Both the position numbers and the translations under genes were made by a program. This document shows, one piece after another, positions 1-64,000 of a stretch of DNA of 64,000 nucleotides. Numbering within the stretch: the first letter of the stretch is position 1; each line of letters opens with the position of its first letter. Under the pieces are notes generated by a model. That model did not search any database and was not told the DNA's origin. It saw nothing but the letters and a program-made list of their open reading frames with translations. Source of the DNA: a virus; the IMG/VR virus record IMGVR_UViG_3300021961_000076, positions 1-64,000 of that record; one strand, given 5' to 3'.

Positions 1-119
1 GATTTATCGGGCATCCCGGTCTAGCCTTCACACACCATTAGGGATTTGTACTTAGTGTGCACCCTTGCGCAAGTGTTCCCCCACTCTTCCATTCTACGCC
101 TTACTCTGTTCTCAAAAAG

Positions 120-192
120 AGCCTCCTGTCGGACTCGAACCAACGACCTACTGATTACAAATCAGTGGCTCTACCAACTGAGCTAAGGAGGC
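120..192 (-). tRNA. tRNA-Thr (UGU)
   Basis: Complete cloverleaf on the minus strand. The acceptor stem GCCTCCT pairs with AGGAGGC, the T arm reads GGTTCGAGTCC, and the anticodon loop TTTGTAA gives anticodon TGT. The discriminator base is U and CCA is not encoded. A T-rich stretch (CTTTTTG) follows the 3' end and may end the tRNA transcript. It is the last tRNA of a five-gene array read from about 1220. Confidence 0.93.
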
Positions 193-291
193 TTTTAGAC
201 CCAATCACCTCACTGTCTGCAGGTGCATGAGGTTGAGGAGCTAATTGCATACACAACCTAATTGGGTCATGGGGAGTTGCTTGTAGGACGC

Positions 292-405
292 TTATTGGTT
301 CACGTATCCCCCTCTATATATCTCTTCCCAAGTCAACCTACGCACATTACCGGGATCGGTACCGGCTGCTAGGATTTTGAGGCTAGACTCAGTCTCTTTG
401 TACAC
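292..405 (-). CDS. Possible 37-aa protein (GTG start)
   Basis: Short open frame between tRNA-Thr and tRNA-Pro. It starts at GTG (405), lies 11 bases after the stop of the upstream 55-codon gene and ends with residues LTWEEIYRGGYVNQ. The composition (charged, one WEEIY segment) is protein-like, and one other gene in this window (55551) also starts with GTG. I recognise no family. It could equally be untranslated spacer of the tRNA transcript. Confidence 0.3.
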   Translation of the reverse strand: MYKETESSLKILAAGTDPGNVRRLTWEEIYRGGYVNQ

Positions 406-416
406 GCCTGGGCTCT

Positions 417-584
417 TTATGCTTTAGTAGTCTTACGGTATAACATATGGTAGTTAAACATCCACAGTAGGGCACTTAACACCCATGCTGCATCTGAGTA
501 GTTACCTACACTTACGTTTAGCCCAACTCCTACAATATAGAAGATGTACATTACCGGAAAGAGAAACTTAATAGCTGTTTGCAT
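417..584 (-). CDS. Small membrane protein, 55 aa
   Basis: ATG at 584, stop TAA at 417. Two hydrophobic stretches, about residues 7-24 (LFPVMYIFYIVGVG region) and 34-47 (AAWVLSALLWMFNY), suggest two membrane-spanning helices with a basic C-terminus (YRKTTKA). It sits inside the tRNA array between tRNA-Pro and tRNA-Thr and has no visible Shine-Dalgarno site, as elsewhere in this genome. Family unknown; an inner-membrane protein of the infected cell is the simplest guess. Confidence 0.6.
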   Translation of the reverse strand: MQTAIKFLFPVMYIFYIVGVGLNVSVGNYSDAAWVLSALLWMFNYHMLYRKTTKA

Positions 585-606
585 GATTATAACATTTAAT
601 GATTAG

Positions 607-679
607 TCGGGATGACAGGACTCGAACCTCCAACCCCCTGGTCCCAAACCAGGTGCGCTACCACTTGCGCCACATCCCG
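607..679 (-). tRNA. tRNA-Pro (UGG)
   Basis: Cloverleaf with acceptor CGGGATG/CATCCCG, discriminator A, T arm GGTTCGAGTCC and anticodon loop TTTGGGA (anticodon TGG) on a CCTGG/CCAGG stem. CCA is not encoded. It is followed by about 20 bases and then the 55-aa membrane-protein gene. Confidence 0.93.
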
Positions 680-771
680 AGCCGGTTGTTAGAGGACAAC
701 CATAACCTGCCACTGTAGCTCCACTCTATTTTTAGATGGAATAGAGAAACCAGATGCATCTGACTGCGTTG

Positions 772-845
772 TGAACCCGGAAGGATTCGAACCTTCGACC
801 GTCAGCTTAGAAGGCTGATGCTCTATCCAGCTGAGCTACGAGTCC
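772..845 (-). tRNA. tRNA-Arg (UCU)
   Basis: Cloverleaf with acceptor GGACTCG/CGGGTTC (one G-U pair), T arm GGTTCGAATCC and anticodon loop CTTCTAA on a TCAGC/GCTGA stem, giving TCT. Discriminator A. In the spacer towards tRNA-Pro there is a GGTTG/CAACC hairpin near 684-699 that could be a processing or stop signal. Confidence 0.93.
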
Positions 846-963
846 ATATTATAGAGAGGCTTCACCCATTGTAGCGCGCTTACAGCATCAGGGTCCGCAC
901 CGCAGGAGTTAAACGATCCGTCGATCGTGCCTTTGGCTTTTACCTTTATCTCCTCTCATTGTG

Positions 964-1045
964 TGCGCTAGGAGGGAATCGAACCCCCACATCGTAAGAT
1001 ACTAGATCCTAAGTCTAGCGCGTCTACCAGTTCCGCCACTAGCGC
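964..1045 (-). tRNA. tRNA-Leu (UAG)
   Basis: Class II tRNA with a long variable arm. Acceptor GCGCTAG/CTAGCGC, discriminator A, anticodon loop CTTAGGA (TAG), T arm GGTTCGATTCC. The long variable arm and the GG in the D loop fit leucine. The 118-base spacer downstream (846-963) holds no convincing gene. Confidence 0.94.
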
Positions 1046-1103
1046 ATCTTTCTATCCAATATGTCAAAGAACCTTTTCGTACTAAAGTACGTGGGTTTCC
1101 GTG

Positions 1104-1189
1104 TACTACTGGCCGGAATCGAACCGGCACGGACATCACTGCCCAAGGGATTTTAAGTCCCTCGTGTCTACCTATTTCACCACAGTAGC
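1104..1189 (-). tRNA. tRNA-Leu (UAA)
   Basis: Class II tRNA, 86 bases. Acceptor GCTACTG/CAGTAGT with a terminal G-U pair, anticodon loop CTTAAAA (TAA) on an AGGGA/TCCCT stem, T arm GGTTCGATTCC. It is the first tRNA after the promoter at 1222-1252. In the spacer to the next tRNA there is a GTACTTTAGTAC hairpin near 1080-1093. Confidence 0.93.
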
Positions 1190-1221
1190 AAGTTTAACAC
1201 TTCAGTGCCATTCTATTAGTT

Positions 1222-1252
1222 TAAAGATACGAACGTTTTACTGTTCTTGCAA
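1222..1252 (-). promoter_or_regulatory. Bacteroidota-type promoter of the tRNA array
   Basis: Minus-strand -33 box TTG (1250-1252), 20-base spacer and -7 box TATCTTTA (1222-1229), preceded by the frequent TTCG. It reads into tRNA-Leu(UAA). The -33 box lies in the last codons of the 39-aa gene, which ends at 1238. Confidence 0.75.
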
Positions 1253-1357
1253 CTCTTCGGGAAAATCTTCTTGATTTTTTTGTGCTTGATGTGAGCTTAA
1301 AGGATGATCGGGTGACCAATTATCATATTCATCAACCCAACTGTTCATCGCTTTCAT
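1238..1357 (-). CDS. Hypothetical acidic protein, 39 aa
   Basis: ATG at 1357 (a second ATG at 1348), stop at 1238. An acidic, glutamine-rich small protein (start MKAMNSWVDEYDNW, end EELQEQ). It overlaps the 3' end of the 50-aa gene by about 26 bases, typical of packed phage genes, and its tail contains the -33 box of the tRNA promoter. No family recognised. Confidence 0.5.
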   Translation of the reverse strand: MKAMNSWVDEYDNWSPDHPLSSHQAQKNQEDFPEELQEQ

Positions 1358-1484
1358 CGCCCCACTTCTTTTTTACACGCTTATACTCCTTCGCCGTCCC
1401 GTGATCCTTTTGGATCATCTTTCGACGTATTAGTTGTGCTAGGTGTCTCTCCTGCTTTGTCTCTCTCCGGCGTTCCATAATCAT
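1332..1484 (-). CDS. Hypothetical basic protein, 50 aa
   Basis: ATG at 1484 (MIMERRRETKQ; second ATG at 1478), stop TGA at 1332. The protein is strongly basic and helical (EYKRVKKKW), which could mean nucleic-acid binding, but no family is recognised. It begins about 30 bases after the -7 box of the promoter at 1517-1547, a normal leader length here, which favours it over the overlapping frame 1381-1512. Confidence 0.55.
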   Translation of the reverse strand: MIMERRRETKQERHLAQLIRRKMIQKDHGTAKEYKRVKKKWGDESDEQLG

Positions 1485-1516
1485 CCCAATACAAAAATCG
1501 ATATTCACTCATAGTG

Positions 1517-1547
1517 TAAAGATAAGAACGTTATAACAATTATTCAA
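1517..1547 (-). promoter_or_regulatory. Bacteroidota-type promoter
   Basis: Minus-strand TTG (1545-1547), 20-base spacer, TATCTTTA (1517-1524). The -33 box overlaps the last codons of the upstream 54-aa gene. It would drive the two small genes at 1484-1238. Confidence 0.75.
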
Positions 1548-1704
1548 CTGTGCCGGAAAATTTTTTGTACGCCTTTTCGTACGCCTCTACCCTTTCGATT
1601 TTGGGATTTTGTTGCAAGTAAAGGGAGGCAGTATTGTGCCACTCTTTAAAAAAACCTTCATTCGCTGCTGCAAAACCTAATTCTTCAATACGCTTCTCGC
1701 TCAT
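1540..1704 (-). CDS. Hypothetical protein, 54 aa
   Basis: ATG at 1704 (MSEKRIEELGFAAAN), stop TAA at 1540. A mixed-charge helical protein with NEGFFKEWHNTA and VEAYEKAYKKF segments. Codon use matches its neighbours and the frame is clean, so it is probably real. It lies between a GC-rich structured spacer upstream and the promoter at 1517-1547. No family recognised. Confidence 0.65.
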   Translation of the reverse strand: MSEKRIEELGFAAANEGFFKEWHNTASLYLQQNPKIERVEAYEKAYKKFSGTVE

Positions 1705-1751
1705 GACACAATTAATCGAGAATTAAACAATAAGTAACCTTTTAATAAATA

Positions 1752-1848
1752 GCCCAAGCTCTAAGGCCCGGTAGGGACTTTAGCATAAAATGCGCGTGGC
1801 ACCTTCGGTGCGGGGAGAGAGACACGCCCCCTCGCCCGCCCCTTCGGC
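1752..1848 (-). other. GC-rich structured spacer, candidate RNA element
   Basis: The ~145 bases between the 55-aa and 54-aa genes contain no ORF but about 97 unusually GC-rich bases in an AT-rich genome. A nested hairpin is visible: outer stem GCGTG (1794-1798)/CACGC (1823-1827), inner stem GCACC (1799-1803)/GGTGC (1807-1811). Further G-runs (1828-1847) and C-runs (1752-1780) could pair at long range. On the plus strand the inner loop is the stable CTTCGG type. It may be a terminator, a leader or a small RNA; the polarity is not settled. Confidence 0.4.
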
Positions 1849-2016
1849 TTAACCAAACAACATCTGCTTGTGGCAGTCCTGCTTAAATACGTTGTATACC
1901 TCTCCTTGATTATCCTCTAACAGTAAAAACTCTCCTTTGTCTTCCAACACTTTTAAGTTCTTACCTGTACATCTAGGGTCGATAGTACGAACAATATCTC
2001 CTGAATTAAATTTCAT
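1849..2016 (-). CDS. Hypothetical protein, 55 aa, SH3/KOW-like
   Basis: ATG at 2016, stop at 1849. The N-terminus (MKFNSGDIVRTIDP) and alternating pattern resemble small SH3-like barrels of KOW type found in many phage ORFans; two cysteines (DPRC, QDC) are present. It overlaps the end of the 42-aa gene by 11 bases and closes the GroES-GroEL transcript. Function unknown. Confidence 0.6.
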   Translation of the reverse strand: MKFNSGDIVRTIDPRCTGKNLKVLEDKGEFLLLEDNQGEVYNVFKQDCHKQMLFG

Positions 2017-2134
2017 TGTTGTGATTTTGTGGCTGTACTTTCTTTTTCTTCTTCAAGATAGGGTACTGAGATTGTGCCCAGTTGTACCATTCCTGAAAAG
2101 CGAAATAACGCTGACGTCCTGTTACTTTACTCAT
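2006..2134 (-). CDS. Hypothetical basic protein, 42 aa
   Basis: Start ATG overlaps the GroEL stop (TAATG at 2132-2136), so it is probably translated by coupling. Aromatic-rich N-terminus (RQRYFAFQEWYNWAQ) followed by a run of lysines (LKKKKKVQ). No family recognised. Position directly behind GroEL could mean a chaperone-linked accessory, but this is only position. Confidence 0.55.
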   Translation of the reverse strand: MSKVTGRQRYFAFQEWYNWAQSQYPILKKKKKVQPQNHNNEI

Positions 2135-3756
2135 TACATAAATTGATTAAAATCCATCTCTTGTTTCTTATCTTCTTTAACGTTGCTGATTACACATTCA
2201 GTAGTCAACATAGTACGTGCAATTGAAGAAGCATTCTCTAGTGCTAAACGTGTTACCTTAGCAGGATCAATAATTCCTTCGGCAAACATATTTACATACT
2301 CTTCATTACGTAAGTTATAACCGTACCAGAAATTATCTGATTCTACGATCTCATCTGCAATGTCATGGATCTTATGAGCGTCATAACCTGCATTACTGAG
2401 GATTGTTGCAAAAGGTCGTTCAATAGCAGCCATTAAGATACCGTAACCTACAGCTTCTGAGCTATTTAGTTCAGCAGGAATCTCCATACTATTAGCTGCA
2501 TTTAGTAATGCTACTCCGCCTCCAGGCAAAATACCTTCTTCTAGTGCTGCTTTAGTAGCATGGAGAGCATCCTCTACTCGATCTTTCTTCTCTTTCATCT
2601 CAAGTTCAGATTGACCTCCTACGTGTACAATAGCTACTCCTCCTACTAAACGTCCCAAGCGGTCCTGTAGGGTCTCTTTTTCAAAAGGTGACTTACTATT
2701 ATCGATAAGAGACTTAATCTCCTCAATACGAGCTTCAATAGCTCCAGCTTCTCCTTTACCGTCTACAATAGTAGTCTCGTCTTTACCAACGGTAACTTTA
2801 CGAGCTTGACCTAACCACTCTGGGTTGAATTTGTCAAGGCGCATTCCTTTCTCAGTTGATACAACTTGACCACCAGTCAATGTAGCGATATCTTCTAGCA
2901 TAGCTTTCTTACGATCACCAAATTCTGGAGCCTTAACAGCTACTACTTGCAAGATACCTCGCATCTTATTAACGACCAGAGTGGAGAGAGCCTCGCCATC
3001 GATGTCATCAGCGATGATGAGCAATGGTTTGTTCTGTGAAGAGCATGCCTCAAGGATTGGCAGTAGCTCTTTTGCGGCAGTGACTTTCTTATCTGTAATC
3101 AAAACGAGAGGGTTGCTCAAAACGGCAGTCATGGAATTATTATCCGTAACAAAATAAATCGACTTATATCCTCGATTAAACTGCATACCCTCAACAACCT
3201 CGAGGTAAGTCTCTCCTGTGCGAGACTCCTCAATCGTCACTACGCCTTCACGTCCCACCTTGTCCATCGATGAAGCGATAAGCTCTCCCACTTCTGGGTC
3301 GTTGTTAGCTGAGATAGTTGCTACTTGATGCAACTGAGTCTCATCTGTAATCTCTCTAGCGTGCTTTTCTAGATACTCTACTACTGTAGAAGTAGCTTTA
3401 GCGATACCGCGACTGATATCAATAGCATTATAGTCCGCTAAAGATTCTAAGCCTTGAGCATAGATCTGAGCTGCTAAGAGAGTTGATGTAGTAGTACCGT
3501 CACCGGCACCATCTGCTGTCTTAATAGATGCCTGCTTTACTAGCTGGGCACCCATGTTTTCGATTGTGTCTTCTAACTCTACAGCCTTAGCTACTGTAAC
3601 ACCGTCCTTAGTGGAGGTTGGGTTACCCATAGACTGTTCGATAATAACATTACGTCCGTTAGGACCTAGTGTAGCTGTAACTGCGTTAGATAGTTTGTTT
3701 ACGCCTGCAAGAAGACTTGCTCTTGCTTTTGATGAAAATTCTATACGTTTACTCAT
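2134..3756 (-). CDS. groL: GroEL-type chaperonin (60 kDa)
   Basis: A 540-residue class I chaperonin that folds proteins in an ATP-driven barrel with GroES. Family hallmarks: KDGVTVAK (about residues 50-57), the ATP loop GDGTTT (86-91), VEDALHAT with the catalytic Asp, and PGGG near 412. The usual C-terminal Gly-Gly-Met repeats are missing; it ends DFNQFM. It overlaps groES by four bases (ATGA) and is coupled to it. Such pairs in phages are thought to fold capsid or tail proteins that the host chaperonin handles poorly; the client is not visible here. Confidence 0.97.
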   Translation of the reverse strand: MSKRIEFSSKARASLLAGVNKLSNAVTATLGPNGRNVIIEQSMGNPTSTKDGVTVAKAVELEDTIENMGAQLVKQASIKTADGAGDGTTTSTLLAAQIYAQGLESLADYNAIDISRGIAKATSTVVEYLEKHAREITDETQLHQVATISANNDPEVGELIASSMDKVGREGVVTIEESRTGETYLEVVEGMQFNRGYKSIYFVTDNNSMTAVLSNPLVLITDKKVTAAKELLPILEACSSQNKPLLIIADDIDGEALSTLVVNKMRGILQVVAVKAPEFGDRKKAMLEDIATLTGGQVVSTEKGMRLDKFNPEWLGQARKVTVGKDETTIVDGKGEAGAIEARIEEIKSLIDNSKSPFEKETLQDRLGRLVGGVAIVHVGGQSELEMKEKKDRVEDALHATKAALEEGILPGGGVALLNAANSMEIPAELNSSEAVGYGILMAAIERPFATILSNAGYDAHKIHDIADEIVESDNFWYGYNLRNEEYVNMFAEGIIDPAKVTRLALENASSIARTMLTTECVISNVKEDKKQEMDFNQFM

Positions 3757-4079
3757 AGTAATTCGTGATCTGATTCTGGATTATACGTTTCTTCTACTTT
3801 ACAAAGGATTTCTTTAGATTGGGCAATATAGTACTCTTCTCCATCAAACTCTACTCGGATAGTTCCAATCTTAGGAAGCAATACAATATCACCTACGTTA
3901 AAGTTAACAGGTACAAATTTACCATACTCTGACATACGTCCAGGTCCTACGGCAATAACTTCGCCCATCTCCGGACGTTCTTTACCCATGTCGGCAATAA
4001 TAATATTACCGTACATCTGCTCGGTCTGTTCAATAGGTTTTACGACCAAGCGGTCACCCATCGGTACTAATTTCTTCAT
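3753..4079 (-). CDS. groS: GroES co-chaperonin
   Basis: A 108-residue Cpn10. It starts MKKLVPMGDRLVVKPI (the classic PLxDRVLVK strand), has the mobile loop around residues 20-34 and a GDIVLLPKIGT stretch, then an acidic C-terminal extension of about 12 residues. It caps the GroEL ring made by the next gene. ATGA overlaps join it to both neighbours, so the three genes form one translationally coupled unit behind the promoter at 4379-4408. Confidence 0.95.
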   Translation of the reverse strand: MKKLVPMGDRLVVKPIEQTEQMYGNIIIADMGKERPEMGEVIAVGPGRMSEYGKFVPVNFNVGDIVLLPKIGTIRVEFDGEEYYIAQSKEILCKVEETYNPESDHELL

Positions 4080-4357
4080 ACAGGAATGCGATTATTTAAT
4101 TGTGTGATTACGTTATCGTAAGCTTTAAGAAAGTCAGTAAGGTCTACAGTCTGTTGATTAAGACTCTCTACCGTAAGGTATCGAGCAGCTCGTTTGATTG
4201 CTCCTTCTAGACTACTATAATAACCTAAAGGTAAAGTAGAGCCTTCAATCATTAATGTGTACTGAGTTTCATCCATACTAATATAGTACGGTGTTAACAT
4301 ATCGTCTTTAATTGTTACTTGGGGCTTTACATGCCCGACCTTTTTTCCTCTTGCCAT
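4076..4357 (-). CDS. Conserved phage hypothetical protein, 93 aa
   Basis: Basic N-terminus (MARGKKVGHVKPQ), then PYYISMDETQYTLMIEGS and LGYYSSLEGAIKRAARY. The last segment is a pattern I know from small hypothetical proteins of many large phages, with no assigned function. First gene after the promoter at 4379-4408; its stop overlaps the groES start. Confidence 0.8.
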   Translation of the reverse strand: MARGKKVGHVKPQVTIKDDMLTPYYISMDETQYTLMIEGSTLPLGYYSSLEGAIKRAARYLTVESLNQQTVDLTDFLKAYDNVITQLNNRIPV

Positions 4358-4378
4358 AACTTGTTTTGATTATACTCT

Positions 4379-4408
4379 TAATATACGAAAAAGAGTACAG
4401 GGAGCCAA
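4379..4408 (-). promoter_or_regulatory. Bacteroidota-type promoter of the groES-groEL unit
   Basis: Minus-strand TTG (4406-4408), 20-base spacer, TTCG then TATATTA (4379-4385). ATG of the first gene is 21 bases downstream of the -7 box. Confidence 0.8.
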
Positions 4409-4412
4409 CTCT
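4386..4412 (-). terminator. Terminator hairpin inside the promoter
   Basis: Six bases after the hsp20 stop, AGAGT (4408-4412) pairs with ACTCT (4392-4396) and is followed by TTTTT. The hairpin covers the -33 box and most of the spacer of the promoter above, so the end of one transcript and the start of the next share the same bases. Confidence 0.5.
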
Positions 4413-4417
4413 AAAAC

Positions 4418-4855
4418 TTATTTAATTTTAATTTTCGTAGGTTTATTTTCCTCAGTATGAGGGATGTTAATTGATAGAAGTCCATCTTGCATCTTAGCAT
4501 CAATGGCTTCAAGATCAAATCTACGAGCAATCTTATAACCTAAATTAAAAGAGCGCTTAGAGATGCCTTTATGGTAGAAGCGGATGTTTTCTGGATCCTT
4601 CTTCTTCTCTTCTGAGTTATGAGTAACACGGAGTACATCACCTTCCACATTAATCTCAACATCGGCTTTGTTAAGACCTGTGCAGGCAATTTCAAAAAAT
4701 AGTCCGTCTTTGGTTTCGTAAATGTCGACCGGGTGTCCGATCTTATTATCTACCGGAGAAATAAAGGTAGATGTCTGATTGAAGAAATCCTTAAAAAGGA
4801 TGTCGAATGTTGAGGATACATTGTTATCCCACAACTTGTAGTTGATTTGTGTCAT
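4418..4855 (-). CDS. Hsp20-family small heat-shock protein
   Basis: 145 residues with a full alpha-crystallin domain: PVDIYETKDGLFFEIACTGL, the DVEINVEGDVLRV strand pair and the closing DGLLSINIPH (the G-x-L motif). Small heat-shock proteins hold unfolding clients in the cytoplasm for refolding by chaperonins; here GroES-GroEL follow directly. Many marine myophages carry hsp20. The start at 4855 leaves an N-terminus of about 40 residues, normal for the family. Confidence 0.92.
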   Translation of the reverse strand: MTQINYKLWDNNVSSTFDILFKDFFNQTSTFISPVDNKIGHPVDIYETKDGLFFEIACTGLNKADVEINVEGDVLRVTHNSEEKKKDPENIRFYHKGISKRSFNLGYKIARRFDLEAIDAKMQDGLLSINIPHTEENKPTKIKIK

Positions 4856-4893
4856 AGTCCTTAGATCTATTTAGTTAATATTTTATACAACCC

Positions 4894-4952
4894 GACTCCC
4901 ATTCGGTGAGTCATCTTATGAGCGGCTCCCTGCTCTTTATTATATATAGCAG
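4894..4952 (-). terminator. Two hairpins between polA and hsp20
   Basis: In the 107-base gap, CTGCT/AGCAG (4930-4934 with 4948-4952) follows the polymerase stop, and GACTC/GAGTC (4894-4898 with 4908-4912) lies further on. They may end the polymerase transcript. A clear promoter for hsp20 was not found here, so part of the message may read through. Confidence 0.4.
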
Positions 4953-4962
4953 CTAATTTAAA

Positions 4963-7305
4963 TTAGTGACCATCTCTCCAGTTTCTAGAAATTTCAGGAG
5001 GTGCTTTAAGAGTTACTCCTTCAAGCTTAGTTGTGTTCTCCATAATCTCTTTAATAATAGGAGCTACAAACTCTGCCTGATCTTCTGGTACGTTAATGAT
5101 TAACTGGTCATGGACTTGAGCTTGAACACGGCCGTCGATCCCAAGCTCCTTCAGCTTGCGATTGATCTGTACTGCTGCCCGGTTTACGACAGCCGCTGCA
5201 AGGCTCTGCAGTTGATAGTTCAAACAGTTGTTAAGTCCATTTCGGTAGTCACGGTACCATTGCAGTACTTGATCTTTACCGTAACGTTCTGATAGATCTT
5301 TTCTAAACTTCCAGTCCATAATCTGTTCACCAAAAGTATCGTACATCTTCTTTACTTTAGGTAGGTGACGGATACGTCCTACTTTATTTGTAATAAAGCC
5401 ATGTTCCTTAACTTGCTTACGAGAGTTTAATCTCCATTGCTTAAGTTGAGGGAAGCCATTTAGATAACCTTCTACAAGTACCTCTGCTTCTTTTTGAGAT
5501 ATACCTAGAGTCATTCCTAGAGCATAAGCCTCCATGCCGTATGCAATTCCTAACGAATAGGCCTTAGCCTGATTACGTTTAACAGGGTCTAACTTTTTTA
5601 GGTAGTTAGGAGCTTTCTTATCTGGGGATACTCCGTCAGGGTATTTATCACGCTGCTCATCAAGCTTCTCAGTCTGAATAGCTACAGTAGAGTAGAAGTC
5701 CCATCCGTTATTAAAGATCTCTTGAAGCTTAACATCACCTGATACTGAGGCAAAGCAGTGAGGTTCTAATGATTCGTAGTCGGCATCGATGATCTTACGT
5801 CCTTCACCTGCAGTTAAGAAGGCACGAACGATGTTAGTATACTTAACGATAATAGGAGCATCTTCACCATCTTCTTTAGGCTTAGGTAGCTGCTGGGCAT
5901 CTGAACCGTAGCGTCCGGAAACAGTACCGTTCTGCTTGAAGTAGAAGTAGTAACGACCATCTTCGTGATTATCTACAAAGCGATCAATATAAGTAGACTT
6001 AATCTTTAGAAGCTTATTATAGATGCGTAAGTTCTCAGCCCATTCATAGTCCTTAGAGAGCTCTTCGATCATATCCATATCGAACTTATCTCGACCGGAC
6101 TTAGTATTAGCTCCTGATACTAGAGGTTTAATGCCCATGTAGTCAAATACTAGCTCACCTAAGTGCTTCTTAGATTGAATGTTAATATACTCACCATCAT
6201 TCTTCTCCTTCCATAAAGCCATAGAGATTTTTAGTACCTCCATCTCATTAAGGAGATCTAATTTACCTGTGAGTAAAAACTCTCTAACAGGTGAATCTTC
6301 TAATTCAGCCAGAGTCTTTTGGGTAATAGAGTATTTACCGGTCTTGTCAGATTTAGGCAGAGATAAAGAATATCTCATAGCTAATGTCTGTGCCCATGTA
6401 CCTTTATTAGAAGGTGGGAACTCTTTTAGAGCAGTGTCTACAACCCATTCTTTACCTGCAGCTAATGCTAGGATAGAATCAAGAACGATCTTTTTATTCT
6501 TCTGAAGGTCTTCAATGATCTCTTCTTTAGTCTGCTCTAAGAGCTCTAAGTCTAAATCTACTCCCATCTCTTCCATAGGAATAGTCACCTCACGGTATAA
6601 AGGCATTACTTCGTCTTCAAAGAAGAACTTTTCTAGATTCTCTACTTTTAACTTATCTAGAAAATATGTACAGACACGAAGGGTTAAGTCGGTATCGGCA
6701 GCAGCATACTTAGAAAGTATATCCATGTCTGCTTTGTAGATCTCAAAGCTCTCTTTAGTCACTGAGCCTCCATTACGTTTGATAGATTCTTTCAGTTCGA
6801 TCTGCTCTTCGTTAGCAGCCTTCTCTACATCTAAACCAATATGTTCCTGGATAGAGATAGCTAAAGGTTTAAGACCGAACACTCCCATACCTGCTCCTTC
6901 TTCCTGAACAGTATGAACTAGTAGAGCGGTATCAACCCAGAGACTATCAAGTAAGTTAATTCCGTAGAAGTTCTTAGTAAATCGGCAGTCGAATGATGCG
7001 TTGTGCATCACAAGCTTCTTACCGATTAACATACTTAAAATCTTCTTAGCAATAGCATGACATCCAATACCTTCGATAGTAAGTTCATCTAAGGATTCAT
7101 TCTCATGACTCCAAGCCATCGTCGGCATATAGAATCCGATACCAATGTCACCTGATACAGAGAAACCAACTATCTGTCCTTTTCTCATATTCAAGCTATC
7201 AGTCTCGGTATCGTATGCAATTACGTTCGATTCCTGAATATGTTGGATAAGTAGGTTAACAGTTTCCTTATCTGTAACCGTGTAGTATTTTTTTTCAATT
7301 GTCAT
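4963..7305 (-). CDS. DNA polymerase I family (family A), 780 aa
   Basis: Replicative family A polymerase with a 3'-5' proofreading domain. Exonuclease motifs: DTET (32-35), HNASFD (101-106) and YAAADTD (200-206). Polymerase motifs: A, DYESLE (509-514); B, R577, K581, L585, Y589 (Leu where E. coli has Phe762); C, VHDQ (731-734, Gln in place of Glu). There is no 5'-3' nuclease domain; that function is a separate gene at 28113. It overlaps the nuclease-like gene upstream by 11 bases. This is the likely main replicase. Confidence 0.95.
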   Translation of the reverse strand: MTIEKKYYTVTDKETVNLLIQHIQESNVIAYDTETDSLNMRKGQIVGFSVSGDIGIGFYMPTMAWSHENESLDELTIEGIGCHAIAKKILSMLIGKKLVMHNASFDCRFTKNFYGINLLDSLWVDTALLVHTVQEEGAGMGVFGLKPLAISIQEHIGLDVEKAANEEQIELKESIKRNGGSVTKESFEIYKADMDILSKYAAADTDLTLRVCTYFLDKLKVENLEKFFFEDEVMPLYREVTIPMEEMGVDLDLELLEQTKEEIIEDLQKNKKIVLDSILALAAGKEWVVDTALKEFPPSNKGTWAQTLAMRYSLSLPKSDKTGKYSITQKTLAELEDSPVREFLLTGKLDLLNEMEVLKISMALWKEKNDGEYINIQSKKHLGELVFDYMGIKPLVSGANTKSGRDKFDMDMIEELSKDYEWAENLRIYNKLLKIKSTYIDRFVDNHEDGRYYFYFKQNGTVSGRYGSDAQQLPKPKEDGEDAPIIVKYTNIVRAFLTAGEGRKIIDADYESLEPHCFASVSGDVKLQEIFNNGWDFYSTVAIQTEKLDEQRDKYPDGVSPDKKAPNYLKKLDPVKRNQAKAYSLGIAYGMEAYALGMTLGISQKEAEVLVEGYLNGFPQLKQWRLNSRKQVKEHGFITNKVGRIRHLPKVKKMYDTFGEQIMDWKFRKDLSERYGKDQVLQWYRDYRNGLNNCLNYQLQSLAAAVVNRAAVQINRKLKELGIDGRVQAQVHDQLIINVPEDQAEFVAPIIKEIMENTTKLEGVTLKAPPEISRNWRDGH

Positions 7306-7867
7306 CTGATAGAAGATACTTCTTATTTTTCTGAAAGGCTTGAGACCATCTGTTTATCTGACTGTCTTTAGTATCAATATACTTAGATTCGTCAAGGGTA
7401 GGCTTGATGTTAAGCTTATCACCTTTTGGTAATCCTAATGCTTCTACTTCTTCTGCTTTAAAAAGATATACGTGTTCCATTGATAAGACAGGAGAGTAAA
7501 AAAGAATATAGTTAAAAAGCAAATTTCCTTCACTATCTCGCTTACAGTTAATACTTTGAAAGGAAGCGTATTTACCATTATCTAAATGATCTGTTGTCTT
7601 TATCTCAACTCTTATCTTACCGTCGGGACTAATAATATCTAGTCCTTTGTTAGTTCTATGTCCTATCTTAAAAGAATCTACCGGATACTTAAAGTACCTT
7701 TCCAGCCAATACTTAGCTATAATCTCCATAAGAAGGTACTTACCTCCGTTAGCAATTGCTTTTCTGTATTCGTACCTGTTAAAACGGTACCGGTTAAATA
7801 CTACAACAGAGATACCAAAAAGCTCTTCAAAGTCGTCTTTATCAAAAAACTCGACTATATCATTCAT
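7295..7867 (-). CDS. PD-(D/E)XK nuclease-like protein, 190 aa
   Basis: The segment GLDIISPDGKIRVEIK holds D77 and the E88-I-K90 pair spaced as in the PD-(D/E)XK nuclease core, with a conserved-looking QSINCK after it (104-109). The C-terminus is helical and lysine-rich. The family covers restriction, repair and resolvase enzymes; the substrate cannot be read from the sequence. Cotranscribed with polA from the promoter at 7891, so a replication, recombination or DNA-degradation role is plausible. Confidence 0.6.
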   Translation of the reverse strand: MNDIVEFFDKDDFEELFGISVVVFNRYRFNRYEYRKAIANGGKYLLMEIIAKYWLERYFKYPVDSFKIGHRTNKGLDIISPDGKIRVEIKTTDHLDNGKYASFQSINCKRDSEGNLLFNYILFYSPVLSMEHVYLFKAEEVEALGLPKGDKLNIKPTLDESKYIDTKDSQINRWSQAFQKNKKYLLSDDN

Positions 7868-7890
7868 AACCTTTAGTTTTAATTACTTTA

Positions 7891-7921
7891 TAAAGATAAG
7901 AAAGGAGCCCGTAGGCTCCAA
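7891..7921 (-). promoter_or_regulatory. Bacteroidota-type promoter of the nuclease-polA unit
   Basis: Minus-strand TTG (7919-7921) directly after the queF stop, 20-base spacer, TATCTTTA (7891-7898). Start codon is about 24 bases downstream. Confidence 0.8.
7899..7919 (-). terminator. Terminator hairpin within the promoter spacer
   Basis: GGAGCC (7914-7919) pairs with GGCTCC (7904-7909) around a TACG loop of the very stable UNCG class, followed by TTTCTT. It directly follows the queF stop and fills the spacer of the next promoter. Confidence 0.7.
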
Positions 7922-7922
7922 C

Positions 7923-8837
7923 TTATTGACGTAAAGTTTTCTTCATTCTTTTTCCCGAATCAGAAAACCACCCTGGGATCATTTCTTTATGAGTTGCTCG
8001 GATAGGATTAATGTCGAGTCCTCCACGACGTGTATATAGACATGCTACCATAAGCTTTTCTGGCTCGTAGGCTTGCATGAGATGAGTAAAGACCATCTCA
8101 CAGATCTCTTCGTGGAAGTGAGATACTTGACGGTGACTAACAATATACTTAGCTAATGAAGTAAGCTTGATAGTCTTCTTACCTTCCATATGGATATAAA
8201 CATCACCCCAGTCTGGTTGGTTGGTTACTCGGCAGTTACTACGTAGAAGATTAGAATGAACCTTTGTAGTAACTGAAAAAGGAAGGTCTCCTCCTACCTC
8301 TAACTGAGAAGCGTCTGAATGGAAAGCTGTAAATTCTAGCTCGTCTAGGTTAACACTTGCTGCTAGATCGGCAAAGCCATCAAAAGCATACTCTGCTCCA
8401 TAATCGTTACCAAAGAACGTACAAGCAACAAAACCTCCTAGCAGTTCAGTAAGATCAGCAGATACTGTCTTTTCAATCTGCTTGATACATTCCTTAGCTG
8501 TTTCGCCCATTGGAGTCATATTCAAAGAGTTTAGATACAATTTGATTGACTTAGACTCAACGTGATACTCTGAATCAGCAGGACATACAATCTTAAGCAT
8601 ACCTGCTACAGGTTGTCCTTTCTTAGTGATGGCTGATACTTCATAAGCGTTCCAGCTATCTACTCCTACGAAAGGTAAGTTACCTTCTTCAATGCCGTAA
8701 GCTTCTCTGTTTAAATAACGAGGTACTGCTACTAGCAACTCTGGGTCGTAGATAGCTTTGTAGCCTTCTCCTCCTACTTTACCGAGGTGCTTATTCGCAA
8801 TCTCGACAACAGCATTGTAGTTTTTTACTTCTTCCAT
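7923..8837 (-). CDS. queF: QueF, preQ0 reductase (NADPH)
   Basis: Reduces the nitrile of 7-cyano-7-deazaguanine (preQ0) to the amine preQ1. This is the long two-domain form (304 aa). Visible motifs: ESKSIKLYLNS (94-104, substrate binding), NCRVTNQPDWGD (201-212) with the thioimide-forming Cys202 and Asp209, and FHEEICEM (241-248). It is the last gene of the folE operon. With FolE, QueD, QueE and QueC all in this window, the preQ1 route is complete. Its presence sets the product at the preQ1 level rather than preQ0 or archaeosine. Confidence 0.95.
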   Translation of the reverse strand: MEEVKNYNAVVEIANKHLGKVGGEGYKAIYDPELLVAVPRYLNREAYGIEEGNLPFVGVDSWNAYEVSAITKKGQPVAGMLKIVCPADSEYHVESKSIKLYLNSLNMTPMGETAKECIKQIEKTVSADLTELLGGFVACTFFGNDYGAEYAFDGFADLAASVNLDELEFTAFHSDASQLEVGGDLPFSVTTKVHSNLLRSNCRVTNQPDWGDVYIHMEGKKTIKLTSLAKYIVSHRQVSHFHEEICEMVFTHLMQAYEPEKLMVACLYTRRGGLDINPIRATHKEMIPGWFSDSGKRMKKTLRQ

Positions 8838-8838
8838 T

Positions 8839-9372
8839 TTATTTGATATAGTTTAAAATTTGATCTACTCGCTGCAATGGGGAGCCAGTAACAGTTAAAT
8901 AATGACGGTCAGTTAAATCGAGTTGCCATTGAAACTCTTCATCAATAATCCTTCTCCAAGCTTCATCGATACTACGCTGACCATCGTCCACAGCATCGAA
9001 TTCAATCGGAAAGTAAATATAATGCGTATACTCCTCCTGTACTCGCTTCCAAGTATCTTCAATAAAGTCTAAGCCTTGTTGAGATAAAGCAGGCATATGC
9101 TTTGAATATACAACTAGATCTAGATAACAACGATCTAGAATTATACTATGAGGTCTTAGTAGAGCCTCTAAGTGAAAAGAAGAGATAGCTAACTGAGTCT
9201 CAGTAGTACCTGCTTCATTGATAGGAAAGCCAAACTTAGCAACCGTACGAGTACTCTCGTTAACAAATTGCCATTGTTGAAAACCCCTTGTAGGAAGTTT
9301 AGATTTTAGTAATTCATACACAGTAGTCTTGCCAGTACTACTAGCTCCTACTAATGCAACTCGTCTAACCAT
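8839..9372 (-). CDS. P-loop NTPase/kinase-like protein (AAA_28, NadR-like)
   Basis: 177 residues. Walker A is GASSTGKTT (9-17); ILDRCYLDLVVYS (about 78-90) resembles the second nucleotide-binding strand and DR motif of NadR- and thymidylate-kinase-like small kinases. The C-terminal part is rich in Trp and Asp/Glu with an arginine pair (WRRI) that could be a lid. It sits between the formyltransferase and queF with two-base spacing, so it may act on a modified deaza-nucleotide or its precursor; the substrate is unknown. Its start overlaps the formyltransferase stop by 22 bases. Confidence 0.7.
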   Translation of the reverse strand: MVRRVALVGASSTGKTTVYELLKSKLPTRGFQQWQFVNESTRTVAKFGFPINEAGTTETQLAISSFHLEALLRPHSIILDRCYLDLVVYSKHMPALSQQGLDFIEDTWKRVQEEYTHYIYFPIEFDAVDDGQRSIDEAWRRIIDEEFQWQLDLTDRHYLTVTGSPLQRVDQILNYIK

Positions 9373-9908
9373 AACTTATTATGTAAAAATTCACCCCACA
9401 TCTCTACTGATGTGTCATGTAATATACGAAAGATATCCTTCTTAGGCAACTGTCCGTGTATGCTTTCTCTTTCCATTAACACTTCTCCTTCGTCTACTCC
9501 GGCAGTTACTTTATGAATCACACACCCAGCACTTCTATAATTACCTTCCCAAGCTCTATACTGAGGATCTTTACCTTTAAGCTCAGGGTACTTAGTTATA
9601 AGGCCTGGATGTCCGTTATATGTCTCATACTGCTTACAGACGCTCTCAGGTACAACTCTTAGCCAGCCATGCAAAGTTACGATAGGATTTTCATATCCCA
9701 TCAACAGCCAATGGTACTCATGCTCTTCAGGCTTATTTTCAGTCCAGTGAAGTAAATGAGTAGGAATATCTTGATTGATAGTTCTTAGATGAGAAGGTCG
9801 ATGATTAGTAATAATCTTATTAGGCCAGCGACCTAAGATCTTACTTACCTCAACAATCTCAGATCCTGTCTGACTAAAGAATGCTATCCACGGACGTATT
9901 GCTACCAT
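9351..9908 (-). CDS. dpdN: Formyltransferase-fold enzyme, DpdN-like (dPreQ1 formylation)
   Basis: 185 residues from the ATG at 9908. The first strand IAFFSQTGSEI, the core NGHPG (Asn98, His100) and VDEGEVL (Asp139) reproduce the Asn-His-Asp catalytic set of the PurN/Fmt formyltransferase fold; the nearby KGKDPQYRAWEG fits the substrate loop. It directly follows the DpdA-like gene and overlaps it by 35 bases. A formyltransferase (DpdN) has been proposed in phages to turn dPreQ1 in DNA into 7-(formylamino)methyl-7-deazaguanine; the gene context here fits that role. A start at 9935 is possible but would overlap by 62 bases and precede the fold. Confidence 0.75.
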   Translation of the reverse strand: MVAIRPWIAFFSQTGSEIVEVSKILGRWPNKIITNHRPSHLRTINQDIPTHLLHWTENKPEEHEYHWLLMGYENPIVTLHGWLRVVPESVCKQYETYNGHPGLITKYPELKGKDPQYRAWEGNYRSAGCVIHKVTAGVDEGEVLMERESIHGQLPKKDIFRILHDTSVEMWGEFLHNKLWLDELH

Positions 9909-10701
9909 GTGCGAACCATCTAAAACGTTGAACATTATAAATTGCCTGGGTGAGTTCCTCGCTAGTAGGAACCATATTGATCATCTCAAATAACTTAATA
10001 GAAGCTTTGTCCCATAAGCCTTGATCTGTATACGGAATATTTAGTAAGCCGTGTACTACCGGGTTAGAAGTATCTAAAGAGTAGATCCAATCGTAATCTT
10101 TATAGAAAGCAAACTCCTGAGGAAGTCCACATCCTAGTAAGTGGTGAGGAATATCTGTGTTGATAACTCCGTCACGTAGCATCTTTCCTAATAGCATTAC
10201 TCTTCCTAGCATCCAGCTAACATACTTATTAGGATGCGGTACCATCTGTTCGTAGAGACTGTAATCGAAAGAGATAGCCACCATATCTACTTCAGCTATA
10301 GTAGTCATCCATTCGTAACAAGTAACTATCTCAGAGTAAGTCTTTCCCTGTACTACACCTATCTTCTTACTGGGTGCTGCTAAAGCGTTTGCATACTTAA
10401 AGTTCCACTCAGCCATATTGTGCATAGTACGCTTAGCATTCTCTAAAGAGTCAGGTACGATATACCAAGTAGGCTTTAGGTAGTCAATCCAGAAAGCAAA
10501 ACGATCAGAATCAAAAGCTTCTCCTAATTCAAAGATAGAGTTATCTAAAATAATCTCTCGTCCTTTATCTCGAGCTTCTATAAACTTATCTAAATACTTT
10601 TCATTCTCTTCAAAGAGATGTACTAAGGCATAATCATAGTCCGTATACTGCTGAATAGTATCAAAGCTAGCTATCGGGCTTTCGTGTGCAATCTTAACCA
10701 T
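9874..10701 (-). CDS. dpdA: DpdA-like DNA guanine transglycosylase
   Basis: 275 residues with the pattern of short TGT-like transglycosylases that exchange guanine in DNA for a 7-deazaguanine base. Motifs in order: ILDNSIFELGE (51-61, Asp53 in the place of the TGT general acid and the DSGxF-like strand), IVPDSLEN (81-88), GVVQGKTYSE (115-124), LLGCGLPQEF (188-197) and YSLDTSNP (207-214) with the candidate nucleophile Asp210. There is no C-terminal zinc site. Genes for base synthesis surround it (folE, queF in the same operon; queDEC upstream). Assigned from motif order and context; the subfamily (DpdA1-4) cannot be fixed by eye. Confidence 0.8.
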   Translation of the reverse strand: MVKIAHESPIASFDTIQQYTDYDYALVHLFEENEKYLDKFIEARDKGREIILDNSIFELGEAFDSDRFAFWIDYLKPTWYIVPDSLENAKRTMHNMAEWNFKYANALAAPSKKIGVVQGKTYSEIVTCYEWMTTIAEVDMVAISFDYSLYEQMVPHPNKYVSWMLGRVMLLGKMLRDGVINTDIPHHLLGCGLPQEFAFYKDYDWIYSLDTSNPVVHGLLNIPYTDQGLWDKASIKLFEMINMVPTSEELTQAIYNVQRFRWFAHGSNTSVDSIL

Positions 10702-10891
10702 TTATATTTCCTAAGTCGTTAAATACTTTATTCAATTCAGACATCTGTATCTGTAGTTTATCTAAATTCTCTTCAAGTTCTTTTGCAGATTTCATAGATA
10801 GAGCTTGATCAACTACCTCTAAAGGTACTACCCAACGCTCTAGATCTTCTAAATAAATCTTATGTTCTTCTACTAACTTCTTTGGGTCCAT
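10694..10891 (-). CDS. Hypothetical coiled-coil protein, 65 aa
   Basis: Almost entirely helical, with heptad-like leucines (ALSMKSAKELEENLDKLQIQ). Eight-base overlap with dpdA and a two-base gap from the MazG-like gene place it firmly within the folE-queF operon. No family recognised; a small partner of DpdA is conceivable but unproven. Confidence 0.7.
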   Translation of the reverse strand: MDPKKLVEEHKIYLEDLERWVVPLEVVDQALSMKSAKELEENLDKLQIQMSELNKVFNDLGNING

Positions 10892-10893
10892 TA

Positions 10894-11394
10894 TTACTTA
10901 GAGTTTTTTAGCTCTTCTTCAGTAAAGAACTGTTTAAGATTAGGTGCGAAGTAATTAATGGACTTCATAACTTTATCATCTGCCTTGCGGTAAACTACAT
11001 AACGGTTACCTACCTTACGAAAATAACAATCGCCGTGTTCTTTTTCTCGTTTCTCTATAGTGTCCATTGCTTCTTGTAGAGTAGCACAACTCTTAGACAT
11101 ATTCGAGGCCTGAACTTCTTTATAAGCAGGTATTAATTTATCTTTGAGTCCAAATACCATTGTAGCATTACCTACAGCTACGTAAAGTAGATCGCAGATA
11201 GCGTCTAGTACCTCTACGATATCTTTCTCTTCGATAGCGTGAGCTAGTTCGTCTGTCTCTTCCTTAATAAAGTTAACGACAAAGTCAGTTAGCTTTTTAT
11301 CATTAGGAATGATAGGAGTATAGTTATTCGGCTTACCGAACGTCTTGTTGAATACTTCTACTTCATCAACAAATTTTACTCGTACTTTTTTCAT
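10894..11394 (-). CDS. MazG-like NTP pyrophosphohydrolase
   Basis: All-helical MazG/PRA-PH-type core: NFIKEETDELAHAI supplies the EExxE-like metal site and VEVLDAICDLLYV the second acidic site (D64, D68 region), followed by ASNMSK. Such enzymes hydrolyse (d)NTPs to monophosphates. In a deazaguanine operon it could lower the guanine nucleotide pool or process (p)ppGpp-type signals, as suggested for other phage MazG proteins. The C-terminal 50 residues (YFRKVGNRYVVYRKADDKV) form an added beta segment. ATGA overlap with folE. Confidence 0.8.
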   Translation of the reverse strand: MKKVRVKFVDEVEVFNKTFGKPNNYTPIIPNDKKLTDFVVNFIKEETDELAHAIEEKDIVEVLDAICDLLYVAVGNATMVFGLKDKLIPAYKEVQASNMSKSCATLQEAMDTIEKREKEHGDCYFRKVGNRYVVYRKADDKVMKSINYFAPNLKQFFTEEELKNSK

Positions 11395-12101
11395 TTACAA
11401 GAATAACCTTTTACAAATTCATAAAATTCTGCTCGTGCTGAGTCTTCTTCCATAAAGCTCTTAGATAGCTTAGATGTCTTCATAGAAGCTCCTGCATGCT
11501 TAGTACCTCGACAAGATACACAGTTGTGGGTTGCTTCTACCATTACAGCTACTCCTACATTACCCTCACACACAGTATCGACTGCGTTGTGGATAGCTAC
11601 AGTAAGCTGCTCTTGAATAGCGCCTCTACGGCCAAAGTGCTCTACAATACGATTGAGCTTAGATAGACCGATTACCTTACCTCCAGGACCTGGAATGTAA
11701 GCGATATGTACTCGACCTTGAATGGTCTGGTGGTGGTGAGAACACATAGAGGTTAAAGGAATATTACCTTCGAATACAATACCGTCATAACCATCAGCAG
11801 GGAAGGCCGTGATCTCAGGCATAGGATTGAAACGTCCTGCCCATAAGTCATTCACATACGCCTTAGCCACTCGACGAGGAGTATCTGATGAGTTAGGATC
11901 ATTACGCCAATCACATCCTAGAGCATCTAGGAATTCACCAAATGCCTTAGCAGCATTCTCAATGATATTAAACCTCTCCTGGTCTGTTAAGTTCATAGAG
12001 GTCATAGAGTGAACTCGGAACTTCTCTGCTAGTTGAGCGGAGATACCATTAGCGAACCCGGCTTGAGCGAGTTCTACATCATAACGTTTCTTTTCTGCCA
12101 T
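11391..12101 (-). CDS. folE: GTP cyclohydrolase I (FolE)
   Basis: Converts GTP to 7,8-dihydroneopterin triphosphate, the first step of 7-deazaguanine synthesis. 236 residues; zinc ligands Cys120 and His123 in SMCSHHH and Cys194 in HNCVSCRGT; HIAYIPGPGGKVIGLSKLNR and FGRRGAIQEQLT are family signature segments. First gene of the operon running to queF, behind the promoter at 12141. The N-terminal 45 residues are an extension of the kind seen in bacterial enzymes. Confidence 0.96.
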   Translation of the reverse strand: MAEKKRYDVELAQAGFANGISAQLAEKFRVHSMTSMNLTDQERFNIIENAAKAFGEFLDALGCDWRNDPNSSDTPRRVAKAYVNDLWAGRFNPMPEITAFPADGYDGIVFEGNIPLTSMCSHHHQTIQGRVHIAYIPGPGGKVIGLSKLNRIVEHFGRRGAIQEQLTVAIHNAVDTVCEGNVGVAVMVEATHNCVSCRGTKHAGASMKTSKLSKSFMEEDSARAEFYEFVKGYSCK

Positions 12102-12140
12102 ATAATTTGTTTTTTGAGGTGGTGCTTCGACACCTTTTTA

Positions 12141-12170
12141 TAATATACGAAAACTATTTCAGAGTGCAAA
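12141..12170 (-). promoter_or_regulatory. Bacteroidota-type promoter of the folE-queF operon
   Basis: Minus-strand TTTG (12167-12170) inside the last codons of hpt, 19-base spacer ending TTCG, TATATTA (12141-12147). The leader to folE is about 40 bases and contains GGTGTCGAAGCACC, a small hairpin (12112-12133). Confidence 0.8.
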
Positions 12171-12665
12171 CACATCTCTGTAATTTCTTGCATAACCTTT
12201 CTCATTATCCATTCCAAAGCCTATTACCCATTCATCATCAATAGTAAATGCATGGTATGATTTCTGTTTAGGGATAGGTGAGGTTGCTCTAATAAGCAAG
12301 CTAACAATCGAGATAGAGGCTGGATGTTTAACTTCTAGGTATTCAATTACTGCTTTCATAGTATTACCTGTATCGTAGATATCATCTACCAGATATACGT
12401 GCTTACCTTTGATAGGAGTTTCCAGATCTTTCATAATCTGAATATCTCCTTGCTTCTTTTTACCTACATAAGATTTCACTCTCATAAAGTCACACTCTAC
12501 ATCAATAGGCATGCTCCTAACTAGATCTGCATAGAACATAAATGCTCCGTTTAACAAACCTACCATAACTACTGGTGTTTTATCTCCTCTGTGATCATCG
12601 GCAATCTGTTTACCGATAATTTTAGTTCGGATATCAATATCCTTAGCGTTCAATAACAGTTGCAT
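12159..12665 (-). CDS. hpt: Hypoxanthine/guanine phosphoribosyltransferase
   Basis: 168 residues of the type I PRTase fold. The PRPP loop is LVDDIYDTGNTM (92-103); MVGLLNGAFMF (34-44) is the strand and loop that bind pyrophosphate; MRVKSYVGKKKQGD is the flexible flap. The C-terminal EWVIGFGMDNEKGYARN matches the purine-binding end of Hpt enzymes. It would salvage hypoxanthine or guanine to IMP/GMP, feeding GTP to FolE and DNA synthesis. Last gene before the folE promoter; 10 bases after the outer-membrane protein gene region. Confidence 0.93.
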   Translation of the reverse strand: MQLLLNAKDIDIRTKIIGKQIADDHRGDKTPVVMVGLLNGAFMFYADLVRSMPIDVECDFMRVKSYVGKKKQGDIQIMKDLETPIKGKHVYLVDDIYDTGNTMKAVIEYLEVKHPASISIVSLLIRATSPIPKQKSYHAFTIDDEWVIGFGMDNEKGYARNYRDVFAL

Positions 12666-12674
12666 ATTTTGGTT

Positions 12675-13499
12675 TTAAAAATCGTAGTTAGCACCTAATG
12701 TAATAAAGTATGGGATCTCTTTTATATAACCTAGCTCTATATCCGAAACGTCATAATCAAGTGCGCTTCTTAGTTTAGTTGCAAAGGAGAATGTATCTGT
12801 AACTTTATAACCTATTGATACTCCGTAGTACAGATTCATATTAAAATCATTCCAGTACCATAAATCAATCTCATTTACCGCATCTTCATATAAGGTAAAG
12901 TAATGTGTTCGGATATCAGTTAGTAGGAATACTTCTGGTCTTAGTATCCAATGGTTTAACTCCCACTCTTTCATTCCAATCAACATTAGACTGTAAGTTT
13001 GATTTACAGCTGCATCATAGAATTCACCACCTAATTCAAAATCATCCCAGCTATAATCATTCACAAATAAAGTATATCCAATCTTTGTCGAATTTTTTTC
13101 ATACATCTGGTTAAAGTATGGGGATATAGTTAGAGCATCTGGCGTATATCCAGAATTAGATAGGGTAATTGAGTAGTTATTGGTTCTCTTTAGCCCGCTG
13201 CTAAACTCTTTAACTCTGCCGTAGTTGTATCCAACTTTACCGTATTTGAATGATGGGGTATATGAATAAAAGATTCCATTTGTATGCTTTCCACTTTCCC
13301 ACTCATATGCTAAGTTGAAACTAAATATAGTAAACTCACCTAAATAACCTAATGTTATATTTGAACTACTGATGATGTCGTTGTTCAGTTCAACATAAGT
13401 TACACTAGTCAGTTCTGAGTTAGCTTCTGCTCCTTCGTTAGATTGGCCAAACACCCACCCAAAGTGTAGCAGTAGTATAAGTGTTAGTATTCTTTTCAT
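12675..13499 (-). CDS. Predicted outer-membrane beta-barrel protein
   Basis: 274 residues. Signal peptide MKRILTLILLLHFGWVFGQ with cleavage after VFG. The remainder alternates polar and hydrophobic residues with many Tyr/Trp/Phe (e.g. NITLGYLGEFTIFSFNLAYEW) and ends in ITLGANYDF, the terminal Phe that marks barrels inserted by BamA. About 10-12 strands would fit. No enzyme motif is seen. It heads the run of exported proteins read in order nuclease, T9SS protein, lipoprotein, barrel. Possible roles are receptor masking, adhesion or export; none is shown. Confidence 0.7.
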   Translation of the reverse strand: MKRILTLILLLHFGWVFGQSNEGAEANSELTSVTYVELNNDIISSSNITLGYLGEFTIFSFNLAYEWESGKHTNGIFYSYTPSFKYGKVGYNYGRVKEFSSGLKRTNNYSITLSNSGYTPDALTISPYFNQMYEKNSTKIGYTLFVNDYSWDDFELGGEFYDAAVNQTYSLMLIGMKEWELNHWILRPEVFLLTDIRTHYFTLYEDAVNEIDLWYWNDFNMNLYYGVSIGYKVTDTFSFATKLRSALDYDVSDIELGYIKEIPYFITLGANYDF

Positions 13500-13502
13500 T
13501 TA

Positions 13503-13748
13503 TCAATTCATTCCACCACCTCTACCTTCGTCTTGAGTTGGTTGTGATTCTGCTTTTTGTTCTTTCTCTTGTTGTTTTACCTTTGCATTTTCAGCTGCCT
13601 TTACTTTGGTAGTGTTTAAGGATTCTACCTTTTGAGTTTCCTTATCAGTTCTCTGAACCGATTGGGCTGGATCACCGCTAATAGGAACTGTCACCGTACA
13701 AGCGGATAAGGTAAGTATTATTGTAGGTATAATCCAGAACTTTCTCAT
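13503..13748 (-). CDS. Small lipoprotein, 81 aa
   Basis: Signal with lipobox LSAC (MRKFWIIPTIILTLSAC), then a short TVTVP segment and a highly charged, Lys/Gln/Glu-rich, likely disordered helix ending GRGGGMN. The start overlaps the stop of the T9SS protein (ATGA). It would be anchored in the outer or inner membrane by its Cys17. A spanin-like role (Rz1) is possible from size alone but the context is surface proteins, not lysis. Confidence 0.75.
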   Translation of the reverse strand: MRKFWIIPTIILTLSACTVTVPISGDPAQSVQRTDKETQKVESLNTTKVKAAENAKVKQQEKEQKAESQPTQDEGRGGGMN

Positions 13749-14908
13749 TGAATAAGTACTTTTTCTACTCTACCGTTATTATATCTGATTACATATAATC
13801 CTTTAAGTTCGGCCCAATTTATATTTTCTCCCATATAACGACCGTTCCAATCATATACTTTGTATTGCGTATTGAAATCTGCAATATTTTCTTCAATTCC
13901 AATTGTTGAGTTTACAATCAGAGTAACAAAGTAGTCGTTATTAGAAGAGTTACTGGAAGCTCTTAATACTCCTTTATATGTACCTACCTGCAGGTCTGTT
14001 AAGTTCCAGGTTGTATTTGAAGCTTGAGTAACATTAACTCCTGGGAAGGTCAAGCTAGTAGAGGTGTAGTTGTTAATTAATACACTAACGTATAGCGAAT
14101 CTCCATTAAGCAGGTCTTGAGTAAAAGCAACTGGAGGTACTGGTACGTTAGGAGTAGATCCTGGTTGAGTAATGTATACTTGCTGAATTCTATTTACTCC
14201 GATCAAGCTTCCGTTTCTATACTCGCTAATTTTATACCCGGTAGCAAATTGACCATTAGTAGTTGGACCCCAAGTAATAGCTCCGTTTGCGTCTACATAG
14301 TATGTACCGTAATTACCTAGTTGAGAGAAAGGAGCTAAGGGTACAAACACTCCATTTGCATACTGATTAAGAGCGTCATCTTTTTCTACCATTACAGAAT
14401 CTCCATCAGGATCTACTGCAAAAAGAATTGATGTAGCTGTATCACCAGTAACCCAGTTGATAGGAAGAGGATTTACAATGATAGGAGCCGAGTTAGGTAC
14501 TGAGGATTTCTTATAATCTAATCCCATAGTAAAGCTGCTATTCATAGATGAAGCAGCGTTAGTGTGAATACCTCTACAACAGTTTGTATAAACGTATCGA
14601 TAATCGCCTGCTGTTAATACTCGGTAGCCGGAATAGATTGCTACGTTAACTCCTTGCCAGGTTGAAGTAACTTGTTGAGTTAAACTCACTGTAGTATTCT
14701 GTTGATAGAACCCATTAGTAAGTTTGTACTCAGTTAAGGTTAGAGAAGTAGGTCCGCTGATACCTTGAGGGTCAGTAAACAGAGTAACTGTAATATCTAC
14801 AGTATCAGAGTATCCGCGCTGGATAGCTTGAGTATATCCTCCTAAGAGGTGTGATGCACTTAGGTTAAATCCTAATGCAAGGGTGAGTAAGGTTAGTAGT
14901 TTTTTCAT
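13745..14908 (-). CDS. Secreted protein with T9SS sorting domain
   Basis: 387 residues. Signal peptide MKKLLTLLTLALGFNLSA, then SHLLGGYTQ, two adjacent Cys (TNCCRG), NSAPIIVNPLP, VDPDGDSVMV and GYKISEYRNGSLIG; these steps match the N-terminal module of large Bacteroidota surface proteins linked to gliding motility. The last ~75 residues (YDWNGRYMGENINW, then LKGLYVIRYNNGRVEKVLIQ) are a type A T9SS C-terminal sorting domain. Host T9SS would therefore export it to the cell surface or medium. ATGA overlaps tie it to the nuclease and lipoprotein genes. Host origin is likely; function unknown. Confidence 0.8.
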   Translation of the reverse strand: MKKLLTLLTLALGFNLSASHLLGGYTQAIQRGYSDTVDITVTLFTDPQGISGPTSLTLTEYKLTNGFYQQNTTVSLTQQVTSTWQGVNVAIYSGYRVLTAGDYRYVYTNCCRGIHTNAASSMNSSFTMGLDYKKSSVPNSAPIIVNPLPINWVTGDTATSILFAVDPDGDSVMVEKDDALNQYANGVFVPLAPFSQLGNYGTYYVDANGAITWGPTTNGQFATGYKISEYRNGSLIGVNRIQQVYITQPGSTPNVPVPPVAFTQDLLNGDSLYVSVLINNYTSTSLTFPGVNVTQASNTTWNLTDLQVGTYKGVLRASSNSSNNDYFVTLIVNSTIGIEENIADFNTQYKVYDWNGRYMGENINWAELKGLYVIRYNNGRVEKVLIQ

Positions 14909-15504
14909 CGAATTACGTTTCTACAATTACATTTAAAAGCTTCAAGCTCTGAGGTATCAGGCTTAACATTCTTAAAATAGTAACATTCTCGCTTATTTCC
15001 AACTTTTAGTTCCTTATAATACCCTACTGGGATAGCAGCATTTGCAGGTACGCGGTTTGGAGTTGCTCCATACTCTACTCTGATAAAGACTTTAACTTCG
15101 TTATCTTTAGCTAATTCTCTCTCACGTACTTCCAACTTCTTCCATACTCCTCTATTAAGAGACTGTTGCTGTAGGCTAGAATTAACATAGGTAAAAGTAC
15201 TAAGTAGCATATTACGATCGCAGTTAAAAGAGGCGGCAGGAGCCATATGACCTTTATCCCATTCATTAGCTACGTAGTCGTCATTATCGGAAGTATGTAC
15301 TTGCTTCTCTTTATAAAAGTCCATTCCTGATCTAGAGGCTGTACCTGAAGGACACATTACAGTGTAGCGGATAGAGCGAGGTCCTTCTAAGACTTCTGAG
15401 TAGTTAATAATAAAGTTAGGTGTTGTGTAATATACGCTATCTTTTAACTGTGCGTATGTGGTTACTGATAAGAAGAGCAGTAACAGAGTTGACCATTTTT
15501 TCAT
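14905..15504 (-). CDS. Secreted DNA/RNA non-specific endonuclease (NUC family)
   Basis: 199 residues with signal peptide MKKWSTLLLLFLSVTTYA. The catalytic D-K/R-G-H motif is DKGHMAP (83-89, His86), Asn108 in TYVNSS is the magnesium ligand position, and SLNRGVWKKLE (115-125) is the conserved helix of the Serratia/NucA family. The enzyme would act in the periplasm or outside the cell, cutting DNA and RNA. No inhibitor gene is seen, fitting an exported enzyme. First gene after thyX in the exported cassette. Confidence 0.9.
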   Translation of the reverse strand: MKKWSTLLLLFLSVTTYAQLKDSVYYTTPNFIINYSEVLEGPRSIRYTVMCPSGTASRSGMDFYKEKQVHTSDNDDYVANEWDKGHMAPAASFNCDRNMLLSTFTYVNSSLQQQSLNRGVWKKLEVRERELAKDNEVKVFIRVEYGATPNRVPANAAIPVGYYKELKVGNKRECYYFKNVKPDTSELEAFKCNCRNVIR

Positions 15505-15506
15505 AA

Positions 15507-16154
15507 TTAATAATTTAGGGCTTTAGAAATAACAGGAAATTCTTCTATAAATAGTTTTTTGATTTCTTTAGCTACATCCTGAATCTCTTTCTGTGCGTGA
15601 GCGTCATCTCGGAGATCTAAGAAGTGAATCCATGAGCGGATAGAACCAGTCATGTGAATCTTAGTTTTAGTAGATAATGGTAACACCATTCGAGCTACTT
15701 CTCTTGCTACACCTTCATCAAGGAGTCGCTTATAAAGATCTTGAGAAGCTCTGAAGTGCTTGCCTATCTGAGCTGAAGCAGCAGTAGAGTACCCGTCATA
15801 GTATACATCTGGGTTGAATATCTCAGTAGAACTTTGTCTGTTATCTTCAGCTTGCTTTCTTAACTCTACCCTCTCAAACATTCCGTCCAAGAGGTTAACA
15901 TCTTGATAACGTTGACTAAATTCCTGAAAGGTAAAAGAGCGGTGACGTATTAACTGAATGCCAATTGCTTTAGAGGTTTCAATCTCTACTGACATATAAC
16001 CATGCTCAAATGGAGACCAGTGCTTATGTTTGATCAGATAGTTAAGAAGCCCTTCAGGCTTTTCTACCTTATCGGTACGTTTAGAGGATACTCTAGCAAT
16101 TTTAACAATTGCATTTTCGGCATCCGGTGTGACGTGGTTTAGTGTTACTTTCAT
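15507..16154 (-). CDS. thyX: Flavin-dependent thymidylate synthase ThyX
   Basis: Makes dTMP from dUMP with FAD/NADPH and methylene-folate. 215 residues with the ThyX signature RHRSFTFQEFSQRY (70-83: RHR plus Ser80) and HWSPFEHGYMSVEI (45-58). Its start overlaps the upstream 61-aa gene by four bases (ATGA). Together with NrdAB it secures dNTPs for replication; the ferredoxin and thioredoxin genes upstream are in the same transcript. Confidence 0.96.
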   Translation of the reverse strand: MKVTLNHVTPDAENAIVKIARVSSKRTDKVEKPEGLLNYLIKHKHWSPFEHGYMSVEIETSKAIGIQLIRHRSFTFQEFSQRYQDVNLLDGMFERVELRKQAEDNRQSSTEIFNPDVYYDGYSTAASAQIGKHFRASQDLYKRLLDEGVAREVARMVLPLSTKTKIHMTGSIRSWIHFLDLRDDAHAQKEIQDVAKEIKKLFIEEFPVISKALNY

Positions 16155-16336
16155 ATTTCTTGATATTCGATTTTTGGAACCTCTCTACAAAAATAGAGTA
16201 GACCATCCTTGCGGAAGGTATGTGTACAATGCCAGTACTGTTTAAGAAGTTCAACATCCCATTGCTTATCTTCTCTAAGGACTCTTTGAACTTCATACCA
16301 ATCATCGTTTAATGTTATTAAATCTTTCTTTCTCAT
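16151..16336 (-). CDS. Hypothetical protein, 61 aa
   Basis: Starts MRKKDLITLNDDWYEV; contains HCTHTF and YFCREV, giving two Cys and two His that might bind a metal, though the spacing is not a known motif. Overlaps the ferredoxin stop and the thyX start by four bases each, so it is translated in the same coupled chain. An overlapping frame (16102-16305) is not supported. No family recognised. Confidence 0.75.
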   Translation of the reverse strand: MRKKDLITLNDDWYEVQRVLREDKQWDVELLKQYWHCTHTFRKDGLLYFCREVPKIEYQEI

Positions 16337-16584
16337 TTATACTCTAATCCGAAATGCTTATAGTTAGCATGAACAGAATTTTCTTCGCCCATTTGAATAG
16401 CAAGGGTTTCGTTTTCAAATATTGCTTCTACTGGGCAGGCTGGTATACAGGCTCCACAGTTAATACATTCGTCTGGATGTATGAACATCTGTTCTAAGCT
16501 TTCGTAGATACAATCAATAGGGCATGCTTCAATACATGCTCCATCTTTCTCTCCTATGCATTTACTTCCTATAATAAAACTCAT
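16333..16584 (-). CDS. Ferredoxin, 2[4Fe-4S] type
   Basis: 83 residues from the ATG at 16584, which overlaps the upstream stop (ATGA); an earlier TTG is less likely. Eight cysteines in two clusters: Cys9, 17, 21, 25 and Cys40, 43, 46, 50 (ECINCGACIPACP). Small electron carrier; the obvious clients in the same operon are QueE (a radical-SAM enzyme needing a low-potential donor) and perhaps ThyX. The first cluster spacing (C-x7-C-x3-C-x3-C) is like FdxA-type proteins and might hold a 3Fe-4S centre instead. Confidence 0.93.
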   Translation of the reverse strand: MSFIIGSKCIGEKDGACIEACPIDCIYESLEQMFIHPDECINCGACIPACPVEAIFENETLAIQMGEENSVHANYKHFGLEYK

Positions 16585-16928
16585 TTCCAAAGAACTTGAA
16601 CACAGATTAATATAAGAGCTAAAAGTAGACTGATAGCTGTCTTAGTTGAGATAGGTTCTCCCATATAGTACCATACGCAAAAGGCGTAAATAATCATTCC
16701 TGTACCGAAGCCTATAAACCTAGCCGGCCATAGAAGGCCGTCAAATCCAGCAACAGTTGTTCTAGTAGCCCAGATAAAAATAAATGAAATAGGTACTCCA
16801 AATAAAGCTATAGCCCATTCGTGCTTTCTAAACCACTCCCAGATAAACTGACCGTTAAGCTGGTAAAAGGTTATAAGCTGTCCTAGCAAGAATAAGCTCG
16901 CTCCAATTAGAATACTTTTTATATTCAT
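16581..16928 (-). CDS. Integral membrane protein, 115 aa
   Basis: Four hydrophobic helices at roughly residues 6-24, 39-56, 68-88 and 96-113 (e.g. ALFGVPISFIFIWATRT, SLLLALILICVQVLW). Short loops and few charges suggest a small inner-membrane protein. ATGA overlaps on both sides. I do not recognise a named family. Confidence 0.8.
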   Translation of the reverse strand: MNIKSILIGASLFLLGQLITFYQLNGQFIWEWFRKHEWAIALFGVPISFIFIWATRTTVAGFDGLLWPARFIGFGTGMIIYAFCVWYYMGEPISTKTAISLLLALILICVQVLWK

Positions 16929-17104
16929 ACTCGTACTCCGTAACGAAATTCGTGCTTCTCATTTTCTTTTTCTGCTCCTATACCGTCTAAGGTTAGGTAG
17001 CCTAGCTCATACCCGTAGGCACTTAAAGCAGAGATGACTCCTGCTGGGTCAACTACTTTTAAAGCCCAGAGCTGATGTAGGTTTTGTAAAAATCCGTGTG
17101 GCAT
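16925..17104 (-). CDS. Hypothetical protein, 59 aa
   Basis: Clean frame that starts at the queE stop (TAATG, 17102-17106) and ends in the start of the membrane protein gene (ATGA). Sequence runs MPHGFLQNLHQLWALKV to a charged end (GAEKENEKHEFRYGVRV). Its position in a chain of coupled genes makes it real; function unknown. Confidence 0.75.
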   Translation of the reverse strand: MPHGFLQNLHQLWALKVVDPAGVISALSAYGYELGYLTLDGIGAEKENEKHEFRYGVRV

Positions 17105-17886
17105 TATACTTCGCGTTTAGTGTCAAAGGCAATGATGTGTTCACGGCCTGTAAAATTATAATAGTTATCAGTACACCATTGTATTACCATTGGGTAAACT
17201 CTGATGAGTTCTTCTCTGTTATCTCCAGGAGGCATAATCCAGATCTTATCTTTAGGTACTTCTAACTCGTCCATGAAGGCACGAATCTCATCCCAGGTGT
17301 CAGGCATCTCTACCGGATTAACAACCACCTTCATATGGTAGTCTGAATGGTAAGTCATAGACTGCTTGATAGACTCTTTGTTAAGCCTAAAGCGGTTATG
17401 GGTATCAATAAAACGCTGATCTACAACAGACCCAAGAGGCGTAACTGCACCAAGTACAGGAACAGAATTGCTGAACTTAGGACTGAAGCTAATAAGACCA
17501 ATAGGGTAATCTGTTTCCAGAAAGGCCGATCCTTCAGTCTCGATAGTAATAACAATACCCCTTTCATTAGCAAAATGTGTTAATTCATTTACAATAGCTG
17601 GGTGCATGGTAGGTGAACCTCCTGTTAGCATCATCTCCTTAATCTCAGGATGTGCATCATAAATGTCTACGATGTCCTGAAATGAGTATTTACCTTTCTC
17701 TGGGTGAATACTTGTGTACCAGCTATCACACCATCCTCCTTCTCCGAAGTAACAGCGGTGAGTACAGCCTGTAGTACGTACAGCAACAGTAGGTCTACCG
17801 GCACGGCTACCTTCTGATTGTACGCATGTGTAAAGTTCTACGATAGGTAGAGTCTTACTATAGTCTTCAATTCTCTTAAGCGGCAT
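17104..17886 (-). CDS. queE: QueE, 7-carboxy-7-deazaguanine synthase
   Basis: Radical-SAM enzyme that contracts the pterin ring of carboxytetrahydropterin to 7-carboxy-7-deazaguanine. 260 residues from the ATG at 17886 (11-base overlap with queD). N-terminal VELYTCVQSEGSRAGRPT is the QueE substrate strand; the cluster cysteines are Cys41, Cys45 and Cys53, i.e. C-x3-C-x7-C, an expanded form of the usual C-x3-C-x2-C. LTGGSPTMHP is the GGE-like SAM motif and VTIETEGSA a further family segment. Ferredoxin two genes on is a likely electron donor. Confidence 0.93.
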   Translation of the reverse strand: MPLKRIEDYSKTLPIVELYTCVQSEGSRAGRPTVAVRTTGCTHRCYFGEGGWCDSWYTSIHPEKGKYSFQDIVDIYDAHPEIKEMMLTGGSPTMHPAIVNELTHFANERGIVITIETEGSAFLETDYPIGLISFSPKFSNSVPVLGAVTPLGSVVDQRFIDTHNRFRLNKESIKQSMTYHSDYHMKVVVNPVEMPDTWDEIRAFMDELEVPKDKIWIMPPGDNREELIRVYPMVIQWCTDNYYNFTGREHIIAFDTKREV

Positions 17887-18334
17887 AGATTGCTGAGTTT
17901 TTGTGGTTTTCCATAAATTTAACTTTAACAACCTTTACGCGACCTTCAGTCTCTAGTTGTACGAAATCGTTTAGCTTGTGGTAAAGATATTCTGCAAATT
18001 TCTCTGCACCTACTGCCGGTATTACTCTTAATTGAATAATACCTCTAGCGTCTAAATCTACAAAGTCTGACATAGCAGGGTCGTCTTCTGATACTACGAC
18101 AGTATGATCAAACATATACTCCATCCACTCTTTAGGTTGACGTCCTTCAATAAGGTTATTAGCACGCTTCATACCTCCGAAGTCCCATACCCAGTTTCGA
18201 TGATCTAAGTCACCTTCAAACGTTACTTCAAACTCTACGTCGTAACCGTGAAGATACTGACAGTGAGTCGTATTTGCTCTCCATTGACGGAAGCAAGTAC
18301 TAAATCCGTCAAACTTCTTTCTACTCTTATACAT
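17876..18334 (-). CDS. queD: QueD-like 6-carboxytetrahydropterin synthase
   Basis: Member of the PTPS/QueD family that follows FolE. From the ATG at 18334 (8-base overlap with thioredoxin). Signature THCQYLHGYDVEFEVTFEG with catalytic Cys, then NWVWDFGGMKR and FDHTVVV; the usual HGH zinc motif reads HGY and the first zinc His region reads CFRQWRA. This HGY form is a recurring variant in phages and some bacteria, so activity is still likely. Part of the queD-queE pair after the promoter at 18898. Confidence 0.88.
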   Translation of the reverse strand: MYKSRKKFDGFSTCFRQWRANTTHCQYLHGYDVEFEVTFEGDLDHRNWVWDFGGMKRANNLIEGRQPKEWMEYMFDHTVVVSEDDPAMSDFVDLDARGIIQLRVIPAVGAEKFAEYLYHKLNDFVQLETEGRVKVVKVKFMENHKNSAIYAA

Positions 18335-18590
18335 CTTCTGTAAAGTTTTTATATTGTTCAATATAATGATTTAAAGGCTTAGCTCCAACTGTACGAGCAA
18401 ACTCTTTTCCGGACTCGTCTACCAGTACGACTGTTGGTACACTACGGACAGTATATTCCATTGTTAGGAGCTCTTCAGTATCGATATTAATCTTCTCTAC
18501 TGCAATTCCTTGCTCTTTTACTTTCTCCATTGTTGGACCTAACATTCGGCAAGGTCCGCACCAAGGGGCGCTAAAATACAAATACTTCAT
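18327..18590 (-). CDS. Thioredoxin
   Basis: 87-residue thioredoxin fold with the active site WCGPC (10-14) and the cis-proline segment SVPTVVLVD. It can reduce ribonucleotide reductase NrdAB (whose C-terminal Cys pair is present in this window) and other disulfides. Short for the family but all core elements are present. ATGA overlap with the 91-aa gene upstream. Confidence 0.93.
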   Translation of the reverse strand: MKYLYFSAPWCGPCRMLGPTMEKVKEQGIAVEKINIDTEELLTMEYTVRSVPTVVLVDESGKEFARTVGAKPLNHYIEQYKNFTEDV

Positions 18591-18862
18591 ACTAATTCTT
18601 CTATAATTCCAATTACTTCACTTATAACTAATACAGCAACAGCTGCAGGAATATTTACCAGCAGCAAAAAGTAGCCTCCAATTCGGATACCGGATTTAAT
18701 AAATGAGATGATCTGATGCCATTTTTGATCAGGCATCTTATTGAAGTTTTTAAACTCCTTTGAATACTTAATCTCTTTACCTTTAATCTTGTTATAAAGG
18801 TCAGGATTAATGATACTGTCTTTAGGGAGGACAGGCTCCGTCAATAACTGTTTTTTTGCCAT
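18587..18862 (-). CDS. Membrane protein, 91 aa
   Basis: Lysine-rich soluble N-terminal half (EIKYSKEFKNFNKM) followed by two hydrophobic stretches, about residues 52-78 (GGYFLLLVNIPAAVAVLVIS) ending in an acidic tail IGIIEELV. First gene of the transcript that continues through thioredoxin and queD/E. Family not recognised. Confidence 0.7.
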   Translation of the reverse strand: MAKKQLLTEPVLPKDSIINPDLYNKIKGKEIKYSKEFKNFNKMPDQKWHQIISFIKSGIRIGGYFLLLVNIPAAVAVLVISEVIGIIEELV

Positions 18863-18897
18863 AATTGTGTTTTTAAAGTGGTGCTACGACACTATAC

Positions 18898-18927
18898 TAA
18901 TATAAGAATAAATAGGGAGGGAGACAA
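18898..18927 (-). promoter_or_regulatory. Bacteroidota-type promoter of the trx-queDE-thyX unit
   Basis: Minus-strand TTG (18925-18927), 20-base spacer ending TTCT, TATATTA (18898-18904). Leader of about 35 bases contains GTGTCGTAGCACCAC, similar to the folE leader (GGTGTCGAAGCACCACC). Confidence 0.8.
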
Positions 18928-18933
18928 GCTCCC
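18919..18933 (-). terminator. Terminator-like hairpin overlapping the -33 box
   Basis: GGGAG (18929-18933) pairs with CTCCC (18919-18923) across CTTGT, which contains the -33 TTG. It lies just after the queC stop. The T-run behind it is weak. Confidence 0.5.
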
Positions 18934-18939
18934 CCCTAA

Positions 18940-19788
18940 TTAATTTGCGTGTGCTGCTAAAACTTTTTCAACATGCTCACGTGCTACCTCCCAGCTTACC
19001 GGGCCGGTCTCATCAGCGTACGCTACAGGGTCAGGTCGTCCTAGCTTAATAAAAGCTTCAATACGCTCTACTGAAGAGGCTGATTTGTAGTCTGAGTACC
19101 AAGTCCAGGCATTAGTCTCTGGACGGTGATAGTACTTGATTGGTTTGTAAGAGGTGTTAGTACGCTTATAAACTTCATCAAAGTCTATTCCTAGCTTCTC
19201 ACACAATACCAATCCGTCTTCTAGAATAGTAAACTTATCACCTTCCAAATAAGGAGTCCAATAAGATACCCGATCGCTATCCCAGTTACCCACTCTAAAG
19301 GCGTGATCGTCTGCGTCACGGAACTCTTGACGGCAGTCCGGATAGATTGCATGGTCTCCTGCATGGATACCAAGAGCGATTGAAGTTTCTTCCTGAGTTT
19401 CATTTGCAATAGAAAGTGCTATAGCTTGTGTAATAGAGCTGAAGATTTTGTTTCGGTTCGGTACAACAGTAGCTTTCATATTCTCTTCTGCGTAATGACC
19501 TTCAGGTACTTCAGCACCACCTGTTACTAGAGCCGAGTTGAGCAGATCAACTAAACCATCGAGCTTAATAACTCGGTAGTTTACTTTACATCCACCGTAA
19601 CAATCATTCTCGTCACAGTTGCGATTTAGATAATCAACCAATGATTGAGCTCTTTCAAGTTCTACTCTGTGCTTTTGACCGTAGTCAAATGATACTGCGG
19701 TTACAGTATCGAATTCATTTAATGCTTTTAAAAGCAAAGTAGAGGAGTCCATCCCTCCTGAAAGACTAACAACAACGTGTTTTGCCAT
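18940..19788 (-). CDS. queC: QueC, 7-cyano-7-deazaguanine (preQ0) synthase
   Basis: ATP-dependent conversion of 7-carboxy-7-deazaguanine to preQ0. 282 residues; the PP-loop is SGGMDSS (10-16), with FDYGQKHRVELE and VPNRNKIF (family VPGRN-like segment). The usual C-terminal zinc cysteines (SCY... CxxCxxC) are absent: the corresponding stretch reads TNTSYKP and later SDYKSASSVERIEAF. Instead four Cys cluster near residues 56-68 (NCDENDCYGGC). The SSVERxEAF form is known from other phage and bacterial QueC-like proteins. Stands alone between hairpins. Confidence 0.93.
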   Translation of the reverse strand: MAKHVVVSLSGGMDSSTLLLKALNEFDTVTAVSFDYGQKHRVELERAQSLVDYLNRNCDENDCYGGCKVNYRVIKLDGLVDLLNSALVTGGAEVPEGHYAEENMKATVVPNRNKIFSSITQAIALSIANETQEETSIALGIHAGDHAIYPDCRQEFRDADDHAFRVGNWDSDRVSYWTPYLEGDKFTILEDGLVLCEKLGIDFDEVYKRTNTSYKPIKYYHRPETNAWTWYSDYKSASSVERIEAFIKLGRPDPVAYADETGPVSWEVAREHVEKVLAAHAN

Positions 19789-19821
19789 TTTAAATATAAT
19801 TTATAACTGCCAGGTATTTTA

Positions 19822-19839
19822 AGCGTATAGGCTTACGCT
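19822..19839 (-). terminator. Hairpin upstream of queC
   Basis: AGCGTA (19834-19839) pairs with TACGCT (19822-19827), followed by TAAAAT. Located between the 38-aa gene stop (19869) and queC, so probably the end of the small transcript. The rest of the 272-base gap is AT-rich and holds the 38-aa gene and its promoter. Confidence 0.45.
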
Positions 19840-19868
19840 ATTACTCTTCAATTTAGTTTAGCTATAGC

Positions 19869-19985
19869 TCACTTTTCTGTACGGTACTTACCGCGGATAA
19901 CATCAATGATAAACCTTAACATATAAAATCCTAAAGTGCCCATTGCTACGCCGGCAAGAAACAATCCAATTACTTCAAAACCCAT
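19869..19985 (-). CDS. Small membrane protein, 38 aa
   Basis: ATG at 19985, stop TGA at 19869. One helix of about 25 hydrophobic residues (VIGLFLAGVAMGTLGFYMLR and on to FIIDVI) with a basic end RGKYRTEK. Directly behind the promoter at 20010-20039, with a 24-base leader. Family unknown. Confidence 0.65.
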   Translation of the reverse strand: MGFEVIGLFLAGVAMGTLGFYMLRFIIDVIRGKYRTEK

Positions 19986-20009
19986 TTTACTTCTTTTTAA
20001 ATTTATACT

Positions 20010-20039
20010 TAATATACGAATAACTTATTAAAGTTCCAA
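20010..20039 (-). promoter_or_regulatory. Bacteroidota-type promoter
   Basis: Minus-strand TTG (20037-20039), 20-base spacer ending TTCG, TATATTA (20010-20016). Drives the 38-aa membrane protein and possibly queC. Confidence 0.8.
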
Positions 20040-20059
20040 CTTAACTAATAACTTTTTTA

Positions 20060-20533
20060 CTACTTAACTAAAATACTTCTAATAATTACATTATCTTGAT
20101 ACCAAGAGATTTGGGTATCACTAACACTCTCTACGTAATGACATCCTACCTGAAGAGGTGTAATGTTAGCCCACTCTACTTCAACATAGCCTGTGTTCCA
20201 GCCTTCATTCATTAATTGACTAATACCTAGCGAGTCTCCGGAAAAGATATATTTTGTTTCTGCCATCCAGCCGGTAATAGGAAGACCGGTAACATCAGTA
20301 CCTAGAGGATAATAATACTTCCTGGTGCCGTCTGAGTATTCCCAGATCTTATATGCTACTGAGTATTCTCCATCTAAGATTCGAGTAGGAGCTGTTTCTT
20401 TCTCACAGCTGGCTAGTATAAGTACTCCGGTTAGGATTAGTATCCCGTAGAGTATTTGAGTTACAGTCCAAGCTATACTTCGTTCACGTTCTGTGCGGTG
20501 TTTAGAATCCCACCATTTGCCTGTGTACTTCAT
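20060..20533 (-). CDS. Lipoprotein, 157 aa
   Basis: A cytoplasmic basic stretch of about 25 residues (KWWDSKHRTERERS) precedes a hydrophobic segment ending in the lipobox LASC (ILTGVLILASC, Cys43). The mature part (SVAYKIWEYSDG onward) looks like a small beta-rich domain of host Bacteroidota lipoproteins. The long n-region is unusual; no later Met exists to shorten it. Four-base overlap with the upstream gene. Function unknown. Confidence 0.75.
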   Translation of the reverse strand: MKYTGKWWDSKHRTERERSIAWTVTQILYGILILTGVLILASCEKETAPTRILDGEYSVAYKIWEYSDGTRKYYYPLGTDVTGLPITGWMAETKYIFSGDSLGISQLMNEGWNTGYVEVEWANITPLQVGCHYVESVSDTQISWYQDNVIIRSILVK

Positions 20534-20796
20534 TCTATAACCAATGTATTTTTATTAATAATATCGATAAATATTTTTAAATCATCCTTGCCGGTGAATA
20601 TTACCTTAGCATCTTCAAACACCTCAACATACCAGTTTCCATTCTCTACTTCATCATTCGAAGGTGATATTAGAGAGATTGAACCATTACTACCTAAATC
20701 TATATCGTAGTAATAAAAGTCATTGTCAGCACCGCTCTCTTCAGCGGTTACATCATTTCGTTCAAAACCGAAATCAATTAAGTCTTGCTCTGTCAT
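20530..20796 (-). CDS. Hypothetical acidic protein, 88 aa
   Basis: Begins MTEQDLIDFGFERNDV, followed by alternating strands (YYYDIDLGSNGSISLIS, NWYVEVFEDAKVIFTG) and a C-terminal helix. The first part resembles small phage proteins with a leading helix for pairing. Overlaps its neighbours by one and four bases. No family recognised. Confidence 0.7.
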   Translation of the reverse strand: MTEQDLIDFGFERNDVTAEESGADNDFYYYDIDLGSNGSISLISPSNDEVENGNWYVEVFEDAKVIFTGKDDLKIFIDIINKNTLVIE

Positions 20797-21023
20797 TAGT
20801 CAAATTTTAATCCGTTCTCAAACATAATCTCACGGAGCTTATCTCTACACTTCTCGTATGTTTCGTATTTGTCTTTACTGTACTCTTCATCAGGCATATA
20901 CTTATACTGTGCTCTTAGCCATTGGTCCATTTCCCACAATGTTGATTGTGCTTTAGCACCATTGACTGCTAAATCAAAGTCAATATGATCTTCCGGCAGA
21001 TTAAATTTTAGGATAGCTTCCAT
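20796..21023 (-). CDS. Hypothetical protein, 75 aa
   Basis: Starts MEAILKFNLPEDHIDFDLA and continues as a charged helix (YSKDKYETYEKCRDKLREI). The opening MxxxLxFNLPED is a familiar start of small conserved phage proteins of unknown function. 16-base overlap with the gene upstream. Confidence 0.7.
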   Translation of the reverse strand: MEAILKFNLPEDHIDFDLAVNGAKAQSTLWEMDQWLRAQYKYMPDEEYSKDKYETYEKCRDKLREIMFENGLKFD

Positions 21024-21310
21024 AATTCGTAATTACTATTTTGAGTTTTAAACTTAATGTAGTCTTCACGCTGTTCAACAATTTCTGTAACAGTGGTAGT
21101 TTGCCAAGTAAAAAACTGATTAAATGGAGACATAATCAATGAACGATCTACTGCTGGTTCATCGTGTTTGGATTTAAACTTACCTTTCTCATTAAATTCA
21201 ACCCACATTACTTCGGCTGATTGTTTGGTTAGTCCGTCTCGTTCACGAACTAATATCCAATTGTTAGGTTGGATATCTACTGGTATTTTAATTTGATTTA
21301 GTTTGCTCAT
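21008..21310 (-). CDS. Hypothetical protein, 100 aa
   Basis: Soluble mixed alpha/beta protein (MSKLNQIKIPVDIQPNNW; ends NSNYELWKLS). Repeats of short strands such as TTTVTEIVEQREDYIKF. Overlaps neighbours by a few bases, part of a string of small early genes read from 23277. Not recognised. Confidence 0.65.
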   Translation of the reverse strand: MSKLNQIKIPVDIQPNNWILVRERDGLTKQSAEVMWVEFNEKGKFKSKHDEPAVDRSLIMSPFNQFFTWQTTTVTEIVEQREDYIKFKTQNSNYELWKLS

Positions 21311-21543
21311 TTGTATTTTCTAATTACTTCAAAGGTTCGTTTCAAATCACTATCAAGATGTATCTTTTGATCTACCCTAACAGGATACCAAGCAATAGTA
21401 TAACCATGATTAGCATTGTAATCTTCGGGTTGTATTCTATTACCATTTACTTTATGTAGATAAATCCAAGGTATATTACCCATTAACTCAAGCTCAATAC
21501 CAATTTTCTTAAGACGGTTTATAAAAATTTCTACTTCGTTCAT
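21307..21543 (-). CDS. Hypothetical protein, 78 aa
   Basis: MNEVEIFINRLKKIGIELEL, then GNIPWIYLHKVNGNRI and YTIAWYPVRVD; the W-I-Y-L...VNG pattern recurs in small phage ORFs of unknown role. Ends in a helix FEVIRKYK. Four-base overlap with the 100-aa gene. Confidence 0.65.
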   Translation of the reverse strand: MNEVEIFINRLKKIGIELELMGNIPWIYLHKVNGNRIQPEDYNANHGYTIAWYPVRVDQKIHLDSDLKRTFEVIRKYK

Positions 21544-21555
21544 CTCTTGTTGGTG

Positions 21556-21810
21556 TTAAAGGTTGTACTTTTCTTTCATTCGCTTATAGAACTCTGGTGT
21601 TTCGGGAGCATACTTTTTAAGCAAATCCAAATAATATTGGTGCTTATATCCTTCATCATCGGTTGTCTCGTATTTGATTAAGTCTCTTAATCGAGCAGCC
21701 ACTTCATATCTCTCTGTTTCAACACACCAATCTAATCTGTTTTGCATTAATTGTACAAATACTAAATGAGTATCGTCCAATTCTTCTTGTAGTTCATAAG
21801 GATGTTTCAT
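21556..21810 (-). CDS. Hypothetical protein with UVR-like motif, 84 aa
   Basis: The segment ETERYEVAARLRDLIKYE resembles the UVR motif (an antiparallel helical pair found in UvrB, UvrC and Clp partners). The rest is helical and acidic. In the host such motifs mediate protein contacts; a role here is unknown. Confidence 0.65.
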   Translation of the reverse strand: MKHPYELQEELDDTHLVFVQLMQNRLDWCVETERYEVAARLRDLIKYETTDDEGYKHQYYLDLLKKYAPETPEFYKRMKEKYNL

Positions 21811-22151
21811 TCCTCTGTTGTATTAATTATACCGCCAATAATTTTACTATCAGCTAAATGAGACATATCATTTGGATCGTACTCGTGAGGTTTGGTTTTA
21901 ATTAGGTACCCAGTCTCAACTGGTTCAAATGATTCTACAATTACGTTCATTTCATCTCCGTAGATAGTATGAGATAGCATTTGACCTTTTCTAATAAAAG
22001 GACCTCCACTTGGATCTACGTAAATTGGATCTTTAATGTCTTCATCGTATCCAATTCGATGATGCTCAAAATTGCCTTCCCATAACACATCACCATTCTC
22101 TTGTTTGGTGAATGTGTAGACGTCTCCGTAACGATTCTTATACTCGACCAT
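21807..22151 (-). CDS. Hypothetical protein, 114 aa
   Basis: Beta-rich: YGDVYTFTKQENGDVLWEG at the start, then GPFIRKGQMLSHTIYGDEM and YLIKTKPHEYDPND. Not recognised. Its start overlaps a tiny membrane-protein gene (22138-22215), and its end overlaps the next gene by four bases. Confidence 0.65.
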   Translation of the reverse strand: MVEYKNRYGDVYTFTKQENGDVLWEGNFEHHRIGYDEDIKDPIYVDPSGGPFIRKGQMLSHTIYGDEMNVIVESFEPVETGYLIKTKPHEYDPNDMSHLADSKIIGGIINTTEE

Positions 22152-22215
22152 TGCGCTCTACTTGTTTAAGAATTGCGTATAACAATACGATAATAATAAT
22201 TCCTACTAATAACAT
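22138..22215 (-). CDS. Single-helix membrane peptide, 25 aa
   Basis: MLLVGIIIIVLLYAILK followed by the basic QVERNGRV: one membrane helix. It lies 22 bases after the promoter at 22237, and its last codons overlap the start of the 114-aa gene. Size is at the limit of prediction; the promoter and clean hydrophobic pattern support it. Confidence 0.5.
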   Translation of the reverse strand: MLLVGIIIIVLLYAILKQVERNGRV

Positions 22216-22236
22216 GACCTTAATTTTAATTACAAC

Positions 22237-22267
22237 TAAATATACGAATCATCTTTCAGATCTACAA
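22237..22267 (-). promoter_or_regulatory. Bacteroidota-type promoter
   Basis: Minus-strand TTG (22265-22267) just after the 73-aa gene stop, 20-base spacer ending TTCG, TATATTTA (22237-22244). Serves the block of small genes at 22215-20060. Confidence 0.8.
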
Positions 22268-22269
22268 CT

Positions 22270-22491
22270 TTAAAATGCTTCATCTAATGTTGCCGGACGG
22301 ATTTTCTTATAGTAGTTATAGTTCTCTAACTCTTCTTCCGACATCTTAGGTGCTTGAACTTTTTGAGGCTTAGGTTGGAAGCTCTTAAGCATCTCTGGTC
22401 TGTTCTCTTGCACCCAGTGCATATAGCTAGGATCGATCTCCCATACCTCCTGGACTGAATAACCTTTATATTTTCCTGATCTGAATTGCAT
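22270..22491 (-). CDS. ExoX C-terminal-like (DUF3820-type) protein, 73 aa
   Basis: The start FRSGKYKGYSVQEVWEIDPSY followed by MHWVQEN matches the small GKYKG-xxVxEV-xxDPxYxxW module found at the C-terminus of exodeoxyribonuclease X proteins and as a stand-alone phage protein. The rest is a Pro/Lys linker and a helix. The module's activity is unknown. Confidence 0.7.
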   Translation of the reverse strand: MQFRSGKYKGYSVQEVWEIDPSYMHWVQENRPEMLKSFQPKPQKVQAPKMSEEELENYNYYKKIRPATLDEAF

Positions 22492-23057
22492 TAATGAGTA
22501 TATTCAATTAGCTCTTCTAACCTCTCTTTCTTAATCTTATTCTTTAAAGAATTAATATAGTAGTCTGCCTCAGCATAATGTTTACCGAGGTACTCGTAGT
22601 ACTCTGATTCATTTTTAGCTCTACTGAGATATTTGTTCTGCCATAAAGCATAATCAATAACTGAATGAGTCCAGTGATCGTATTGAGCATGACCTCGGTT
22701 ACGTCCAATAGCAGTAGTAGCTCGCTGATAAGCTTTCTTCATACCAAAGAGATTGTGATTCTCTTTAAAGATAGCAGAAGTATACGTTCCTGATTCAATC
22801 CGAGCCTGAGCTAATACGATATGAGGGTACTTAATGTTAAGCTCTTTCATATACCGTATAAGATTCTCCTCTGAGAATTGCTGAGTGTATACCGTATCAT
22901 GAGCGACGATAGTAATAGTCTCTCGATTAGTTTGAATACCCGGTGTGATAGAGGTGCTAAATGCTAGTACGGCAAAGATTCCTCCTAGTACAAGAGCCAT
23001 CTTTTTGCGGTCCACCTTCTTAAACTGCAAGTTTTGTTTGTCGTAAAAATAAATCAT
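22491..23057 (-). CDS. Membrane-anchored glucosaminidase (endolysin-like)
   Basis: 188 residues. A single N-terminal helix (MALVLGGIFAVLAFSTSI, about 20-37) anchors or releases a GH73-type N-acetylglucosaminidase domain: VLAQARIESGTYTSAIF carries the catalytic Glu, followed by NLFGMKKAYQRA and YDHWTHSVIDYALWQ, as in FlgJ and phage lysins. The enzyme would cut peptidoglycan in the periplasm. With a signal-anchor it could reach the periplasm without a holin. Likely lysis gene; neighbours give no holin or spanin with certainty. Confidence 0.82.
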   Translation of the reverse strand: MIYFYDKQNLQFKKVDRKKMALVLGGIFAVLAFSTSITPGIQTNRETITIVAHDTVYTQQFSEENLIRYMKELNIKYPHIVLAQARIESGTYTSAIFKENHNLFGMKKAYQRATTAIGRNRGHAQYDHWTHSVIDYALWQNKYLSRAKNESEYYEYLGKHYAEADYYINSLKNKIKKERLEELIEYTH

Positions 23058-23060
23058 AGG

Positions 23061-23255
23061 TTATTTTTCAGAATTAAGTCGCTTAATACGTTCGTCAATC
23101 TTAGAGATTTGACTCTCTAAAAATACCTGGCGTTCTGCCAGTCCGTTCATCTGCTCTACTGTCTCAAAGATAGAAGAATGCAGTTGATCAACGACACCAA
23201 ATAGTTCGTTGAGCAGTTCGGTTCGTTTAATTTCTAACAACTCTTTTCTAGTCAT
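23061..23255 (-). CDS. Hypothetical coiled-coil protein, 64 aa
   Basis: Helical throughout with long heptads (LLEIKRTELLNELFGVV, ERQVFLESQISKIDERIKRL). First gene after the minus-strand promoter at 23277 and three bases before the glucosaminidase gene. It could oligomerise; function unknown. Confidence 0.7.
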   Translation of the reverse strand: MTRKELLEIKRTELLNELFGVVDQLHSSIFETVEQMNGLAERQVFLESQISKIDERIKRLNSEK

Positions 23256-23276
23256 AACCGTGGCTTTTCATTTCTA

Positions 23277-23307
23277 TAAATATAAGAACTAGTTTGCAGT
23301 TAAGCAA
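23277..23307 (-). promoter_or_regulatory. Bacteroidota-type promoter (minus arm of a divergent pair)
   Basis: Minus-strand TTG (23305-23307), 20-base spacer ending TTCT, TATATTTA (23277-23284). Overlaps the plus-strand promoter at 23293-23322. Confidence 0.8.
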
Positions 23308-23322
23308 CTTTTTCGTATATTA
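23293..23322 (+). promoter_or_regulatory. Bacteroidota-type promoter (plus arm)
   Basis: TTTG (23293-23296), 19-base spacer ending TTCG, TATATTA (23316-23322). The only plus-strand promoter found; it reads into the lipoprotein gene at 23362 with a leader of about 35 bases. Confidence 0.8.
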
Positions 23323-23361
23323 AGAGAAGATTAACTATTTATTACTATAATATTAAGACCC

Positions 23362-23586
23362 ATGAAAAAAGTACTTCTACTACTCACAGGGTTGATCTTG
23401 ATGGCATCATGTTCAGCCCCACAGGCTCTAGCTACAGAGAATATCTCTCGAGGGCTAAATCGAGAAAGACAGGCTATTATCTACGAAGATAAAGTCGTAA
23501 TTATCACTCGAACCACTTTAACTCCAATGGAGTATGCGTTAATGTTAGAAAAGACTCGAGAGAATAGACGAGACTTAAACAAATAA
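23362..23586 (+). CDS. Small lipoprotein on the plus strand, 74 aa
   Basis: The only clear plus-strand gene. Signal MKKVLLLLTGLILMASC ends in a lipobox (Cys17), followed by a short helix-strand protein (RERQAIIYEDKVVIITRT, EYALMLEKTRENRRDL). It has its own promoter upstream and a strong terminator directly after the stop, the layout of a moron gene. It may be expressed apart from the lytic programme; exclusion of other phages is a common role for such lipoproteins but is not shown here. An outer-membrane spanin subunit is an alternative, as a glucosaminidase gene lies nearby. Confidence 0.82.
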   Translation: MKKVLLLLTGLILMASCSAPQALATENISRGLNRERQAIIYEDKVVIITRTTLTPMEYALMLEKTRENRRDLNK

Positions 23587-23613
23587 AAAAAGGGCCTTTT
23601 GGCCCTTTCTTTT
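23587..23613. terminator. Bidirectional terminator
   Basis: AAAGGGCC and GGCCCTTT pair around TTTT, with an A-run before and a T-run after, so it works on both strands. It separates the plus-strand lipoprotein gene from the convergent minus-strand gene that stops at 23614. Confidence 0.85.
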
Positions 23614-23925
23614 TTAACTCACATCAAACTCTGATGTTTCTGCCTTAATTCCTTTTTCTTTTAGTGCTTTGATTACTGCACCGTGAGCTTCATAAGGATC
23701 TGATTGGAAGTCTATATCAATTCCTAAAATGTCTAGCATTCTTTGAGCTTCTTTGCTATAAAGTTTCTTATCCCAGTTTGTACCGCTTCCGTCTTTTAGG
23801 TAAACGTATACTCCGTATAACATTGTCTTGCCGTCTACGAAAGTAATATCTACTTTCTCTACGTTGTCAGCTGTAATTCCTTCAGCGTCGTAGGTTCCTT
23901 CTAAGATAATATTAGATAATTTCAT
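23614..23925 (-). CDS. Hypothetical protein, 103 aa
   Basis: Start ATG at 23925 (MKLSNIILEGTYDAEG); an upstream TTG is unlikely because the CTATTTATA box ends 14 bases before this ATG. Alternating strands and a helix with EAQRMLDILGIDIDF. Located after nrdA with its own late-type box and ends at the bidirectional terminator. Not recognised. Confidence 0.75.
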   Translation of the reverse strand: MKLSNIILEGTYDAEGITADNVEKVDITFVDGKTMLYGVYVYLKDGSGTNWDKKLYSKEAQRMLDILGIDIDFQSDPYEAHGAVIKALKEKGIKAETSEFDVS

Positions 23926-23939
23926 GTGCAAAGATTTAA

Positions 23940-23948
23940 TATAAATAG
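23940..23948 (-). promoter_or_regulatory. Late-type box CTATTTATA
   Basis: Minus-strand CTATTTATA between the nrdA stop and the 103-aa gene, 14 bases before its ATG. Same motif as in front of the structural genes. Confidence 0.55.
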
Positions 23949-23949
23949 T

Positions 23950-25665
23950 CTATCCGTCACAAGATAAGCAATCCTCTGAAGTACGTGAACCAATGTCGCC
24001 GTTAATGACTGAGTCAGTACGTAGATAGTAAAGAGTCTTAATTCCTAACTTCCATGCAGTCTGGTGTACTAGGTTGATGAACTTAGGACTGTCTGTAGGA
24101 TCAAATGCTAAGTTTAATGACTGAGTCTGGTCAATATACTTCTGACGAACTGCAGCCTGTTCTACTAGCGCTAGCTGATTGATCTCGGTAAAGGTGTAGA
24201 AGATTTCTTTGTCTTCTGAAGGCATAATACTTTCAGGTACATTAATAACCGAACCTCTATCCTTCATAATAATATCCCATACCTCGTCGGTATTGTGCCC
24301 TTTGTCTTCTAAGTATTGTTCGAGCACCGGGTTCTTACGAATGAACGTACCCTTACCGCTATTGAACGTATAGATGTTAGCAGGTAACGGCTCAATACCA
24401 GCAGATACACCTCCGGAAATAGAACTATTGCTAACAGTCGGGGCAATCGCGAGCAAATGCGTGTTGCGCATTCCCGTACCTTTACACCATTCTGGTTCTC
24501 CATATTCTTCAGCTAATTTTCTAGATGCAGCTTCGGCTTGGGTTCTGATCTGTGAGAAGATTCGGTTTGTCCATGCCGTAGAAGCAACAGATACGAATGG
24601 CAATCCTTTTTGCTGTAAGAAAGTATGCCATCCTAGAACTCCTAGTCCAATAGCGCGACCTTTTTTAGCTGAGCGATGTGAGCGGGCAAGTGAATCCTTA
24701 CCATCAGTCTTATATAAGAACTCTTCCATTACTCCGTCTAAGAAGTAAATAGCAGTCTCAATTAAGTCTGAGTCTTTCCATTCATCATACTTAGCTAGGT
24801 TTACTGAGCTTAAGCAGCAGATAAATGAGTGGTCTTCGTCTGTATGAAGAGTAATCTCAGTACAGATGTTAGTCATACTAACGTCTAAGTTATTCTTTAT
24901 GTATGCTTGAGGATTGTCATTATTAACATTATCCTTAAACATAAGATAAGGTTCGCCTGTCTCTACTCTTGACTTGAGGATTTCAACCCAGAGTTCGACT
25001 GCTTCTTGATCTCGTCGTTCAAGCTTGCGCATGAACTCATCATCCACCACAACGCATTGGTGTAGGTTGAGACACTGTCTATTTGGATCTCCTTTTGGAC
25101 GTCTGATTTGGAGGAATTCTTTGATGTCTCCATGATTGATATCTAAGTTAACAGAAGCAGCTCCTCTTCTAACTGCTCCCTGATTGGTTGCAATAATAGT
25201 TGAATCGTAGATCTTAGCCCAGGGCACTACGCCTTCTGAGTATCCGTTACCGGTAATAGGTGTTCCTCTTTCTCTAACACGGGATAGACCAATACCTACA
25301 CCACCACCTAATGAGGAGAGTCTCATTAGCTCTGCATTTGTTAGACCTATTCCTCTAATGCTATCAGGTGTATCGATGCCAAAGCATGAGATAGGTAAAC
25401 CTCTTTCAGTTCCTGTGTTAGAAAGTACCGGAGAAGCTAGGTTTAACCAGCCCTTCCACATATACTTAAAGAACTTAGGAGCTAATTCAGGTCTTTTTAA
25501 TCTATTAGCTACAGCAGTAGATACTCGCTGATAAGCTTTCTTAGGTGTTTCTCCTGGTAGCAAATAACCTTTTGAGATAGTTGCTAAGGATAGTTCGTTC
25601 ATCCATTCAGGAAAATCCTTTCCTGCCTCCCATTGAGAGGAATCTACGTAAATACTATTGTTCAT
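23950..25665 (-). CDS. nrdA: Ribonucleoside-diphosphate reductase, alpha subunit (class I)
   Basis: 571 residues from ATG 25665, seven bases after the nrdB stop; a frame opening at 25764 would overlap nrdB. Core segments: GLPISCFG with a redox Cys, SSLGGGVGIGLSRVR, FICCLSSVNLAKYD, LAIAPTVSNSSISGG and a final CLSC pair that thioredoxin can reduce. The N-terminal ATP cone of host enzymes is absent, so overall-activity control by dATP is probably lost, a common phage feature. It makes dNTP precursors with NrdB. Confidence 0.95.
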   Translation of the reverse strand: MNNSIYVDSSQWEAGKDFPEWMNELSLATISKGYLLPGETPKKAYQRVSTAVANRLKRPELAPKFFKYMWKGWLNLASPVLSNTGTERGLPISCFGIDTPDSIRGIGLTNAELMRLSSLGGGVGIGLSRVRERGTPITGNGYSEGVVPWAKIYDSTIIATNQGAVRRGAASVNLDINHGDIKEFLQIRRPKGDPNRQCLNLHQCVVVDDEFMRKLERRDQEAVELWVEILKSRVETGEPYLMFKDNVNNDNPQAYIKNNLDVSMTNICTEITLHTDEDHSFICCLSSVNLAKYDEWKDSDLIETAIYFLDGVMEEFLYKTDGKDSLARSHRSAKKGRAIGLGVLGWHTFLQQKGLPFVSVASTAWTNRIFSQIRTQAEAASRKLAEEYGEPEWCKGTGMRNTHLLAIAPTVSNSSISGGVSAGIEPLPANIYTFNSGKGTFIRKNPVLEQYLEDKGHNTDEVWDIIMKDRGSVINVPESIMPSEDKEIFYTFTEINQLALVEQAAVRQKYIDQTQSLNLAFDPTDSPKFINLVHQTAWKLGIKTLYYLRTDSVINGDIGSRTSEDCLSCDG

Positions 25666-25672
25666 CTCTTTT

Positions 25673-26656
25673 TTAGAAAATTGAAGCGGAATCCCACTCC
25701 ATGTGACCTTTTGAATAGTTAGTAACTCTGTTAGCGAAGAAGTCTGTGTGCTGCTTACCTGCAATCACCATATCAAACCACTTCATAGTCTTGATAGCTC
25801 CTTTGTCAATCTCTGAAGAAGGGATGAGAGGCTTGAGACCTAGATCACCCATCTTAGTATTTACACGGTGCTTGATAAAGTTCTTTAGCTCTTCTTTACC
25901 TAGGTTCTCTAGATCACCCATCTCAAATACTTTATCAATAAAATCAAACTCTAGCTTTAAAGCCATTCTAGCTGCTTCTTCGATATCAGCAATAAGCTTA
26001 TCAGTCTTAAGTTCTGGATGTTCTTTCATCAATTGTTTAAATATCCAACAACCTGCCTCCGAGTGAAGTGATTCATCACGAACAGACCACTCTACAATCT
26101 GACCTACGCCCTTAAGCATGTTTCTCATCTTAAAAGAAAGGAGTACAGCAAAGGAACTAAATAGGTTCACACCTTCCGTAAACGCGGAAAAAATTGCAAG
26201 GCTACGAGCTACTTCATGGTAATCTATCTTTCCGTTGTGACCATCCCTTACATTCATAAGAGATTCAATCTTAGCGTGAGTGGATTCATCCTCCATAAAC
26301 TCGGCGAAGTTATCTAAGCCTAACTGCTCATTCAATAGAGAATAAGCTTCGGCGTGAATGGTTTCAAAAGCACCGAATGTAGTAGCCATCATAATGATTT
26401 CTGGCTTACGGAACCATTTTGTTACAAGACCGGTCCAGTAATCGTTTACTACTGTTTCCGTTTGAGCGAAGCCTTTTAATATACCCCCTATAACGTTCTT
26501 TTCGTGTTCTTTTAAGTTTGATTTCCAGTCTGTGATGTCGTTTGCCATCGGCACTTCTGTGTGTAGCCAGTGTGCTTGTTGCTGCTTTAACCAATACTCA
26601 TGTGCTTTGGGATACTCAAATGGCTTATACACCACTCGCTCTTGTAATATATCCAT
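25673..26656 (-). CDS. nrdB: Ribonucleoside-diphosphate reductase, beta subunit
   Basis: 327 residues of the ferritin-like R2 fold. Metal ligand segments are visible: ETIHAEAYSLL and DESTHAKIES (E-x2-H type), FTEGVNLFSSFAVLL, and VRDESLHSEAGCW; a radical-transfer tail ends WDSASIF. It supplies the radical to NrdA. It follows a terminator hairpin at 26685; whether it has its own promoter is unclear. Confidence 0.94.
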   Translation of the reverse strand: MDILQERVVYKPFEYPKAHEYWLKQQQAHWLHTEVPMANDITDWKSNLKEHEKNVIGGILKGFAQTETVVNDYWTGLVTKWFRKPEIIMMATTFGAFETIHAEAYSLLNEQLGLDNFAEFMEDESTHAKIESLMNVRDGHNGKIDYHEVARSLAIFSAFTEGVNLFSSFAVLLSFKMRNMLKGVGQIVEWSVRDESLHSEAGCWIFKQLMKEHPELKTDKLIADIEEAARMALKLEFDFIDKVFEMGDLENLGKEELKNFIKHRVNTKMGDLGLKPLIPSSEIDKGAIKTMKWFDMVIAGKQHTDFFANRVTNYSKGHMEWDSASIF

Positions 26657-26684
26657 ATCTTTATATAATCCTTAATATGTTAGA

Positions 26685-26718
26685 CAAAAACAGCCCTTGA
26701 GGTATTATCCTCTCGGGC
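26685..26718 (-). terminator. Terminator after the helicase gene
   Basis: GCCCGAGAGG (26709-26718) pairs with CCTCAAGGGC (26693-26702) around ATAATA, followed by TGTTTTTGT. A second inverted pair, GGCCGT/ACGGCC (26716-26740), encloses a TATTTATA box. It separates dnaB-like and nrdB transcripts. Confidence 0.65.
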
Positions 26719-26742
26719 CGTGTTTTATAAATACGGCCGCTA

Positions 26743-28107
26743 TTAGTTTCCTTGTTGTAATTCAAAGAACTTTTTAGCTAAAAGTGCACGGTCATGGGTA
26801 TCCACTCCCGCTACATTGGTTGGTTGGACTGGTGCTAGCTCCTCTCTCAAGATATCGTCTGAGATGTCTATATGACCGTTGTTGGTATTCACAAGAGCGT
26901 TGTAGGTCATACCGTCCATCCCGTAACGATTCTTCATGATGTGAACTCGGCCAGTACCGTTTACCTTGTCTTCTTTCTGTCTTGATAGAGAGATTGCTAC
27001 GTCAGCTACCATTAACTTATCGTAAGAGCCGGCGGCTTTATCTCCTTCAATAACCTGGTCTTTAGCTCCCATTCGGTTGACTTGAGAAGGGGTTAGGATA
27101 GGAATTTTCAGCTCCCTAGCCAATCCTTTTACGGCTACGAATACATCGTCAATCTCATCTTTACGCTCAGTGAATTTCTTTGAAGGTGCTCTCAAGTAAT
27201 CAACGTAGTCGATGATAACTAGATCTGCCTTGAAGTCCATATCCTCGCATTTCTGAATGTGAGATTTAATAGTAGTCACTGTAGCTGCTTTAGGAGCGTA
27301 CTCTTTTACAATAAGCTTACCTGGGAGTTTAGTTACAATCTCTTCTACTTTAGCTCTATGCTTATTCACCTCATCGATAGAATAACCAGTAAAGTAACAG
27401 TCAAAACGTTTACCTACATAATCTTCACCAAGCTCTAACGTATAATAGATTACGTTAAATCCTTGCTGAACAGCATGTGCAGCCATTGCAACCATCATCC
27501 AAGATTTACCACCGCCCGGATTACCAAAGATAATTCCTAAGTCACCAGGACCGAAACCTCCTTGGAATCCTTCATTCAATACTCGCCAAGGAGTAGGAAC
27601 GGTTGGGCGGTAGTTCTCTCGGTATCTACTTTCAATATCTTTTAGGTATTCATGCCCGATGTTTTTATCCATCCCTGCTTTCAAAGCTGTCTCAATCATA
27701 CCTCTGATAGCATCGTAGTCACCTGCATTGAGTAGGTCAGCACTATCCATCAAGGCTTGCTTGAGCTTCTGGTTCTTACAGAAGGTAGTAAATTCCTCCT
27801 GCACATACTCTAGGTCCTGCTGAGAAGCTTGATATGAATTACGTAACTCTTCTTTAATTGCAGTCTTTAATACCTCGTTATCGATCTTTACAAGTTCGAT
27901 CTTAAGAACATCCATTGTAATAACAGTATGGTACTTGTCAAAGTACTGAATAATGTTTTTAAGGATCCACTTGTGAGCGTCAGCATCAAAGTAATCTTCC
28001 TGAATAGTATCTCGTACGTTGAGAAGAAAAGCCTTATCCGTAAGTAATGAACCTAGTACTTTAACCTGAAAGGGTTTACCGTACTGTGAGAGCTTAGTAA
28101 GCGTCAT
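26743..28107 (-). CDS. Replicative DNA helicase, DnaB type
   Basis: 454 residues; N-terminal helical primase-contact domain (about 1-150), then the RecA-like motor with Walker A GNPGGGKS (195-202), VIYYTLE (motif 1a), DLVIIDYVDYL (Walker B) and TPSQVNR. Hexameric 5'-3' helicase at the fork. Resembles the DnaB-like gp41 class. Followed downstream by nrdBA and preceded, six bases away, by the 5'-3' exonuclease gene, so the replisome genes are one transcript. Confidence 0.94.
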   Translation of the reverse strand: MTLTKLSQYGKPFQVKVLGSLLTDKAFLLNVRDTIQEDYFDADAHKWILKNIIQYFDKYHTVITMDVLKIELVKIDNEVLKTAIKEELRNSYQASQQDLEYVQEEFTTFCKNQKLKQALMDSADLLNAGDYDAIRGMIETALKAGMDKNIGHEYLKDIESRYRENYRPTVPTPWRVLNEGFQGGFGPGDLGIIFGNPGGGKSWMMVAMAAHAVQQGFNVIYYTLELGEDYVGKRFDCYFTGYSIDEVNKHRAKVEEIVTKLPGKLIVKEYAPKAATVTTIKSHIQKCEDMDFKADLVIIDYVDYLRAPSKKFTERKDEIDDVFVAVKGLARELKIPILTPSQVNRMGAKDQVIEGDKAAGSYDKLMVADVAISLSRQKEDKVNGTGRVHIMKNRYGMDGMTYNALVNTNNGHIDISDDILREELAPVQPTNVAGVDTHDRALLAKKFFELQQGN

Positions 28108-28112
28108 GTAAC

Positions 28113-29135
28113 CTATTTTTTAACTGTAAGTAAATATCTAAATGTTTCTAACCAACTTTCTGTGTTCTTTGTAATGCCCTGTTCGATGTTATCTTGCTTA
28201 AGCATTAATATGAACGCCATTATGTTTAATTGTGATGGGCAGTTGTCCATCATATCCAATATAAGATCTTTTTGGGGATCAGACAACCTTGGCTCCATTA
28301 AATTCATCAAATCGTAATTTTGCCATACTCGGTCGTACTGGTTAAGTACCTTTGCAAAGATTTTAGTCTTTTCAACACCTGCTTCACAGACCTCGAAAAC
28401 ATATTCTAATCCAGTTCCAGGCTTATCCACTAAGTCTGGGAAGTGTTTAAAAATACCTTTCGGACCGAGACCCTTAACTCCAGAGAGGTTGTCTGAATTA
28501 TCACCCAAAAGCGACTTCATTACCAAATAATTCTCTGCAAGAACTCCTACTTCCTCTTTTACATCAGCCGGACCAAAGACTTTCTTCTTAGTAGGGGCGT
28601 ACACCTCTACGTTTTCGTTTACAATCTGTAAAAAGTCTTTGTCTGAAGAGACGATAGTTACTTTGTTATCATTACCGAATTGCTGAGCAATATAAGCAAT
28701 AACATCATCAGCTTCTACCTTAGGCATTGAGATCATATCTACAGGTAACATCTGTAAATATTCAATCAAGCGTCCGATCTGATCAGCCATAGAAGCATAT
28801 TCATCTTCTTTCTTATCAAACATCTCCCAGTTAGTAATCCGGTTGATATCTCGATTAGCTTTGTAATCAGAGTTGATATTCTTTCTTGATGCCGACGACC
28901 CCGGCCCGTCAAAGACGATCACTACTCTGGTTGGATTAAAAGTACGGGTTAAGAACCCGAGAGACTTTAGAAATCCTACCATACCGCCGACATGAGCTCC
29001 TTGCGGATTCATCAGCCTGATGGTGGTAAAGTTGCGAATGAACGTATTCAGCGCATCAATAACCAGAATGTGATCGTTAACTTTGCGGGGTGCCGACGGC
29101 TGTACTTTATTTAGTAAAGCGTCGTATTTTCCCAT
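28113..29135 (-). CDS. 5'-3' exonuclease / flap nuclease (T4 RNase H-like)
   Basis: From the ATG at 29135 (340 aa), four bases after the uvsX stop. PIN-type nuclease core: HILVIDALNTFIRNF, VVIVFDGPG, MPKVEADDVIAYIA and VTIVSSDKDFLQIV supply the metal-binding acids, and SDNLSGVKGLGPKG is the helix-hairpin-helix. It removes RNA primers and flaps; the polymerase here lacks this domain, so the activities are split between genes. A frame opening at 29213 would overlap uvsX by over 70 bases. Confidence 0.9.
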   Translation of the reverse strand: MGKYDALLNKVQPSAPRKVNDHILVIDALNTFIRNFTTIRLMNPQGAHVGGMVGFLKSLGFLTRTFNPTRVVIVFDGPGSSASRKNINSDYKANRDINRITNWEMFDKKEDEYASMADQIGRLIEYLQMLPVDMISMPKVEADDVIAYIAQQFGNDNKVTIVSSDKDFLQIVNENVEVYAPTKKKVFGPADVKEEVGVLAENYLVMKSLLGDNSDNLSGVKGLGPKGIFKHFPDLVDKPGTGLEYVFEVCEAGVEKTKIFAKVLNQYDRVWQNYDLMNLMEPRLSDPQKDLILDMMDNCPSQLNIMAFILMLKQDNIEQGITKNTESWLETFRYLLTVKK

Positions 29136-29139
29136 ATCC

Positions 29140-30225
29140 TTATGTGTTGAGGTCGAAATCCATTCCGATGTCTCGGATGTCTTCTTCCATACTTCCTTCT
29201 TCGATAAGATCAAAGTCTACTGAACCTAGTAGTGTTAACCAGCGGTCCTTATGAGCATCTTTGTACTTATCAATTGCTTTCTTATCATCATCGATGAATC
29301 CGTGTGGAGTCATAACAATGCGTCCTCGTGATTGAATACCGTTGATGTGATTCTTCTCAATCTGGATGTTAGTACGTTTAGCAAACTCTACCTGCATACC
29401 GCTCTTAATCGCTTTGATCTTAGAGGTTCCAGGGTTAGTAATGTTACCGAACGTTACTACCAGAGTAGCATCGTACCACATCGACATACCGCCTTTGTTC
29501 TGTAGCTTAGCCATTCCCATCGGTGATTCAGGCTTCATAGTCCAAACCTTATTAATCGCAACCAGAGTGTTGGTGTACTTAGAGCCTTCCTTACGAGAAA
29601 GAAGAATCTTCTGGTTTACGTTATTACCGAATTGGGTAGACATCGCTCCTGCATTCCATTCGTTGTTGTTCTTATTAGAACGTACCGATAGGTCGCAAGG
29701 TACTGAACCAATAGAGTCCCAGAAGAAGCACATGTTATAAGGAAGATCTCCTTGCTTCTGATCATCGATAAGATCTAGGATGAAAGCAGCTACATCTTCG
29801 ATGGTATTCATCTGACCTCTATCTGTGTAGATAAAGAAACCTTCGTAGTCTACAATCTCTCCTGTGCTCTCATCAACAACCTCTTGGAACTCAAGGCCCA
29901 TCTCACGAGCATGTTCCCAAGACCATTTCATCTCGGTGATAATGAACACCGGCAAGATTCCCATCTTCTGTGCAGAAACAGCTGCCTCTAGTAGAGCAGT
30001 AGTCTTACCGGTGTCACTATGACCTCTTAATAATGTAATATGACCTTCGGGAATGCCTGGGATAGAAGTAATCTCCTGGAAGGCTTTAGATAGAGGAATC
30101 CAGCGCTGCTCCTTAAACTTAATACTGCTATTGGAGAGGCCTTTGCTCTTCTTAAACTTATCCAGGCTAAAACTCTTCTTAATCGCCGCTTCGGCGTTCT
30201 CAGATATTCCTTTTCTTTTGGCCAT
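29140..30225 (-). CDS. uvsX: UvsX/RecA-like recombinase
   Basis: 361 residues with Walker A LLRGHSDTGKTT (65-76), VFIITEMKWSW, then FFWDSIGSVP as Walker B and loop segments GAMSTQFGNNVNQ and NKGGMSMWYD. Forms filaments on single-stranded DNA for strand invasion and recombination-dependent replication. Two bases after the SSB gene, four before the exonuclease gene. The acidic C-terminus (EEGSMEEDIRDIGMDFD) resembles that of RecA-type proteins. Confidence 0.92.
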   Translation of the reverse strand: MAKRKGISENAEAAIKKSFSLDKFKKSKGLSNSSIKFKEQRWIPLSKAFQEITSIPGIPEGHITLLRGHSDTGKTTALLEAAVSAQKMGILPVFIITEMKWSWEHAREMGLEFQEVVDESTGEIVDYEGFFIYTDRGQMNTIEDVAAFILDLIDDQKQGDLPYNMCFFWDSIGSVPCDLSVRSNKNNNEWNAGAMSTQFGNNVNQKILLSRKEGSKYTNTLVAINKVWTMKPESPMGMAKLQNKGGMSMWYDATLVVTFGNITNPGTSKIKAIKSGMQVEFAKRTNIQIEKNHINGIQSRGRIVMTPHGFIDDDKKAIDKYKDAHKDRWLTLLGSVDFDLIEEGSMEEDIRDIGMDFDLNT

Positions 30226-30227
30226 AC

Positions 30228-31037
30228 TTAGAAGGGTAGATCGTCGTCTTTAAACAAATCGTCAAACTGACTTACAGTGTCTTGCTTAGGAGCTTGATTC
30301 TCCAAAGTAAACGACTGCTTCGGGGCTTGCGTTACAGCAGGTGCTGCTACAACAGGTGCAGGTGCTGCATCATCTCCTTCTTCGTTACCAGAAAGCCAGC
30401 CTTCAAGCTGCTTCTTAACGAAGTTAAAGTCGTACTTAGTAAAGCACTTCAAAGGATCTGGTTGGTTTTTCAACCAAGTATCTACGTGAGTGTTATTCTC
30501 ACTCAAAGTAGACTGCTTAGGCTTGATACGAACTGCAGTCTGAGGATATGGATTACCTTGAGTAACTTCTACTACTACGTCGAAGCCGTTCATTACATCG
30601 GTAAAATCACCTACATCTTCGTCAGCAGCTAATTGAAGCAAGGTATTATAAACCTGCTTACCAAAGCCCCATAGACGTACTCCTTTGTCTTCTTCACCAC
30701 GAACAACTACAGGTGCGAATACACGCATCTTAGGTGCAAGCTTACCAGATAGTGACCAGTTGTCACGATCAGAAGTCTTACGAAGTTCATTAACGAAATC
30801 TACAACAGGGTCTTGCTCACCGAAGTTTGAGAGAGCAATCATCGGATACTTTCCGATGCCATAGTGGAAGTACAATTCACTGAAAGGATAGTCAGGGTTG
30901 TACATTGAAGGAACTACACGAATCTGATGCTTACCTACGCTAGGCTTCCAAAAGACTGCCTCGTAGTCGATCTTCTCGCGTTCCGGTCGATTACTTGACA
31001 TTGCGTCAAGCTTCTGCTTAATTGCGGATAAATCCAT
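30228..31037 (-). CDS. Single-stranded DNA-binding protein, gp32-like
   Basis: 269 residues. The N-terminal basic segment (SAIKQKLDAM) fits the cooperativity region, the core has PERE.K/VFWKPSVGKHQIRVVP and KCFTKYDFNFVKKQ, and the C-terminus is a linker rich in Ala/Pro (PAPVVAAPAV) with an acidic tip FDDLFKDDDLPF that contacts replication proteins. Typical T4 gp32 zinc cysteines are not obvious. First gene after the promoter at 31086, which should give high expression. Confidence 0.88.
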   Translation of the reverse strand: MDLSAIKQKLDAMSSNRPEREKIDYEAVFWKPSVGKHQIRVVPSMYNPDYPFSELYFHYGIGKYPMIALSNFGEQDPVVDFVNELRKTSDRDNWSLSGKLAPKMRVFAPVVVRGEEDKGVRLWGFGKQVYNTLLQLAADEDVGDFTDVMNGFDVVVEVTQGNPYPQTAVRIKPKQSTLSENNTHVDTWLKNQPDPLKCFTKYDFNFVKKQLEGWLSGNEEGDDAAPAPVVAAPAVTQAPKQSFTLENQAPKQDTVSQFDDLFKDDDLPF

Positions 31038-31085
31038 AATAAAACTAATTTAAGATAACTGATTAAAAAAATATGTTTTCGTATA

Positions 31086-31115
31086 CAATATACGAACTTG
31101 TTCTCTAAGATACAA
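31086..31115 (-). promoter_or_regulatory. Bacteroidota-type promoter of the SSB-uvsX-helicase unit
   Basis: Minus-strand TTG (31113-31115), 20-base spacer ending TTCG, TATATTG (31086-31092). Leader of about 45 bases contains GTATACGAAAACATA, an inverted copy of the box. Confidence 0.75.
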
Positions 31116-31116
31116 C

Positions 31117-31557
31117 TTAAAGTTCAATAATTTTATGAAGGCGGGTGTTGATACGCTTAAGTTCTGTACCGCGAGTGAGTAGTATACAGTTACGATAGTC
31201 ATTCCAATCTACTCTATAGTTAGGGTCAGCATGACCTCCGTTTAACTCTTTGATGAGAGTGTTAAGAGCGTTAATTGTGTAAAGCGTATTAGATTCTTTC
31301 TTGCGATGTACAAGAATAGTGTTATCCAGGAAGTTGGCTACATTACCAAAGTCCACGTTATAAGTACATACGTACTCATCATTGCTTTTAGCATGAAGAA
31401 CAAAGATCTTATTGTACATAATATCGTACTTACCTTTGATCGTCTCTACTAAATTGTCTATATTATCTTCTGTCGTAAAAGTACAGAATAGTTTATTACT
31501 CATATCGTCATTCCAAATTGTGGTATCTGTGACGAAGTCATAACCAAATATTGGCAT
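31117..31557 (-). CDS. Hypothetical protein, 146 aa
   Basis: Alpha/beta protein starting MPIFGYDFVTDTTIW; KLFCTFTTEDNIDNLVETI and TELKRINTRLHKIIEL are helices at the ends. I start it at 31557 because the earlier ATG (31572) directly abuts a CTATTTATA box and would have no leader. Located between the degenerate polymerase and SSB. Not recognised. Confidence 0.65.
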   Translation of the reverse strand: MPIFGYDFVTDTTIWNDDMSNKLFCTFTTEDNIDNLVETIKGKYDIMYNKIFVLHAKSNDEYVCTYNVDFGNVANFLDNTILVHRKKESNTLYTINALNTLIKELNGGHADPNYRVDWNDYRNCILLTRGTELKRINTRLHKIIEL

Positions 31558-31572
31558 TGTATCAACTTCCAT

Positions 31573-31581
31573 TATAAATAG
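31573..31581 (-). promoter_or_regulatory. Late-type box CTATTTATA
   Basis: Isolated copy of the late motif in the replication region, in front of the 146-aa hypothetical gene and seven bases after the PolA-like stop. Confidence 0.4.
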
Positions 31582-31587
31582 AATTTA

Positions 31588-32928
31588 CTAGTCTAAAACT
31601 AAATTATTACTGTATTTGAATTTAACAGGGTATCTCCCTTGTGTTTCTAAGATTTTCTTTAAGTCTTCTAAGGTTTCTTTACCATCCTCAAGGTAGAAAT
31701 CAAATAGGATAGCATCATAAGTATATAACGTAACCTTTGTTTTCTTAGCTCTTAGATAGCTCAGCACTTCTTTTAATATAAGAACGTTTCTTGAGGTCTC
31801 CAACGATTGAATCACATAATTGAATAATTTTTGCGGATTCATATCTTTTAACGTAGAGTAGAAGGGCTTTTGTGAGATAGGAGCATAGACTACACCATTC
31901 TCTACGTACTCCTTCCATAATTTATTAATATACTCAGCTACCTTATCAAAGAATTCAATATGACGATACTTATCCGGCACTCCTCCGTACATAATCTGGA
32001 AAGTAGTCTGTTTGGACTGTTTATACTCCTCTTCAGTTAAGGTTTCTTTGTCAAAGTACATCCTTCCTAGCTGAGTATGTACACTTTCAGGTGTAAACTC
32101 GTAGCCGACTACCTCTCCAATGAGTCTTATATGGTAGCCATCAAAGTCAAACTCTACAAACTTGTCTCCTTTTGGGATGAAGCACTTTCGGTACTCCTCC
32201 TTCTTGGGGATTGCAGCATAGTTGACAGAATTAAAGGCAGAAGTAGGACGGCTAGTGGGATTATAGAGATTGTAATTAGTATAAGCAATATTATTCGCAA
32301 TACTAAAGCGAGGATTTGCAGGGGTAAACTTCTCCAGAAACTGTTCATACGTTACTCTTATACCTGATTGTTCAGATAAATAGAAGACTCCCATGGCTAG
32401 GTTGTTGTAGAACTTCCAGGCCGGCAAGTCTAGTATATATTTACTATCCTCTATAACATCTAACAGGCTTCTATAGTTTCTCTCGCACTTCTCAAAAAGT
32501 TTAGGTAGAGGGATAATAGAATTAAGATCTTCTTTATCCTGTAGTCTATTATAAAACCACTGTATGGTCTGAGGAGGGTCTGGAAGCTGTAAGCTTTCAT
32601 ACTCTCTCATAGAGTACATTAGGTTGATATCATTGATATTACCGTGAGAGAAATGATATAAGAACGTCTTCTTGTTAAACGTATACAGTGTATCAAAGCA
32701 ATTTAGGATGCTCTGTATGCGATCTTTAGTTACATTAAGTCCTTCGGTGTGATTTACTGGAATAATGTATCCCTCATGGTAGCCGATAGGGCGTATATAA
32801 GCAGCCACAGTCCCAGTAAGTAGACTATGATAACGGTCATTCCCCGAAATAATCTCAACGTACGCTTCATTTCGTCCTAATGCACATAAATAATTTAGCT
32901 GTTCGTCGCTTTCAACGATATAAAACAT
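31588..32928 (-). CDS. Degenerate family A DNA polymerase-like protein, 446 aa
   Basis: Carries recognisable but altered polymerase A motifs: SRPTS then NYAAIPK (226-242), motif A DFDGYHIRL (261-269; the usual Glu is His266), motif B K306, F310, Y314 (first Arg position is Tyr302) and motif C TYDAI (403-407; the usual His is Tyr). The two catalytic Asp (261, 405) remain. No 3'-5' exonuclease motifs; the N-terminal ~170 residues are a divergent domain. A second, full polymerase lies at 4963. Could be a specialised or primer-handling polymerase, or an inactive accessory. Confidence 0.75.
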   Translation of the reverse strand: MFYIVESDEQLNYLCALGRNEAYVEIISGNDRYHSLLTGTVAAYIRPIGYHEGYIIPVNHTEGLNVTKDRIQSILNCFDTLYTFNKKTFLYHFSHGNINDINLMYSMREYESLQLPDPPQTIQWFYNRLQDKEDLNSIIPLPKLFEKCERNYRSLLDVIEDSKYILDLPAWKFYNNLAMGVFYLSEQSGIRVTYEQFLEKFTPANPRFSIANNIAYTNYNLYNPTSRPTSAFNSVNYAAIPKKEEYRKCFIPKGDKFVEFDFDGYHIRLIGEVVGYEFTPESVHTQLGRMYFDKETLTEEEYKQSKQTTFQIMYGGVPDKYRHIEFFDKVAEYINKLWKEYVENGVVYAPISQKPFYSTLKDMNPQKLFNYVIQSLETSRNVLILKEVLSYLRAKKTKVTLYTYDAILFDFYLEDGKETLEDLKKILETQGRYPVKFKYSNNLVLD

Positions 32929-32950
32929 AACTCATTAATATAACCTTTCA

Positions 32951-32980
32951 TAATATACGAACTTATTTTCATTTTACAAA
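32951..32980 (-). promoter_or_regulatory. Bacteroidota-type promoter of the second polymerase gene
   Basis: Minus-strand TTTG (32977-32980) inside the last codons of the upstream gene, 19-base spacer ending TTCG, TATATTA (32951-32957). Confidence 0.8.
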
Positions 32981-33526
32981 CTGAGCAGGATCTTTTAAGT
33001 AAGAGCTAATACCTGGGAGTCTTTTTTCTGCTAACTGCATAACTGTACGGTTACTTCCTATATTGCGTAAGCTCCAACTTAAAGCTAACAGTTCATATTT
33101 AGGGTAGTAGTACTTGATTTCTTTTTTACTAATTGATTCGTAGACGTCTTTACGAACTTCTAAGATTCTTCCAATAGTTTTATCTCTAAGAAAGTATCTT
33201 AGTAATTCTCCCTTAGTGTAGTTTTCTTGTGAAGGCACAGGGTAGTATATATTTACAGGTTCTGTAACGCGTAGTTTAAGAGCTTCTACATCTTGTCTTA
33301 TAATATCGTACTGTTCAGGTGTAATCAGTACTGGGGGCTGTTCAGAGACGGTTTCATTAAAGACTAACTTCTGGGCTCCTTTCTGTAACGGGGAAGTACC
33401 TGTGTATATTTCTCCACTAAATGTTTCAAAATAAGGACCGGTATAAGGTTCTCTTGTACTCTCAATCAGCAGACTATTTCCTGCTGTCTGTAGACCTGTT
33501 TTATATTTGCTTTTGGGTAAATACAT
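32969..33526 (-). CDS. Conserved structural protein, 185 aa
   Basis: From ATG 33526, one base after the hub gene stop. The opening MYLPKSKYKTG and the following PYTGPYFETFSGEIYTGTSP are a pattern I know from conserved virion-region proteins of large marine myophages, where the gene neighbours baseplate genes. C-terminal half is helical (GRILEVRKDVYESISKKEI). Exact role unknown; the late position suggests a baseplate or neck part. Confidence 0.7.
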   Translation of the reverse strand: MYLPKSKYKTGLQTAGNSLLIESTREPYTGPYFETFSGEIYTGTSPLQKGAQKLVFNETVSEQPPVLITPEQYDIIRQDVEALKLRVTEPVNIYYPVPSQENYTKGELLRYFLRDKTIGRILEVRKDVYESISKKEIKYYYPKYELLALSWSLRNIGSNRTVMQLAEKRLPGISSYLKDPAQFVK

Positions 33527-33527
33527 G

Positions 33528-36500
33528 TTAAGCGAATTGTTCAGCAGCAAGAGTATACGTCGGTTTGAAATTCTCTAATACATATGCATCATATTCTGCC
33601 TGAGATGGGTACTTATCTTTTAATCCTTGGTAATTATTTCTCCAGTGTGCTCGAGCTCCGAATCCATTCCATTTTTCGTACCAAACTTTAGCACATTCTT
33701 CAGCATTAGTAGCTCTATCGAATCCTTTGTCTGTAAAATCTTTAACTTTTTGCGCCATAAATTTCTCAAGTGATACAAAACTTACAAAAGCTTTTTTTAG
33801 ACCTGTACCGCCTTCTGTTGCATAAGTAAATCCATTAGATATATTCTCACCAAAAGTTGTAAAACTCCAACCACCACTGGTTATATCGTAGCCGCCAAAG
33901 TTGTAGTTAAATCCTTTTATAGTTTTATTACTACCGCCTTGTTCTCTAATCATTACCGCTAGAACTGCTTTTCGAAGATTCACGTTAGTGGTTGCAGCTT
34001 TGACTGCTGTTACCGCTTGAGCATATGTAATAGTTGTTTGCTTAAATTCCTGTTCTTTTCCTTCCCAGCCTTTATCTAAGTTCTTACGCGGGTCAACATC
34101 ACCTACTGGAGGAGGGGATAAAGATTGCTCTGCATCTTTGATAATTGGAGCACCTGCTCTACCTTTGTCATTAGTGTTGTAGATCTGAGCTTTTACTGTG
34201 GTTGTCCATCCACCTGTTGAAACAGCTTGCTGTATACCTGTAACAATAAATCCGATTCCGTTCTTAGAATTAGCTTTGTAACTATCTGGTATAATACTGT
34301 CAAGTATCTTAAAGCTTTCCATTACATTAAATCCGCTTATACCGTCTACAGTTATGCTGAGTTCGTAAGGTATAATAAATCCAAAGTCTTGTCCTCCTTG
34401 AATCTGCTCTACTAACTGTCTTTGGCAGAAAGTAGCATACTGTGGTATTACAGACTCAACTGCTCTCCTGTAGTAGTAGCTTGCAGTACCTCCTTCAGGG
34501 TAGGTAGCTCGTAAATAATCAAATACGTCTGCGTAATCTTTTAGTTTAGCTTCTTTATCTGCTTTAGCTGTTGCTGCTTCGGCAGCGACAATCTGTCTAC
34601 GAGTAACATCGTCTACCTTTTGCTCAATAAACCTATCTTTTAAGTTCTTATTAAAGTATTTCCAAGCGGTTCCTTCTATTCCATTAGATTCAGGATTAGC
34701 TTGAGCGGCGATTGCTAATTGAGCTCCGATTGCTGGGCTGAGTTTGCTTGTTAGGTTTAGGTTTCTAACAAAGCTATTCTTACCAAATATACTAAACGTT
34801 GCGTACTCATTTTTAAAAGCATCGGGATCTAAAATTTCTCTATCAACAACGTGGAAGGTATTGTCCAGTTCAAAGTATTGAAGTTCGAAACTGTTAAAGT
34901 TACCAATAGCTATTACAATATCCTTAAGTATAGTGTCTATTAAATCATATAAACGTACTTGACCGCTACTATAAAAACTTTCTACTACGTCTCCAATGTA
35001 ATCGATTTCAACAAATATACTTAGTATATCTACAGCACCCTGTTCTGGTGGGAGTAGGCATTTACTTGTATCCACGGAGTAGTGGAAGGCTTTTAGGGTT
35101 TTAATAAAATGCGTTACGCTCTTTTTGGTATGAAACTTAAAGAGCTCTTCTCCTTTTGCTCCATCTCTTGGTAAAAGAGTGTTTAAAGTATCTAGTAAGA
35201 ACCCTAACTGTATGTAACTATAGTAGATTAGCTCTGTAGAGTCAGTTCCTTCTCCGGTTTTAATTGTAACGGATTTAGACCGTAAAGTTCTATACTCACT
35301 AGGTACTTTGTAGTACTTCATGTCGGCATCTTGCAAAGTATGTACTCCGTTACGTTTTACTTCACTTGCGGGCCTATCTTGAGATATTTTGTATTTTGCC
35401 TGGTGTAGTATGTAGTGTATACGTGACTGTAGAGGTTCTTTATCCGTAGCTATAATTTCAAAAATGTCGACCGGTTCCTGTTCTGGTACTTTATCTTCTG
35501 GTTTTTCTTGGGTCTCGCTTGCACTTGCTCCTACGTCTACGGTAAACTCAAAATCAATAGGTGTAAGAGTGTATACATACTCATGTACAGCTGCCTGATA
35601 CTCTACGTCTCCTAGTTTCATCCTCCTTAGAGTCTCTATCTGGTTTGCTTGGAGTTTAAGTTGAAAGTTTCCCCCTGATGTTTCTGCAAATAACATCGCT
35701 GACTCTATTGGTAGACGGTAGTAAGTTTCTGATGCTAGTCTAAGTTTATTACTTACAGCGGTACCTCCACGTAACGATATAGGCTGTATTCCTCCTTTTC
35801 CGTTATCCTGTTTTGCTTGGGATAGTGCGCCGGTATGATCTACTATAATTAGTTCATCATTTTTTACGTTATAGTAGATCGGAGGGGTTATAATTCTAAT
35901 AGTAGGTGCTGGTGAATTTTTTACTCCAATCAGTCGGAAAGATTTTTCATCACTGTACCACACATTTCCGGTCTTTGTGAAGTTACCAGGGGATGCTTCA
36001 GTCACACCAGATATTTGATCGTATGCTGCTTTATATCCGTAGAGTTTTATACCGCGAGTTTGACTTGCTAGTTTGTTATCTAGAAGGTATTGTTTAAACC
36101 CGGCAAGTTCTGTAAGGTACTCTTCTACCAGTTTAGCTAGTTGAAGATCTGATTCAGTTGTAGGTTTATCGGGGTTAATTACTTCAGTTACAGTACCGCC
36201 TTCATTTTCAATCTCTTGCTCCTCTCTTAACTTTGTAATGATATTACTACGTTCAATTTCTGCAGCAAATTTACTATACGCTTGTATTTCACTGTTAGTA
36301 ACCGCTACGTTAATGTTGAGAGATTCAAGCGTAGATCCAATAGAAACAATATCTACACTACAGGCATACGTACCGTCTTGCTGTATACTCCAGCTAAAGT
36401 TCTTAATCAGCCCGTACATCCCATCGTAGTTGTAATTATACTCTTTACGTAGGGCGTCAATCTTACCGTATAGTTCTGTTTTAGTCTTAGGGCTACCTTC

Positions 36501-37001
36501 TCCTTTAAAGAAATCAATAAGGGTTGGAATATCTTTTACTTTATATGCAGATGTTTTAGCATCTAAGTACTTAGAATGTCCCCATTCCAGTAGTGCGGAG
36601 TAGCCCGGACGCATAAATAACTGCTCATAGATATTAAGCTGCTCAACTGAATGTATAATAAACTGAACTGTAGCTGTTCTTAAACTACCGTACCTGTTGT
36701 GGGTATTTAGGTTCATTGAAGTGATACCTGGTTTAGGTCTAATTCCTAAACTTGTGTCCTGATATCCAGCTACTTCGCTTGAACCTGCTAAATTGATTCC
36801 GTTAGTAAGTATATTAAGCCTTGCTAACTCATCAGAGCTACCTACATTAATTGCTGAGGTTAGTTTTATCCACGGCATTTTTTGCAGAAAAAAGCTATAG
36901 TCGCCTTCGACAACTCTATCAGAATTGCCGAGAATCTTTTGGCGAGCTTCTACCTGCTTTACTAATAAGCTATCAATAGGTTTACCTAAAACAAAACTCA
37001 T
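33528..37001 (-). CDS. Baseplate hub protein with C-terminal lysozyme-like domain
   Basis: 1157 residues. The N-terminal two thirds are beta-rich (e.g. INVGSSDELARLNIL, YSALLEWGHSKYLD, FSWSIQQDGTYACSVDI), typical of large baseplate hub or spike proteins. From about residue 985 (AVTAVKAATTNVNLRKAVLA) a helical domain begins with VMIREQGGSNKTIKGFNYNFGG, in which Glu1011 could be the catalytic acid of a muralytic enzyme. A tail-borne wall hydrolase would open the peptidoglycan on injection. ATGA overlap with the LysM gene supports one assembly. Confidence 0.7.
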   Translation of the reverse strand: MSFVLGKPIDSLLVKQVEARQKILGNSDRVVEGDYSFFLQKMPWIKLTSAINVGSSDELARLNILTNGINLAGSSEVAGYQDTSLGIRPKPGITSMNLNTHNRYGSLRTATVQFIIHSVEQLNIYEQLFMRPGYSALLEWGHSKYLDAKTSAYKVKDIPTLIDFFKGEGSPKTKTELYGKIDALRKEYNYNYDGMYGLIKNFSWSIQQDGTYACSVDIVSIGSTLESLNINVAVTNSEIQAYSKFAAEIERSNIITKLREEQEIENEGGTVTEVINPDKPTTESDLQLAKLVEEYLTELAGFKQYLLDNKLASQTRGIKLYGYKAAYDQISGVTEASPGNFTKTGNVWYSDEKSFRLIGVKNSPAPTIRIITPPIYYNVKNDELIIVDHTGALSQAKQDNGKGGIQPISLRGGTAVSNKLRLASETYYRLPIESAMLFAETSGGNFQLKLQANQIETLRRMKLGDVEYQAAVHEYVYTLTPIDFEFTVDVGASASETQEKPEDKVPEQEPVDIFEIIATDKEPLQSRIHYILHQAKYKISQDRPASEVKRNGVHTLQDADMKYYKVPSEYRTLRSKSVTIKTGEGTDSTELIYYSYIQLGFLLDTLNTLLPRDGAKGEELFKFHTKKSVTHFIKTLKAFHYSVDTSKCLLPPEQGAVDILSIFVEIDYIGDVVESFYSSGQVRLYDLIDTILKDIVIAIGNFNSFELQYFELDNTFHVVDREILDPDAFKNEYATFSIFGKNSFVRNLNLTSKLSPAIGAQLAIAAQANPESNGIEGTAWKYFNKNLKDRFIEQKVDDVTRRQIVAAEAATAKADKEAKLKDYADVFDYLRATYPEGGTASYYYRRAVESVIPQYATFCQRQLVEQIQGGQDFGFIIPYELSITVDGISGFNVMESFKILDSIIPDSYKANSKNGIGFIVTGIQQAVSTGGWTTTVKAQIYNTNDKGRAGAPIIKDAEQSLSPPPVGDVDPRKNLDKGWEGKEQEFKQTTITYAQAVTAVKAATTNVNLRKAVLAVMIREQGGSNKTIKGFNYNFGGYDITSGGWSFTTFGENISNGFTYATEGGTGLKKAFVSFVSLEKFMAQKVKDFTDKGFDRATNAEECAKVWYEKWNGFGARAHWRNNYQGLKDKYPSQAEYDAYVLENFKPTYTLAAEQFA

Positions 37002-37300
37002 CTGTTAGCGTTTTCGTTATCTATTGCTGTTAATACTCTGGATAGCGGCATTGGAATTCTTATCTGGTACCCTGGTTCAATGAATAAAGTATCTCTACGC
37101 ACGGTAGGATTAGCAGCTGCAATAATATACCATAGAGAGGAATCTCTATAAAATTGATTAGCTAAAATATCAAAACGGTCTCCTACTGTTGTAATTACAT
37201 AGTAGTCTTCTGGTGATGCTTCTACATCCTTATACACGGTAGTTCCTCTTAGAGGTTGTCCTTCACGTATAACAGTGCTTATTTTATCGTACCTGCTCAT
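36998..37300 (-). CDS. LysM-like baseplate protein, 100 aa
   Basis: The middle TTVGDRFDILANQFYRDSSLW and the end IEPGYQIRIP follow the LysM fold (GDxxxxIAxxxY...NP...I.PGQ.L.IP) as in small baseplate/tail proteins gp53-like. It would bind glycan or help hub assembly. Between the hub gene (ATGA overlap) and the baseplate gene at 37309. Confidence 0.75.
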   Translation of the reverse strand: MSRYDKISTVIREGQPLRGTTVYKDVEASPEDYYVITTVGDRFDILANQFYRDSSLWYIIAAANPTVRRDTLFIEPGYQIRIPMPLSRVLTAIDNENANR

Positions 37301-37308
37301 TAATATTA

Positions 37309-38373
37309 TTATTTAAAGGCCGGTAAGCCGTTTGCAATAAAAGGTAATTCAAAATCTGTACTATCTCCTGTGAATCTTTGAGGTAGCTTATAATGAATAA
37401 TATTCATAGAAATCTGCAATTTAATAACTTGAGGTAGTAGTACAGGTACATCATCTTTCTCATTACTTGACCACGGTACATCTACTTCCACAGTGTCTGC
37501 AATGCTTGTAATAACTCCATACTGGGATAGATAATCTCCTATTCTAATAGCTGTAACAGTACCTTGTGGTAGGTTGTCAACGTATTTAGGGTATGTATGT
37601 GATATTAACGAATTCACTTTTTGATATGCAGCGTGTTGTTCAGCTTCACTAAAGATAGGAACTGTTAACCCAAAAGACAACGTTCTGCCGGTATTTGTGT
37701 AAGTATAGAGAGGTTCTCCTCTACCTACATACTGTACAGTAGTCCAGCTAGGATTAAAACTATTTGAAATTCCTTGTATAAAACCTCTAAAAAGTAATGT
37801 TGAATTAGTTTCACCTACTATTCGAAAGACAACCGGCAGTGACTCTTTCTTAAGTAGTTCTTGTACATTACTACTGATTCCAACGGTACCTATTTCATCA
37901 GAAGTACCTGCTCCTGCGAATCCTTGCTCATCCCAGGTTTGAGCTCCTTTCATTCGTTTATTATTCTTACTAATAAACACCTTACCGGAGTACTTAGCCT
38001 CTGAAGCAGCATTAGTAGAATTAATATAGGTAACGTATTCTCTTCTTAGTAAAGCTGCTACTTCGTTTGCCGCAAAATGGGTGCCGGTTCCTGAGACTGG
38101 TACCTGAGCTAAGATAGCTGCTAAAGCTGAAGCGTATCCAACTGCTCCATTTTGAGCTGACTTTAGTAGATCTTGCCTACCTTGTCCAGTAGCAAAAGAT
38201 GCTTTATTTAAAGTATCTGCTGTTTCAGAAGCTCTTAAGATAGTCTGATTGATTGCAAAGTTAGCTCCGGTAGTAGTTAACGGATTAAGAATTTTAGCAA
38301 TTCTAATCGTATCATCTCTACGAGCTCTAGTCTGTAGAGTTAGGTTATCTTTAAAATCTCGAATTAGTGGCAT
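37309..38373 (-). CDS. Baseplate protein, 354 aa
   Basis: Helical, Ala-rich N-terminal half (RASETADTLNKASFATG) followed by a beta domain LLFRGFIQGISNSFNPSWT, EPLYTYTNTGRTLSFGLTVP that I recognise from tail/baseplate proteins of myophages neighbouring the tape measure gene. TAATG overlap with the tape measure stop. Probably a tail-end or baseplate-hub connecting protein. Confidence 0.65.
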   Translation of the reverse strand: MPLIRDFKDNLTLQTRARRDDTIRIAKILNPLTTTGANFAINQTILRASETADTLNKASFATGQGRQDLLKSAQNGAVGYASALAAILAQVPVSGTGTHFAANEVAALLRREYVTYINSTNAASEAKYSGKVFISKNNKRMKGAQTWDEQGFAGAGTSDEIGTVGISSNVQELLKKESLPVVFRIVGETNSTLLFRGFIQGISNSFNPSWTTVQYVGRGEPLYTYTNTGRTLSFGLTVPIFSEAEQHAAYQKVNSLISHTYPKYVDNLPQGTVTAIRIGDYLSQYGVITSIADTVEVDVPWSSNEKDDVPVLLPQVIKLQISMNIIHYKLPQRFTGDSTDFELPFIANGLPAFK

Positions 38374-40670
38374 TAGATTGCGTAGTTATTTCCTGAGGCT
38401 AATCCTAACCCCACCTGGTTACTGTCCATATAAATTCTAGCTTCTTTTTCTGCTAACTTACGTAGAGCATCTTCTTGTTTTTTGTTTTGCTCTTCTTCTC
38501 TTCTCTTACGCTCTTCTTCTCTTTGTTCAGCGCCTCTTTCAGATGCCTCTAATGCTCCAGAAAGCAATCCGATTGCTCCTCCAACAATAGCACCTGCTGC
38601 TGTACCAATACCCGGTACGATAGATCCTATAGCAGCTCCGTATAATGCTCCTTGACCAGCTCCTGATACTACATCTGTAGTTTTTGCAGCTGCTATGTTA
38701 CCTTCCTCTTCAAATTCGTCGGCAAAGTAATTACCTCCCATTTGAACTAAAGCTCCTCCGAGAGCAAAACCGCCTGCTCTCATCATATTACCTTTACTGA
38801 GGTTGAGCATCTTACCTGCAGAACCAGGCGTTCCGCCTCCGGCTCCTCCTAATCCAACTTCTTTAGTGAACATTGGGGTTAACGGAGTTGCACCTTTAAG
38901 TCCTCCTAAGAGTGACTTACCTAGAGCAACTACAGCCATTCCAGTACCTCCCATACCCATCACAAACTTAGTAATAGGGCTAGAAGCTAGACTTGAGATG
39001 AAGTCAGCAATCTTGTCTATAGTACCACTTTCGTCTAATTCAGCAAAGAAGTCTGCAAATGCTCCTTGAAGTTTAATTACAACATCTTCAAACTTTTTAG
39101 TTGCATCAGCTTGCTCCTGTACCTGTCTTAATGCTTCACCTATCGATAATTCTTCATTACGAGCTTTAGCAGCATCTACTAATGCTTGAGCATTTTGTAA
39201 CTGTTCGTCAGAAGCTGCTTTAGCTCTATCTCCTAACTTATTAATCATGTCCTGCCTTAAAAGGACTGTACCCATTTGATCAGCAGTCATACCTAAAGCT
39301 TTCGCAATAGATTCACGCTGGATAACGGACATGTTTTGGAAGTCGTTTAGTGTACCTACCTCACGGTTAAGTTCTCTCATTAGAGTTACATCGTCACCTC
39401 TTAGCGATGCTAAACGAGCTTGTTCTAAATTAAGATCTTTACCAGTTAGTACTTCTGCTTCTAGTTCATCTGAGATAGATTGTTCGAAGTTAAGAAGTTG
39501 ATTTGCAGTGTTTCTTATTTGCTCGAAAGACATTCCTAGCTTTTCAGCCATTACAATGCCTTCTGCTAAAGCTTTTGGACTATTCCTGAAGTTGAGTAAT
39601 GTTGTAGTAGAGAGACCTTTAATCTTCTCCATTATTTGACTCAACGGCATATGGACTTTTAGGTTCTGTCCTGCCTCATTAGCAGCAGACGCCAGACTTG
39701 AAGCATATTCACTAGAACTTACTCCTAAGTTCATAGAAAGCTGCTCTACTTTTGCAGCAGCTTCTGCTGATGCTCCTAAGTATTCTGTATTTCTTATGAA
39801 GTTTTTAGTTGCATCGCCACTAAACTCTACCGATACTCCGAGAGACTTATTAAGTTCTCCATTAGCTTTTACTAACTTAATAGTAGCGATTCTAGCGTCT
39901 TCAGAATTTTCTGCTACTTCTCTAAAGCGGTTAGCCATTTCTCGGCCACCTTGCATCCCAATACCGAGCTGCTTATTAAAGTCCCCAGCTACTGTACTAG
40001 CAGTAAATAGAGACTTAATTATAGCTGCGGGACCTATGAGTTTTGCAAACTCTCCTGCTGCTACTGCAGCACCTTTGAGATTTGCTTGTAACTTACTAGC
40101 TCCGTTCTCAGCTGCGTCTTTTGCAGAGGCTGCTGCTTTTTCAAATGGTGCGCTTAACGTTCGACCGAGTACGGGTATTGAACCTAATGCATCTGCAAGT
40201 TTTTGAAATCCTTTGCCTGCTTCTACTACTTTTTTAGATTGATCAGCAACTGCTTCCATTCCTTTAGCTGATGCTTTGACTGTTTGTTCAAAATCAAGAA
40301 GAGTCTCTAAGGTCTTCATTATAGCCTTAGTTTCGTCTTCAGTAGCAGTTTTTACTTTTTCTAAAAGAATGATTCTTTGAACTTCAGTCTTAAGGAGAGC
40401 TTTTTTAATTTTATTGTTAGATTCGATTATTTTTTCATAATCTCTTTCACTCTCAATATTTTTATTTAGCTCATCAGCAATACTCTGGTATGCCTTCTTA
40501 GTCTCGGTAATATTACGACGGGCACGAGTACTTATACCGTCTGTGGCTTGCGCCAAACCGGCAAGCTGCTTAGACATACTTGCAATCTGTGAAGCGGTTT
40601 GTTCTGCTTCAACAGCCATTTGTTTTGCGTCTAAGTTTCCTAAAGGTATTCTTTGTGGATCGTCGGCCAT
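38373..40670 (-). CDS. Tape measure protein
   Basis: 765 residues. The first 150 are coiled coil (KLAGLAQATDGISTRAR region), then Ala/Gly-rich helices, and near the C-terminus a glycine-zipper stretch (VSGAGQGALYGAAIGSIVPG, then GAAIGLLSGALEA-like) suited to membrane insertion. Sets tail length and lines the tube. If the usual ~1.5 angstrom per residue held, the tail would be about 115 nm. Follows the gp26/gp51 frameshift pair, exactly where tail assembly chaperones stand in other phages. Confidence 0.85.
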   Translation of the reverse strand: MADDPQRIPLGNLDAKQMAVEAEQTASQIASMSKQLAGLAQATDGISTRARRNITETKKAYQSIADELNKNIESERDYEKIIESNNKIKKALLKTEVQRIILLEKVKTATEDETKAIMKTLETLLDFEQTVKASAKGMEAVADQSKKVVEAGKGFQKLADALGSIPVLGRTLSAPFEKAAASAKDAAENGASKLQANLKGAAVAAGEFAKLIGPAAIIKSLFTASTVAGDFNKQLGIGMQGGREMANRFREVAENSEDARIATIKLVKANGELNKSLGVSVEFSGDATKNFIRNTEYLGASAEAAAKVEQLSMNLGVSSSEYASSLASAANEAGQNLKVHMPLSQIMEKIKGLSTTTLLNFRNSPKALAEGIVMAEKLGMSFEQIRNTANQLLNFEQSISDELEAEVLTGKDLNLEQARLASLRGDDVTLMRELNREVGTLNDFQNMSVIQRESIAKALGMTADQMGTVLLRQDMINKLGDRAKAASDEQLQNAQALVDAAKARNEELSIGEALRQVQEQADATKKFEDVVIKLQGAFADFFAELDESGTIDKIADFISSLASSPITKFVMGMGGTGMAVVALGKSLLGGLKGATPLTPMFTKEVGLGGAGGGTPGSAGKMLNLSKGNMMRAGGFALGGALVQMGGNYFADEFEEEGNIAAAKTTDVVSGAGQGALYGAAIGSIVPGIGTAAGAIVGGAIGLLSGALEASERGAEQREEERKRREEEQNKKQEDALRKLAEKEARIYMDSNQVGLGLASGNNYAI

Positions 40671-40687
40671 ACGTAGTTACAATATAT

Positions 40688-40696
40688 TATAAATAG
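40688..40696 (-). promoter_or_regulatory. Late-type box CTATTTATA before the tape measure gene
   Basis: Minus-strand CTATTTATA, 17 bases before the tape measure ATG. A hairpin GCCTCTA/TAGAGGC (40701-40719) precedes it and includes the stop codon of the gp51-like frame, followed by TTTCC. Confidence 0.6.
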
Positions 40697-40704
40697 GAAA
40701 GCCT

Positions 40705-40986
40705 CTATTTTGTAGAGGCCTTCGTAGTATAAGTTGGTTTAGGTATTGGAGGACGTACTAGACTACTGTTTTGAGGGGTTGCTTGCTGGATACCTTGGGC
40801 TTTTCTTTGAGCTTCTTCCTGGGCTTCTCTCTGCTTATCGTAGTATTCTTTAATGGATTGTGCAGTAAACTTTCTTAACCATATAGGCATATTGTAAACT
40901 GTCTGCCAATCGTATCCTCCGTTACCATGAAATACTATTTCATGTACCTGATTAAATACTTGGGTTCTATACTCACGCGTCAGGCC
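40705..40986 (-). CDS. gp51-like hub assembly protein, expressed by frameshift
   Basis: A 93-residue frame with no start codon at its beginning: it is open only from a stop at 41002-41004 and the first ATG (40890) comes after the best conserved part. The residues TREYRTQVFNQVHEIV, then YDWQTVYNMPIWLRKF and KEYYDKQREA, match the gp51 (baseplate hub assembly) type of myophages. It is in the +1 (or -2) frame relative to gp26 and starts at a run of seven T. I conclude it is made as a C-terminal extension of gp26, with a possible separate 61-residue product from ATG 40890. Confidence 0.75.
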   Translation of the reverse strand, partial: GLTREYRTQVFNQVHEIVFHGNGGYDWQTVYNMPIWLRKFTAQSIKEYYDKQREAQEEAQRKAQGIQQATPQNSSLVRPPIPKPTYTTKASTK

Positions 40987-41704
40987 AAAAAAAGCTAATA
41001 GTTATAGGGAGAGCGACCTCCTCTTCGCTCCCATCTGAATTAGTGTAAGTAAACTTAAGATCTAGGTCTGGTGCAGTATTAGAGTAAGCTTCTCTGATCG
41101 CTCTAGCATCTTTGGCAAGTAAGAACTGATCTACAAATTTTCTAATGTCACCTAACTCTCTACTACCGTTAACAGAAGTTACCATATACTTTAGACGAGT
41201 GGTTACTTCAGCAATGTTTTCTTTATTAATCTTCTGTAGACCTTTAATCTCTTTTTCAATATCTACTTCGTCTTTATGTGTTAAGAGTCTATAGGTAATT
41301 TCATATTTAGAGACCGGTAGTATTAAGCTAAATTCGTTTTGACCTCTAACGTACTCAATATCAGTCTTTTTAGGCTCCATTAACGAAAGATCTACTGTAA
41401 TCTCTTCGCTGTTGTAATTCACCGGGTAGTCTTTACCGTAGGATAAAATTCTAGCTGCTATCATAATAGCATTTTTATCACCTATAAGTAGGTCACCGTA
41501 GTCAAATTTAGTAATAAGTAAAGATTGAAGTAACTTATCAATTACAACACCGCTCTTAATATAATTTTGGTTTGTTAAGATATCTTCTTCTTTAGCAGTC
41601 ATGTACTTCATTTCAACTGTACCGCTTGCTAGTGGGTGACCTTCTGGGTAGAGTAGTCCTTTAGAAGGTAATTCGATAGTCTCTGTTGGTAGATTAAATT
41701 CCAT
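40973..41704 (-). CDS. gp26-like baseplate hub subunit / tail assembly protein
   Basis: 243 residues. ETIELPSKGLLYPEGHPLA is the hallmark start of the T4 gp26 family; MTAKEEDILTNQNYIKSG and VVIDKLLQSLL follow, as in the family, then YVRGQNEFSLILP. Helps assemble the hub. A frameshift near its 3' end would add the gp51-like segment, giving a fusion of about 332 residues. It lies directly upstream of the tape measure gene. Confidence 0.9.
   Translation of the reverse strand: MEFNLPTETIELPSKGLLYPEGHPLASGTVEMKYMTAKEEDILTNQNYIKSGVVIDKLLQSLLITKFDYGDLLIGDKNAIMIAARILSYGKDYPVNYNSEEITVDLSLMEPKKTDIEYVRGQNEFSLILPVSKYEITYRLLTHKDEVDIEKEIKGLQKINKENIAEVTTRLKYMVTSVNGSRELGDIRKFVDQFLLAKDARAIREAYSNTAPDLDLKFTYTNSDGSEEEVALPITISFFWPDA
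40987..40993 (-). promoter_or_regulatory. Slippery run (T7) for programmed frameshift
   Basis: Seven T on the minus strand, read AGC TTT TTT TGG in the gp26 frame, 12 bases before its stop at 40973-40975. Slipping by +1 (or -2) leads to GGC CTG ACG and the gp51-like frame. Confidence 0.65.
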
Positions 41705-41728
41705 AAACTATTAGTTATAACGTTTATA

Positions 41729-41736
41729 TATAAATA
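41729..41736 (-). promoter_or_regulatory. Late-type box TATTTATA before gp26
   Basis: Minus-strand TATTTATA (variant with A before it), 24 bases before the gp26 ATG. Confidence 0.5.
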
Positions 41737-41740
41737 TATG

Positions 41741-41771
41741 AAAATAAAAAACCCGGCCATAAAGACCGGGC
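41741..41771 (-). terminator. Strong terminator after the tail tube gene
   Basis: GCCCGGTC/GGCCGGG type stem (GCCCGG at 41766-41771 pairs with CCGGGT near 41750-41756) followed by a long T-run TTTTTTATTTT. Separates tube and gp26 transcripts. Confidence 0.8.
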
Positions 41772-41798
41772 TTCTTTTGTTGACAAGGCGGGGGTATA

Positions 41799-42284
41799 TT
41801 AGAAGTTCAGTACGCAGTAGTCCATCGCAATTGTTAATTCAACTGAGATAGCTTCGTCTGTAGACCAGTTGTACTGTCCAAAGTTAGAAGACTGTACGAA
41901 TGCACCTTTGATGACCCATTCACCAATAATATCACCTACAGGACCTAACATGTTAAGAGTTATAATCTTCTTGTAGAAGTCTGCGTATCCAGCACGACCA
42001 GTTACTGATTCGTATCCTAAACGAGCCCACTCCATAACAGCCTGTGCACCAGAAGGAGTAATCGGATCGTAAAGGCTAAGAGTCATATTCTGCCACTCTC
42101 TCTTACCGCGGAGCTTTCTATAAGTGTTGATATGATCAAGCTTGATAACACCGTCAGTGAAGGAAGGTGAAGTTACGCTCTTAACCATATATGATGGAAT
42201 TCCATCGATGTACATGATAAATCTGTTCGTTACCTTCGGTTCGAAGGCTGTGAACATGATTTCGTTTGGATCTAGTACTGGCAT
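41799..42284 (-). CDS. Tail tube protein (gp19-like)
   Basis: 161 residues. NRFIMYIDGIPSYMVKSV at the start, LDHINTYRKLRGKREW and SLYDPITPSGAQAVMEW, then GEWVIKGAFVQSSNFG and SVELTIAMDYC near the end: the standard tail tube signature of T4-like phages. Hexamers stack to form the inner tube under the sheath. Followed by the strong terminator at 41741 and preceded by a late box. Confidence 0.95.
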   Translation of the reverse strand: MPVLDPNEIMFTAFEPKVTNRFIMYIDGIPSYMVKSVTSPSFTDGVIKLDHINTYRKLRGKREWQNMTLSLYDPITPSGAQAVMEWARLGYESVTGRAGYADFYKKIITLNMLGPVGDIIGEWVIKGAFVQSSNFGQYNWSTDEAISVELTIAMDYCVLNF

Positions 42285-42306
42285 GTTACTTCTTTTTTTA
42301 CTTTAT

Positions 42307-42315
42307 TATAAATAG
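42307..42315 (-). promoter_or_regulatory. Late-type box CTATTTATA before the tail tube gene
   Basis: Directly after the sheath stop codon and 22 bases before the tube ATG. Confidence 0.65.
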
Positions 42316-44061
42316 TTACGCTCCAAATGTTGCACCTGTAGGTTGTACTACGAAGTCGAGTACGATAAATTCTGCAGTTTTAGCTGGCTGGATAAAGATC
42401 TGACCTACTAACTGGTTTCTATCGATAACGTCAGCAGTGTTGTTGGTGTCATCCATTACAACTCTGTAAGCGTAAAGTCCTTGTCTTTGAACTACTGTCT
42501 CCAAGTATGGGTTAACAGCAGCTAAGAATCTATTTCTAGTTGCGATTGTATTTTGCTCGAATACTAGGTTGTTAGCTTGATCGCCGATGAAGTTCTTAAG
42601 GTTGATAAGAAGTCTTCTAACGTTTACACGATCAAGAGCAGAAGCTTTAGTCTGTAAGGTCTTCTGACCGTAAGCAACTACGCCTGAACCTGGGAAGGTA
42701 GCAAGTGGGTTAACTTTTCCTAAGTATAGTGTATCTCTATCAGATTGAGAAAGCTTTCTTTCTGCCATTACTACTGAAGGAATACCGCCTCTGATGAGAC
42801 CAGCAGGAGCAAACCATTCAGCACCAACGTTATCAGTGAAGGCGTAAACACCTCCCATTACTGTAGAAGCTGGAGCCCATACGTTTCTTCCTAGTTCTCC
42901 GCTAACAAGCTTAACCCAAGGCCAGTAAGCAGCTGCATAAGAGCTGTTCATACCAGCAGCAACACCTGTTACCTGTCCTACTGTACTTCCGTACTGGCGT
43001 AGGTCAGCTACATAAACTGCATCTCCTCTAGTCTCTACCATGCTAGTTAAAGCAGTTACAGCAGAAGAATGTTGGTTTTTGTTAATACCTGGTGTTAGTA
43101 ATACGTTGAATCTGTATTCGTCTCTGTTAGCAAGGATTGTTGCAACGCTTACTCCTTTGTTATCTACGTTAGTATAAGCAGTAGCAGCAACACCTTGAGT
43201 GTCTGTACCGTTTACATTTTCAAAGAAGTTAGCAGTAGTGCCAGCTTGGAATAAAGTACCTGTACCTTCTAAGAATGTACCGTGGTAAGAACCAGAGCCA
43301 ACTGAGAAGTTATCAAAGGAGCTAGAGTAAGCAGGCTTAGCAGCACCTGTGTTATCTAAGTAGTCAGGAGTTTTGAAAGCTACACTAGATACGTAAACGT
43401 ATTTAGAAGCATTAGGATAATCACCATTAACAGTTACTACTCCGTCAGTACCTAGTACCTTATATTGGTCACCAATTCTCTTGGCAATGTAATTGTCTGA
43501 TTTTGGATCAAGAGATAAGTTAGAGTATGTCTCTAAGATAACTTTACTTCTCTCGTTATCGTCACCCCTTCTAATGACAAGTGAGATAGTACCTTGACTA
43601 GAATCTACATTAGTTACTTCCCATCTAACGTTATCTGCAGAGCCACTTAGTAGAGCATTGTCGGCTAAGTTCTCAGCAGCAGAACCGCTGTTATTCATGA
43701 TCTCACCTTCAGCAAGAGTTTTTAAAGTAAACCATGCAGTAGATCCGCTGTATACCGTAGCAGAAGCACCGTCAAATGCTTGCTCAGATACTCTGGTTAC
43801 TAATAAAGAACTGCCGCCTTGCTCGAAATACTTCTCAGCTGCTAAGGTTGTAAAGTGTGTATAGTAGTCACTACCTGATTTGAATGCACCACCAAATACG
43901 TTTACGTATTCGCCGTATGAACGAACTACAGTTGGAATACCAACAGGACCTTTAGCTGCAGGTCCTACAAGAGCTGTAGAGATCTCGCCGGCGGCTGGTG
44001 TGATGAAAGATAGGTCATTCTCTCTTGAGAATACACCTGGTGATAAAATTCTTTCTGCCAT
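42316..44061 (-). CDS. Tail sheath protein (gp18-like)
   Basis: 581 residues. ILSPGVFSRENDLSFI at the start (the VYxREID-type opening), ALVGPAAKGPVGIPTVV, then C-terminal NVRRLLINLKNFIGDQANN and YRVVMDDTNNTADVIDRNQ, the attachment domain of contractile sheaths. Hexamer rings contract to drive the tube. The contractile tail makes this a myovirus. Confidence 0.96.
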   Translation of the reverse strand: MAERILSPGVFSRENDLSFITPAAGEISTALVGPAAKGPVGIPTVVRSYGEYVNVFGGAFKSGSDYYTHFTTLAAEKYFEQGGSSLLVTRVSEQAFDGASATVYSGSTAWFTLKTLAEGEIMNNSGSAAENLADNALLSGSADNVRWEVTNVDSSQGTISLVIRRGDDNERSKVILETYSNLSLDPKSDNYIAKRIGDQYKVLGTDGVVTVNGDYPNASKYVYVSSVAFKTPDYLDNTGAAKPAYSSSFDNFSVGSGSYHGTFLEGTGTLFQAGTTANFFENVNGTDTQGVAATAYTNVDNKGVSVATILANRDEYRFNVLLTPGINKNQHSSAVTALTSMVETRGDAVYVADLRQYGSTVGQVTGVAAGMNSSYAAAYWPWVKLVSGELGRNVWAPASTVMGGVYAFTDNVGAEWFAPAGLIRGGIPSVVMAERKLSQSDRDTLYLGKVNPLATFPGSGVVAYGQKTLQTKASALDRVNVRRLLINLKNFIGDQANNLVFEQNTIATRNRFLAAVNPYLETVVQRQGLYAYRVVMDDTNNTADVIDRNQLVGQIFIQPAKTAEFIVLDFVVQPTGATFGA

Positions 44062-44087
44062 CTTTATGAAGGGTTAATTATTCTTTA

Positions 44088-44095
44088 TATAAATA
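44088..44095 (-). promoter_or_regulatory. Late-type box TATTTATA before the sheath gene
   Basis: Minus-strand CATATTTATATAAAG, 26 bases before the sheath ATG. Confidence 0.6.
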
Positions 44096-44115
44096 TGTTA
44101 GTGAAGTGCAAACCA

Positions 44116-45069
44116 TTAATAGTATCCAGTAGTAGTAGAATAGCTCCCAGTTACTCCTAAAGTAACATTAACATTTGCTAATGTACCTGGGTCTTCAATT
44201 GCGCCAGCTCCATCAAAAGTATAAGCTCTAACCTGAGGTATGATAGATCCTGCAGTTATTTTACTGTCCCCTAAGTCATTGTATTGTACGGATGTTAGTC
44301 GAGTATTACCTTTGATCATTGCAAATGCAATAGATCCTGAGAAGTTAGATCCGGCTGTATAAGGAGTACCTCCGATATAAAGCTGGTCTGCTAAAGGAAG
44401 ATCGTGTGAGGTTACTATACCGTTACCTTTAGGAATTAGGTTATATGCTCTATTTCCAACTCTAGCATAGAAGCTTGTCCATGCTAAAGGCATATTTGGT
44501 GCGTTAACGGACTGTGGGTTTCTACCAATTTCAATTAATGTATACCCGTTATCTTGGTTTCCCCATACGTTAGCAGGAATAGTAGCGTAAAATCTTGAAT
44601 ACTTACCTGCATTTGTGCCTCTAATCTCTAAGTTATATCCGTTTAATGTTACTTCCAGAGAATGACTAGCAAAAGAGCCTGTATAAGCATGTAATAGGTA
44701 TTGCTTCTCTCTAGTAGGTACTGCATCAGGCTTAATCATAAATACAAATGATAAAGAACCTGATGTTACTCCGTTAAGATCGATATCACCAATAGAAGAA
44801 GTAAAGTAGGTGTTTCCGCCAAATACACCTGCTGATGTTCTGTATACCTTCTCAGTAGTAGGGGCTTGAACCGGCTGTGCTACAGGAGCAGCTAGAGCTA
44901 CTGGTGCTGGTCTGCCAGCAAACTGGGAGGTGTTCGGTACAAGTCCAGCAGCACGGTTATACGTGGTAGCTTGGCTAGCTCTATCTTGCAAGTTCGAATA
45001 CTGTAGTCTGTATTGCTGAGCTTGAATAGTAGTAGGCTGGAGTTGAGATTTTTTATTTTCTAATGCCAT
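44116..45069 (-). CDS. Virion-associated LamG-like protein, 317 aa
   Basis: A 70-residue Gln/Ala/Pro-rich N-terminal linker (APVALAAPVAQPVQAP) leads to a concanavalin-like beta sandwich: SGSLSFVFMIKPDAVP, HSLEVTLNGYNLEIRG, NGYTLIEIGRNP, DQLYIGGTPY. Such domains bind glycans or build fibres. It has its own late box and lies before the sheath gene. Not a known T4 gene; perhaps a decoration or fibre protein. Confidence 0.65.
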   Translation of the reverse strand: MALENKKSQLQPTTIQAQQYRLQYSNLQDRASQATTYNRAAGLVPNTSQFAGRPAPVALAAPVAQPVQAPTTEKVYRTSAGVFGGNTYFTSSIGDIDLNGVTSGSLSFVFMIKPDAVPTREKQYLLHAYTGSFASHSLEVTLNGYNLEIRGTNAGKYSRFYATIPANVWGNQDNGYTLIEIGRNPQSVNAPNMPLAWTSFYARVGNRAYNLIPKGNGIVTSHDLPLADQLYIGGTPYTAGSNFSGSIAFAMIKGNTRLTSVQYNDLGDSKITAGSIIPQVRAYTFDGAGAIEDPGTLANVNVTLGVTGSYSTTTGYY

Positions 45070-45085
45070 ATCCGGGAATGTTTTT

Positions 45086-45094
45086 TATAAATAG
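45086..45094 (-). promoter_or_regulatory. Late-type box CTATTTATA
   Basis: 16 bases before the ATG of the LamG-like gene at 45069; follows the terminator at 45095. Confidence 0.65.
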
Positions 45095-45117
45095 AAAAAG
45101 AGGGCCGAAACCCTCTT
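45095..45117 (-). terminator. Terminator
   Basis: AAGAGGG (45111-45117) pairs with CCCTCTT (45098-45104) around TTTCGG, followed by TTTTTC. It lies after the 95-aa gene stop (45144), directly in front of the next late box. Confidence 0.75.
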
Positions 45118-45143
45118 AATCATCCCCCTGGAGTGCGTAAAGC

Positions 45144-45431
45144 TTATTCTGCAGCTGGTTCTTCAGCTGGAGCTTCTGGTTGTGGTGCAGGAACGAACTC
45201 TCCTGATTGAAGGTCTACAGTTCCGTCACCGTACTTTTCAGAAAGCTCTTTACCGAAAGCGTTTTCTTCTTCACGAAGCTCGGTTAAGAACTTCTCAGCA
45301 TTAGTACGTCTACGCTCGATGTTCATTTTGATTAATTCGATCTCGCCGAATTCTGCAACGATTGCGCGATTCTTGTCTTGAAGTTCAGCAATCTGCTGAA
45401 GCTCTTCTTGAGTTAATTTCTGGTTTTCCAT
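45144..45431 (-). CDS. Coiled-coil protein, 95 aa
   Basis: Helical from MENQKLTQEELQQIAELQDK to about residue 65 with repeated Glu/Leu heptads, then DGTVDLQSGEFVPAP and a Pro/Glu tail (PEAPAEEPAAE). Late gene with box and terminator of its own. The type is common beside sheath genes in marine phages; function unknown, possibly a scaffold or chaperone-like partner. Confidence 0.7.
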   Translation of the reverse strand: MENQKLTQEELQQIAELQDKNRAIVAEFGEIELIKMNIERRRTNAEKFLTELREEENAFGKELSEKYGDGTVDLQSGEFVPAPQPEAPAEEPAAE

Positions 45432-45462
45432 GTAACAAATTTAATTTAACCGGTTAGTTATA

Positions 45463-45470
45463 TATAAATA
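45463..45470 (-). promoter_or_regulatory. Late-type box TATTTATA
   Basis: Minus-strand ATATTTATATATAAC, 31 bases before the 95-aa gene ATG. Confidence 0.55.
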
Positions 45471-45501
45471 TATGAATAAAATCTTTCTTAGGCAACTTTA
45501 A

Positions 45502-48477
45502 TTATCCTGCGAGCATTACACTGAATTTATTCCCGGACGTTGTGGTAAATTCTGCTCTCTGTTCTTCTTGTAATACTACAATAGATGCAAGATTACCCAG
45601 CGCCTCGCCATCTTGTGTTACTGGGATAGCATCTCCTTTAGCATTAAGTAGACTGTTAACTTCTGATTCTGTATAGTATCTATCGTCGTGAGTGTGGGAA
45701 GACGGGCTAAAAGTAGTTGGCTTACCTGATACGTTGCTCCAAGCAACTGAACCAGCGCTGTCTGCATACCCTGCGGATATTTTTTGCCATCCTCCTAATA
45801 CCCTGTTTTCTTCAAAGCGAACAGAAATATAAGGACTAGCAGTGTTCCTAGGGATAGCTAACTGCATTCCATATGTATTGTAGTCGTACTCATTTCCTAA
45901 TCCTACTGTAAGTGCATAGAATTGGTTAGGGCTAGTGTCAGTACCCGGGCCGTTGGTGTTTCCTTGAACGAATCTCCACCCAAAGCCAGTGCTTAGAGTT
46001 CCGCCAGCAGCATCAAAGGATGTTCTAGTACTGTGGTTATCCCCGAAGTTATTCCACCATCTACTAGCATCAGTGATTGATCCAATACCGTGAGTATGTG
46101 AAGATGCTGCTTTAGTACCTAATAGAGTATCTACTTCCGATTCTGTATAGTAACGGTCATCGTGAGTGTGAGAAACTGCTGCTGCATAACTCCCAATATT
46201 TGAGCTATCTAGAATCTTTCTCCATCCGTACTGTGTTCCGTTAGTCATTCTACTTACATAGAAATCATCTCCGTGGAAGTTATGAGCAAGTTTAAAATCG
46301 TAGTTATTATCACTTGTCCATGAAGCGCCGGCAATTGTTATCCAGTTCCACCATTCTGTATATGGTGCTCCACCTGGGTTATACCCGTAGAAGAATCCTC
46401 CCTCTTGAGCTCGAGAAACCATACTGCTATCGTTTCTGGTAGATTTTCTAGAGTTTGCACCGTAAACAATTCTCGATGAATCTATACCGTCTATAAGTTC
46501 TGAATCTGCTGCTTTTGCAGTTGATCCTAGTTTACCGGCTAATAAAGTATCTACCTCCGATTCTGTATAGTAACGGTCATCGTGAGTGTGAGAAGGTAAG
46601 GCTGTTAAAGCATAGTTTCCAACATTAGAGCTATCTAAAATAGTTTTCCATTCAGTCCAGCTATCTGATACTGCTGCATCATTATCTGCGCTTCTTACTC
46701 TTAAGGAAGTACCTCCGTAGTTTGAACCATGGCCCATATAGAGCTGAAAGTCACCTCCTGCATCGCTTCCTCCGCGTGCTCCTACATGAAGCACTGCGCC
46801 GTAGTTTGGCCAGCCGTTAGCGGCTTGTACAAATGAGGTTTGAATTCCAGTAGTATAATCTCCTGCTCTAGTGTCTGCACTCCATACATAGTTTCCTTGT
46901 GTAAGAACTATATTGTGAGTATGTGAGGATGCTGCTTTGGTACCTAATAAAGTATCTACTTCTGATTCAGTATAATAACGGTCATCGTGAGTGTGATTAC
47001 CAGCAGCTGCATCAGTAGCTCCAGTACCTAAAGGTCTCCAGGTATTAGTGTCGGTGTCTGTGGAAGTAATAGTTATAGTACCAGCGTTCTTAGTAACTGT
47101 GGTAGCTCCAGCTCCTCTAATTACTATATCTCCAGATGATACATCATCCGCTACACCTACTCTAGTTACAGTATTAACATACGAAGTGATATATCCTGAG
47201 TCATTGGTAAATGAAGATACGTTTGTAGGTCTGTCTGTTATATCAGTCCATACGTGAGTATGTGAAGGTAGAGATGTTAAAGCATATGAGCTAACATTAC
47301 GGGAGGTTACTGTTACAGCAGCAGGGCGCTCTTGTTCAACAGTATCAAAAGAGGTTACCGGTGTGATTGACCATCCTGTTGCCCAATCGGAATCAATAGA
47401 ATTATACCCAGATTGGAATTCAGTTACATATACTTGAGGGTAAGACCAAGAAGAATTTGTCTCTCCGATCCATATACAATCCCCAGTACTGTCGTATCCA
47501 AATCTTACTGTTAACTGTACTCCAGCATCACTTATCTGGTGTGCAAATAAATTATACCAGTTTCCTCCTGCGTAGTTATAACCTCCTAGTTCAATGGTGT
47601 AAGAATTACCGGTATTGTACTGGTAGATCTTTACAGTCATTCTCATCATTGTAGATGAGTTGTTTTTACGTGTAGGTAGCTTAATTTTAAATGCTCCTGT
47701 TACTGTAGAAGTACTTGTTGTATAAACAGCACCTTCAGGAGCATACACTCTAGCACCTTCAAAACCAACTGTAGTGCCTCGGAAGAACGGGTATCCTCCG
47801 TTACGGTATATGGTAGTATTCCACCCGTCATTAGATGCATTAAGTGTTCTATAATCACCAGCGTTTTGAATCCACGATCCTACTTCAAATCCTGCATTAA
47901 CATATACGCTTTTACTTCCGTATGAACGAATCCATGAAGAATCAATCATGTACCAGCCACCGCCATGGGTCTCAAAGTATAATCCGTCGTTACCGGAAAC
48001 TCTTACCCAACCTCCGTTTGCATAGATATCTCCTTTTACGTGAAGCTTGTAGTCAGGGTCAGCAGCACTAAAGTTACCAATTCCTAATTTATTTCCTTGT
48101 ATAGCTAAACCGTCGGTTGGTCTGGCGATATCAGCAGGTTCTCCGTCATATCCTGTAGCTAAGAAAATCATACCGTCAGCACTCTTAGCCCAAATTCTTA
48201 ACTCTGCATCAGCATCATCGTGTTGGCGAATACCTGTTCTCCAAGTTGAAACACTACCAAACACAATAGACCCCTCGTAGTTTCCAGCATGAAGGTTAAG
48301 TTTTCCTGTTAATGTTCCTCCTGCTAGTGGAAGGTAGTCGTGAGTATGAGAAGCTGCAGCGAAGGCGGTAGCTTGGTTCCCGTCTAGAGTATCTGCATCT
48401 AGGCCAGAGCTAGCTCCATCATTAGCCGATGTCCAGATCTGTCCTCCTGATATGTAGACTGTATCTTTAAGTTTCAT
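45502..48477 (-). CDS. Tail fibre protein with HDDRYY repeats, 991 aa
   Basis: Starts MKLKDTVYISGGQIWTSAND, LDADTLDGNQATAFA and then ASHTHDYLPLAGGTLTGKL, the typical T4 gp37/gp34-like fibre entry. HTHDDRYYTESEVDTLL occurs five times with glycine-rich and Trp-rich receptor segments between (SWIRSYGSKSVYV, WTEWKTILDSSN). Ends in an EQRAEFTTTSGNKFSVMLAG cap. Trimeric fibre that contacts the host; TAATG joins it to the large fibre gene. Confidence 0.85.
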   Translation of the reverse strand: MKLKDTVYISGGQIWTSANDGASSGLDADTLDGNQATAFAAASHTHDYLPLAGGTLTGKLNLHAGNYEGSIVFGSVSTWRTGIRQHDDADAELRIWAKSADGMIFLATGYDGEPADIARPTDGLAIQGNKLGIGNFSAADPDYKLHVKGDIYANGGWVRVSGNDGLYFETHGGGWYMIDSSWIRSYGSKSVYVNAGFEVGSWIQNAGDYRTLNASNDGWNTTIYRNGGYPFFRGTTVGFEGARVYAPEGAVYTTSTSTVTGAFKIKLPTRKNNSSTMMRMTVKIYQYNTGNSYTIELGGYNYAGGNWYNLFAHQISDAGVQLTVRFGYDSTGDCIWIGETNSSWSYPQVYVTEFQSGYNSIDSDWATGWSITPVTSFDTVEQERPAAVTVTSRNVSSYALTSLPSHTHVWTDITDRPTNVSSFTNDSGYITSYVNTVTRVGVADDVSSGDIVIRGAGATTVTKNAGTITITSTDTDTNTWRPLGTGATDAAAGNHTHDDRYYTESEVDTLLGTKAASSHTHNIVLTQGNYVWSADTRAGDYTTGIQTSFVQAANGWPNYGAVLHVGARGGSDAGGDFQLYMGHGSNYGGTSLRVRSADNDAAVSDSWTEWKTILDSSNVGNYALTALPSHTHDDRYYTESEVDTLLAGKLGSTAKAADSELIDGIDSSRIVYGANSRKSTRNDSSMVSRAQEGGFFYGYNPGGAPYTEWWNWITIAGASWTSDNNYDFKLAHNFHGDDFYVSRMTNGTQYGWRKILDSSNIGSYAAAVSHTHDDRYYTESEVDTLLGTKAASSHTHGIGSITDASRWWNNFGDNHSTRTSFDAAGGTLSTGFGWRFVQGNTNGPGTDTSPNQFYALTVGLGNEYDYNTYGMQLAIPRNTASPYISVRFEENRVLGGWQKISAGYADSAGSVAWSNVSGKPTTFSPSSHTHDDRYYTESEVNSLLNAKGDAIPVTQDGEALGNLASIVVLQEEQRAEFTTTSGNKFSVMLAG

Positions 48478-51400
48478 TATATTAACCTTCTAAATTTAAA
48501 CACATACCTTGAACTTCCAGTATTGTCTGTATCCCCTGCCATCTCTAAATACATATTTCCATCATTTGCTCCTGGTGTACGTTTTGTACGTAGGTAAATT
48601 CTACCACTATTTGGAGCGTGACCAGCTCTGTGCAGCACTATTTCGTCTGTAACAGTTGAATTTGTTGCTGTTCCGAACCAGGACATTGTACCTGAGTAGT
48701 ACTCTGTGTAATGTCCTCCTCCTACTGCGTAGTCATTTACATATACCTGTACTATGTAGGTACCTGTTGATAAGGTATTACCTCTAATACTTGTAGCCTG
48801 CCAGTCTGTTCTTAACGTCATATCTACGTTGACTGTAACTAATCCCAATAGGTCTGCTGAATCTGTAGAATCTTTTCTGGCAAATCTAGTATCAGATTCA
48901 GTTTCTGTGTAGTAACGGTCATCGTGAGTGTGGTTACCAGCAGCTGCATCAGTAGCTCCAGTTCCTAGCGGTCTCCAAGTGTTAGTATCAGTAGAACTAA
49001 CTACTCCGTTTGTATCAATACTTAAGTTTGTACCAATCTTAATACCTCCTAAAGTACTAGCTGATGCTATAGGTAGTGAGTAATTGTTTGCATTAGCAGC
49101 AATACCGTCTAACTTTGTACCATCAGTAGCTATATCTCTACCGTCTACTGTACCTGCTAAAGTTATATTACCTCCTATGTAAAGGTTACTATTAACTGCC
49201 CATTGTCTGGATGTTTTTACAATATCGTTACTGTCTCCAGATGGCTCTTCTGCCTGGCCGGCGGCTGTTCCAAAAGTTAATGCTCTATTCTCTTCTTCCC
49301 AGAACTCAACCTCCATTGTAAAGGTATCTCTCCAGTCACCAGCCATCTGAGCCCATACCTCGTATGAGTTTCTAAGCCCGGATGCTGATGTTCTAATGGA
49401 TTTTACTGCTTTAAATATAGAAGCTGTATTATCAATAGAGTACCAGTATAGGTCGTGGTTTTCTTGAGTACTTCCTCCGTTTTCATATAGAACATGAATA
49501 ACTTCTGTACCGATTGCTACATCGTCGTATCCATTTAACTTAGCTTTAATGAGAGCTTTATCGTAAGATCCTACTATCTCTACGCTAAATAAATGTACCC
49601 ATTTTCCGTTGATACTTCCACCGTTTACTCCTACTGATCTAACCTTAAAGTACTTTCTCCATCCGTAAGCATAGTGGAATAATGTAGGGACTATAGTAGG
49701 AGCAGTTAAAGTACCGGTCATAGTACCTCCTGCTAATTTTAAGAACCTACTATCAGATTCAGTCTCAGTAAAATAGCGATCATCGTGATCGTGAGAAGGT
49801 AAGGATGTTAGGTAGGTACCTGATGCTTGTTTACCGGCTAATAGAGTATCTACTTCTGTCTCGGTGTAGTAACGATCGTCATGGGTATGAGACGGTAAAG
49901 ATGTTAGGGCGTAAGAGCCAATATTTCCCGATGTAAGTATAGTGCTAGGAGAGTATACGTTATCTATGTGTACAAATCCGTTAAACGAATCACCTCCTCC
50001 TCTTTCTTTAGTCCAGCCTACACCCTGTAGGTGTAGTCTACCTACACGTCCTTTAAGCCTTATGGTAGTAAACCTGTCAACGCCTTCAACCTTGTACATA
50101 TGGGATCCAGCGTGATCGAGGCTAACACTTTCATGTTGTACATCCTGGAAATCGTTTATACGTTTAATCCATAATGCTGTTCCGTTGGATTTGACTCCGT
50201 AGACGTCAAAATACCCTGTGTTCGACCATGCTAATGTAGAGATATGCATCATCTTCATACCGGACGGTACAGCAAAGTCAATACTATAACCACTAGCATC
50301 TGCAGTTCTACCGCTAACATCAGTATATATTCTACCAGAAGTACTTCTTAAAGTAGCATCCCAATAGTTATCATCTGAGGGGTTCCATCCTCCTACTCTA
50401 TCGGAAAATCCGTTGCTTACATTAGTAGTACTATCCCAAGTATTAGTTAATTTACCATCTAAATAACTATTAACTTCAGTTTCGGTGTAGTATCGGTCAT
50501 CGTGAGTGTGATTACCGGCTGCGGCATCAGTAGCACCGGTACCTAGCGGTCTCCAAGTGTTAGTATCCGTAGAGCTTAATACTCCTTCAGATATTGAGAG
50601 ATTAGTTCCTACCTTAATACCGCCTAGCACACTAGCAGAAGCTACAGGTAGTGAGTAATTATTAGCACTTGCTGCTATACCGTCTAGCTTAGACTTGTCA
50701 GTAGTGGACATTAAGCCAGCACGGCTAGTAGTAGCATCGCTATAGGTAGTATCTGTGTCAGTCCAAGGAACATTAACATACATTTGCTCATTAGAGAGCT
50801 GTACTGGGTAGTTCTTTCCGCTGGCTGTATATCCGATCTTAACACCGCCTAATACTGAGGAAGTAGCTAGAGGTAGTGAGTAGTTATTTGCACTTGCGGC
50901 AATGCCGTCTAATTTAGTCTTGTCAGTAGTTGACATTAGACCAGCTCTTTCAGTAGTAGCGTTACTGTAGGTAGTATCAGTATCTGTAGAGGTAATTGTA
51001 ATAGTACCTCCAGACTTAGTAATTGTAGTAGCTCCAGAGCCAGCTAAAGTAATATTGCCGGATGTTAAATCTCCTGTAACACCTACTGAAGTTACTGTGT
51101 TGGTATCCGTAGAACTTAAGACTCCATCAGTTATTGAGAGGTTAGTACCTACTTTAATACCGCCTAGTACACTAGCTGATGCTACCGGTAATGAGTAATT
51201 ATTTGCATTAGCAGCGATTCCATCTAGCTTAGTACCATCTGTGGCAATATCTCTACCGTCTACTGTGCCGTCTACCTCTATACTGCCTCCTATGTTTAAC
51301 GTAGCATCTTTATAGAAGACTTTGTTTAAGTATGGATTATCATATTCCGTATCCGGAGAGTTTATATAGCTTGAAAGATCTACTGTTACTGTGGTTGATG

Positions 51401-53717
51401 CGCCTCCTTTTCTTCTTACAAAGTACCTGACGTTAGGACCTCCTCTTAGCCATACGTTAAGTTTACTGTATTCAGCACCGTCGCCCATATCAATTCTACC
51501 GACAATCACAGTATAGTTATGAGTTACGTGAACATCTTCAAATTCACGCATTCCTCCCCAAGCATTTTCCTGTACTTTACCGGTTATGGACATTCCCCCA
51601 AAATGGGTAGCAGATCCGTTGTTCCAGTTTGCATCTGTTCCACCGATCGAATCACTATAATTCCTAAAGATTTCGATTTCGTCTAGCTGATCTACATCAA
51701 AGCTTACTTTATAGTAGGTGTCTCCTCGTCCGGTAACGTAGAAAGCTTGGAAGGTTTTATTATAGTAACCTGCTAGCTTAGTATCAATTTCAGTTTCAGT
51801 GTAGTAGCGATCGTCGTGTAAGTGATTACCTGCTGCTGCGTCAGTAGCACCCGTTCCTAATGGTCTCCAGGTATTAGTGTCTGTATCAGTTGAACTGATT
51901 GTAAGTATCCCGGTATTTCTATCATAAGACACCGAAGTTGCTCCTGCTCCTGTTACTGCTAGAGTAGTTCCACTGCCTATCTCTCCTGTGTTTGTTCTAT
52001 CTGAGATAGTCCAACTACCGTAATTATCGTAGTTATGAGTGTGGGAAGTAGCTGCAAATGGACCTGTAGCAGCGTAAGATGCTGAAGTAGCAGAAGTGGC
52101 TGAAGTGGCGTTGCCTGAAAGTGCTCCTTCAAAGGTAGCAGCTTTAATAGTGCCGTCTGCTTGCGGGATACCTGCTGCGGTATATTCGCCCCAGTTTAGT
52201 TTTCCGTTAGCTCCCATCCACAGGCTTTTAGATACCCTACCTGCCCAGTGGAAGTTTAAGTTTGGAGAATACTTATCCGCACTTTGAGTACTATCAACTG
52301 CATCACGTTCTCTTAAAGAGATTGGTGAATTCGCCCAGTCTTCTCCGTTAGTTAAATTTGTGTAAGCGGTAACCATTCTAGTGATTGTGCCGCCTGCTAA
52401 CGGTAGATAATCGTGAGTGTGATTGGCGTCTGCTTTACTTGCAATCTTAGCAGCAATGCTGGCACTAAAGTTAGCATCATCACCAATTGCTGCAGCTATT
52501 TCGTTTAACGTATCTAAAGTACCCGGGGCAGATGCTACTATATAATCTATAATTGACCCTGTGTCTGCTATTTTTAGATAACGGTCATCATGAGTGTGAT
52601 TACCTGCTGCTGCATCAGTAGCACCGGTTCCTAATGGTCTCCAGGTATCGGTATCGGTATCGGTTGAACTGATTACAAATCCTCCTGCTTCAGCAGAATA
52701 AGTAACTGTAGTTGCTCCGTCTCCTGTAAGGTTTAAGCTTCCTGAGTAATAATCTCTTCTATTAGCGCTTAAGATTGTACCTGCTTGTACGTTTGCAGAT
52801 AATACTCCGGTTTCGCTGTTAATTGATAATCCACTACCGATTTTAATACCTCCTAGTGCGGAAGCTGTAGCAATAGGTAGTGAATAATTGTTGGCGCTAG
52901 CTGCTATACCGTCTAACTTAGTCTTATCTGTAGAAGACATAAGTCCGGCTGTAGAAGTAGTAGCAGCAGAATAAGTAGTGTCTGTATCTGTAGAACTAAT
53001 TATAAATCCTCCTATCTGAGAGGAATACGTAACCGAGGTGGCACCGCTTCCTGTGAGGCTTAAGCTTCCGGAATAAAAGTTTTGCCTATCGGCGCTTAGG
53101 ATAGTACCTGCTGGTGCGGTTACTACTCCGGTTGTTTTATTGACTGTTAAACCACTACCAATCTTAATACCTCCTAAAGCAGTGGTGGTAGCAATAGGTA
53201 ACGTATATACAGTATCAACTAAGAAAGAGCTGGTCTGGGCTATAAGTCCATCTAGCTTGGTTCCATCTCCAGCTATATCTCTACCGTCTACTGTTCCGTT
53301 AACGGAGATATTGTTAGCAACCGATAGGTTTTTGATTGTGGTAGTTTGGGTATACGGGAAATAATTTATACCTGAAGAATCTCCTTTAGGAGAAGCATTT
53401 GATCCTACTGTACCAAAGTAAATACCGTAGACTTGAGCTGAACTACTATCTGCTGTAATGGTTAGCTTAGAAGCAGTAATGTTTGAATTGACAGACAGTA
53501 CCCCGGTACCGCCGTTCATCGTTAGACCGTTACCAACTTTGATTCCCCCCAATGTAGAAGAATTAGCCACGGGTAATGAATACCCAGAAACTGACCCAGC
53601 GATAACATTACCGTTGGCATCAGTACCTAATACGTTCTGGCTTGTTAGGTTTTCAAGCTTGAGATGTGCAAGGGAGCCAGAAGACCCATGCAACACCACC
53701 TTTTTCCATGATGGCAT
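48477..53717 (-). CDS. Long tail fibre protein, 1746 aa
   Basis: Start MPSWKKVVLHGSSGSLAHL. The chain is a patchwork of repeated modules: about seven copies of an ANNYSLPxASxSxLGGIKxG unit and about seven of HTHDDRYYTExE, with NTWRPLGTGATDAAAGNH between. Different beta-rich inserts (e.g. FQAFYVTGRGDTYYKV, VNGGSINGKWVHLFSV) sit among them. The start resembles the N-terminal attachment of the gene at 54155 (MATAWKKIIVSGSAAEL), so both probably bind the same baseplate site. Largest gene in the window. Confidence 0.85.
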   Translation of the reverse strand: MPSWKKVVLHGSSGSLAHLKLENLTSQNVLGTDANGNVIAGSVSGYSLPVANSSTLGGIKVGNGLTMNGGTGVLSVNSNITASKLTITADSSSAQVYGIYFGTVGSNASPKGDSSGINYFPYTQTTTIKNLSVANNISVNGTVDGRDIAGDGTKLDGLIAQTSSFLVDTVYTLPIATTTALGGIKIGSGLTVNKTTGVVTAPAGTILSADRQNFYSGSLSLTGSGATSVTYSSQIGGFIISSTDTDTTYSAATTSTAGLMSSTDKTKLDGIAASANNYSLPIATASALGGIKIGSGLSINSETGVLSANVQAGTILSANRRDYYSGSLNLTGDGATTVTYSAEAGGFVISSTDTDTDTWRPLGTGATDAAAGNHTHDDRYLKIADTGSIIDYIVASAPGTLDTLNEIAAAIGDDANFSASIAAKIASKADANHTHDYLPLAGGTITRMVTAYTNLTNGEDWANSPISLRERDAVDSTQSADKYSPNLNFHWAGRVSKSLWMGANGKLNWGEYTAAGIPQADGTIKAATFEGALSGNATSATSATSASYAATGPFAATSHTHNYDNYGSWTISDRTNTGEIGSGTTLAVTGAGATSVSYDRNTGILTISSTDTDTNTWRPLGTGATDAAAGNHLHDDRYYTETEIDTKLAGYYNKTFQAFYVTGRGDTYYKVSFDVDQLDEIEIFRNYSDSIGGTDANWNNGSATHFGGMSITGKVQENAWGGMREFEDVHVTHNYTVIVGRIDMGDGAEYSKLNVWLRGGPNVRYFVRRKGGASTTVTVDLSSYINSPDTEYDNPYLNKVFYKDATLNIGGSIEVDGTVDGRDIATDGTKLDGIAANANNYSLPVASASVLGGIKVGTNLSITDGVLSSTDTNTVTSVGVTGDLTSGNITLAGSGATTITKSGGTITITSTDTDTTYSNATTERAGLMSTTDKTKLDGIAASANNYSLPLATSSVLGGVKIGYTASGKNYPVQLSNEQMYVNVPWTDTDTTYSDATTSRAGLMSTTDKSKLDGIAASANNYSLPVASASVLGGIKVGTNLSISEGVLSSTDTNTWRPLGTGATDAAAGNHTHDDRYYTETEVNSYLDGKLTNTWDSTTNVSNGFSDRVGGWNPSDDNYWDATLRSTSGRIYTDVSGRTADASGYSIDFAVPSGMKMMHISTLAWSNTGYFDVYGVKSNGTALWIKRINDFQDVQHESVSLDHAGSHMYKVEGVDRFTTIRLKGRVGRLHLQGVGWTKERGGGDSFNGFVHIDNVYSPSTILTSGNIGSYALTSLPSHTHDDRYYTETEVDTLLAGKQASGTYLTSLPSHDHDDRYFTETESDSRFLKLAGGTMTGTLTAPTIVPTLFHYAYGWRKYFKVRSVGVNGGSINGKWVHLFSVEIVGSYDKALIKAKLNGYDDVAIGTEVIHVLYENGGSTQENHDLYWYSIDNTASIFKAVKSIRTSASGLRNSYEVWAQMAGDWRDTFTMEVEFWEEENRALTFGTAAGQAEEPSGDSNDIVKTSRQWAVNSNLYIGGNITLAGTVDGRDIATDGTKLDGIAANANNYSLPIASASTLGGIKIGTNLSIDTNGVVSSTDTNTWRPLGTGATDAAAGNHTHDDRYYTETESDTRFARKDSTDSADLLGLVTVNVDMTLRTDWQATSIRGNTLSTGTYIVQVYVNDYAVGGGHYTEYYSGTMSWFGTATNSTVTDEIVLHRAGHAPNSGRIYLRTKRTPGANDGNMYLEMAGDTDNTGSSRYVFKFRRLI

Positions 53718-53785
53718 ATACTACTTACATTGAGGTTGGTTACAGGATAGTGCCTGCCCACTTCCCTTTCGGGCCTTCAATCTAA

Positions 53786-53794
53786 TATAAATAG
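53786..53794 (-). promoter_or_regulatory. Late-type box CTATTTATA before the long fibre gene
   Basis: Two bases after the 49-aa gene stop and 68 bases before the fibre ATG; the leader holds GGCCCGAAAGGG, a small hairpin. Confidence 0.6.
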
Positions 53795-53795
53795 A

Positions 53796-53945
53796 TTATT
53801 GTTTTGGAGTGGTAGCTGTAAGGTGTAAATCAACCTTATCTAGTAGCTCTGCAATCATTCTTACGCTGCTTCCTTGAAATGTAGCATTCTCAACACACTG
53901 TTTAATGATCTGAAAGTCATTGTGTGTAAAATCTGGTTTTGACAT
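53796..53945 (-). CDS. Hypothetical protein, 49 aa
   Basis: ATG 53945, stop 53796. Starts MSKPDFTHNDFQIIKQCV, helical with VRMIAELLDKVDLHL. Two bases after the 59-aa gene stop. Similar in size and layout to small late proteins between fibre genes; not recognised. Confidence 0.65.
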   Translation of the reverse strand: MSKPDFTHNDFQIIKQCVENATFQGSSVRMIAELLDKVDLHLTATTPKQ

Positions 53946-53947
53946 AA

Positions 53948-54127
53948 CTATTGACCTCCTAATTTAATGTATTGATTCTGTAGTTTTACTACTGCTCGGG
54001 TTAGGGTATCTAGCTCATCACCGGAGAATCTCATTTTTTTAATTTTGAGTAATAAGAATTCTAGCTCCTCGACCGTCAACTGGTTAGGATCTTCTTGTTT
54101 TTGTGTAACCTTATCTAATAACCCCAT
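53948..54127 (-). CDS. Hypothetical protein, 59 aa
   Basis: ATG 54127, stop TAG 53948. MGLLDKVTQKQEDPNQLTVE, then a helix ELEFLLLKIKKMRFSG and LDTLTRAVVKLQNQY. The pattern (LTxEELEFLLxxIKxxxFxG) is one I have seen in small conserved late phage proteins. A GGAGGT precedes the next gene. Function unknown. Confidence 0.7.
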   Translation of the reverse strand: MGLLDKVTQKQEDPNQLTVEELEFLLLKIKKMRFSGDELDTLTRAVVKLQNQYIKLGGQ

Positions 54128-54154
54128 AAAATTTAGTTTAGTTTAATATAACTG

Positions 54155-54952
54155 TTAATTTCCTTCGCCACCGCCGCCGGAACTTACAAACTCATTGCCT
54201 GAATCTACAGTATCGCCGTCTTTGGTATAGATGTAAATTTCTCCTGTAACAGTATCTACGAAAATTGAACCGTGACCGTAAGTATTACCCCCGTACCTAG
54301 GAGCAACAGTAGGTGCTTCACCGGTTGCCCCTGTGTAGACAACACCTGCCCATGCTTGAGGAAGAGCAGCACCTGTATTAGTTTCTGCAACAGAGTCGTT
54401 GAACGACCACCTGTCTTGTGCATTATCGTAGAAGAAGGCTCTACCAAATTGAACACCTGATACAACACTTGTAGGTACGATGATACCAGCGTCAGCTGTA
54501 GTAGATCCTGAACCTAGTAAGATGAATCGGTCTTCAACTGTTAAGTTTGTAGTGTTAATAACCGTTGATGAACCGTTAACAATTAAGTCTCCTTCGATAG
54601 TTACGTCTCTACCAAAAGTAGAACCTGAGATTGTTAATACATTGGCAGAAGCGTTCCAGGTAAACTGATCATCTCCGTATACGTTTTCACTGTCTAAATA
54701 GACTGCTACTTTTCCTGCAGATGCACCAGAGGTTCCAAGTAGGCCGCCGTCGAATACTCTTATATCGATTGATCTCTTTTTAAGAGTTCCGTCTGCTTCA
54801 GCAATTGCAACAATTTTAGAAGTGCCGCTTGTAGCAGAACCTGATAAATTAGCAAATTTTGCTACTGAACCTGTGATCGGACCATCTGCATATACGCTAG
54901 CTAATTCAGCTGCTGACCCTGATACTATAATCTTCTTCCATGCTGTTGCCAT
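54155..54952 (-). CDS. Fibre or baseplate-attached structural protein, 265 aa
   Basis: Start MATAWKKIIVSGSAAELASV parallels the long fibre start. Beta-rich: TIEGDLIVNGSSTVINTTNL and VEDRFILLGSGSTTADAG are phage fibre shaft motifs; ends EFVSSGGGGEGN, a flexible tail. Late box 22 bases upstream. Perhaps a short fibre or a connector for the long fibre. Confidence 0.75.
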   Translation of the reverse strand: MATAWKKIIVSGSAAELASVYADGPITGSVAKFANLSGSATSGTSKIVAIAEADGTLKKRSIDIRVFDGGLLGTSGASAGKVAVYLDSENVYGDDQFTWNASANVLTISGSTFGRDVTIEGDLIVNGSSTVINTTNLTVEDRFILLGSGSTTADAGIIVPTSVVSGVQFGRAFFYDNAQDRWSFNDSVAETNTGAALPQAWAGVVYTGATGEAPTVAPRYGGNTYGHGSIFVDTVTGEIYIYTKDGDTVDSGNEFVSSGGGGEGN

Positions 54953-54974
54953 GTTGTGTACTGTTTAATGTTTA

Positions 54975-54983
54975 TATAAATAG
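54975..54983 (-). promoter_or_regulatory. Late-type box CTATTTATA
   Basis: 22 bases before the ATG at 54952, partly next to the stop of the 187-aa gene (54988). Confidence 0.65.
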
Positions 54984-54987
54984 GTCG

Positions 54988-55551
54988 TTAATTCTCATTT
55001 TCTTTGCCAGGGTCTGCTGGGGAGATTGGGTCTGAGAGACCTAGATGACCTACGTAGTAACCTTCTCCTAAAGATCCTAATCCTGAAGCATAAATAATAC
55101 CGGTAGTAACCGTAGGAGGTTCTGCTTTTACCGGCAGTTTAGTTATACCCTCTGATGTTACTTCTAAGATAGTGCTTCCTGATGAATTTTTTAATATTAA
55201 CGGGGAAGTGGTATCCGGTGTTGTTATTGTAGCTTGAGTGAGTGTGATACTGTTAGCTAAATCTAAATAAACTTTACCGTCTACTGCTTTGGTAGAGATA
55301 TTTCTACCTCCCATAATAGAGAGGTTTGTTGTTGCGACATCTACTATAATATTGCCAGAGTCTGTACCTGTGGTAATCTTTGTTACACCGCTTCCAGTGG
55401 TAGTAGTTGTGGTAGTACTTGTGGTAGTATTAAGTACAATCTTACCGCCTTCATCTTCAATTTCTCTAATAATTTTACCGCTTGCATCTACTGAGAGAGA
55501 AGCTTTTCTAAGGTTAGCTAATGCTAATGCGGTAAGACGAGTAGATGCCAC
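54988..55551 (-). CDS. Hypothetical structural protein, 187 aa (GTG start)
   Basis: Start codon is GTG at 55551, 13 bases after a late box; no ATG gives the full frame. A helical opening ASTRLTALALANLRK, a Thr run (TTTSTTTTTTTGSG) and a beta part (LTQATITTPDTTSPLILKN) follow, ending in a Pro-rich tail. Threonine runs are often linkers. Likely a fibre-associated protein. Confidence 0.7.
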   Translation of the reverse strand: MASTRLTALALANLRKASLSVDASGKIIREIEDEGGKIVLNTTTSTTTTTTTGSGVTKITTGTDSGNIIVDVATTNLSIMGGRNISTKAVDGKVYLDLANSITLTQATITTPDTTSPLILKNSSGSTILEVTSEGITKLPVKAEPPTVTTGIIYASGLGSLGEGYYVGHLGLSDPISPADPGKENEN

Positions 55552-55564
55552 AGAATAATTTTAT

Positions 55565-55573
55565 TATAAATAG
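55565..55573 (-). promoter_or_regulatory. Late-type box CTATTTATA
   Basis: 13 bases before the GTG start at 55551. Confidence 0.65.
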
Positions 55574-55617
55574 GAAAAGCCGGCGATTGCCAGCTCCTCG
55601 CTATATCTTAGTAAATA

Positions 55618-55983
55618 TTAAAGTGCGTCAGTAGCAGCACTAAAATCAGGTGTAGTCTTAAGGTAAGCGTATGCTTGCTCAATCCAAGTGCTATCTGAAT
55701 CTAGATCAACTTGGAAACCAAAGTGAGTTCTAGAAAGTGACTCTGAGTGAGCATTACGAGCTTCTAAAGAGGCATAGGTTAAAACATCACCAGAAGCGTT
55801 AGCTGTCTTAGTCCATTGAGTTTCGTATACCGGCGGTACTGGTTCACCATTTTCATCAATAGATCCAGTAGACACTACTACGGGTGCTTCATATTCGTGT
55901 ACGTTATAATTTAGATTACCAATTCTATGATAAGCATCTTCAAATGTAACGCCAAATTTAGAAAAATCGCTTGTTAGTCCCAT
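55618..55983 (-). CDS. Hypothetical structural protein, 121 aa
   Basis: Starts MGLTSDFSKFGVTFEDAYHR, then IGNLNYNVHEYEAPVVV and VDLDSDSTWIEQAYAYLK. The SKFGVTFEDAYHRI beginning recalls small conserved virion proteins in flavobacterial phages. Late box 14 bases upstream. Role unknown. Confidence 0.7.
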   Translation of the reverse strand: MGLTSDFSKFGVTFEDAYHRIGNLNYNVHEYEAPVVVSTGSIDENGEPVPPVYETQWTKTANASGDVLTYASLEARNAHSESLSRTHFGFQVDLDSDSTWIEQAYAYLKTTPDFSAATDAL

Positions 55984-55997
55984 GTTGTTATTTTTAA

Positions 55998-56006
55998 TAT
56001 AAATAG
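55998..56006 (-). promoter_or_regulatory. Late-type box CTATTTATA
   Basis: Directly after the 72-aa gene stop and 14 bases before the ATG at 55983. Confidence 0.65.
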
Positions 56007-56225
56007 TTATACTTCTACCTCTACAACTTTGTACTGTCTGTCTGTAGGATCAGCAGCCTGTAATTCAGCTGCCTTAGCATCGGCTTCTGCCTGAGTATCA
56101 AACTCATCAACAGTATCGTCGTTGTTAAGTTTTTGTACCCAGATCTGTCTTTTAGCCCAGTTAGGGTCATTGGCATCGTAGCCAGCCGGAATAAGTTGTT
56201 TTAAAACTCTATAAGTTGTCGCCAT
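56007..56225 (-). CDS. Hypothetical protein, 72 aa
   Basis: MATTYRVLKQLIPAGYDANDP, then WAKRQIWVQKLNNDD and VDEFDTQAEADAKAAELQA. Helical end. Overlaps the last codons of the gene at 56209-56388. Not recognised. Confidence 0.7.
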   Translation of the reverse strand: MATTYRVLKQLIPAGYDANDPNWAKRQIWVQKLNNDDTVDEFDTQAEADAKAAELQAADPTDRQYKVVEVEV

Positions 56226-56388
56226 CGTTTAGTTTTTTATATGTAATAAGTTGATTAATATACTCCTGTCTTCTTTTGCATCCGCAATCAGACTTTCCTC
56301 TTGCTTTTGCTATTTTTTGTGCTAATCGATCTATGCCGGTAGCATGAGTGACTCTAGCAATAGTATCTCCTAACCCTTTATCTTCCAT
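56209..56388 (-). CDS. Conserved small protein with CGCKxRQ motif, 59 aa
   Basis: MEDKGLGDTIARVTHATGID, LAQKIAKARGKSDCGCKRRQ and EYINQLITYKK. The C-G-C-K-x-R-Q-E-x-x-N motif is a known small protein of many marine and other phages, with no assigned function; the two Cys might bind a metal. Overlaps the 72-aa gene by 17 bases. Confidence 0.8.
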   Translation of the reverse strand: MEDKGLGDTIARVTHATGIDRLAQKIAKARGKSDCGCKRRQEYINQLITYKKLNDGDNL

Positions 56389-56403
56389 AGTCCTTTATTA
56401 TAA

Positions 56404-57513
56404 TTATGGGTAAATATTCTGGGTGAAGTCTGCTGTAGTTACTGTTAACTCTATATTAAATCCAGTATAGTCCTCTTCTGTAGAGTTTGCTCCATTTCCA
56501 AGTTCAAAATGTACCATGTCTGAATATATGTTAGCAATGTCATTTGGATCAGGAGGAGTACCGCTGTTATAAAGTGTGCTAACGTCAGTTGTTGTTGCTG
56601 CATACATGTTTGTATAGCTTACCCATCCTATCCATCCGAGCCATACACCCGGAGCGCCAGTTGTGAGTCCTCCTAAATGTGCTTGACCTATTTTCCAATA
56701 CTGGTCTCCGGTGTAGTTTATATTCGATGGGCCGCCGTTGCCGCTGGTAGCATATGACATATTCTTTAGAGCGCTAGTGTTCCAGTACACTTTAAATTTA
56801 TCTACATTTTGTCCTTGGTTAGCATCGTATACAAAAACTAAATGTACAAATCCGTTACCGTTTGGATTACCAGGCTGGGAGTTAACGTTCCAGGTATCAG
56901 CGTCAGTTACCCCAGTTTCATTAACATTAGCACCGCTTCCGTCTAAAGGTACTTGCCATACTCTATTGTTAGCAGAACCGGAAGCGGCAGAAATAGTAAG
57001 CTGTAGGTAGTTATCTGTACCGTTGGTGTAGTAGGGAACATAGTTAATATCACAAATGTATCCGTTTGACTGATCATCAATCCACCACAGTCCATGTAGA
57101 CGTTGGTAACCTGGATCGCCGTTTGAATAGGGCCCTATACCGTCTGGTCTTACCCACATTGAAAGTGTCCATTTCTCCGTCAGGTCGGCTTGAAGTTTAG
57201 CTTCTGGGTCGTTACCTATTCGGTTGGTGCTCTGTAGCTTATCAGTACCATCTACCCCTCCATCAAAGTAGTATGAAGCAGTAGCGAATGGACATGGTGC
57301 ATCATGATCATAATTTCTCCATTCAGACATCTTAGCTGGGTTAGCAGCCAAAGGGTAAGAAGGAGAACAAATATTGATAGTAGCATACGTACCGTTCTCG
57401 GCTGGATCTAAAGAAGTAGAAGCAGCAGTATACGGACCGCTAGTATAGTTAGCTGCCTGTAACTCCTGTCTAATCTTACCTAATGATATCTCTCCTGAAC
57501 CTGGTACTGCCAT
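56404..57513 (-). CDS. LamG-type adhesin/structural protein, 369 aa
   Basis: AVPGSGEISLGKIRQELQ is a frequent N-terminal module of phage tail-associated proteins. From about residue 85 (YYFDGGVDGTDKLQ) a concanavalin/LamG fold follows: KWTLSMWVRPDGIG, FVHLVFVYDANQGQNV, KFKVYWNTSALKN, WKIGQAHLGG. Predicted glycan or surface binding. First of four LamG-type genes in a row. Confidence 0.75.
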   Translation of the reverse strand: MAVPGSGEISLGKIRQELQAANYTSGPYTAASTSLDPAENGTYATINICSPSYPLAANPAKMSEWRNYDHDAPCPFATASYYFDGGVDGTDKLQSTNRIGNDPEAKLQADLTEKWTLSMWVRPDGIGPYSNGDPGYQRLHGLWWIDDQSNGYICDINYVPYYTNGTDNYLQLTISAASGSANNRVWQVPLDGSGANVNETGVTDADTWNVNSQPGNPNGNGFVHLVFVYDANQGQNVDKFKVYWNTSALKNMSYATSGNGGPSNINYTGDQYWKIGQAHLGGLTTGAPGVWLGWIGWVSYTNMYAATTTDVSTLYNSGTPPDPNDIANIYSDMVHFELGNGANSTEEDYTGFNIELTVTTADFTQNIYP

Positions 57514-57517
57514 AATC

Positions 57518-57856
57518 TTATTCTAAATCTTGAATTGGTGCTGTCCAAGCTTCAGTAGCAAGTAAAGCAAGAATCTCTTCGTGGTTGTATTCTGTATAAG
57601 CTTCTGAATAGATAGAAGGTCTTCCGTATACTCCGGCTTCTACTGTGGTAGTTACTTCTTCTCCAGTTTCAATGTCATTATGAGTCTGAGTGTATGTCTC
57701 TTCTACTACCATTACTTCATACTTAACAAAAGTTTCACTTCCGTCTACAGAATATCTTAGAGAATCTGCTGAAGTTTCTAGAACCTGATTAAAGTCTACA
57801 TTCTCTACTTCGGTGGCTGGGATAACTAACCAGCGTCTGTTAGGAAATCTGCTCAT
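57518..57856 (-). CDS. Hypothetical structural protein, 112 aa
   Basis: MSRFPNRRWLVIPATEVEN, then a beta-rich FVKYEVMVVEETYTQTHND and ETGEEVTTTVEAGVYGRP. Four bases before the LamG gene. The RRWLVIPATEVENV start recalls small phage virion proteins next to fibres. Late box 10 bases upstream. Confidence 0.65.
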   Translation of the reverse strand: MSRFPNRRWLVIPATEVENVDFNQVLETSADSLRYSVDGSETFVKYEVMVVEETYTQTHNDIETGEEVTTTVEAGVYGRPSIYSEAYTEYNHEEILALLATEAWTAPIQDLE

Positions 57857-57866
57857 AGTGTTTTTA

Positions 57867-57875
57867 TATAAATAG
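57867..57875 (-). promoter_or_regulatory. Late-type box CTATTTATA
   Basis: Directly after the stop of the 398-aa gene and 10 bases before the ATG at 57856. Confidence 0.6.
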
Positions 57876-57876
57876 A

Positions 57877-59073
57877 TTACATGTTAAATCGGCCTTTGTA
57901 TAAATTAAAGTTGTTTCTTACCTCTATGGCCGTAAGTGCTCGGTTGTAATATTTAGCTACTGGTATTTCACCGTGGTACCACTCTCCGTATGCTCCTGAA
58001 AAGGCTCTTCTTCCTCCAATGTAGATATTAGTGACACGTGCTCCGCTTTTTGCGGATGTAACCGTATTACCTAGACTACCGTTTAAATATATACGTATAT
58101 CATCAGTTCCATCCCAAGTTCCAACTAAGTGGTAGTACACTCCTTTAGATAAACCGCCTATGTCGCACCCGCTTCCGCCAGACGCATCTCTTACATACAA
58201 TCCTACACTATCACCACCATGTTTATTAAGCCCGTACATTCCTGAGTAAGAGCTGCCATTACCAAATATATTACTCCTATACCCGTTGTCCCAAGTTGCT
58301 GTAGGATCTACCATGAATATACATTCCATAGTAAATGGTTGTGAGTAATCTGAAATTCCAACGGCGGAGATACTCATGTAGTCACTAGTACCGTCAAAAA
58401 CTTTCTGTGCACTGCTATCAAATGATACGGTTGATATGTCAATTGTTGAATTGCCTGTAAGATCTAATAAACCTTGTGTGGCTGATCGAGTGCCGTTTAC
58501 AAATGGAGTTTCATGGGATTTAGCTTCAATTTGTACGTTTGTTAATCGTAGTACAGCATTTGCGCCGTTTACTGTTACGTTGTCTATCCATTGGGTAAAT
58601 CCAACTATACCGGTAGAGTTTATAACTCCAGACCACGTCATGTGTATCTTTTGAACTGGTTTATCACTAATAGTTACCTTATCTGCTGAATCCGAACCTG
58701 CAATATGATATGGGTAGGGTCCTGTGTTTCCTTGTCCAATTGTAATAGAACTAAAGGTACAATTTGTTTCACTTACAAATTCTACATCTGCCGATATTGT
58801 AATATACGAGCCAATATAAGAAGATACACTCCAGTAAAAAGTTCTCCAAGCTGATCCTACTGCAGCACTATTTTGCTGGGTAGTTATTAGAAAAGTCTTA
58901 GTGTTACTATCTACAACACTGTAAGTACCCTGCCACCCATTTTGGGATGGAGTGTCTGTAGTTAAGTTAGTCGTAGGCTCTCCCTTATAACTATTCCTAG
59001 TATCTCCAGTATCGTATGCAAATACTAATGCATCCGTACCTGCTATCTTTCCGTATCCGTGTCTTACTGCCAT
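57877..59073 (-). CDS. LamG-type fibre protein, paralogue 1, 398 aa
   Basis: AVRHGYGKIAGTDALVFAYD and TGDTRNSYKGEPTTNL open the protein, a carbohydrate-binding-like beta domain follows (residues 60-180), then GTRSATQGLLDLTGNSTI and a LamG domain (FTMECIFMVDPTATWDNG, YHLVGTWDGTDDIRIYLNG, NIYIGGRRA, AKYYNRALTAIEVRNN). Ends GRFNM. Paralogue of the next gene; see there. Confidence 0.8.
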   Translation of the reverse strand: MAVRHGYGKIAGTDALVFAYDTGDTRNSYKGEPTTNLTTDTPSQNGWQGTYSVVDSNTKTFLITTQQNSAAVGSAWRTFYWSVSSYIGSYITISADVEFVSETNCTFSSITIGQGNTGPYPYHIAGSDSADKVTISDKPVQKIHMTWSGVINSTGIVGFTQWIDNVTVNGANAVLRLTNVQIEAKSHETPFVNGTRSATQGLLDLTGNSTIDISTVSFDSSAQKVFDGTSDYMSISAVGISDYSQPFTMECIFMVDPTATWDNGYRSNIFGNGSSYSGMYGLNKHGGDSVGLYVRDASGGSGCDIGGLSKGVYYHLVGTWDGTDDIRIYLNGSLGNTVTSAKSGARVTNIYIGGRRAFSGAYGEWYHGEIPVAKYYNRALTAIEVRNNFNLYKGRFNM

Positions 59074-59079
59074 AACTTA

Positions 59080-60279
59080 CTAAATATTAAATCTGCCTTT
59101 GATGGCGTTGAAGTTTGATTTGACCTCTGAGGCTGTGAGCGTTCGGTTGTATATTTTTGCAATAGGAAGCTCGCCGTTCATAGTTCTACTGTCTCCTCTT
59201 CCTATAGAGATAGAAGATGAGTTTTGATACGGGTTACTGGTTAATGTAGTTTCATTTTCTAAAACTCCGTTTATGTAGATTTTCCAATTATAACCACTAT
59301 CAAAAGTAGCCACTACGTGATAATACTGTCCGTTAGTAACAGTTGTAGAGGAGTATAAATTATTCTGATTTGCTGATTGGGCATCATAACATATCATGGC
59401 AATTAGGTTACCTCCAGCATTATTAGCTCTTAGTCCGTAAACAGCTCCTCCACTATATCCTCCCTCTTTTTGAAACATTACATGGTACCCACTAAATGCA
59501 GTACCGTTAGCTTTGAATACAGCTTCTAGTGTGTGAGCTGTAAGTATGTTCCAAGTAGCAGATGGAATTTGTATTATATCATCCGTACCATCAAAAGTCA
59601 TTTGTGCATTACTGTCAAATGATACGTTTGTTAGATTGATTGTTGAATTGCCTGTGAGATCTAGTAAGCCTTGGGTGGCTGATCGAGTACCGTTAGCATA
59701 TTGAGTTCTATGATCTTTTATTTCAAATTGAGCTTCATAAACATCAAATGTTTCTCCTACGTAGCTTGTGTTACTGCTTGTATTTATGCCGAAGGTAAGT
59801 ATACTAGCTCCTGTTGGATTAGATGAAAATACAAAAATATAGGTAGTTAGGTACCATCCTTGCCCTATATTAACTGTGTCTGCTGTCTCGGAAGTAAAGC
59901 TATTATTATTTCCTTCTGGGTATCCTTTATATGCTGAAACGCTTATACTTGGAGAAGTTGTTGTAGTACCGTTATACTTCCACTTAAAAGAAAACGTATA
60001 AGCTACTCCTGTGGTTAATCCACTTGGAAATATTGCTGCTCTAGCAGTGTTTACTGCATTAGTAATTGTGTACCTCTTAGCAGTAATTGATTTATTGTTT
60101 TCATTTAAGACTGTAGTATCTACAGGTCCAGATGCGTATGCGTACAGTCCGTAATTAAAAGTACCGGGTACATAGTTAGTTGTAGGCTCTCCTTTATAAG
60201 AATTGCTTACATCTCCTAAATCATAGCCAAAGACTAGATTCTCTTCTCCGTATGTATTTGGTCCTACTGCTGTTGGCAT
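59080..60279 (-). CDS. LamG-type fibre protein, paralogue 2, 399 aa
   Basis: Same plan as paralogue 1: VFGYDLGDVSNSYKGEPTTN, a variable domain, GTRSATQGLLDLTGNSTINL, then LamG (HTLEAVFKANGTAFSGYH, GQYYHVVATFDSGYNWKI, SISIGRGDSRTM, AKIYNRTLTASEVKSN) and GRFNI. A ~50-base stretch is almost identical between the two genes (about 58441-58492 and 59638-59690). Tandem duplication with a diverged middle suggests switching or mixing of host-binding domains. Confidence 0.8.
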   Translation of the reverse strand: MPTAVGPNTYGEENLVFGYDLGDVSNSYKGEPTTNYVPGTFNYGLYAYASGPVDTTVLNENNKSITAKRYTITNAVNTARAAIFPSGLTTGVAYTFSFKWKYNGTTTTSPSISVSAYKGYPEGNNNSFTSETADTVNIGQGWYLTTYIFVFSSNPTGASILTFGINTSSNTSYVGETFDVYEAQFEIKDHRTQYANGTRSATQGLLDLTGNSTINLTNVSFDSNAQMTFDGTDDIIQIPSATWNILTAHTLEAVFKANGTAFSGYHVMFQKEGGYSGGAVYGLRANNAGGNLIAMICYDAQSANQNNLYSSTTVTNGQYYHVVATFDSGYNWKIYINGVLENETTLTSNPYQNSSSISIGRGDSRTMNGELPIAKIYNRTLTASEVKSNFNAIKGRFNI

Positions 60280-60280
60280 A

Positions 60281-60952
60281 TTATTGGAATCTTGTTTTTT
60301 GTGCTTCGTAGTTTTGTAACACTTCGTCGTCCGATAAAAGCCTTGAATATGATGTATACTTTGCTATACTTCCTTCAAAGGGCCTATCGGAGGTGTTCCA
60401 AGGAGCAACCCCTAGTCGTATTACACTGCTATTAGGAGTCACCACTCCTGATCTAATGGCAGTATACTTTCTTGCATTTAGCCAAAAAGTAAGTGCTGTT
60501 CCGTTCCAACCTAAGACTATATGAGCCCAAGTATTAAATGCAACAGAAGCTATTCCTCCCCAGTCTTGGTTACTGCTCCCATACGTAACATACCCCCAGT
60601 TACTCCCGTTTATTCGTATAACTCGAGTTGCGCCATACGTACCTCCTCCTCCAAAGCCAGCTACCATTTGATCAGAACCGTCACTACTTGGTTTTACCCA
60701 AGCTTCTATAGATCCTTGTGAAGTGTGGAAGGTAGAATCTAAGCTAGAAAAATTGATATAATCGTCGGTACCGTCAAAGACCCATATCCCGTTATTACTA
60801 TTTGAAAAAGTAGCGTTAGTTATTGTGCCAGTAGGAGTACTAATCAAATCAGACACAGTAGTACCTGTCCCAGGGTATGAATTTATATCACCTGCATCAA
60901 TGGCAAAGGTTATTCCACTTGTTACTATTCTAGGATTGTGATGGAGTGACAT
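60281..60952 (-). CDS. LamG-type protein, 223 aa
   Basis: A single concanavalin/LamG domain: GITFAIDAGDINSYPGTG, NGIWVFDGTDDYINFS, QGSIEAWVKPSSDGS, NTWAHIVLGWNGTALTFWLN, SIAKYTSYSRLLSDDEVLQN. The end LSDDEVLQNYEAQKTRF repeats the LTAxEVxxNF motif of the two larger genes. One base separates it from paralogue 2; its start overlaps the S74 fibre stop (TAATG). Confidence 0.8.
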   Translation of the reverse strand: MSLHHNPRIVTSGITFAIDAGDINSYPGTGTTVSDLISTPTGTITNATFSNSNNGIWVFDGTDDYINFSSLDSTFHTSQGSIEAWVKPSSDGSDQMVAGFGGGGTYGATRVIRINGSNWGYVTYGSSNQDWGGIASVAFNTWAHIVLGWNGTALTFWLNARKYTAIRSGVVTPNSSVIRLGVAPWNTSDRPFEGSIAKYTSYSRLLSDDEVLQNYEAQKTRFQ

Positions 60953-63900
60953 TAACCTTTGAGTTTTTTAATTTCTTGTTTCAATTCATCGATCTGCTTT
61001 TGCTGCTCTTTGATTGCTTCAATCAATACAGCTGTAATGTTACCGTAAGCAACTGAATAAGTTCCTTCAGAGTCTTGAGATACTACTTCCGGTAGTACTT
61101 CTAGTACTTCCTGGGCTATAACACCGATCTTCTTCTCAGGCTCTCCTATCTTATTATACGAAACTCCTCGTAAGTTCTGTACTTTTTCTAGAGAATTTTC
61201 TAGCGTTACTACGTTTTCTTTTACTCTAGCATCTGAATAAGCGATTACATCACCTGTTGCACGGATAGTTCCAGTTACATCTAGTTTATAAGCTGGAGTT
61301 GTTGATCCAATACCTACGTTACCGTTTGGCAGTATTACAAACGTTTTTGCATAGCTAGCTACAGCTCCAGCTGCCCCAGTGGACGGAGTCATTCTTATCT
61401 GGAAGCCACCTGTTGCATCGCTGTAAAGCAGGTTAGCATAACCAGCTGCTCTGTGTCTAAAATCAGTACCGTCAAAATAAACGTTCTCTCCTATCCAAGC
61501 ATTATTTACTCCGTAAGTATATACTTCCCAGGATCCAAATTTAGCACTTTCAGTTTGACCTAGCCGTACTTCAAACTTACTATAATCACGAACACTGCAA
61601 GTACCAATACCTACCTTACTACCAGTTACTACTAAATCACACTGTCCATAAGCTCCTAATACTACTGTATTATCAGCAAACGCTTCCATAACCGGTAGAC
61701 CGGCTATAGTGTTAACACTAAATAATGAATCACTTAGATCATCGCTTACCTCAAATAATCTACCGTTATTACCATCAACGGCCATGATAGTAGTGTTGGC
61801 TGTACTACCTGATCCTGCTACTACTAGAACGTCGGCTGATCCAACTACATTAAGTTTAGCTGATGGCGATGTTGAACCGATACCTACGTTTGCAGTAGTA
61901 TCGATAGTCATAACGTTAGCAGTGTTGTTAGGGTGGAATACTATCTTACCGTTACTGTTATAGATGTTTAAGGAACTAACACCACCCCAGCTTGTATTAG
62001 CTGATCCCTGTTTAAATACTTCCCCAGTACCACTGTTGGTTGCCCATACAGTATTTGAGTATAGTGTATTACTTGAGTCACCGATAAGTACTTGTATACC
62101 GGTCGCATTGTTTTCAAACTTTGCAATGTTAACAACCGATGGAGAGAATACGTTAAGTGGAGCAGTAGCGCTAGATTTACCTATAGCTACATCTCCTAAG
62201 AAGTATGCATTACCGTTGCTATAGATTCCTGCATTGTCGACTGAAGCGCTGGTGAAGAACATATCAAAGTTCTGGTCTACTCTCCATCTATATACTCCGG
62301 CTCCGTTTGATGCTCTTATGATATTAGTATTGGTGTCTCTGTAGTTAACATCTAGAACAGATCCAGGAGATGTTAAACCAACACCTACATTACCGTTCTT
62401 ATCTATTGTAAGTCTTGCAGAAGTTGGATCTCCGCCAGCGGCTGTTGAGTTAGCAATAGTAAAGTTTCCGTAGTTTGTAGAAATGGCTCCTACCGTCCAG
62501 TTCCTTGAATCAGTTTGTCCAGAAACAGTATCATAAAAGGCTACTTGTGGAGCTGAAGCCCAGGTCTGTGAGGATGCAGCTATTGTCAATATCTTAGCTG
62601 GGCTGGTAGTACCAATACCTACGTTACCGTTACTATCTATAACAAAATCTGCAGTACCGTCTGTTACACCGCCTTGCTGTCCAATGGTTGGAGTAGTGTT
62701 AGCATCTGTAGATCTAATGATTGCAAATTTGTTAACATCAAGAGCATTAGTGATTAAGATTCTTCTAGAGCTACCAGTGTAATTTGAGTTTGCCCACAGT
62801 AATATCTGACCAAAGTCTCCGTAATAGTTTGTACCTGCATCTGTTACGTTCTTACCCTGTATTATAAGTTTTGTATCAGAGGCTGTGGTAGTACTTCCAT
62901 AAGATGCACCGATATTAACATAACTGTTTGCATCGGTTGCTAATAATGTTGTATTATGGATTTTTGCATTACCGTCTACTTCTAGAGTGTAGCCTGGGGT
63001 AGTAGTACCTAATCCTAGATTACCGTTATAGAGCAGAGTCATCGGAGTATGAACAGTAGTGGTATTTAGAGCTAATCTCCATCTTAAACTCATAGGAGCG
63101 TAAGTACTGGCTGTACCTCCGTTATCATCTTTGTACCAGGTCATATCACCGCCAAACTTATAGTAGTTTGGTCCAGCAGTTTGTAAAGCAAAGGCCTGAA
63201 TTTGGAAGATCTCGTCTCCGTTAGCTACACTTGAGTTAGCTCCTGTTGTTCCTCTGGATTTATATCCGATAATTTTAGCAGGATTAGAATCAGTAGAGGA
63301 TTGGTTTATTCCGATGTGAGGGTTTGCTGGGTTATCGCTTGTAACTAAGAAGACTGGGTTTGAGTCAAACGTCCAGGAAGCTGCAGTTGGACTAGAGTCA
63401 TCATTAGTAATAGTGAATCCTCCTGTAGTGTTTGAACTATCGCTTACTCTAAAGATAGCATTACCTTGAACATCAAGTGCTGCGGATGCTCCGCTTTTAC
63501 CTATACCTACGTTACCTCCAAATAAAGCATCTCCGTTTCTCTTCAATACCATAGGAGTCTCATAGGTACTTCCGCTGTTAAACCAGAATACCATTCCACC
63601 TCCCAGATTAGGTGTTAAGCCGAAATCTGTTTCTGCCGATCCGTAAGACATTTTCCAGGTACCGTCTACTTCTGTTCTTGCTCCGCCTCCTCCGTGTTCA
63701 AGAGCATAGCTAGAGGCTAAGTTAGCGCCGGTGCCTTTTATTAAAGACGCAGCAGTTGCTGTAGAATTATAGAGATGTAGTTTTTCAGATGGACCAGTAG
63801 TTCCAATTCCTAAGTTACCAAATGGATCTAAAGTCATCTTAGAGCTTAATCCAACGCCTGATTCTCTTACTTGGAATTTAAGTCCTGAGCTGTAGTTACC

Positions 63901-64000
63901 TGATGTACTGTTTAATTTGTACATTTTGATGATAGCACCTTCTGTGTAGTTAGTATCACCGATATACTTATATCCAAGAACAATCTGACCGCCAACACCG
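60952..64000 (-). CDS. Tail fibre with S74 autoprotease tail (5' part outside the window)
   Basis: The frame runs on past the window: the codons from 63999 down to 63925 are open and read GVGGQIVLGYKYIGDTNYTE before MYKLNSTSG, so 63924 is not the true start. About nine GNVGIGTTxP-xxKLDVxG repeats form the shaft. The last 94 residues start SDARVKEN, the Ser-Lys site of the S74 intramolecular chaperone that trims itself after trimer assembly, then IGVIAQEVLEVLPEVV and a C-terminal coiled coil. Terminal fibre or spike that binds the host. Confidence 0.9.
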   Translation of the reverse strand, partial: GVGGQIVLGYKYIGDTNYTEGAIIKMYKLNSTSGNYSSGLKFQVRESGVGLSSKMTLDPFGNLGIGTTGPSEKLHLYNSTATAASLIKGTGANLASSYALEHGGGGARTEVDGTWKMSYGSAETDFGLTPNLGGGMVFWFNSGSTYETPMVLKRNGDALFGGNVGIGKSGASAALDVQGNAIFRVSDSSNTTGGFTITNDDSSPTAASWTFDSNPVFLVTSDNPANPHIGINQSSTDSNPAKIIGYKSRGTTGANSSVANGDEIFQIQAFALQTAGPNYYKFGGDMTWYKDDNGGTASTYAPMSLRWRLALNTTTVHTPMTLLYNGNLGLGTTTPGYTLEVDGNAKIHNTTLLATDANSYVNIGASYGSTTTASDTKLIIQGKNVTDAGTNYYGDFGQILLWANSNYTGSSRRILITNALDVNKFAIIRSTDANTTPTIGQQGGVTDGTADFVIDSNGNVGIGTTSPAKILTIAASSQTWASAPQVAFYDTVSGQTDSRNWTVGAISTNYGNFTIANSTAAGGDPTSARLTIDKNGNVGVGLTSPGSVLDVNYRDTNTNIIRASNGAGVYRWRVDQNFDMFFTSASVDNAGIYSNGNAYFLGDVAIGKSSATAPLNVFSPSVVNIAKFENNATGIQVLIGDSSNTLYSNTVWATNSGTGEVFKQGSANTSWGGVSSLNIYNSNGKIVFHPNNTANVMTIDTTANVGIGSTSPSAKLNVVGSADVLVVAGSGSTANTTIMAVDGNNGRLFEVSDDLSDSLFSVNTIAGLPVMEAFADNTVVLGAYGQCDLVVTGSKVGIGTCSVRDYSKFEVRLGQTESAKFGSWEVYTYGVNNAWIGENVYFDGTDFRHRAAGYANLLYSDATGGFQIRMTPSTGAAGAVASYAKTFVILPNGNVGIGSTTPAYKLDVTGTIRATGDVIAYSDARVKENVVTLENSLEKVQNLRGVSYNKIGEPEKKIGVIAQEVLEVLPEVVSQDSEGTYSVAYGNITAVLIEAIKEQQKQIDELKQEIKKLKG

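Follow-up and report, generated by a model that had tools for sequence, protein, structure and literature searches.

A putative type IX secretion cargo encoded in a variable gene slot of a virus of a Flavobacteriales-type host

Four exported proteins encoded at one phage locus

Can a phage place a protein of its own on the surface of an infected cell through the type IX secretion system (T9SS) of the host, and to what end? The question is raised by four consecutive open reading frames on the minus strand (positions 12675–15504) of the IMG/VR record IMGVR_UViG_3300021961_000076, a linear fragment of 68,286 bp; its positions 1–64,000, the whole stretch analyzed here, are referred to as the window. 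The record carries phage genes for a tail sheath, a tail fibre, DnaB helicase, PolA and ribonucleotide reductase (RNR), and no terminase was matched in it. The virus would belong to a putative Flavobacteriales-type host.

The four genes encode a nuclease, an SHxxGG surface-type protein, a lipoprotein and a putative outer-membrane barrel, in that order. The SHxxGG gene overlaps the nuclease gene on one side and the lipoprotein gene on the other by 4 bp each, and 3 bp separate the lipoprotein and barrel genes. Among approximately 61 window genes checked, only these four have a charged n-region, a hydrophobic core and a cleavage motif; the scan applied a simple rule for these three elements rather than SignalP, and its fifth match in the window is a membrane protein that has no cleavage motif. 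The initial annotation had described four adjacent, coupled genes for exported proteins, and the reading frames, which lie exactly at 12675–15504 and hold the sole Sec-type signals with a cleavage site in the window, bear this out. Its nuclease, N-terminal surface-protein module and lipoprotein were likewise recovered, by family match, profile homology and lipobox, respectively.

The cassette is flanked upstream by the gene for ThyX (minus strand, 15507–16154; PF02511, 7e-49) and at its downstream edge by an hprt-like phosphoribosyltransferase gene (minus strand, 12159–12665; PF00156, 5e-23). The phage also encodes an 85-residue dicluster-type ferredoxin (window 16333–16590; PF00037, 1.3e-11) and a GroEL (window 2134–3756; phrog_5725, 7.4e-163). 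GTP cyclohydrolase I, a radical SAM protein resembling QueE and a QueD-like reading frame are found at window positions 11391–12101 and 17104–18361, the QueE-like and QueD-like names having been given from sequence reading. These three genes probably represent a 7-deazaguanine pathway, which perhaps serves DNA modification.

A widely conserved exported nuclease

The first gene of the run (minus strand, 14905–15504) encodes a DNA/RNA non-specific endonuclease of 199 residues with a signal peptide and the motifs DKGH and N..LQ....N...W. Its identity as a nuclease is certain; it matches PF01223 (Endonuclease_NS) at 1e-20, with 74.8 bits against a gathering score of 23, and its relatives in the PDB are EXOG/EndoG-like proteins. 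In viral contigs, 72 relatives were found. The D[KR]GH and Asn/Trp motif is kept in 73/73 full-length sequences of the viral family and a hydrophobic N-terminus in 72 of them, and the gene is also present in an isolate, Flavobacterium phage immuto. Because of these relatives, the kept motifs and the presence in immuto, the nuclease is to be seen as a separate, widely conserved exported phage gene that does not depend on the other cassette genes.

The SHxxGG module

The second gene (minus strand, 13745–14908) encodes a protein of 387 residues with a signal peptide, an N-terminal SHxxGG module and a short type-A-like T9SS tag. The module (approximately residues 19–250; minus strand, 14159–14854) contains SHLLGG, NCCRG, DPDGDS and EYRNG in succession. 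In profile–profile comparison with hhalign, it matched bacterial SHxxGG proteins with P = 1.1e-10 and a score of 81.7, whereas 60 shuffles scored 23 or less, and the homology spans the whole module, including the SHxxGG, CC, DGDS and EYR motifs. By this comparison, the 387-residue protein and the SHxxGG surface module of Bacteroidota are truly homologous. Searched with a profile of the phage family, 61 of 196 Flavobacteriales genomes proved to encode members, the best of which carry a complete type A sorting domain, YPNP included, at their C-terminus. A second phage family, represented by 37 viral loci, joins the same module to a type B domain (PF13585, 2.5e-17; TIGR04131 over its cut-off), and the closest bacterial homologue found for it is 54% identical and encoded in a Schleiferiaceae genome.

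In the SHxxGG tree, for which the program warns of some deep joins between long branches, the viral sequences fall into two clades, the short form in one (support 100/100) and the type B form in the other (94/97). For pairs of the short form, dN/dS is about 0.07–0.12, with dS near saturation in most. On these sequence grounds, the SHxxGG genes of phages are maintained phage genes in two old clades under purifying selection, and they were probably acquired by phages at least twice. Structure prediction from four sequences gave a mean pLDDT of 45 and no significant Foldseek match in the PDB, and a sequence search of the PDB with the SHxxGG profile found no relative. Among the INPHARED phages, neither the SHxxGG protein nor the barrel protein has a relative.

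A probable short C-terminal sorting tag

The tail of the protein (approximately residues 335–387; minus strand, 13748–13906) reads IGIEEN...YKVYDWNGRYMG...LKGLYVIRYNNGRVEKVLIQ. The initial annotation had called it a T9SS C-terminal signal, with failure in TIGR04183-type searches set beforehand as the refuting outcome, and such failure is what was found: scans of the 387-residue protein or its tail with TIGR04183, TIGR04131, PF18962 and PF13585 gave no match, up to E = 10 for the NCBIfam models and in Pfam. A member of the short-tail family in another record (L175) reaches 12.8 bits against the TIGR04183 cut-off of 23, and motif A (YPNP), which stands at the start of the domain, is absent from all of the phage short tails. 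With our own type A and type B models, nothing significant was obtained in six frames of the whole record; the short tag alone responds.

Tests at the level of the family gave a different outcome. The tail family (17 sequences) aligned with bacterial type A domains in hhalign with P = 5.7e-5, above 200 column shuffles and a reversed control. What is conserved is the D/E end (L..G.Y...., with a K near the C-terminus), and D, G, G and K columns are invariant in the family. A tail model, A6, found 17, 12, 9, 9 and 5 matches in five Flavobacteriales genomes, on otherwise unrelated proteins. Since one of the 14 rows of the A6 alignment (L227) is bacterial, the key test of C-terminal position was repeated with the phage rows only; 32 of 35 matches end within 7 residues of the C-terminus of their reading frame, against about 7% expected, at loci that had been picked with the 14-row model. 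SprA is encoded in all eight of the genomes tested for it, which bear related modules and tags, and the five genomes richest in tags also carry 25–49 ordinary type A domains each. The short tag thus occupies the extreme C-terminus of diverse secreted proteins in T9SS-positive genomes, and the 387-residue protein itself carries the Sec signal peptide of a T9SS substrate by the rule-based scan. GFP is exported when it carries no more than the last 22 residues of the HBP35 type A domain, which include motifs D and E (reviewed in PMC10202324), and a tag that keeps just the D/E end (LKGLYVIRYNNGRVEKVLIQ) fits this result.

Given the failed TIGR04183 scans, the profile and position tests and the HBP35 precedent, the tail is therefore read as a short type-A-like sorting tag and not as a member of TIGR04183. 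The tag is missed by that model and common to many bacterial secreted proteins, and the 387-residue protein is very probably a phage-encoded T9SS cargo. Thus, the sorting signal survives in altered form, and the main claim of the initial annotation, a phage-encoded type IX cargo with a surface-protein module at its N-terminus, is well supported.

In bacteria, a short C-terminal tag of the form LIKITDILGRE....LLYIYDDGSVEKKIIIE was observed on numerous secreted proteins, otherwise unrelated, from Flavobacteriales with small genomes (L229–L258, in genomes G073, G038, G219, G093 and G101). It is mostly missed by TIGR04183 and looks like an unmodelled class of T9SS tag.

The lipoprotein and the putative barrel

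The third gene (minus strand, 13503–13748) encodes a small, coiled-coil-like lipoprotein of 81 residues with the lipobox LSA|C, for which no family scored over its cut-off. A role as an o-spanin was considered, but no transmembrane partner is evident beside the gene.

The fourth gene (minus strand, 12675–13499) encodes an exported protein of 274 residues that is probably an outer-membrane beta-barrel. This reading follows from its signal peptide, its aromatic content (19%) and its BAM-like C-terminus, ITLGANYDF, which is conserved in L175; the protein has no Cys. The barrel of the initial annotation stands as far as export, composition and C-terminus are concerned, but there is no family match, to transporters or otherwise, structure prediction from one sequence gave a pLDDT of 33, too low to establish a fold, and the amphipathicity is not significant (p = 0.21). 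A PDB sequence search with the barrel profile found nothing. PorP/SprF (TIGR03519) was rejected as an identity, with no model match and an hhalign score of 16, below the best shuffles. A homologue with 57% identity occurs in one other virus record, which also bears an SHxxGG gene, and in no further virus; dN/dS for this pair is about 0.08.

A variable slot beside the nuclease

In related phages, the position between the nuclease and hprt genes varies in content. It is empty in three relatives (L012, L014 and L073), in which hprt directly follows the nuclease; it holds a small reading frame and a thioesterase-like gene in L016, an SHxxGG gene and a thioesterase-like gene in L002–L004, L161 and L162, and the SHxxGG, lipoprotein and barrel genes in the window. 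A lipoprotein gene precedes the SHxxGG gene in L025 and L064. In other relatives (L126, L129 and L159; L005), the SHxxGG gene or the nuclease gene lies between nrdB- and nrdA-like genes, which were named from their sequence and the immuto annotation, as if these places were interchangeable cargo slots. The initial annotation had treated the four genes as one export cassette. They are indeed adjacent, but the nuclease is a conserved gene in its own right, the other three are absent or replaced in relatives of the window phage, and, because the barrel was found in just one other virus, the four genes are not conserved together.

In two records (L001 and L121), a gene for a TonB-dependent receptor lies directly upstream of the SHxxGG gene, with matches to PF00593 and PF07715 over their cut-offs; the L001 record also has a terminase. 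The same receptor, at 85% identity, occurs in two further viral records, and phage-encoded receptors with plug and barrel over the Pfam cut-offs are located at L001:3017–4993, L121:1398–3935, L276:892–2868 and L277:1–699. Such receptors could serve cobalamin or iron uptake, or they could act in changing the receptors used by phages.

T9SS-tagged proteins across the phage group

Sorting domains recognized by curated models are frequent in the same phage group. T9SS domains over cut-off occur in 16 of 26 viral records (14 by TIGR04183 and two more by PF13585); the records were chosen for the nuclease and not for the T9SS trait, and they are not a random sample because some are near-duplicates and longer ones were picked. 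The main type A phage family matches a cohesin model over its cut-off and also contains dockerin-like repeats. In immuto, gp015 (L181:7692–8423; NC_055915), annotated merely as cohesin domain-containing, lies three genes after the nuclease and matches TIGR04183 at 9.3e-12, with 44.8 bits against the cut-off of 23; the gene for a C-type lectin protein lies two genes upstream of it, beside the nuclease. By these matches, T9SS cargo is frequent across this phage group. The use of T9SS by a phage had been called unusual, which is half right, considering this frequency and the published precedents.

What the exported proteins may do

We propose that the phage uses this cassette as a cargo slot, filled with genes for proteins destined to leave the cytoplasm of the host. 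The coupled genes would be expressed during infection together with the surrounding nucleotide-metabolism genes, and Sec would take all four proteins through the inner membrane. From there, the SHxxGG protein would cross the outer membrane by the host T9SS (the SprA translocon with a PorV-type shuttle) by means of its short C-terminal tag and be displayed or released; secretion and surface location are what we infer. The lipoprotein and the putative barrel would settle in the outer membrane, possibly as partners of the SHxxGG protein, and the nuclease would act in the periplasm or outside the cell. The tagged protein of the window, together with the tagged proteins of many related viruses, suggests that the surface of the infected cell is probably refitted, and the gene anatomy supports this. 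The whole explanation, namely an exported cargo slot, T9SS display and surface refitting, is given a probability of about 0.6.

The purpose is a more tentative matter. The likeliest is a defence chiefly against competing phages, in which receptors are masked and the nuclease cuts incoming DNA; taken alone, such exclusion is a plausible guess rather than a firm proposal, and the sequence has no feature that points specifically to superinfection exclusion. With modest confidence, exclusion together with the nuclease is favoured over the two other purposes considered. The first is scavenging, in which the nuclease digests DNA outside the cell or in the periplasm and the surface protein and barrel or receptor bind and bring in nucleotides, cobalamin or iron as nutrients for phage DNA synthesis, much like a phage-made Sus/TonB uptake pair. 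The nuclease and SHxxGG genes do lie within runs of nucleotide-metabolism genes (ThyX, HPRT and GTP cyclohydrolase; nrdB- and nrdA-like genes in relatives), and the TonB-dependent receptors of L001 and L121 would suit such a pair. However, no TonB-dependent receptor is encoded in the window, the barrel there matches no transporter family, and import of DNA digestion products across the outer membrane would require further parts, of which none is seen; scavenging is considered unlikely. The second is adhesion or aggregation, in which the displayed proteins make infected cells stick together or to surfaces and so help progeny find hosts. The type-B-tagged SHxxGG proteins resemble surface adhesins in architecture, and the cohesin/dockerin-like T9SS proteins of related phages and the lectin beside the immuto nuclease point the same way, but the SHxxGG module has no known binding activity and no PDB relative, and this purpose seems quite improbable.

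Two further explanations deny the premise. The 387-residue protein might be exported by Sec without being a T9SS substrate, staying periplasmic or taking part in the virion or lysis pathway, with the tail as a structural end. That curated models miss the tail and that its type A match is of moderate strength would agree with this, yet unrelated proteins secreted by bacteria end in the same tail, at their extreme C-terminus, and in a sister phage family the same module is joined to curated type B domains, which makes it very improbable. Bacterial contamination or chimeric assembly, which the commonness of SHxxGG proteins in Flavobacteriales might suggest, is scarcely credible and was rejected for the SHxxGG family, given strong terminase matches in five SHxxGG-bearing records, viral-only clades, the same genes at syntenic places in many independent viral records and a T9SS-tagged protein in the isolate immuto.

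A further idea, speculative and rather doubtful, is that phages of Flavobacteriales build two-part surface devices from an SHxxGG protein, displayed by the host T9SS through a short and as yet unmodelled tag, and a phage outer-membrane protein, the latter being the small barrel in the window and the TonB-dependent receptor in L001 and L121. If true, viruses would thereby have made their own counterpart of the SusCD or SprB–SprF pairs, one that alters what the infected cell binds, imports or admits.

Comparison with known systems

The exported nuclease of Flavobacterium phage vB_FspM_immuto_2-6A is, as in the window, followed by exported proteins (gp012–gp015; NC_055915), one of which has a TIGR04183 domain. 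Unlike in the window, the immuto cargo is of C-type lectin and cohesin type rather than SHxxGG, and no barrel or lipoprotein was identified. As a cultured model for phage T9SS cargo, immuto on Flavobacterium sp. LMO8 is available. The SHxxGG surface proteins that Flavobacteriales themselves encode, with a type A or a type B domain (L097–L120 and L213–L222), share the N-terminal module, the signal peptide and a C-terminal sorting domain, whereas the phage forms are shorter and that of the window lacks the YPNP part in its shortened tag. The SprB/SprF and PorP–PG1035 pairs (PMC12618676; PMC9143113) likewise place the gene for a T9SS-exported surface protein beside that for an outer-membrane protein, although neither model nor profile makes the window barrel a PorP/SprF protein and the window tag is type-A-like.

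Phage products with T9SS sorting domains have been reported before. The cargo of Cryophage was termed a "unique occurrence" (PMC7468147), and T9SS-domain proteins were found near BACON ORFs in crAss-like phages (PMC6949934). These phages also have variable cargo, which bears ordinary type A domains and consists of hydrolases, a PA14 protein or BACON proteins, whereas here it is an SHxxGG protein with a short tag, with type B domains in relatives and a linked exported nuclease and outer-membrane genes. A sorting domain of the Cryophage type is recognized by curated models in the relatives and by the short tag only in the window. Because of these earlier reports, the window case is a broader form and not the first of its kind. 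Compared with the open-licence literature, beside which other reports may exist, the conserved families, the type B domains, the short tag and the coupled outer-membrane genes are new. Together they suggest that use of the host type IX system is a conserved habit of a Flavobacteriales phage group rather than a single oddity. The short tag, missed by current models in phages and many bacterial proteins, and the phage TonB-dependent receptors are relevant to the encounters that infected Bacteroidota of marine and fresh waters have with nutrients and with other phages.
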